Virus record (IMG/VR): IMGVR_UViG_3300021364_002464 | Coordinates: 1 to 23,756 of that record | DNA length: 23,756 nt | From: a virus | Strand: one strand, 5' to 3' | Part shown: positions 1 through 23,756 of the stretch, one piece after another | Position numbering within the stretch: the stretch's first letter is position 1 | Layout: each line of letters starts with the position of its first letter | Notes under the pieces: generated by a model | Told to the model about the DNA's origin: nothing | The model's input: the letters and a program-made list of their open reading frames with translations, nothing else | Databases searched by the model: none | Program-made: the position numbers and the translations under genes

Positions 1-340
1 TAGTAGTGCAACTACCTATTCTGAGGTTTCAAATGGGTTTATTGGTTGGACTCAAATCTACGATAATACTGCACTCCAGGGAAATACTTCAAACACTACT
101 AACAACTTAGAGATAGGTGATTGGGAAATTGTTGTACCGGATGCGGCAAAAACTATAGGAACTGGACATTTATGGCTGTGGGTAGAATACTTTCTCGGCA
201 ATTTAAGAAAAAATGATGCTAATTTAGCAGTGGGATTCACTGATAGAACAGATTCGCAAATAGTCCTAGATAGAACAACGGGTGTAAGTCAGACTGGTAC
301 TTATGCTCATAGCACAGTAACAGCAACAATTAACACTTAA
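1..340 (+). CDS. C-terminal part of an unidentified, probably virion-associated protein
   Basis: An open frame enters from the left edge (first full codon at base 2) and ends with TAA at 338-340, giving the last 112 residues of a larger protein. The fragment is rich in Thr, Asn, Gly and Ser, with beta-strand-like stretches such as GHLWLWVEYFLG and a Thr-rich end (STVTATINT). No domain is recognisable. The next gene follows after 9 bases behind a strong ribosome site, so it is probably co-transcribed with the genes downstream. Its place before the baseplate/fibre genes and its composition suggest a structural protein, but that is inference. Confidence 0.7.
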   Translation, partial: SSATTYSEVSNGFIGWTQIYDNTALQGNTSNTTNNLEIGDWEIVVPDAAKTIGTGHLWLWVEYFLGNLRKNDANLAVGFTDRTDSQIVLDRTTGVSQTGTYAHSTVTATINT

Positions 341-349
341 GGAGGAAAA

Positions 350-586
350 ATGAAAGGAAAAATGAAATCCCAAGATATAGAAAATAAAAGTTGGGAAATT
401 AAACGCCAATACGCATACGAGAATCTATTTGAAGGAGATAGATGGGACATGGTTTATGGACTATTAAGTTCCATATTAGATAAATTATTAGAGAACGGCA
501 CGTTAACGTTAGATGACTTGAGAGACGATGATTTAATTCAGTTATCATCGTGGAAGAATATAAAAGAGAGGTTTCCTAAAGAATGA
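350..586 (+). CDS. Small hypothetical protein, 78 residues
   Basis: The start is fixed by a strong Shine-Dalgarno AAGGAGG at 339-345, five bases before ATG 350. A second ATG at 362 is in frame but too far from that site. The product is charged, with a probable helical middle (WDMVYGLLSSILDKLLENG) and an acidic segment (LDDLRDDDLIQL). No signal peptide, membrane segment or known motif is seen. Its TGA overlaps the ATG of the next gene (ATGA), so the two are probably translationally coupled. It could be a small accessory or assembly protein; the function is not recognised. Confidence 0.75.
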   Translation: MKGKMKSQDIENKSWEIKRQYAYENLFEGDRWDMVYGLLSSILDKLLENGTLTLDDLRDDDLIQLSSWKNIKERFPKE

Positions 587-1116
587 GTAGCAAATTAAAA
601 ATACAAAGATTTACAACTACACGATTAAAATGTGGCGTCCCTGTAACTTCAGAATTAAAAACAGTAGCAGAATGGAATGGTAAAAGTCTAACAGATTTTT
701 TAGGCTATTGTAAAGCAGCAGAGCTTGCAGTTTCAATAGGTGTTCACAAAACGGATGATGTTATAGTCTGTGCGCAACTTGCAGAACTACCTGGACAAGC
801 TTCGTATAGCGGAGAAATGACAGAAGCACAAAGAAATGAGCTACTTGCAAATACAACCAGAGCTAGTATAATTTGGATGTATACAAATCCTACTTATAGA
901 AATCAAGGATACTTTACAGAAATGGCAGTAGGTCAAAGAGACTGGATACAAAATAATTACAGTAACTATGCTGGCACTAACGCTACAAGAATTGATACTA
1001 CTCAAGCAGGCGCTCCTTATGTAAAATCCACAATGTCACAACTTGGTTATTCAACCCCCGTAGAAATGGCAGAAGGTTCTTCTTTAGAAAAAGCTTCCTA
1101 CGACGTCCCAGAATAA
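583..1116 (+). CDS. GNAT-like (acetyltransferase-fold) protein
   Basis: This 177-residue protein overlaps the preceding gene by four bases. Its second half resembles a GNAT N-acetyltransferase. A strand (ASIIWMYTNP) leads into TYRNQGYF, which sits where the acetyl-CoA-binding motif (R/Q-x-x-G-x-G/A) is expected, followed by a helix (TEMAVGQRDWIQNNY). The end (APYVKSTMSQLGYSTP) resembles the typical GNAT 'klyeklGF' element. The last residue of the acetyl-CoA motif is Phe rather than Gly/Ala, so the match is partial and activity is uncertain. The 156-base gap after it marks the end of this transcription block. Similarity is judged by eye; an unrelated structural protein is possible. Confidence 0.5.
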   Translation: MSSKLKIQRFTTTRLKCGVPVTSELKTVAEWNGKSLTDFLGYCKAAELAVSIGVHKTDDVIVCAQLAELPGQASYSGEMTEAQRNELLANTTRASIIWMYTNPTYRNQGYFTEMAVGQRDWIQNNYSNYAGTNATRIDTTQAGAPYVKSTMSQLGYSTPVEMAEGSSLEKASYDVPE

Positions 1117-1219
1117 GTAGTATAAAAAATTTAGCACCATAAATTTTTGGTCATGTTTCTGAGAATCGGTATACCCGAGCTACAACAGTATCAAATTACC
1201 GAGGTTCCAAATTTAATTC

Positions 1220-1248
1220 TTGACATGACCTATGATTTTTGCTATAAT
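1220..1248 (+). promoter_or_regulatory. Consensus sigma-70 promoter with extended -10
   Basis: The sequence shows TTGACA (1220-1225), a 17-base spacer, and TATAAT (1243-1248) preceded by TGC, the extended -10 element. Every consensus position is matched and the spacer is optimal. It lies in the only sizeable gap between the + strand genes (1117-1272). Initiation would be expected near 1255, leaving a leader of about 18 bases in which the AGGAG ribosome site (1257-1261) for the gene at 1273 lies almost at the transcript's 5' end. It should drive the fibre genes through host RNA polymerase. Confidence 0.85.
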
Positions 1249-1272
1249 TTACAAATAGGAGTATAGAATCAA

Positions 1273-1611
1273 ATGGCAGCAGGAACATATGACATCGTTA
1301 TTGATCAGGGGTCGGACTTTGCAATAGAAGTTCAGGTCAAGGACGACGACACCCCTCAAAATCTAGCTACGCATAGTGCGAGGGCTCAGTTACGTCCCAC
1401 ACCTACATCAAGTACGCTATCCGCTACATTTACCTGTGTTATTACCAACACGTCTCAGGGAAGAATAAAAATGTCTCTGAGTAACTCAGTTACAGCTGGT
1501 ATTACTTCAGGAAAATACTATTATGATTTAGAGTTAGTCAATACAAGTACAAGTACTGTTACAAGACTACTCCAGGGGGTTGCTCGTGTGACTCCAGAAG
1601 TTACAAGATAA
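1273..1611 (+). CDS. BppU-like baseplate/tail protein
   Basis: This 112-residue protein is the first gene after the consensus promoter. Its N-terminus (GTYDIVIDQGSDFAIEVQVKD, written here without gaps only to show the pattern: acidic-Gly turn then alternating strand) resembles the N-terminal beta-sandwich of baseplate upper proteins (BppU_N type): a 'qGsdf.i.v.v.d...p.nl' opening, a variable middle, then KYYYDLELVN and a closing strand RLLQGVARVTPEV. No catalytic motif is present. The likely role is attachment of fibres or a small baseplate domain. Its stop TAA shares its last base with the next ATG. Family assignment is by pattern, not by search. Confidence 0.6.
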   Translation: MAAGTYDIVIDQGSDFAIEVQVKDDDTPQNLATHSARAQLRPTPTSSTLSATFTCVITNTSQGRIKMSLSNSVTAGITSGKYYYDLELVNTSTSTVTRLLQGVARVTPEVTR

Positions 1612-1991
1612 TGGCAACTAAACTTACAATCACCCCACAAAATACTTCTGTAAATGCAACTACTAATGTAACTACACTTACTATTTCTAGTGCAATTGCA
1701 GGAGCAGCAAGTGACGCCAGCGGTATTTCATTTGAAAACGCGGCGAGAACAATTGCTAGTGCGAACACTGTTGAAGATGCTCTTTTACAATTAGCAGATC
1801 AAATGTTCGTACAAACCTCAGCCCCAGCGGCAGATACTACAAATCTGGCAGAGGGAGACTTATTTTATGATACTGATGATAATCAGTTAAAGATCTATCG
1901 AGAGACATCGTCTGGAACTTTTAGTTTTGTTCCGATAATGATCGGCAACGACTCAGCGGATTCGGATACGATAGACGCAGGGAGCTTTTAA
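1611..1991 (+). CDS. Small phage structural (fibre/baseplate-associated) protein
   Basis: The ATG overlaps the previous stop by one base (TAATG). The 126-residue product has an Ala/Ser/Thr/Asn-rich N-terminal half with beta character. It is followed by TVEDALLQLADQMFV and a segment of the kind common in marine phage tail proteins: LAEGDLFYDTDDNQLKIYRE, where a short beta-hairpin describes a 'feature displayed on a fibre' module. The C-terminus is acidic and ends in GSF, similar to the GGTF end of the 509-residue gene that follows. No enzyme motif is seen. Placement between a BppU-like protein and a fibre suggests a virion component. Confidence 0.6.
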   Translation: MATKLTITPQNTSVNATTNVTTLTISSAIAGAASDASGISFENAARTIASANTVEDALLQLADQMFVQTSAPAADTTNLAEGDLFYDTDDNQLKIYRETSSGTFSFVPIMIGNDSADSDTIDAGSF

Positions 1992-2010
1992 GCTCGTTTA
2001 GGGAAAAATA

Positions 2011-3540
2011 ATGGCACAAGTAATTAAAATTAAACGAAGTAATAGCACTTCCGCACCGGGTTCACTTGGTGCTGGTGAGTTAGCATACTCTTCGAATAGT
2101 AATAAGCTATTTATTGGTCACCCTTCCTCTAGTGCTGTAACAGCAATCGGTGGTGCTCTGTACGTTGAAATGTTGGATCACACTGCTGGTACTTTAGCAG
2201 CCAGCTCAGCAGTTATTGTTGATAGTGATAGTAAGATTGACCAATTAAAAACAGGTAATATAGTTGTTACTGGAAGCACTAACACTATATCAACATCGAC
2301 AGGTAATTTAGCAATTCATCCATCAGGTACTCTTATATTGAGTCATGGTGGTACAATTAATTTATCTAATCAAGGCAATTCAATCACAATGCCCGATAAT
2401 AATGCGGCAGCGATTGATTTCAACGAAGGCGGAACTTCATATCTTAAATTTGTAACTACAAACTCAGCAGAGAAAGTTGTAGTTGGCAAGGATATGGACA
2501 CAGCAACAATTAATGTTACTAGTGGTAACTTCCTCGTTGGCACAGACAAATTTACAGTAGCTTCAGGCACTGGTAATACAGTTGTCAAAGGTACTGCTAA
2601 TATTCAAGGAGCGGCGGATCTTGATTCTACATTAAATGTAGATGGCGCTACAACTCTTAATGGAGCGGTTACTTTAGGTGACGCTTCTGGAGACGCAATA
2701 ACTGTAACAGGTACTGCAACCTTTGCTCAGTCAGCAGACTTTGACGGAGGTCTTACAGTTGCAGGTTCACAAACTGTGAACATGGGTGGTAACAGAATTA
2801 CTAATGCTGCTACTCCAACCCAAACAACTGACGCAGCTACAAAAGGTTACGTCGATTCAGTCAAGCAATCTCTTGACGTAAAAGATTCAGTAAGAGTAGC
2901 ATCAGAAGCTAATTTTGATTCAACATATGACAACTCAGCAGGTACTCTTACAGCAGACTCAAACGGTGCAATTAGCATCGACAGTACTACTCTCTCATCT
3001 GGAGATAGAGTACTCATTAAAAGTCAGACAAGTGCAGTTCAAAACGGTATTTACTCCGTAACTACAGTTGGTGATGGTTCAACTGCTGCAGTACTTACAA
3101 GAGCAACAGACGCAGATACTAATGCAGAAGTTACTGGTGGTATGTTTACTTTCGTTGAAGAAGGTTCAAATGCAGACGCTGGTTTCGTACTTTCTAGTAT
3201 TACAGGCGGAGCAACTCTTGGTACAAGTACTCTAACATTTACACAGTTCTCAGGAGCGGGTAGTGTTACTGCTGGAAATGGTTTATCCAAGTCTGGTAAT
3301 ACTCTTTCAGTAAATGTAGACAGCAAAACATTAGCAATTGGCTCAGATACTTTAAGTTTAAAAGGTATCTCTTCTACTGCAAATGGAGACTTGCTCTTTG
3401 GTGCTAATGGTGCCAATGGAGGATATAGCAGACTTGCTATCGGTACATATGATTCAACAAACAGTGTAGGACAAATTTTACAAGTTGGTAGTGGTTCAAC
3501 TGTCACTTGGTCTAACACTCTGGATGGAGGCACGTTCTAA
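2011..3540 (+). CDS. Tail fibre-like virion protein, 509 residues
   Basis: The start has an AGGG ribosome site seven bases upstream. The N-terminus (MAQVIKIKRSNS) followed by GELAYSSNSNKLFIGHP is the docking-type module seen at the start of many marine phage fibres. The middle (about residues 80-260) is a run of short beta repeats of the type 'GTATFAQSADFDGGLTVAG'. It is followed by GGNRITNAATPTQTTDAATK then GYVDSV, a motif common in phage fibres before a trimeric shaft. The C-terminal part (about 290-420) resembles a fibre domain with SGDRVLIKSQT and NGIYSVTTVGDG strands. The end is GGTF. No intramolecular chaperone domain (Ser-Asp autoprotease) is visible. The role in host binding is inferred. 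Confidence 0.8.
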   Translation: MAQVIKIKRSNSTSAPGSLGAGELAYSSNSNKLFIGHPSSSAVTAIGGALYVEMLDHTAGTLAASSAVIVDSDSKIDQLKTGNIVVTGSTNTISTSTGNLAIHPSGTLILSHGGTINLSNQGNSITMPDNNAAAIDFNEGGTSYLKFVTTNSAEKVVVGKDMDTATINVTSGNFLVGTDKFTVASGTGNTVVKGTANIQGAADLDSTLNVDGATTLNGAVTLGDASGDAITVTGTATFAQSADFDGGLTVAGSQTVNMGGNRITNAATPTQTTDAATKGYVDSVKQSLDVKDSVRVASEANFDSTYDNSAGTLTADSNGAISIDSTTLSSGDRVLIKSQTSAVQNGIYSVTTVGDGSTAAVLTRATDADTNAEVTGGMFTFVEEGSNADAGFVLSSITGGATLGTSTLTFTQFSGAGSVTAGNGLSKSGNTLSVNVDSKTLAIGSDTLSLKGISSTANGDLLFGANGANGGYSRLAIGTYDSTNSVGQILQVGSGSTVTWSNTLDGGTF

Positions 3541-3758
3541 TGGCACAAATTATTAAGCCAAAGAGATCGGAAACCGCAAGTAGCGTTCCATCCGCTAGTG
3601 ATCTGGCAGTCCACGAGATTGCCATGAATCCAACCGATCAAAAAATCTATACTAAAAAAGCAGATGGAACAGTAGTTATTGTAGCATCTCACGTCGACAC
3701 CGGCGACGCGCAAATCACAGAGGGAGATGCATTAGCTTTTAGTATAGCACTAGGATAA
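3540..3758 (+). CDS. Short fibre-docking protein related to the preceding fibre's N-terminus
   Basis: This 72-residue protein starts on the last base of the previous stop codon (TAATG). GGAGG a short way upstream, inside the preceding gene, serves as ribosome site. Its start (MAQIIKPKRSET, then LAVHEIAMNPTDQKIYTKKADG) parallels the N-terminus of the 509-residue fibre (MAQVIKIKRSNS, then LGAGELAYSSNSNKLFIG). It is therefore essentially that docking module without a shaft. The rest is short and acidic. It may occupy the same attachment site in the virion or be the remnant of a shorter fibre gene. Function is inferred from this resemblance and position. Confidence 0.65.
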   Translation: MAQIIKPKRSETASSVPSASDLAVHEIAMNPTDQKIYTKKADGTVVIVASHVDTGDAQITEGDALAFSIALG

Positions 3759-3762
3759 GATT

Positions 3763-4095
3763 ATGGCATCAGCATTTAAATCAGCAACCTCAGCTAGTGT
3801 AGGGACAAGTTTAACTACAATATATACTTGCCCTTCTAATACCACAGTTACAATCATTGGTTTGTATCTGTGTAATCAAGCAGGGGCTCAAATAGAAGCA
3901 ACAGTGGAGTTTTATGACTCTAGCGCAAACGCGCACGTGGGAATCGTACACCTTGTAGAGATTCCTGGGCAATCTACTCTTGCACCAATAGGTGGGGACG
4001 CAAAAGTCGTATTAGAAGCGGGTGATGCCATAAAAGTACAAAGTAATACGGCAAGTTCGATGGACGTAGTTCTCTCGTATCTGGAGCAAACATAA
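3763..4095 (+). CDS. Small beta-rich structural protein, 110 residues
   Basis: The gene starts four bases after the previous stop, with AGGA upstream. The sequence alternates strand-like stretches (TTIYTCPSNTTVTIIGLYLCN; GAQIEATVEFYDSS; VVLEAGDAIKVQSN; SMDVVLSYLEQT). This pattern is common in small head- or tail-decoration proteins of marine phages that form a single jelly-roll-like domain. Two Cys are present but no metal or catalytic motif. The stop TAA overlaps the ATG of the long fibre gene, so expression is coupled to it. A fibre-associated or decoration role is inferred from fold impression and context. Confidence 0.6.
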   Translation: MASAFKSATSASVGTSLTTIYTCPSNTTVTIIGLYLCNQAGAQIEATVEFYDSSANAHVGIVHLVEIPGQSTLAPIGGDAKVVLEAGDAIKVQSNTASSMDVVLSYLEQT

Positions 4096-6599
4096 TGCCA
4101 TTAATAGGTAAGGTACTCGTACAAGAAGAAGCAATTGCTGGGAACTCCGTTACTGCTACTAAGGTGGCAGCAAATGCTATTAGCACTTCTGAAATAGCAG
4201 TAAATGCAATTACTAGCTCAGAAATTGCAACGAATAGTATTCAAAGTACTCACATTCAAGGTACTGCAGTAACTTCAGTAGCGGATAATTCAATTGATGC
4301 AGCTGCTATTGCAGAAAACTCAGTAGATTCAAGTGAGTTAGTATCAGGAAGCATTGATACCATCCATATTGCAGCAGCACAGGTAACACTAGCAAAACTT
4401 GCAGTAAACTCTGTAAATGCAACAAAGATTATAGCAGGATCAGTTACAGCAAGTGAACTAGCAGATAATGCTGTTACAGGTGCAAAACTTGCAGAAAACA
4501 CAGTAGACTCTAGTGAGTTAGTTACTGGAAGTATTGATACTATTCATATAGGAAATCAGCAAGTAACTACTGCAAAATTAGCAAACACAGCTGTTACTAC
4601 TGCAAAAATTACAGACGGTAATGTAACAGGTGCTAAGCTAGGAGCTAACTCTGTAACAAGTGCAAAGATTGCTGCTAACTCTGTAGATTCTTCAGAATTA
4701 GTAAGTGGAAGTGTAGACACTATCCATATTGCAGACAACAATGTAACAAGTGCAAAGATCGCATCAAATAGTATTTTAACAAGACATATAGACGATAACC
4801 AAATCACAAGCGATCAAATAGCGGCGAATACAATTTTAACAGGAAATATTGCTGATAACAATATTGACAGTTCTAAGATAGCTTCCGATTCTATCTTAGC
4901 AAGACACATTTTCAACGGTGTGGTAGGCACTGCTAAAATTGCGGATGACGCGGTTACAAATGCGAAAGTCGCAGATAATGCCATTGACAATGTGGCTATG
5001 ATTGCTGACGGACTCATTAACACAGCACAGTTGGCTGGTAACTCAGTTGCAACAGCAAAGATTCAAGACAATGCAATCAACTCAACAAAGATTGCAGCAA
5101 ACGCAGTAAGTTCTAGTGAGTTAGCAAGTGGTGCGCTTTCTGGACAGACGATGACAGGAAATGTGACTTTCTCTGGAAATGTAACAATTTCAGGTACACA
5201 ATTTACTGCTTCATCAAGTACAATTACAACCGGCGATGGTTTGATATTGTTAGCAGATAGTAACAATAGTTCAGACGCGGTTGATATCGGGGTATACGGA
5301 CTATACGATACCTCTGGGTCACAAGACTTATACTCTGGTCTTTTCAGAGATGCTTCTGATTCAGGAAAATGGAAATTATTCAAAGACCTACAAACAGCTC
5401 CTACCACTACAGTAGATACTACTGGTACGGGTTATGCAGTAGGCACGCTTGTTGGAAATGTAGAAGGTAACGTAACAGGAAACCTTACAGGTACAGCAAG
5501 TGCAATTGCAAACAATACAGTAAATGCAAGTAAGATTGTTGCGGGTAGTGTAACAACAGCAGAGATTGCTGCAAACACTATTGCTACTGGAAACGTAGCA
5601 GACAACGCTATTGATGGTACAAAGATTGCTTCAAATAGCATTTTAACTCGACACATTGATGACAACCAAATTACTTCAGACCAAATTGCAGGTAATACAA
5701 TTTTAGCAGCAAACATTGCTGATAATAATATTAATTCTACTAAAATAGTAAGTGATGCAGTTCTCAATAGACATATTGCTACAGGAGCAGTAAATGCTGA
5801 TAGCTTAGCTGCAAACTCAGTAGATAGTGCAGAGCTTGTAAGTGGAAGTATCGACAGCATACATTTAGATAGTGGTGTTGTAACTAATGCAAAATTAGCA
5901 AACAACGCTGTTAATGGTTCAAAAATTTCAGCAAACTCAATTGATAGTTCAGAGATAGCTACAGGCAGTATTGACACTCTTCACTTAGCTAGTGTTGTAG
6001 TAACTACAGCTAAATTAGCAAATAATGCAGTAACAGCAGCTAAGATAGCAGGTAACGCTGTTGGCTCAAGTGAGATTGCAGAAAACGCCGTTGGGGCAAG
6101 TGAGATTGCAAATAATGCTATCACAACCACACAACTTAGTAGTGCAGCACTCGCTGGTAAGACAATGTCAGGCACTGTTACCTTTAGTGGCAATGTAAGT
6201 ACAAATGCTTTAGTTACTGGCGGTAATATTGGATTACAAGATACTAATCCACCACAAAAACTATCTATCGATGAGGTTGCTGGCTTCGATGTCGCCACAG
6301 GCACAAGTTCAGCTACAACTACATTTACTTTAGACTCATTTAGTAGCTCAACATTTAGAGTTGCTAAGTATGTCGTTTCGATAAAAAATACAACTGATTC
6401 AGACTATCAGGCATTGGAAATCTTACTTTTCCATGATGGCACTACAGTTTATTTAACACAATACGCGTCCATTTTTGATAATGGAGCGCAAGCAACTTTT
6501 GACGCAGATATCAGTGGAGGTAATGTAAGACTCCGCGTGACACCTGCTTCAACAGATAGTATGACTTATAAAGCTATAAGAACTACTATAGAGGTATAA
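4095..6599 (+). CDS. Long tail fibre with decapeptide repeats, 834 residues
   Basis: Most of this protein consists of decapeptide repeats of the form N-x-[VI]-x-[ST]-x-x-[IL]-A-x. They form one block at about residues 17-346 and a second at about 473-685. The blocks are separated by an ordinary beta domain (about 350-470, including GDGLILLADSNN and GLFRDASDSGKWKLFKDL). A C-terminal domain (about 705-834; VAKYVVSIKNTTDSDYQALE, later ATFDADISGGNVRLRVTP) is of the type seen at the tips of marine phage fibres. The decapeptides probably build a trimeric shaft and the C-terminal domain probably contacts the receptor; both are inferred. The start overlaps the preceding stop (TAATG). Long repeats make the gene prone to length change by recombination. 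Confidence 0.85.
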   Translation: MPLIGKVLVQEEAIAGNSVTATKVAANAISTSEIAVNAITSSEIATNSIQSTHIQGTAVTSVADNSIDAAAIAENSVDSSELVSGSIDTIHIAAAQVTLAKLAVNSVNATKIIAGSVTASELADNAVTGAKLAENTVDSSELVTGSIDTIHIGNQQVTTAKLANTAVTTAKITDGNVTGAKLGANSVTSAKIAANSVDSSELVSGSVDTIHIADNNVTSAKIASNSILTRHIDDNQITSDQIAANTILTGNIADNNIDSSKIASDSILARHIFNGVVGTAKIADDAVTNAKVADNAIDNVAMIADGLINTAQLAGNSVATAKIQDNAINSTKIAANAVSSSELASGALSGQTMTGNVTFSGNVTISGTQFTASSSTITTGDGLILLADSNNSSDAVDIGVYGLYDTSGSQDLYSGLFRDASDSGKWKLFKDLQTAPTTTVDTTGTGYAVGTLVGNVEGNVTGNLTGTASAIANNTVNASKIVAGSVTTAEIAANTIATGNVADNAIDGTKIASNSILTRHIDDNQITSDQIAGNTILAANIADNNINSTKIVSDAVLNRHIATGAVNADSLAANSVDSAELVSGSIDSIHLDSGVVTNAKLANNAVNGSKISANSIDSSEIATGSIDTLHLASVVVTTAKLANNAVTAAKIAGNAVGSSEIAENAVGASEIANNAITTTQLSSAALAGKTMSGTVTFSGNVSTNALVTGGNIGLQDTNPPQKLSIDEVAGFDVATGTSSATTTFTLDSFSSSTFRVAKYVVSIKNTTDSDYQALEILLFHDGTTVYLTQYASIFDNGAQATFDADISGGNVRLRVTPASTDSMTYKAIRTTIEV
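4143..5133 (+). repeat. In-frame 30-base (decapeptide) repeat block 1 of the long fibre
   Basis: About 33 consecutive ten-residue units, for example NSVTSAKIAA, NSVDSSELVS, GSVDTIHIAD, NNVTSAKIAS, NSILTRHIDD. A super-pattern NSVDSSELVS-GSxDTIHIxx recurs several times, which points to duplication of multi-unit segments. One unit (NAIDNVAMIAD) has eleven residues. Confidence 0.9.
5511..6150 (+). repeat. In-frame 30-base (decapeptide) repeat block 2 of the long fibre
   Basis: About 21 further ten-residue units of the same consensus. The segment SNSILTRHIDDNQITSDQIA is shared word for word with block 1, which indicates that one block was partly copied from the other. Codons differ between the copies, so the duplication is not recent. 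Confidence 0.88.
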
Positions 6600-6601
6600 T
6601 A

Positions 6602-6826
6602 ATGGGAACTAAATTACAATTCAACGTAGAAGACGCAGGATTGAGTGTTGACGGTACTGAGGTTATCAGTGCTAACAGAAGTGTATCCAACCTTGATATT
6701 GCGGCAGGTAAGATTACAAGTGGCTCTGTAGCAGCAGCTAGATTGCCATACACAATCACTACCACAGCACCAACAGGAGTAGGATCAACATCTAGCGGGC
6801 ACGTCTGGTACGTCTATTCAACTTAA
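6602..6826 (+). CDS. Small fibre-associated protein, 74 residues
   Basis: The gene starts two bases after the previous stop. The product begins MGTKLQFNVEDAGLSVDGTE and contains LDIAAGKITSGSVAAARLPY, which resembles a single unit of the decapeptide shaft of the fibre upstream. It ends with a strand-like tail (GHVWYVYST). No enzymatic motif is present. It could be a short fibre cap, an adaptor between the fibre and the giant Thr-rich protein, or a minor virion protein. The assignment rests on the shared motif and position only. Its stop codon lies in the AAGGAG ribosome site region of the next gene. Confidence 0.6.
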   Translation: MGTKLQFNVEDAGLSVDGTEVISANRSVSNLDIAAGKITSGSVAAARLPYTITTTAPTGVGSTSSGHVWYVYST

Positions 6827-6836
6827 GGAGAAGTAG

Positions 6837-9800
6837 ATGGCCATATATGTCAACGATGGTGGCACTTTAAGACAGTTACGTTTTCTAGCAGTAAACGATA
6901 ACGGTACTATAAGACGTGTCAACGAAGTCTATGTAAATGATTACGGCAACCTTGAGGGGCCGTTTTCTGCTGTGCATGGAACTATAAGGTCAACTAATAC
7001 TCAAACCACTTTTATCTCAGGCACACAAGAAACTGCTTTCGCAACAACTACTGCCTACGATACTACTAGAGATACTACAACTACTTTTAATACGTCTGTA
7101 GGTACTACAACTACTTTTAATACAACTCGTACAACTACGAGTACTTTTGCTACAACTCGAGCAACCACTACTCAGTTTAATACAACTACGCAGTTTACTA
7201 CAACTACAACGTATGAGACTAATTTAAGTACGACAACTCTATTTAATACCGTTACAGCGTTTACTACAACTACGACTTATGAAACAACTAAGTCTACAAC
7301 TACGTTGTATAATACTACAACTAATTTTACAACAACTACGACTTATGAAACAAGTAAGTCTACAACCACACTATTTAATACAGTCACAGCGTATACTACA
7401 ACTACTACGTATGAGACTAATTTAAATACAACTACACAGTTCAGTACAACTACTAACTTTACAACTACAACCACGTATAACACGACGAGGGAAACCACTA
7501 CTACCTTTAATAGTAATACAACGTACACAACTACAACTACGTTTAATACTACTAGGCAGACAACTACAGTATTCAATACTCTTACTACTTTTAATACTAC
7601 TACGGTCTATGCGACCACAAGGACTACACAGACTAGCCGTAGTACTACTACAAACTTTACAACAACTACAACGTTTATTACTAGTAGGACTACAAATACT
7701 GTATTTAACACTACGACTAATTTTACAACAACGACGACGTACCTTACAAGTAGAACTACTCAAACAAGTAGGTCAACAACTACAGAGTATACTACTACTA
7801 CGACGTTCACTACCAGTAAGACTACAACTACAGTATTTAATACAGTTACTGAGTTTACTACAACGACTACTTATATTACAAGTAAGTCTACAACGACTAC
7901 GTACAATACAACTACTACTTATACCACTGCATATGATACTACGATTGAAACAAGTAGGAGTACTGGCTTTACGAATATTACAAGTAGAAGTACAAATACA
8001 TCGTTTAACACACAGTTTATAGCAAGTACAACTAGAAGTACGAATACTTCCAATAATACTCAGTTTATTGTAAACACTACAAGAAGTACGAATACTTCAT
8101 ATAACACAAGTTTTACAAATACTACGAATAGAAACACTAATACTTCGTACAATACTAGCTTTACAAATAATACTACAAGAGGTACAAATACTTCTTATAC
8201 TACTAGCTTCAATACAAATACAGCTAGAACTACTGATAACGTAATTGTAAATACTTCTTACAACACTAATACTTCTAAAGTAACAGATGGTGTAACTGTA
8301 ATCACATCATTTACTACGAATAGAAACACTAATACTTCATTTATTACTAGCTATAATACAAATACAGCTAGAGTAACAGATAGTGTAATTGTAAGTACTG
8401 GATATAATACTGCTATTAATACTAACACTTCATATATTACTAGCTTCAATACAAATACTGCTAGAGTAACAGACAGTGTAATTGTAAGTACTGGGTATAA
8501 TACAAATGTTAACACAAATACTTCGTATATTACTAGCTTCAATACAAATACTGCTAGGACTACTGACAATGTAATCGTAATTACAAGTAGAAGTACTTCG
8601 TACAATACAAATACTTCATTTAGTACAAATACGACTGCTACTAACAATACAAATACTAGCTTTATTGCGAATACTGCGTATAATACTTCTACAACTAGAA
8701 ATACGAACACAACTTACATTGTAAATACAGCGTATAATACAAGTACAAGTAGAAATACAAATACTACAGCAATTGTAAGTACAAATACAGGTGCTACTAA
8801 CAATACAAATACTAGCTTTATTGCAAGTACTTCGTATGGTTCTGGTACAAGTAGAACTACTGATGATGTAATTGTAAGTACAAACACAGGCGCTACAAAT
8901 AATACTAATACCAGCTTTATTGCAAGTACAGCATATGGCTCAGGTACAAGTAGAAATACAAATACAACTTACATTGCAAGTACATCATACGGCTCTGGCA
9001 CAACTAGAAGTTCAAATACTTCATATATCGTAGGTACTTCTTATGCAACTTCAAGAACTACAGATGGTGTAATTGTAAGTACAAGTTTCAATACAGCATA
9101 TGGAACTTCAAGAAGTACAAATACTTCCAGAAGTACAACCACAGGTTTTGCAACTATTGTAAATGCATATAATACTACCAGACTCACCGCATACCAGGTG
9201 ATCACTATGTATGCAGGCCCGGAAGGTTCAGGCCCAGTTGCTATTATTACAAATACTTCTAATTATACAAGTTATCTAACAGGTATTGTTGCAATTATTA
9301 TTACATCTAATAATACTGCATTAGCTGCTGTAAACACTTCGTATAATACTACAAGAAGCACAACTAGAAACACTAACACTTCGTATTCTACCAACTATAA
9401 CACGACGAGGAACACGAATACAAGTGGTACTGCAAATACTGCGTATAATACTTCTACAACTAGAAATACAAACACAAGTGCAATCGTAAGTACCGCATAT
9501 AATACTTCTACAACCAGAAATACAAATACAACAGCAATTGTAAGTACTAATACTGGATTTACAAATAATACAAATACTTCGTTTGCAACTGCGTACAATA
9601 CTTCTACAACTAGAAATACAAATACTACAGCAATTGTAAGTACTAATACTGCATTTACAAACAACACAAATACTAGCTTCATTGCAAGTACCGCTTATGG
9701 TTCAGGTACAAGTAGAAATACAAATACGAGTGCTATTGTAAGTACTTCATACGGATCAGGTACAAGTAGAGGATCAAATACAAGTGCGATTGTAAGTACG

Positions 9801-11573
9801 AATACTTCATTTACAAATGTAACTGATAGTGTAATTGTAAGTACAACTAGAAATACAAACTATAATACGAATACTTCGTTTATCACTTCATTTACTAATA
9901 TTACAAGTAGAACTACTGACGGTGTGATTGTAATTACAAGTAGAGCTACAAGTAGGAATACTAACACTTCTTACACTACTAGCTTTACAAATATTACAAG
10001 TAGAACTACTGATGAAGTAATTGTAATTACAAATAGAGCAACAAGTAGAAATACTAATACTTCGTATACTACTTCCTTTACTAATATTACAAGTAGAACT
10101 ACTGATGGTGTGATTGTAAGTACAAACTATACTACTTCACAAAATACGAATACTTCGTACAATACCAGCTTTACAAATGCTACAACTCGAGGTACAAATA
10201 CTTCATTTATTACTTCCTTTACTAATATTACAAGTAGGGTTACTGACGATGTAATCGTAAACACTACCTATTCTACAAATACTAGCAGAGTAACCGATGA
10301 AGTTATTGTAAGTACAAACTACAGTACAAATACTAGCAGGGTAACTGATGATGTAGCAGCGATTACTACATTTAACACAAATACTAGCAGACTTACACAA
10401 TATGCTGCTACAACTTCGTACAATACGAATACAAGTAGGCTGACTGATAATGTAGCTGTAATTACAAGTTTCAATACAAATACGAATAGAACTACAACAT
10501 ATGAAACTACTTATGAGACTTCAAGAGCAAGTAGTAGAGCAACATCTACAAGTAGATCAACAGTAACAAGCTTTAATACTACAAAATCTACTGCAACAAG
10601 TCACAGTACTGCTACAAACTTCGATACTACAACTAGTTATAATACAACTAGAGCTACAGGTACAAGTAGAGCAACTACAACTGCATTTGGTACTACAACA
10701 ACATTTAATACAAATACTACCACTGCAAGTAGTAGAGATACTTCTACAAACTTTGACACCACTACTAGCTATAATACTACGAAGTCTACAGCAAGTAGTA
10801 GAGCAACTACAACAGCATTTGGTACAACAACTACATTTGATACAAGTAAGTCTACTTCAAGTAGTAGACAAACTTCTACAAACTTTGAGACTACCACAAC
10901 TTACGCTACAACATTAGGTACTCTTACAACTAGAGCGACAGCTACAACTAGAGCGACTGATACTGTATTTAATACAAATACAACTACAGCAAGTAGCAGA
11001 CAGACTCAAACAACTAGAGGAACTGATACTGTATTCAATACGAATACTACAACAGGTACAAGCAGACAAACAGGTACAAGTAAATCTACAACTACTGTTT
11101 ACAATACTAATACAACTACAGCAAGTAGTAGAGCAACTGGCACAAGTAAGTCTACTTCTACAGTATTTAATACTACAACTACTACAGCAAGTAGTAGAGC
11201 AACTGGTACAAGCAGAGGCACAGATACAGTATTCAATACAAATACTACTACAGCAAGTAGTAGAGCAACGGCTACAAGTAGGTCTACAACATCTACCTTC
11301 AATACTGATAGAGATACTACGACCACATTTGAAACCACTAATGCAACAGGCTCAGTATATGCTACAACTAGATCGACAACATCTACATTCGGCACAACTA
11401 GAGTTACAGATACAACGATAACAACGGATCATCTGACGACTATTGCAACCGCAACAGGAACTCAGATATTTGAAAGAATAACAGCCTCTCAGGCAGGAAC
11501 GATTTTTGACACAGAAGTGTCGAGTGGTGAGGACTACGGTGCTTCCTTCTGGGATGGTAACCAATGGAGTTAA
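6837..11573 (+). CDS. Giant Thr/Asn/Ser-rich repeat protein, 1578 residues, probable fibre or adhesin
   Basis: AAGGAG at 6825-6830, six bases before ATG 6837, fixes the start. Residues 1-40 hold three copies of a short motif (YVNDGGTLR, AVNDNGTIR, YVNDYGNL) that I associate with phage tail proteins. From about residue 70 nearly all of the protein is low-complexity repeats. Ten-mers come first, then 22-mers (about 120-365), then a mosaic of 31-, 18- and 17-mers (about 370-1215), then 22-mers again (about 1218-1500). Thr dominates (around 40% by eye), with Asn, Ser, Tyr/Phe and regularly spaced Arg/Lys. I see no Cys, Pro only near residue 42 and in the centre, and Trp only in the last residues. 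A non-repetitive insert with YAGPEGSGPVAI lies at about 781-831, close to the midpoint. The C-terminus (EDYGASFWDGNQWS) looks like a distinct tip. An extended beta fibre is inferred. Confidence 0.85.
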   Translation: MAIYVNDGGTLRQLRFLAVNDNGTIRRVNEVYVNDYGNLEGPFSAVHGTIRSTNTQTTFISGTQETAFATTTAYDTTRDTTTTFNTSVGTTTTFNTTRTTTSTFATTRATTTQFNTTTQFTTTTTYETNLSTTTLFNTVTAFTTTTTYETTKSTTTLYNTTTNFTTTTTYETSKSTTTLFNTVTAYTTTTTYETNLNTTTQFSTTTNFTTTTTYNTTRETTTTFNSNTTYTTTTTFNTTRQTTTVFNTLTTFNTTTVYATTRTTQTSRSTTTNFTTTTTFITSRTTNTVFNTTTNFTTTTTYLTSRTTQTSRSTTTEYTTTTTFTTSKTTTTVFNTVTEFTTTTTYITSKSTTTTYNTTTTYTTAYDTTIETSRSTGFTNITSRSTNTSFNTQFIASTTRSTNTSNNTQFIVNTTRSTNTSYNTSFTNTTNRNTNTSYNTSFTNNTTRGTNTSYTTSFNTNTARTTDNVIVNTSYNTNTSKVTDGVTVITSFTTNRNTNTSFITSYNTNTARVTDSVIVSTGYNTAINTNTSYITSFNTNTARVTDSVIVSTGYNTNVNTNTSYITSFNTNTARTTDNVIVITSRSTSYNTNTSFSTNTTATNNTNTSFIANTAYNTSTTRNTNTTYIVNTAYNTSTSRNTNTTAIVSTNTGATNNTNTSFIASTSYGSGTSRTTDDVIVSTNTGATNNTNTSFIASTAYGSGTSRNTNTTYIASTSYGSGTTRSSNTSYIVGTSYATSRTTDGVIVSTSFNTAYGTSRSTNTSRSTTTGFATIVNAYNTTRLTAYQVITMYAGPEGSGPVAIITNTSNYTSYLTGIVAIIITSNNTALAAVNTSYNTTRSTTRNTNTSYSTNYNTTRNTNTSGTANTAYNTSTTRNTNTSAIVSTAYNTSTTRNTNTTAIVSTNTGFTNNTNTSFATAYNTSTTRNTNTTAIVSTNTAFTNNTNTSFIASTAYGSGTSRNTNTSAIVSTSYGSGTSRGSNTSAIVSTNTSFTNVTDSVIVSTTRNTNYNTNTSFITSFTNITSRTTDGVIVITSRATSRNTNTSYTTSFTNITSRTTDEVIVITNRATSRNTNTSYTTSFTNITSRTTDGVIVSTNYTTSQNTNTSYNTSFTNATTRGTNTSFITSFTNITSRVTDDVIVNTTYSTNTSRVTDEVIVSTNYSTNTSRVTDDVAAITTFNTNTSRLTQYAATTSYNTNTSRLTDNVAVITSFNTNTNRTTTYETTYETSRASSRATSTSRSTVTSFNTTKSTATSHSTATNFDTTTSYNTTRATGTSRATTTAFGTTTTFNTNTTTASSRDTSTNFDTTTSYNTTKSTASSRATTTAFGTTTTFDTSKSTSSSRQTSTNFETTTTYATTLGTLTTRATATTRATDTVFNTNTTTASSRQTQTTRGTDTVFNTNTTTGTSRQTGTSKSTTTVYNTNTTTASSRATGTSKSTSTVFNTTTTTASSRATGTSRGTDTVFNTNTTTASSRATATSRSTTSTFNTDRDTTTTFETTNATGSVYATTRSTTSTFGTTRVTDTTITTDHLTTIATATGTQIFERITASQAGTIFDTEVSSGEDYGASFWDGNQWS
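7194..7930 (+). repeat. 66-base (22-residue) tandem repeats, N-terminal block
   Basis: Units such as TYETTKSTTTLYNTTTNF + TTTT recur at exactly 66-base spacing (ACT/ACG-TAT at 7275, 7341 and 7407). Aromatic residues fall at fixed positions (2, 12, 18 of the unit) and Lys/Arg usually at position 6. Ten-residue units (TTTFNTTRTT type) precede this block at about 7050-7190. Confidence 0.9.
8385..8570 (+). repeat. 93-base (31-residue) repeat, first occurrence
   Basis: Two adjacent units beginning VIVSTGYNT at 8385 and 8478, exactly 93 bases apart, each containing NTNTSYITSFNTNTAR followed by a TDS/TDN turn. Degenerate relatives lie on both sides. Confidence 0.85.
9421..9640 (+). repeat. 54-base (18-residue) repeats
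   Basis: Units of the form STAYNTSTTRNTNTSAIV recur two or three times around 9430-9540 and again at about 9590. They are interleaved with STNTGFTNNTNTSF segments that also occur, slightly diverged, near 8780-8900. Confidence 0.75.
9903..10181 (+). repeat. 93-base (31-residue) repeat, second occurrence
   Basis: Three units starting TSRTTD at 9903, 9996 and 10089, exactly 93 bases apart, each followed by a VIV strand and RNTNTSYTTSFTNI or a close variant. The same length as the array at 8385 suggests that 31 residues is a structural period. Confidence 0.9.
10230..10481 (+). repeat. 51-base (17-residue) repeats
   Basis: Five units starting TSRVTD or TSRLT at 10230, 10281, 10332, 10383 and 10431. 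The spacing is 51 bases except for one 48-base unit. Each ends in NTN or STN. Confidence 0.9.
10614..11320 (+). repeat. 66-base (22-residue) tandem repeats, C-terminal block
   Basis: TNF/TAF-starting units lie at 10614, 10680, 10746, 10812 and 10878, exactly 66 bases apart. A later set with GCAAGTAGTAG at 11121, 11187 and 11253 has the same 66-base spacing and is nearly identical at DNA level. The consensus (x-x-F-x-TTT-x-Y-x-TT-R/K) aligns with the N-terminal 22-mer block, so the protein has the same repeat class at both ends. Confidence 0.9.
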
Positions 11574-11574
11574 A

Positions 11575-11748
11575 ATGTCAAAAATTAGGAATAATGACGA
11601 AGGAATTACGGCAGAGTTCGTAAACGATAAATTAGAGCAAATACTATCTGCACTATTTGATACACTAGAGCATAACCAAGATAGAATTAAAGCACTAGAA
11701 ACACAGGTTCATAAATTGACCAAGGAATTAAGAAATGGGAAAGCTTAA
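11575..11748 (+). CDS. Small coiled-coil protein, 57 residues
   Basis: The likely start is ATG 11575, one base after the stop of the giant repeat gene and five bases after GGAG (11566-11569). An in-frame ATG at 11506 exists but lies inside the repeat gene. The product has a heptad-like pattern (FVNDKLEQILSALFDTLEHN, later RIKALETQVHKLTKELRN), so most of it should be one amphipathic helix forming a coiled coil. No other motif is seen. It overlaps the following gene by 14 bases. Its position right after a fibre suggests a trimerisation or assembly factor, but that is inference. Confidence 0.7.
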   Translation: MSKIRNNDEGITAEFVNDKLEQILSALFDTLEHNQDRIKALETQVHKLTKELRNGKA

Positions 11749-12613
11749 AGCTCTATCTAAAAACGAAGAGCTAGGAGATATACCAACTCACTTTATGAAG
11801 TCCGGTAGCAGTATGCCACCGCAAGACCGACTAAATACTTTATTAGAATTTCAAAGACGAGTTCTTCCCAAAAAGTATAAAGGTCTAGATGTAGAGTATG
11901 ATATTTGGTATAATACTAATGAACTAAATACAATTAGGACTTGGCTATATACAGATTTTATAGGACAAGGAATTTATCTTCGAGTAAATACGGTAAAGAT
12001 AAATGATAGACTATTAGATAATATAGTAGCCGATCCAGAACAAAAAGTCGATGAAGATAGAATTGCCAGAATAACGGCAGGACTTAGTGATAAGTACACA
12101 CTAGGAGGTATGGAAGAAACTTACGATAAAGTAGCTTTTCCTCCAGGTAGTAACTTATTAAGTAAAAACATTATTAATTGGAAACGATTAGGTGAATTAG
12201 TAGAGGATGGATTTGTAATCAAACCGCATCCAATTACTGCACACGTTTTTATAGCCAAAATGAAACATAGATTTGGTAAAGATAAAGTTTTAAATAAAAT
12301 GTCGGGCGGACATGAAATTTTAGCAGCCTGTAAAGAGCTTGCTTTCTGCCCAAACAGTGAAATGGGAATGACAGGATTATTATTAGGAAAGAAAATACAT
12401 TCTTTTGCTATCCCACGAACTGCAAGAGAGAAGAATCACTTGACGTATGAATCTATATATCATGCAATACAAGGACAAAAATCTTCTACTCTCGCATTAA
12501 AGAAAATACTTTCTAGCCCTAGAGCTGGTATAGTTTTTCCGTTCGATCCTGATGCAGAAGATAGAGTACAAAGGTATTTCGATAACTTTTGGGAAATGAC
12601 ATTTAAAACATGA
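11735..12613 (+). CDS. Capsule/GT-B-like glycosyltransferase-family protein (tentative)
   Basis: This 292-residue protein starts inside the end of the coiled-coil gene behind AAGGAA. Its second half has features of GT-B-type capsule and Kdo/glycerophosphate transferases: VIKPHPITAH at about 161-170, then a short strand and CPNSEMGMTGLLLGKKIHSF at about 205-224. This matches the pattern 'KPHP ... S-E-x-G-x-x-x-x-L-x-G-K-x-V' that binds the nucleotide-sugar phosphate in those families. The N-terminal half is not recognisable. It has no signal peptide or membrane segment and is therefore probably cytoplasmic. The neighbouring Thr-rich protein could be a substrate, but lipopolysaccharide or DNA modification is equally possible. 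The assignment is by motif only. Confidence 0.5.
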   Translation: MGKLKALSKNEELGDIPTHFMKSGSSMPPQDRLNTLLEFQRRVLPKKYKGLDVEYDIWYNTNELNTIRTWLYTDFIGQGIYLRVNTVKINDRLLDNIVADPEQKVDEDRIARITAGLSDKYTLGGMEETYDKVAFPPGSNLLSKNIINWKRLGELVEDGFVIKPHPITAHVFIAKMKHRFGKDKVLNKMSGGHEILAACKELAFCPNSEMGMTGLLLGKKIHSFAIPRTAREKNHLTYESIYHAIQGQKSSTLALKKILSSPRAGIVFPFDPDAEDRVQRYFDNFWEMTFKT

Positions 12614-13584
12614 TAGATATAATTATATTAGCAGAACACTACGGACTAGACTATACGCTGGCTTCTCTTTTGAAGAAGTCGGATAATTATCGTGTGCATA
12701 TTTTTGTTAGACCAACGATTCGAGACGACTTAGAAGCAGAACTACAATGGGCTCTTAAAAGCTTTAGAGAGTTATATATTTATCAAACTCCATTTAACCT
12801 CAAAGGAGAAAAGTCTAATAGGCTATCTCGTGTTATAAATCAGTTTAAAGAACACTGGAAGGATAAGCAACCTAAAGGACTGCCTATAGAACGAGTTATT
12901 GTAACTGTAGCTGGTTGTCGAATCTTTACAGGAGACTTAGCAAGAGATGTGCCTACGGTAGCACAAATGGGGAATAAAGTTGCATATTTTGCACGAGAGT
13001 TTAAATATGCAAAACACCCTACTTACGGAAACTACTATAACATTATTGGAATAGAGGAATACAATGCTGAAAACGTTGACCCATATTTTATGATGTTAAA
13101 TTGGGTTAAGTTTAAAGAGATAATGCACGATCAGAGATTGTGGTTTCCTGATGGTAAGGCAAAAAGATATCCTGAGCAAACAGATAAAGACTCGTATCTT
13201 CTTTCTACAAGAGATACTACATTTATTCCTAGAATTCGCTCGGCCTATGAATGGGGCTGGATGCCTTTATACTTCGACGGCAAAGTAGACAAGTTAATTA
13301 AGATAGAAGCAATTGGAGCAAAAGATTGTATTAATCATAATGTTATGATGAGAAAAAGTTTTTCTATCTCTGTACCAGTTCAAGAGTTAGTTACATCTTA
13401 TGAAGATATACCTACTCTTTGGAGTATGGCAGTGCCTTGGGATTGTTGGTCAAGTGTAATTGATGAAGTTCCTCTATCTATCCGTAAGCAAGGTTATAAT
13501 GAACAAATACTAATTAAGGCCGCAAAACAGAAGAAGCATTTAGCTGCAGTAGTCAAAGCGGGGTATCTACTAGGAAAAGTCTGA
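12610..13584 (+). CDS. Unidentified protein, 324 residues
   Basis: The ATG overlaps the preceding TGA (ATGA), so it is coupled to the glycosyltransferase-like gene. The N-terminus (MIDIIILAEHYGLDYTLASL, then YRVHIFVRP) looks like the first strand-helix-strand of a Rossmann-type alpha/beta fold. A second such segment is RVIVTVAGCRIFTGDLA at about residues 97-113. The C-terminal third is rich in Trp and Tyr (LWSMAVPWDCWSSVIDEVPL). I see no DxD, KPHP or other catalytic signature. The context suggests a role in sugar transfer or in assembly of the fibre, but no function can be named. Its stop shares one base with the next start (TGATG). Confidence 0.7.
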   Translation: MIDIIILAEHYGLDYTLASLLKKSDNYRVHIFVRPTIRDDLEAELQWALKSFRELYIYQTPFNLKGEKSNRLSRVINQFKEHWKDKQPKGLPIERVIVTVAGCRIFTGDLARDVPTVAQMGNKVAYFAREFKYAKHPTYGNYYNIIGIEEYNAENVDPYFMMLNWVKFKEIMHDQRLWFPDGKAKRYPEQTDKDSYLLSTRDTTFIPRIRSAYEWGWMPLYFDGKVDKLIKIEAIGAKDCINHNVMMRKSFSISVPVQELVTSYEDIPTLWSMAVPWDCWSSVIDEVPLSIRKQGYNEQILIKAAKQKKHLAAVVKAGYLLGKV

Positions 13585-14225
13585 TGTTTAAACTACTGAA
13601 AGACATGATTTTCTTTAAACAAGGCGGAGGTATAGATACTCCAGCTAAGTTTATAGTAGCTACAAACGGTAAGTCTTTAGATAATACTGTTGAGCTATGG
13701 GCAAAAACAGAGGTAGGTAAAAGATACATCAATGGAGATAGAATAACCCATTATGTATATAAATATATGCACTCTGACCCAAATACTTTCGCAACGCTAT
13801 ATCTAGCATTTCATAAACACTACGGGGTAGAGAAAATAAAAAATTATTATCCCGAGAGTAGTACAAAATCAGTAGAGAAAGCTTTCAGTGCTTTTATCTC
13901 CGATACTCACGACTTCCTTCATGTTGTAACTGGCTATCCAACTGATGCAGTAGGAGAGCTTGCTAGAATAAGAGTTTTCTATGGTATGGAAGGTAGAGGT
14001 TGGCAACTAATTCATTGGATTATGAGAATCCGTTTTATGTTTGGTTGGTGGAGAAAAGAAAGGAAACTCTACTTTGATCTGCAGAAAGAAGCTACCGAGC
14101 AGTCAAAGGTGGTTCATAATTATATGTTTATGCCGTGGTTTGATATGTTAGGTTGGCATATCAATAAAGTTCGGAAAAATTTCAACACCCATGAAACAAC
14201 CATTCATCACTGGAAAAATACTTAG
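13584..14225 (+). CDS. Coq4-family (ubiquinone biosynthesis) protein
   Basis: This 213-residue protein carries the signature of Coq4 proteins, HDxxHx11E: H109, D110, H113 and E125 in HDFLHVVTGYPTDAVGE. These residues bind the divalent metal in the family. The flanks also fit: TEVGKRYI and DPNTFATLYLAFHKHYGV before the motif, and LARIRVFYGMEG, then a helical region, and PWFDMLGWHINKVRKNFN after it, at places where Coq4 proteins have comparable helices. Family members take part in removing or replacing the C1 group of the quinone ring, at the inner membrane with other Coq proteins. No transit peptide or clear membrane span is present; the W/F-rich segment 140-160 could touch a membrane. Its stop overlaps the end of the opposite-strand gene. 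Phage function is unknown. Confidence 0.82.
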   Translation: MFKLLKDMIFFKQGGGIDTPAKFIVATNGKSLDNTVELWAKTEVGKRYINGDRITHYVYKYMHSDPNTFATLYLAFHKHYGVEKIKNYYPESSTKSVEKAFSAFISDTHDFLHVVTGYPTDAVGELARIRVFYGMEGRGWQLIHWIMRIRFMFGWWRKERKLYFDLQKEATEQSKVVHNYMFMPWFDMLGWHINKVRKNFNTHETTIHHWKNT

Positions 14226-14234
14226 AACTCTAAG
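14214..14234 (-). terminator. Weak intrinsic terminator candidate for the - strand operon
   Basis: On the - strand a five-base-pair hairpin (CTTAG, loop AGTT, CTAAG; 14234-14221) covers the stop codon of the GT29-like gene and is followed by TATTTTT (14220-14214). The stem is short and AT-rich, so it may be weak. No other terminator is possible between the two convergent operons because the genes overlap. Confidence 0.3.
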
Positions 14235-14887
14235 ACTTCGTCCTCAAGATCCGAAAGGATTTCCCAATGAATAATACCTTCATTAGCTAATTCAAGTACA
14301 AACTCTTTTTCAATTGCTACGTTATGAGGAATTGTATCTGTGGTATTTTTAGGCAAATGCCAACTGTACGGATTTTGTTGCCCTACTTGAAACGGGGCTT
14401 GCTTACTAAAGAAATCAAATCCAATCAGCGTTAATTTATTCCAAACCCATGCTTTACGAATCAACCAGAGTAATACGATAAAACCGTTCGAAGGTCTGCC
14501 AAGAAGTTCATTATTCACATACCCAAACTCTTCGTAAACTTCCAAAAGCTCATCATCTGAGAACATTGTACAATGTGGTAACTCTATATCAAGCGATCTT
14601 GCTGAGTTCAGATTCATACGGGTACGGTTCAATAACACAGGAGTATCTTTCCAACTTTCAGGAAACTTCTTCCAAGTACCGTGTCTTAGAAATCCCGTTG
14701 CCCATATATCCATCTTTTTACCAATATGCTCGGTATGTTTATGCGGAATACCTCGGCCCAAACGTATTACAACATCATGTCCATCTATGTATTCTGCGTT
14801 ATCATGGTCAAGCATTTCAACGCTGTTGCCTACAAGACAAACAGTTTTGTTTTCTAAGAGTTTAGTGATTCGTGTAAATTGATCCAT
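14222..14887 (-). CDS. GT29-like glycosyltransferase (sialyltransferase-type motifs)
   Basis: The 221-residue product shows the three sialyltransferase-type motifs. The L motif is at about 16-45 (VCLVGNSVEML, then EYIDGHDVVIRLGRG), the S motif at about 131-160 (RPSNGFIVLL, then LTLIGFDFF), and the VS-type motif at about 188-193 (H188, N189, E193). These bind the CMP-sugar donor in CAZy family GT29. It is much shorter than animal enzymes and has no membrane anchor, as in other viral members, so it is probably cytoplasmic. Its ATG lies 34 bases inside the preceding GT8-like gene. The acceptor is unknown: virion protein, phage DNA or host surface glycan are possible. Confidence 0.78.
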   Translation of the reverse strand: MDQFTRITKLLENKTVCLVGNSVEMLDHDNAEYIDGHDVVIRLGRGIPHKHTEHIGKKMDIWATGFLRHGTWKKFPESWKDTPVLLNRTRMNLNSARSLDIELPHCTMFSDDELLEVYEEFGYVNNELLGRPSNGFIVLLWLIRKAWVWNKLTLIGFDFFSKQAPFQVGQQNPYSWHLPKNTTDTIPHNVAIEKEFVLELANEGIIHWEILSDLEDEVLEF

Positions 14888-15495
14888 TCTTCTGCGTAAG
14901 GTTGGTCACGGTAATCTTCAAGCCATGGCCCACCGTCCGTAAAGTGAACAGCTTTTGGGTTGAGCATGTTGTAATAACCGATCATGTGATTATAAGTTGC
15001 GGGAATATTTCCAATCTTGTTTGCCCACTCAAAGCCATGCAACGCACCCGCTGGGGCTTCGTTCACATACTCTGGTGTAAGTGTTTTACAAGCGGAATTA
15101 TTGAAAAGCATTAGTGATGACCAATACTTTCGGGGATACGGACGATTTGTTTTGCCGTCCATTTTAGTAAATGTGCTAGTGACTAACTTGGGGTGTTTTA
15201 CCACTGAGACTGTCATAAACATAGCTATGTACTTTGACAACTCGCTGGGGTTTGACCTCCAAAGAAAGTCACCGTCACAAAATAATGATAACCCTTTGTA
15301 ATCGGATAGATAAGGAACTAAAAAGCGAGTAAAGGCGAAATCAGTTGATTCGCCTTGATACTCTCTAGTGTACATATCCAGATTCTTTTTACGAAGTGGA
15401 CGAATATCATGGTGTTCGCTAAAACGTTCGATACTTGCCTTACATACTTCGTAAGACTCTGGATACTTTTCTTCATATCCGATAAAGATTATCAT
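14854..15495 (-). CDS. GT8-like glycosyltransferase
   Basis: This 213-residue protein has the layout of a small GT-A enzyme. It starts with the strand MIIFIGYEEKYPESYEVCKAS. RFLVPYL (57-63) is followed by FCDGDFLW with a D-x-D metal motif (D74, D76). Then come YWSSLMLFNN (about 124-133), comparable to the 'YFNSGVML' segment, and VHFTDGGPW (about 183-191), comparable to the second metal/donor loop 'HFxGxxKPW' of GT8. No signal peptide or membrane segment is present. The ATG overlaps the TGA of the small gene upstream (ATGA). Together with the GT29-like gene it forms a sugar-transfer pair at the operon's end. The sugar donor and acceptor cannot be read from the sequence. Confidence 0.72.
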   Translation of the reverse strand: MIIFIGYEEKYPESYEVCKASIERFSEHHDIRPLRKKNLDMYTREYQGESTDFAFTRFLVPYLSDYKGLSLFCDGDFLWRSNPSELSKYIAMFMTVSVVKHPKLVTSTFTKMDGKTNRPYPRKYWSSLMLFNNSACKTLTPEYVNEAPAGALHGFEWANKIGNIPATYNHMIGYYNMLNPKAVHFTDGGPWLEDYRDQPYAEEWINLHESLNS

Positions 15496-15713
15496 GAGGT
15501 AAAGTTTTCTTCTGTTTTTCCGTTGAGTTCTTTACCTAGCTGGTTGATGTAGGCTTGTTTACCTGTGCTCACAATAGCAATAAGATTTTGTAATCTTTGT
15601 ACTTCTGCATCTGCAGATTGAATATGTGCAACTACGCTTACTTGTTCTTCAGTAAGGTCGGCAACCTGATGCACTACACCATCAACGGTAATGGTTTTTG
15701 CTTCTTCTGTCAT
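15492..15713 (-). CDS. Small conserved phage protein (DUF6447-like), 73 residues
   Basis: The product begins MTEEAKTITVDGVVHQVADL and continues as an almost entirely helical segment (TEEQVSVVAHIQSADAEVQR, then LQNLIAIVSTGKQAYINQLG). A short beta-hairpin (TITVDGVVHQV) followed by 'L(T/S)eE....v.hiq.ad.ei..Lq' matches a small family common in marine phages that I recall as DUF6447. The name should be checked. Function of the family is unknown to me; a coiled-coil regulator or scaffold is conceivable. The gene is coupled by ATGA overlaps on both sides, to nrdB upstream and to the GT8-like gene downstream. Confidence 0.65.
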   Translation of the reverse strand: MTEEAKTITVDGVVHQVADLTEEQVSVVAHIQSADAEVQRLQNLIAIVSTGKQAYINQLGKELNGKTEENFTS

Positions 15714-16666
15714 TTAAATATGTCCTGCCAGTTTCCTTGTGTACTAGCCTTAGCATACTCGGTAGCACGGTTTTCAAAAAAGTTGGTATGCTCAACTGCG
15801 TTTAATTGCATATCAATCCAAGGCAAAGGATTCTGCTTCACATGAAAAATGTTCTTCATTCCTAGACCAAGCAGTCTTCGACCTGCAATGTATCGAATAT
15901 AGACTTTGACATCTTCTGCATTAAGATCTGGTATCTCTGCTTTATCAAAACAGATATCAATAAACTTCTCTTCTAGCTCTACTACTCTTTCAGCAGCACA
16001 GTAGATTTCATACTTCAGTTTATCTGTCCAAATCTCAGGATGTTCCTTGACCAACTCACGGAAAAGTTTTGACATATTCTCTACGTGTAGAGTTTCGTCA
16101 CGGATAGACCATGTTACAATCTGTCCCATACCTTTCATTAAGTTATGTCTTGGATAATTAAGAAGAATCGCAAAACTACTAAAAAGCTGAACTCCTTCTG
16201 TAAACCCACTGTATACTGCAATAGTCTTTGCAATCTCGTGTGGAGTCTTCATATTGAAGTCAGATAGATACTCATGTTTTTCAACCATCTCTTGAATATC
16301 CATAAACTCTTGGTAGATTGTTTCTTCTTTCCCGAGTGTTTCCAATAAAAGCGAATACGCTTCTTGGTGTACTGCTTCCATGCTTGCAAAAGCTGAAAGC
16401 ATCATAATGACTTCGGGCTGTTTAAACGTAGGCATATAATGTTTAGCATATCCACAACAGACATCAACGTCCGCTTGAGTGAAAAATCTAAATATATTGT
16501 CTATGAGTTGCCTTTCACCATCGCTTAGTTTTTCTCTATAATCCTTGATGTCATCCTGAAGAGGTACTTCATCTGGCATCCAATGCATTTGTTGTTGCTT
16601 CTTGTATGCCTCAAAAGCCCACGGATAATTAAAAGGTTTATAGTATTCTCTTGCTTCTAATAACAT
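15710..16666 (-). CDS. nrdB: Ribonucleotide reductase class I small subunit (NrdB)
   Basis: This subunit holds the di-metal/tyrosyl radical cofactor for dNTP synthesis by the NrdA/NrdB complex. All ligand positions are present: D66, E97, H100, E157, E191 and H194. Y104 follows H100 by four residues (E-x-x-H-x-x-x-Y), so the radical Tyr is kept, which fits a class Ia-like R2 rather than the Tyr-less types. I place the start at ATG 16666 (MLLEAREYYKPFNYPW), one base after the nrdA stop and behind GAGGG. A GTG four codons upstream (16678) would overlap nrdA and lacks this spacing. The length of 318 residues is shorter than enterobacterial NrdB (about 375). The metal type cannot be told from the sequence. 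Confidence 0.93.
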   Translation of the reverse strand: MLLEAREYYKPFNYPWAFEAYKKQQQMHWMPDEVPLQDDIKDYREKLSDGERQLIDNIFRFFTQADVDVCCGYAKHYMPTFKQPEVIMMLSAFASMEAVHQEAYSLLLETLGKEETIYQEFMDIQEMVEKHEYLSDFNMKTPHEIAKTIAVYSGFTEGVQLFSSFAILLNYPRHNLMKGMGQIVTWSIRDETLHVENMSKLFRELVKEHPEIWTDKLKYEIYCAAERVVELEEKFIDICFDKAEIPDLNAEDVKVYIRYIAGRRLLGLGMKNIFHVKQNPLPWIDMQLNAVEHTNFFENRATEYAKASTQGNWQDIFK

Positions 16667-16667
16667 A

Positions 16668-18434
16668 TTATCCCTCACATGCTAAGCAATCTTGTTGTTC
16701 AAAGATTACTTCTCTTTTAACTAAGTTAGATACTACATCTGCTCGAGAGATAGCCTCTGATCTTAGGTAATATAACGTTTTTAAATTCTTTGCCCATGCA
16801 AGCATATGAATATTATGTAAATCCAATTTGCTAACATCAGGCGGGAAAAATAGATTCACACTTTGAGATTGACAGATATATTCCTGTCTTACTGAAGCGT
16901 GTTCTACTACCCATGACTGATTGAGTTCAACTGCTGTCTTAAACACCATTCGTTCCCAGTCAGACAACTGTTCCAAGTGTTGTACACTTCCTTTGTTTAC
17001 AACTATACTTTTCCAAGTCTCTTCATTGTTAATCATATACTTATCAAGAACTTTTTCTAAGAATTTGTTCTTGTGTAGATTTGAACCTGACTTGGTTTTT
17101 TGATTGAACGCATTCGCTCTGAATGGCTCAATACTTGGACTTGTGTTACCACAGATGATACTAGAGGAAGCATTGGGTGCGATAGCAAGTAGGTGGGCGT
17201 TCCTAACTGTACAAGTGTCATCATCTGGACACGCACCCTTTTCAACTGCTAGCTTCCTTGTTGTTTCAACTGCTTCATGTTTGATAAACTCAAACATTGT
17301 ATGATTTGCTCCTGTCGCTTGTGCACTTTCAAAAGGTATATTGTTCTTCTGAAGATAAGCGTGGAATCCCATTGCTCCTAGTCCAATACTTCTTTCGCGC
17401 ATTGCACTAAACTTAGCTTTCTCAAGCTGTGTAGGAGCGTTATCAATAAATGATTGTAGTACGTTATCTAACATTCTCACCAAGTCTGGAATGAAAGCTG
17501 AGTGCTCTCTCCATTCGTCAAAATATTCTAAATTGACACTAGAAAGACAGCACACAGCCGTTCTTTCTTCATCGGTGGCGAGTGTAATTTCTGAGCATAA
17601 GTTACTATGATGTATTTTCATTCCCTTACGCTTCTGAAAGTCAGGAAGTCCTGCATCTACTGCATCTTCAAACATTATGTACGGCTCGCCAGTTTCCATT
17701 CTATTTTGTAGAATTTTTACCCATAACGCTCTCGCACTTACTCGCTTCTTGACTTGTCCTGAGTGAGGATCGATAAGATCCCAGCCGTCATCAAAATCAG
17801 GATGCTTTGTAGCGGAGTGTATGAGCTCCATGAAACTATCAGGAACCACCACACCGTGATGAAGATTGATAGATTTACGATTCGTGTCACCACCCGTTGG
17901 TTTTCGAACATCTAAAAACTCCTCTACTTCGGGGTGACTTATATGTAGATAACTTGCATAACTACCTCTACGGGTAACACCCTGTGAGAATGCAAGCATT
18001 TCTGCGTCTACAACTTTAATAAACGGTATCACACCAGTACTTTCAGAACCTTTTGATGTCTTAGTTCCTGCAGAACGGACATCACTCCAAGTTCCTCCAA
18101 TACCACCACCAAATGATGAGAGATAAGCATTCTCTACGTAGTGGTCTGTAATACCTTCTCTGCTATCATCAACATAGTTGAGGAAGCAGCTAATTGGTAG
18201 CCCTCGTTTTGTACCACCGTTTGACAGAACTGGTGTAGCAAACATGAACCAAAGATTGCTGACATAATCATACAATCTTTGCGCATGAGCATCATCATCT
18301 GCAAACGCTTCAGCGGCACGAGCAAAAGCCTCTTGGGGTGAAGTTTCATCACCAACCATGTAACGGTCTCTTAGAGTTGCAATAGCAAACTCGTCAAGAA
18401 GCGCATCTTTTGAATAATCAATTTTTACTGACAT
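16668..18434 (-). CDS. nrdA: Ribonucleotide reductase class I large subunit (NrdA), without ATP-cone
   Basis: The catalytic subunit reduces ribonucleotides to deoxyribonucleotides. Visible residues are C83 (PISCFL) and C295 (AVCCLSSVNL) as the redox pair, N278/C280/E282 (NLCSEI) with the thiyl-radical Cys, and Y555/Y556 (LKTLYYLRSE) for radical transfer from NrdB. The C-terminal CLAC pair (C583, C586) shuttles electrons from thioredoxin or glutaredoxin. At 588 residues it is much shorter than the E. coli enzyme (761). The N-terminal ATP-cone is absent, so shut-off by dATP at the activity site is not expected. The start has GGAG four bases upstream, and the gene overlaps the exonuclease gene by 17 bases. 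Confidence 0.95.
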   Translation of the reverse strand: MSVKIDYSKDALLDEFAIATLRDRYMVGDETSPQEAFARAAEAFADDDAHAQRLYDYVSNLWFMFATPVLSNGGTKRGLPISCFLNYVDDSREGITDHYVENAYLSSFGGGIGGTWSDVRSAGTKTSKGSESTGVIPFIKVVDAEMLAFSQGVTRRGSYASYLHISHPEVEEFLDVRKPTGGDTNRKSINLHHGVVVPDSFMELIHSATKHPDFDDGWDLIDPHSGQVKKRVSARALWVKILQNRMETGEPYIMFEDAVDAGLPDFQKRKGMKIHHSNLCSEITLATDEERTAVCCLSSVNLEYFDEWREHSAFIPDLVRMLDNVLQSFIDNAPTQLEKAKFSAMRERSIGLGAMGFHAYLQKNNIPFESAQATGANHTMFEFIKHEAVETTRKLAVEKGACPDDDTCTVRNAHLLAIAPNASSSIICGNTSPSIEPFRANAFNQKTKSGSNLHKNKFLEKVLDKYMINNEETWKSIVVNKGSVQHLEQLSDWERMVFKTAVELNQSWVVEHASVRQEYICQSQSVNLFFPPDVSKLDLHNIHMLAWAKNLKTLYYLRSEAISRADVVSNLVKREVIFEQQDCLACEG

Positions 18435-19269
18435 AATTCTCCACTAAATTTAATATTTCATTACTTTGCCCGAGTACTGCGGCATCAGGATCGTAAGTCA
18501 AATCCATCAACTGTACACTCTTCTCTAAGTTATCTGCTCCGAACTCATTGAGACTTTGCATAAATTTATACTTACTTTGTATAGGGAGTGTGGACATAAT
18601 ATCAAATACATCTCCATACTCGGCTATCAAAGAGCTTGCTCGCTTTGGGCCAATTCCATTAACACCTGGTACATTATCTCCCTTATCCCCTGTTAGACAT
18701 TTGAATGTCAAAAAGTATTCAGGGTCAAAGTCATAATGTTCATCCCAGTTGTCAACTGTAGTTTCCTTTCTTGTTACAGTAGAAAACCGTGATATGTTTT
18801 CATTAACAAGTAGATCCCAGTCTTTATCTGATGACACTAGCCATACATCTTCTATACCAAGTTCTTCTCTATTAATACATAATACAGCAGCTATATCGTC
18901 TGCCTCTACTCCTTTGTACTTTATTGTCAAGTATCCTTTCTCAGCGCATAAGTCCATGCTGCCTTGAAACTCTCCAAGAAAGTTCAAAAATTCTTGTTTT
19001 TCTTCTTCGGTTTGATCCGCATACCTTTCAGTACGATTTGCTTTATACATCGGATCAATAGTTTTTCTGTAATCACTACCGCCATCCCCAAGTACAACTA
19101 TGCTACCACAGTTGTAAGATTTTGCTAGTGACTCTACTGTTCTTACGTATTCAACTTTGAAGAATTCTTTTTTAGCGTGTTTCCAACGGAATGCTAAGTT
19201 TAGACCATCAACTATCAGTAAGTTCCCGTTCTCGGGGAGCTTCCCAAGGTCTGTAAATTGTTTCGCCAT
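18418..19269 (-). CDS. FEN-type 5'-3' exonuclease
   Basis: This 283-residue protein has the motifs of the DNA polymerase I 5'-nuclease/T5 D15/T4 RNase H family. They are D21 in IVDGLNLAFRW, D62, YKANR (75-79), the acidic cluster E122/D124/D125 in GVEADDIAAVL, D148/D150 in SSDKDWDLLV, and D195/D198 followed by the helix-three-turn-helix NVPGVNGIGPKRASSLI (199-215). It would remove RNA primers or flaps during replication or degrade host DNA. No polymerase domain is attached. It overlaps the endonuclease gene by 62 bases at its start and nrdA by 17 bases at its end, which fits an operon for replication and dNTP supply. Confidence 0.92.
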   Translation of the reverse strand: MAKQFTDLGKLPENGNLLIVDGLNLAFRWKHAKKEFFKVEYVRTVESLAKSYNCGSIVVLGDGGSDYRKTIDPMYKANRTERYADQTEEEKQEFLNFLGEFQGSMDLCAEKGYLTIKYKGVEADDIAAVLCINREELGIEDVWLVSSDKDWDLLVNENISRFSTVTRKETTVDNWDEHYDFDPEYFLTFKCLTGDKGDNVPGVNGIGPKRASSLIAEYGDVFDIMSTLPIQSKYKFMQSLNEFGADNLEKSVQLMDLTYDPDAAVLGQSNEILNLVENYVSKN

Positions 19270-19696
19270 ATGTAAATCCTATATTTTCTAATTCTAACCA
19301 TTTCTCCGCGAGACAAACGTAAGCTCCTAGCCAAGAGATATACATATAGTCTACGTGTTCTGGTTTGATTGTTGTTGCTACAAAAAATTGTGCATGGTTA
19401 GCCTTGAAGAATAAAAGAGGTTTGAGTTTCATGTCCTCAGCCTGTTTTACCAACTTGGCCCACCACTGCACAAAGTTGTTACTTTTATTTGTGAATACTT
19501 TGGTACTAATAGCATCGTCCTTGTAGAACTTGACTTCGATACAGAATACATTACTATGGTGCATCAAATAAATGTCACCTTTGATTTTACCACTGCCTGA
19601 GCCTGGTGTTTGTTGGAACGGCAACTGTGTGTGCCGTGCTAACATATCAATTACTAATAGTTCTGCTCTGTTACCTTTTTGTCTGCTATTTACCAT
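19208..19696 (-). CDS. PD-(D/E)XK nuclease, Holliday-junction-resolvase-like
   Basis: The 162-residue product opens NSRQKGNRAELLVIDMLARH and continues with GSGSGKIKGDIYL and FCIEVKFYKDD. This gives the catalytic set E12, D41, E54, K56 of PD-(D/E)XK nucleases in the order and spacing of archaeal Hjc-type resolvases (E, then S-G-s-G...GD, then E-x-K). The lower half contains aromatic-rich strands (PLLFFKANHAQFFVATT). It starts one base after the gp46-like stop. Given the gp46/gp47 genes beside it, cleavage of recombination or replication junctions is likely. A general structure-specific or recombination endonuclease remains possible, since the fold alone does not fix the substrate. Confidence 0.75.
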   Translation of the reverse strand: MVNSRQKGNRAELLVIDMLARHTQLPFQQTPGSGSGKIKGDIYLMHHSNVFCIEVKFYKDDAISTKVFTNKSNNFVQWWAKLVKQAEDMKLKPLLFFKANHAQFFVATTIKPEHVDYMYISWLGAYVCLAEKWLELENIGFTYGETIYRPWEAPRERELTDS

Positions 19697-19697
19697 A

Positions 19698-21125
19698 CTA
19701 TCCCACTAAATTACTTATATTCTCAGTTTTTACAATCTCAATCTTCTCAAGCAGTGGATGTGTCCATCCATGAGATACTAAGAATGTATTTAGATTTTCT
19801 TCTTTGAGAAGAATCTCTACTATCTTTTCTTTACCTTGCTCATCAAGAGCTTGGTTGACTTCGTCTAAGAAAAGAACGTTTATTTGACTTCTACTAATAG
19901 ATGTCATAAGTTTTCGAATCGCAACTAGAGTTGCAATATTTACACGGGCTAGTTCACCACTAGACAAGGCGAGTATATCAATAATGTTACCATTATCAGA
20001 TACTTCTACATTTAGTTTGTCATTCTCCACTACGAAGTTAATACTAAATCTACCATCACTGAACTCAGCAAGGTACTCATTAGTAAGTAACTCTAACTCT
20101 TTTACAAGCGATTCGATCTTGTAGGCGAGTAATCCGTTCGTGCTAAAAGCTTTCTTGAGTACGTCAAGGATTGATACCTCATCTTCAAGTGCCGATAGTT
20201 TATCGACCAAGTCAGACAACTGTGTTTCAAATTCAGTAGTCTGTTCTTGAATGATATCAATTCTTGTGTTGTGACGTTCTCTCCTTTCATTTTCTGTTAT
20301 GACTTCTTCCAACTGGCTACGAGCTTCTTGAATCTTAGTCTGAAGTTCCGTAACTTGTTCTTCCATGTCTTGTCGGTCAAAGATTTGACTTGGGAGTTCG
20401 TTGTCGATACTCCTGAAGATGTCTTCCCAATCTTTGACTCCTTGTGCTGCTTTCCTATGTATTTCATTTGCTTTCTCTATCTCTGTTAACGCATCACTCA
20501 TAATCTGTATGTCGTTCTCCAACATATCAGCTTCGTTCTTATGAGCATGGTATCCTAGCACTGCTAATTCAAGATCAATCTCTTGTTCACAAGCAGGGCA
20601 TACTGCATCGCCTGGAGACTCTTTGAGTTTCTCATATTTTGCCACCATCTTTTTAGCCTGCGTTAGTTCGGCTTTTTTACCTCCGATGTCTCCTACTAAT
20701 TCATTAGTTAATTTGAGACCAGGGTACAACTGTAAGTCCTTTTGCAATTGACTGATATCAAATTGTTTAAGGGATTCTTTCAGTTGATTATTAAAATTTA
20801 TTTTTTTATTTTTTTCGGAGATATTTTCAATTTGTAACTGTAACTGACGCAAAGTTTTCTCGTCACTTTCCGAGATTTTTGGTAAATTCATCTTTGGAAG
20901 TAGTTCTATACTCTCCAATTTATTGTCTACCAACCATTTATTTATTGTGTCAATTTTTGCATTTACACTTGTAACTTCCTGTGAAGTTACTCGTACTGCT
21001 TCTTTAAATGTTTCAAAAAATAAAACGTAGTTATCTAACTTTAACAGATCGATTAGAAACTTTTTTCTGTTCGTATCTGTTGCCGTCAGGAACTGTAAAC
21101 TAGCGTTTGTGTTCTGATACACCAA
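19698..21125 (-). CDS. gp46/SbcC-like recombination ATPase, C-terminal fragment (frameshifted)
   Basis: This frame carries the rest of a Rad50/SbcC/T4 gp46 protein: a coiled coil with the zinc hook CPAC (C176, C179), a second coiled coil, the ABC signature LSSGE (387-391), Walker B NVLFLDE (416-422) and the switch His in SHGW (H452). The first residues (VYQNTNASLQFLTATDTNRK) normally continue directly from the Walker A domain, which is encoded in another frame just upstream. The given start is a TTG inside that junction and has no clear ribosome site. One more A in the A run read from 21139-21136 would join both frames into a protein of about 606 residues. With gp47 it would process DNA ends. 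Confidence 0.85.
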   Translation of the reverse strand: MVYQNTNASLQFLTATDTNRKKFLIDLLKLDNYVLFFETFKEAVRVTSQEVTSVNAKIDTINKWLVDNKLESIELLPKMNLPKISESDEKTLRQLQLQIENISEKNKKINFNNQLKESLKQFDISQLQKDLQLYPGLKLTNELVGDIGGKKAELTQAKKMVAKYEKLKESPGDAVCPACEQEIDLELAVLGYHAHKNEADMLENDIQIMSDALTEIEKANEIHRKAAQGVKDWEDIFRSIDNELPSQIFDRQDMEEQVTELQTKIQEARSQLEEVITENERRERHNTRIDIIQEQTTEFETQLSDLVDKLSALEDEVSILDVLKKAFSTNGLLAYKIESLVKELELLTNEYLAEFSDGRFSINFVVENDKLNVEVSDNGNIIDILALSSGELARVNIATLVAIRKLMTSISRSQINVLFLDEVNQALDEQGKEKIVEILLKEENLNTFLVSHGWTHPLLEKIEIVKTENISNLVG

Positions 21126-21517
21126 CTGGGTAAGGTTTTGAAGTCGATACCTAAGACCTCTCCCAATGTCTTATATGTATTACTCGCGGTATGGCTACTA
21201 ATGTCTTCGCCATTTTTCGTGAGTTTACATTTTAGGGTAGACCTACGATGTACCTCAATCGTATAATTATCGGCATCAACAGTAAAGTCAAGCCAAATAT
21301 CATAACCAGAGCCCACGTAACGGTTTGCAATATCTGCTTTTTTGACATTTTTGCTATTCTTGTTAAACAAGACCTCTTCAAGTATTAAAGGGATTGATGA
21401 TTTACCAACCCCATTAGTACCCACGAGTTGTGTCAGAGTTGCCCCTGACAAGTCAACTTCGTTACCTTTCCCATAGGAGAAACAGTTATCCCACTTCAAC
21501 TTTTGCAGAATAATCAT
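21086..21517 (-). CDS. gp46/SbcC-like recombination ATPase, N-terminal fragment (Walker A domain)
   Basis: The start (MIILQKLKWDNCFSYGKGNE) and the Walker A motif GTNGVGKSS (33-41) are those of a Rad50/SbcC/gp46 N-terminal ATPase lobe. GGAG six bases before ATG 21517 supports the start, which lies 32 bases inside the gp47-like gene, the usual gp47-gp46 order. After IDFK (K127) the frame runs through 16 residues unlike the family and stops at 21086, while the family sequence resumes in the other frame. No canonical X-XXY-YYZ slip site occurs in the 86-base window where both frames are open. A one-base deletion (real or a sequencing error) is the simplest reading. Confidence 0.85.
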   Translation of the reverse strand: MIILQKLKWDNCFSYGKGNEVDLSGATLTQLVGTNGVGKSSIPLILEEVLFNKNSKNVKKADIANRYVGSGYDIWLDFTVDADNYTIEVHRRSTLKCKLTKNGEDISSHTASNTYKTLGEVLGIDFKTLPSWCIRTQTLVYSS

Positions 21518-22433
21518 TGAATACTCCTATAATTTTCTTTGTTTTGTTCTCCTCTAACTTCAAGATTTCTTGAAGATAGATACTCAACTCGTCACTCATA
21601 GACATATCAGCAGTAAGATTTAGAGTTGCCTCTATCTCTCGTTTTACTACTTTCTTGTCAAGAAGTTCGGAGTTCTTAACCATTGCCAAATCTTGAACAT
21701 CACCTTCTAACTCATAGATTGTGTGATCGAATGAAGTCGGTACCATCTCGTTGGGGTCTGATACAGTCTTTCTGATAAGCTGTGGCAAGTTAAGTTCATG
21801 CCAAGTCCACGACCAGTCATCTTCGATTAGTAAAGCACCTGTCTTTACTTTATTTCTGTGGAATGATGTAGTCATAGGACTGCCTGGATATACAATGTTC
21901 CTTTGAGTATTCTCGTGGGCATGTAAATCTCCAGCAAACACAACTTTAAACTTATCAAATCTTTCTAATTCAACCTCTGGCATCACATGAGGTGGTATCT
22001 CTCCACGCACATGAGTAAATAAGACATTACTATCAATGTCTTCGATAGACTTCTTTCTATGCAAGTCTGCATATGGAAGTATCGCGTACCCGTCGTAGTA
22101 AGTAGTTTCAGTCACTACATCTACTAGCGGGTTAATATCTTTACTGACTTGTCTAAGAGAAGTAAAGAAAGTATTATTCTTACGAGTTGCTTCATGATTT
22201 CCGTCATAAATAATCGTAGGAATACTTACATTTCTAATAAACTCAAAGTACAACTCAAGTTCATCCATTGATGGCACTCTGTCAAACAAATCACCACCAA
22301 TGATATGAACATCAGCTTCTTTTTCCAATGCAGACACTTGCTCAAAAAACAATCTGTATCGGTTTGTAGCCCAATCTACAGGGACATTTTTCTGTCCGAG
22401 TTTGATGTGCCAATCTGCGGTAAAAAGAATCAT
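21486..22433 (-). CDS. gp47/SbcD-like recombination nuclease subunit
   Basis: The product has the metallophosphoesterase motifs of the Mre11/SbcD/T4 gp47 family in order: D7/H9 in FTADWHIKLG, GGDLFD (D48), YDGNHE (N79, H80), FTHVRGE, and AGDLHAHE. I place the start at ATG 22433 (MILFTADWHI), whose ATGA overlaps the peroxiredoxin stop. An upstream in-frame start (22466) would add eleven Arg/Gly-rich residues not expected in the family. The protein has 315 residues, close to T4 gp47 (339). It should pair with the gp46-like ATPase to resect double-strand ends for recombination-dependent replication. All metal motifs look intact even though its partner gene is broken in this sequence. Confidence 0.92.
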   Translation of the reverse strand: MILFTADWHIKLGQKNVPVDWATNRYRLFFEQVSALEKEADVHIIGGDLFDRVPSMDELELYFEFIRNVSIPTIIYDGNHEATRKNNTFFTSLRQVSKDINPLVDVVTETTYYDGYAILPYADLHRKKSIEDIDSNVLFTHVRGEIPPHVMPEVELERFDKFKVVFAGDLHAHENTQRNIVYPGSPMTTSFHRNKVKTGALLIEDDWSWTWHELNLPQLIRKTVSDPNEMVPTSFDHTIYELEGDVQDLAMVKNSELLDKKVVKREIEATLNLTADMSMSDELSIYLQEILKLEENKTKKIIGVFNDYSAKVEVG

Positions 22434-22939
22434 CCTACGAAGTCCTCTCCTTCTTCCCAGCCACAACCAGTGAGTCCACCAGATTGTAAAGCTACGAGAG
22501 TTCTGATAACTTCATCAACGTTTCTACCTGTATCAAGTGCATTGACTGATACGTGTTCTACGTAGTTGTCTGGGTTTAGGATGTATGTTGCTCTGTAGCA
22601 GACATTTTCTTCTGCGTCAACAATACCTAACTCGTCAGACAAAACAAGTCCGCAGTCGGCTGCAAGTGTATGGTCTACATCACTTAACAACTCATTGCTT
22701 TCTTTCCATGCAAGTTTACAATATTCATTGTCCCCACTGATTCCAATAACTTCTGCAAGATCAGGATTGATTTTGTTAAAGTTGTGAATCTCAGTAGGAC
22801 AAATAAATGTAAAGTCCTTTGGATAAAAATAAATTACTTTCCATCCATCGTAGTCATCACGAGTAACGGTGACAAGCTCGTCGTCACCGCTGACCCCGTT
22901 CAGTTCGAAGTAAGGAAATTCTTGTCCTACTCCAATCAT
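22430..22939 (-). CDS. Peroxiredoxin (AhpC/Prx type, 2-Cys)
   Basis: This 169-residue thioredoxin-fold enzyme reduces peroxides. The active-site motif PxxxTxxC is complete: P40, T44 and C47 in YFYPKDFTFICPTE, with R116 (CYRATYIL) as the expected catalytic Arg. C159 near the C-terminus (GGLTGCGWEEGEDF) sits where the resolving Cys of AhpC-type enzymes lies, so it looks like a typical 2-Cys enzyme. The electron donor is not encoded nearby. It is joined by ATGA overlaps to the ssDNA-binding-like gene before it and to the gp47 gene after it, so it is made together with the replication proteins. Protection of DNA synthesis or RNR from oxidative stress is inferred. Confidence 0.9.
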   Translation of the reverse strand: MIGVGQEFPYFELNGVSGDDELVTVTRDDYDGWKVIYFYPKDFTFICPTEIHNFNKINPDLAEVIGISGDNEYCKLAWKESNELLSDVDHTLAADCGLVLSDELGIVDAEENVCYRATYILNPDNYVEHVSVNALDTGRNVDEVIRTLVALQSGGLTGCGWEEGEDFVG

Positions 22940-23562
22940 GCTACGTCAAACTCCTCATCTACTGTTTCATCATTGCTTTCGCCTTGAATCTTTTTAAGTA
23001 GCTCTAACTGAGCATCTGCTGTTGGTCTAGGAAGTACATCATCCATAGACTTAAGGTCTCCGATGAGGTCTTGTTCCCAATCCTCCAATGCTCTTGGTTT
23101 GCACTTTAGCATTTGTAGCTGATATTCTACATTGAATACCTGCGGCCCAGTCTTGAGTCTTTTGAAAAAGATATCCCAACCAGTCTCAGTATCAGTAGGA
23201 GACCCGAGGTCTTCCATTGCTACAAGAATTTGGTCGAATAATTTTCTCTTAAGATTAACAACTTTGATACTTTTATCAGAGTAGTCAATAGCCTGGACAG
23301 CGTATGCCCATCCACATTTCAAGTCAGGGTAAAAGTCACGAACGTGATCGTGTTCTTTGTTATTAAAGGTTTCTGAGTTTCTGTCAAAAGACAAACACTC
23401 CATAGGAATGTTTTTGTTGTTCTCACCTTTAATCCAATAGACGTAACGAGGTAATAGGTCACCTACCAATCTGATGTGATGATCTTCCTTGTTACTAAAG
23501 TTATATGTGTCGATTTTGCTCTTTTGAGCAGAACCTTTAGTTTGATTGAATCCAATCGCCAT
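22936..23562 (-). CDS. Phage ssDNA-binding protein-like (tentative)
   Basis: The start ATG 23562 (MAIGFNQTKGSAQKSKIDTY) has AAGGAG six bases upstream. A longer in-frame start at 23634 would add 24 residues and has no such site. The 208-residue protein has a beta-rich core (HHIRLVGDLLPRYVYWIK; KCGWAYAVQAIDYSDKSIKV) with several aromatics. A segment GWDIFFKRLKTGPQVFNVEY resembles the 'G.dF.ikk......Y' element of phage ssDNA-binding proteins, and the tail is acidic (NDETVDEEFDVA), as in gp32-type proteins. Position at the head of a recombination/replication operon supports this. No zinc cluster is visible, so it is not a close T4 gp32 copy. Confidence 0.62.
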   Translation of the reverse strand: MAIGFNQTKGSAQKSKIDTYNFSNKEDHHIRLVGDLLPRYVYWIKGENNKNIPMECLSFDRNSETFNNKEHDHVRDFYPDLKCGWAYAVQAIDYSDKSIKVVNLKRKLFDQILVAMEDLGSPTDTETGWDIFFKRLKTGPQVFNVEYQLQMLKCKPRALEDWEQDLIGDLKSMDDVLPRPTADAQLELLKKIQGESNDETVDEEFDVA

Positions 23563-23755
23563 AGTTTTCTCCTTCTGTCTCCTCAAAAAGAAAGTGAATA
23601 CACCCACCTTTAATTTTGAGCAGTCTGTTTTCATTAATTCTGTCCTGACTCACGGGGCAATGAATCAGATCTAGTCTAGTATCGCCTGTCTTTTTATACT
23701 CGTAATAATTACGAAACGAAGCGACCCCAACGTACTCAGCAACTTCTCTATCGGA
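23537..23755 (-). CDS. C-terminal part of an unidentified protein running off the right edge
   Basis: One - strand frame is open from the right edge to TAA at 23539-23537, giving 72 residues, while the other two frames are closed within this stretch. The peptide (EVAEYVGVASFRNYYEYKKT, later DLIHCPVSQDRINENRLLKI) has ordinary, mixed composition with no repeats, as expected of a real protein. It overlaps the start of the ssDNA-binding-like gene by 26 bases and carries that gene's ribosome site, like other junctions in this operon. No domain is recognised. It has no start in this window, so identity and length cannot be given. Confidence 0.55.
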   Translation of the reverse strand, partial: SDREVAEYVGVASFRNYYEYKKTGDTRLDLIHCPVSQDRINENRLLKIKGGCIHFLFEETEGENYGDWIQSN

Positions 23756-23756
23756 A

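Follow-up and report, generated by a model that had tools for sequence, protein, structure and literature searches.

CdiA-type adhesins are secreted bacterial proteins built as a beta-helix, in which a receptor-binding region is located centrally in a very long chain. In the long tail fiber of bacteriophage T4, the distal needle domain D11 of gp37 is a homotrimer forming an antiparallel multi-stranded needle, in which each chain runs out through a first stem strand (residues 882-931), forms a receptor-binding tip of 28 residues (932-959) and comes back through a second stem strand (960-1009), both strands being 50 residues long with the tip at the exact centre (PMC6957217). This hairpin is inserted at the end of a fiber that is otherwise largely not of this kind, and its stem is marked by many HxH iron sites and by Gly and His (L097). 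T5 and DT57C have L-shaped tail fibers with an LtfC ring (PMC10713586, PMC4690869), fibers of this type being attached by an N-terminal strand or coiled coil, with the receptor domain towards the C-terminus.

The window, that is, the whole stretch of DNA analyzed here, is a 23,756-base virus record. On its plus strand, an uninterrupted frame of 1578 codons (6837-11573) encodes a protein of 1578 aa (36% T, 12% S and 12% N; T/S/N ~60%) which, judging from sequence comparisons, is probably a tail-fiber protein folded as one giant antiparallel beta-hairpin. Its parts follow each other in an order found in every family protein, namely N-cap, arm, joint, arm, variable tip, arm, joint, arm and C-cap:

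6837-6986, plus strand: N-cap, residues 1-50, with three VND.G modules, MAIYVNDGGTLRQLRFLAVNDNGTIRRVNEVYVNDYGNLEGPFSAVH; 71-79% identical in the family, 35 invariant columns; the probable base or attachment part.
6987-7922, plus strand: proximal N-arm, residues 51-362, aromatic-rich 22-residue repeats with TRF 66-bp arrays; in register with the proximal C-arm.
7923-7961, plus strand: joint 1, residues 363-375, TAYDTTIETSRST; motif [YFW]DT.[ILV].[TS], occurring a single time in the N half of each full-length homolog.
7962-9191, plus strand: distal N-arm, residues 376-785, 16-, 18- and 31-residue NTS/TDxVIV repeats with TRF 93-, 54- and 48-bp arrays; aligns antiparallel to the distal C-arm if small slips are allowed.
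9192-9272, plus strand: tip or turn, residues ~786-812, around QVITMYAGPEGSGPVAIITN; the part poorest in T/S/N, at 0.50 of the chain length, with the predicted fold axis at residue 798.
9273-10493, plus strand: distal C-arm, residues 813-1219, 18-, 31- and 17-residue repeats with TRF arrays; antiparallel alignment.
10494-10541, plus strand: joint 2, residues 1220-1235, TTYETTYETSRASSRA; the C half of 59/59 homologs contains this joint motif, which faces joint 1.
10542-11453, plus strand: proximal C-arm, residues 1236-1539, Arg/Lys-rich 22-residue repeats with TRF 66-bp arrays; length equal to that of the proximal N-arm minus 3 in 59/59.
11454-11573, plus strand: C-cap, residues 1540-1578 (~39 aa) and stop, IFERITASQAGTIFDTEVSSGEDYGASFWDGNQWS; 63-81% identity, with 34 columns invariant; likely to adjoin the N-cap at the fiber base.

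As in T4 gp37 D11, the chain of this putative tail fiber would run out, form a central receptor-binding tip and come back, and to the equal T4 stem strands correspond proximal arms matched in 59/59 proteins and a tip at 0.50. However, the arms are here 7-15 times longer than the 50-residue T4 stem arms (roughly 330-780 residues) and make up nearly the whole protein. The chemistry differs as well: the iron-coordinating HxH motif is absent from the window protein, in which His accounts for ~0.2%, and Thr together with aromatic-Arg/Lys pairs takes the place of the T4 motifs. Like CdiA-type adhesins, this protein would contact the receptor by a part located mid-chain; unlike them, it would be a register-paired hairpin and not a beta-helix.

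Repeats span nearly the entire gene, far beyond chance. Of the periods which the first-pass annotation had reported, TRF recovered the 66-bp arrays (7193-7432, 7647-7893, 10625-10868 and 10931-11281) and the 93-bp arrays (8261-8626 and 9822-10159), with 54- and 48-bp arrays in between, and the 17-mer (51 bases) is visible at 10230-10383. The same annotation had assigned one 22-residue consensus to both ends, of which the period is indeed common and the consensus is not: N-side units are aromatic-rich (e.g., TTTTTYETSKSTTTLFNTVTAF), while C-side units (e.g., TTTASSRATGTSKSTTTVFNTN) have Arg/Lys at the positions facing the N-side aromatics. The two classes are complementary, not identical. What this reading overlooked is the mirror symmetry of the protein about residue 798.

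A search of IMG/VR with the 1578-aa protein as query returned 9 loci, and one with an N-cap alignment returned 128 stretches, from which 80 loci were taken. Together with the window, these loci were the source of 59 full-length proteins, distinct from one another and 742-1621 aa in length; every one is intact and has both caps. As many of them are close relatives, 23 representatives and a tree were used. The family appears so far only in metagenomic phage contigs. Neither Pfam nor PHROGs gave a match, in agreement with the first-pass view that no named family has this layout, and nothing was matched by megablast of the window or tblastn of the entire protein against phage records. With the N-cap and the C-cap, tblastn against 50,697 phage records gave only a weak N-cap match in Pectobacterium phage ZF40 (E 0.05), with no isolate carrying the family and no T5-like match to the Ltf/pb1 sequence family. 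PDB sequence searches with the entire protein and with the N-cap and C-cap profiles revealed no solved relative, and homology to gp37 found no match there or in PHROGs; a scan of bacterial genomes with the N-cap yielded no relative, and a description of the family was not found in the open literature searched.

The landmarks used below (joints and tip) were picked after inspection of four members, in which the only non-repeat stretch is central and two short conserved motifs, the joints, occupy mirrored places. The distance from N-cap to joint 1 minus that from joint 2 to C-cap is exactly 3 residues in 59/59 full-length proteins (322 and 319 residues for the window protein), even though the proximal arm distance takes 15 distinct values between 118 and 386 aa. 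When C-arms were permuted among the 23 representatives, at most 10 matches were obtained (mean 2.6). The tree of the neighboring 292-aa protein implies 15 changes of C-arm length and at least 15 of N-arm length. It had also been considered that the array could be an assembly product. Homologs of other lengths on other contigs are all intact ORFs whose proximal arms match exactly, a match which a collapsed or expanded assembly would destroy; the array is therefore not an artefact of assembly.

The two arms are also related residue by residue. With residue i set against S-i, mutual information shows a sharp maximum at a single common shift, reaching 0.67 in proximal arms (median 0.24) and 0.245 in distal arms (~0.08), in contrast to 0.29 for parallel pairing and 0.27 for N-arms paired with C-arms from different proteins. 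At the peak shift, aromatics face Arg/Lys, and in the proximal arms aromatic-basic pairs are ~9-fold enriched while aromatic-aromatic pairs are nearly absent. With a scoring matrix learned from other proteins, the register was held from base to tip in seven members (L061, L058, L031, L079, L073, L018 and L069), and a scan of all axes, using a matrix which included the four proteins scored, favored the predicted axis over any other in L061 (579 vs 48), L018 (286 vs 19), L069 (246 vs 11) and L031 (390 vs 15). In the window protein, the aromatic-basic pair count is maximal (43) at the predicted axis, and whole-arm alignment scores +189 antiparallel, -180 parallel and -71 to -133 after block permutation. 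Its proximal arms keep a strict register; slips of 1-5 residues are needed in the distal arms of this protein and its clade, where some segments scored with the held-out matrix lack a clear register and odd-length repeats disrupt parity (61-69% of large residues on one parity), making the distal-arm register of this clade less certain. In L018 (7001-9658), the Arg-rich units are on the N side and the aromatic-rich units on the C side, a swap in which the register is retained. In a clade comprising L006 (5116-9315) and L007, the distal arms contain many GAHTNN units and the proximal C-arm TTCTFN units, regularly spaced His and Cys residues for which metal binding or disulfides may be possible.

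Length changes occur in pairs. Between L061 and L045, insertions or deletions of 22/22, 22/22, 32/32, 12/12, 12/12 and 6/6 residues are found at equal distances from the axis, and further mirror pairs separate L045 from L074 (22/22, 22/22, 12/12 and 12/12), L045 from L046 (4/4), L069 from L071 (12/12) and L089 from L077 (200 vs 180+20). The last two loci have near-identical neighbor proteins and differ by ~200 residues in each distal arm, which is a recent near-doubling on both sides. Differences of 20-30 aa in one arm only, clearest in near-identical contigs (L002/L003, L057/L058, L036/L037 and L074-L076), may be due to assembly collapse or to real mismatch.

The centre of the chain is where two ways of pairing the arms part. 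In 58/59 proteins, the 16-mer poorest in T/S/N is located at 0.45-0.55 of the inter-joint segment (median 0.500). A straight chain whose N-arm pairs with the C-arm of another copy would form an antiparallel homodimer, and its two-fold axis at the centre would give the mirror symmetry, predicting equal arms, register and paired indels just as well as a hairpin does. However, the centre is turn-like: within 12 residues of the axis, Pro reaches 3.0% vs 0.1% in the arms (30-fold), Gly amounts to 7.8%, and PEG and DPE motifs (GPEG, DPE.G, PEGG) occur within a few residues of the axis. It is also the most variable part, strongly divergent between members whose caps are 63-81% identical, as would fit an exposed tip. 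Furthermore, a homodimer would place the conserved caps at opposite ends of a rod of which just one end can attach to the tail. On this evidence, the homodimer is unlikely, and the equal arms, register, two faces, mirror-paired indels and turn-like centre observed in these proteins most likely reflect pairing within one chain and not between two antiparallel chains, the Pro-rich, turn-like centre favoring the hairpin.

The alternation of residues along the arms bears on a second possibility. A beta-solenoid, ice-binding-like or tailspike-like, in which each repeat would be one coil stacked in parallel on the next, has in its favor the TxT repeats and the periods of 17-31 residues, which are typical coil lengths; a parallel with ice-binding TxT solenoids had been raised in the first-pass annotation as no more than a hint. 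Nevertheless, parallel pairing of the arms scores far below mirror pairing, the co-varying, equal arm lengths would be left without a reason, and neither the pairing nor the indel lengths agree with the parallel stacking of fixed-length coils which defines TxT solenoids and ice-binding proteins. Nearly every F, Y, R and K of the proximal arms falls on the same face, which contains T 57, F 13 and R 10%, and the opposite one is occupied by A, N, D, E, V and G. This parity of the large residues is continuous across repeats of differing length; in L061, over ~1,500 residues in all, 215/215 large residues (F/Y/W/R/K) are on one parity within each arm segment. Indel lengths are even in 98/115 cases in the strict clades and include 2, 4, 6, 8 and 12 residues, which are not whole coils. 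Unbroken parity and even indels are needed by an extended strand and not by a coil, which makes the solenoid a very improbable solution and the hairpin strands the preferred one. Aromatic and basic residues holding one parity over hundreds of residues also bear out the earlier proposal of a long regular beta fiber.

That proposal finds further backing in the gene neighborhood, as the gene comes directly after tail-fiber genes in all homologs with enough flank. The plus strand upstream encodes an LtfC-like protein, additional fiber proteins and an 834-aa tail-fiber protein; downstream, the opposite strand carries GT29-like, small-protein, ribonucleotide reductase, 5'-3' exonuclease, recombination-type and peroxiredoxin genes. 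The main neighbors are:

1273-1611, plus strand: 112-aa LtfC-like protein (L-shaped tail fiber attachment/assembly family); PHROG 3304 E 8e-18, Pfam LtfC E 2e-5, just below cut-off; 19/19 loci with flank.
4095-6599, plus strand: 834-aa A-I repeat tail-fiber protein; PHROG 892 tail fiber E 4e-86; directly upstream in 31/31 homolog loci with enough flank.
11735-12613, plus strand: 292-aa conserved protein, possibly a glycosyltransferase or assembly factor; downstream in 58/58 loci; PHROG 26179 (annotated unknown), no PDB match.
12610-13584, plus strand: 324-aa conserved protein; downstream in 56/56 loci; no PDB match.
13584-14225, plus strand: Coq4-like protein (ubiquinone biosynthesis) in a phage fiber neighborhood; Pfam match weak, yet above cut-off.
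14222-15495, minus strand: GT29-like protein (sialyltransferase family, E 2e-7) and small GT8-looking protein; next to the fiber in 31/31 and 14/15 loci, respectively.
16668-18434, minus strand: ribonucleotide reductase large chain; 62-65% identical to pelagiphage proteins.

PDB and NCBIfam searches of the neighbor proteins assigned no function. The two glycosyltransferase-like genes, together with a T/S/N content of ~60%, would fit a stalk of the mucin type, disordered, rich in Thr/Ser and devoid of defined strand pairing, which the products of these neighboring genes might O-glycosylate. AlphaFold2 monomer predictions gave very low confidence as well, with pLDDT of 27.1 for a full 776-aa homolog and 29.5 for a 121-aa central piece, from alignments of 12 and 3 sequences, respectively, and with the arms as edge strands in the monomer; because these were monomer-only predictions from very few sequences, the low values were not taken to mean only disorder, and they weigh neither for nor against the hairpin. 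Disorder, for its part, needs no residue-exact arm equality, two-faced alternation or mirror-paired indels, and such a stalk has very little chance of being the right description. A structured hairpin fiber may itself be glycosylated, and O-glycosylation of its Thr/Ser-rich chain could be envisaged from its gene context. As for an extracellular or aggregation fiber of the infected cell (curli-like) in place of a virion tail fiber, it is scarcely credible: although a related phage has CsgF, CsgG and a secreted repeat protein, these curli-type genes lie elsewhere in its genome, the hairpin gene is within a tail-fiber operon, after fiber proteins and the LtfC-like protein, and its N-terminus MAIYVNDGGTL, read by eye, is unlike a signal peptide.

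In the related 105-kb contig G001, the fiber genes come just after that for a 2687-aa tail-tip-like protein; the contig also encodes a tape measure, a fused protease/head protein and a T5-like terminase (49% to Pectobacterium phage My1). The most likely placement of the phage is among siphophages related to the T5 group and, for the window, a stretch without terminase, it rests on this relative. A T4-like phage had been considered and was dropped: no Gp23 match was found in 12 related contigs (the control genomes gave no match either), and the G001 terminase is T5-like. Given this terminase and the LtfC-like protein of the window, the tail type is probably the same as that of T5 and DT57C. The presence of an LtfC partner is shared with T5-type Ltf/pb1 fibers, from which the present protein differs in that its caps would both lie at the base, with the variable part mid-chain. 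The pelagiphage-like ribonucleotide reductase is a weak hint of a SAR11-like host. G001, which is the contig of L076, also contains (45776-49257, locus L093) genes for CsgG (Pfam E 4e-49), CsgF (E 3e-19) and a FecR-domain protein, adjoined by a secreted-looking 237-aa Asn/Asp-rich repeat protein, which by these matches is a curli-type secretion set in a putative siphophage; CsgF and CsgG have been reported in pelagimyophages (PMC7029224).

In the proposed hairpin, the chain would exit the base at the N-cap, extend over ~750 residues as a Thr-rich strand, turn at the short variable tip near residue 798 and return in register to the C-cap, beside the N-cap. In the proximal part, residues i and 1596-i would face each other, and the distal part of the window protein would require small slips. 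One face of the ribbon would display Thr and F/Y opposite R/K, as a cross-strand cation-pi ladder, and the other face Thr, Ser, Ala, Asn and Asp, while the two facing joints would split the fiber into a proximal and a distal segment. By analogy with T4 gp37, three hairpins may associate. The virion fiber would measure ~250 nm (750 residues x 0.33 nm), with both caps at the tail and the tip in contact with the host receptor. To our knowledge, such a protein would be far longer than any solved beta-hairpin. More generally, we consider it likely that this marine phage family builds its tail fiber as an uninterrupted two-stranded antiparallel beta-ribbon per chain, with up to ~700 residues per strand and a single register, and that this fiber evolves mainly by mirror-paired indels in both arms.

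If this is correct, strand pairing could be read from sequence alone, through equal arms, an F/Y vs R/K alphabet and mirror-paired indels. The latter would parallel, at the protein level, the compensatory changes of RNA stems, and would amount to an arm-length ruler for a receptor-binding tip, raising the evolutionary question of how two widely separated regions of a gene come to vary in length together. The family would also provide a simple, length-programmable beta-fiber. For this uncultured marine phage group, the host-contact site would be the central tip and not the C-terminus, that is, a place where annotation would not look.
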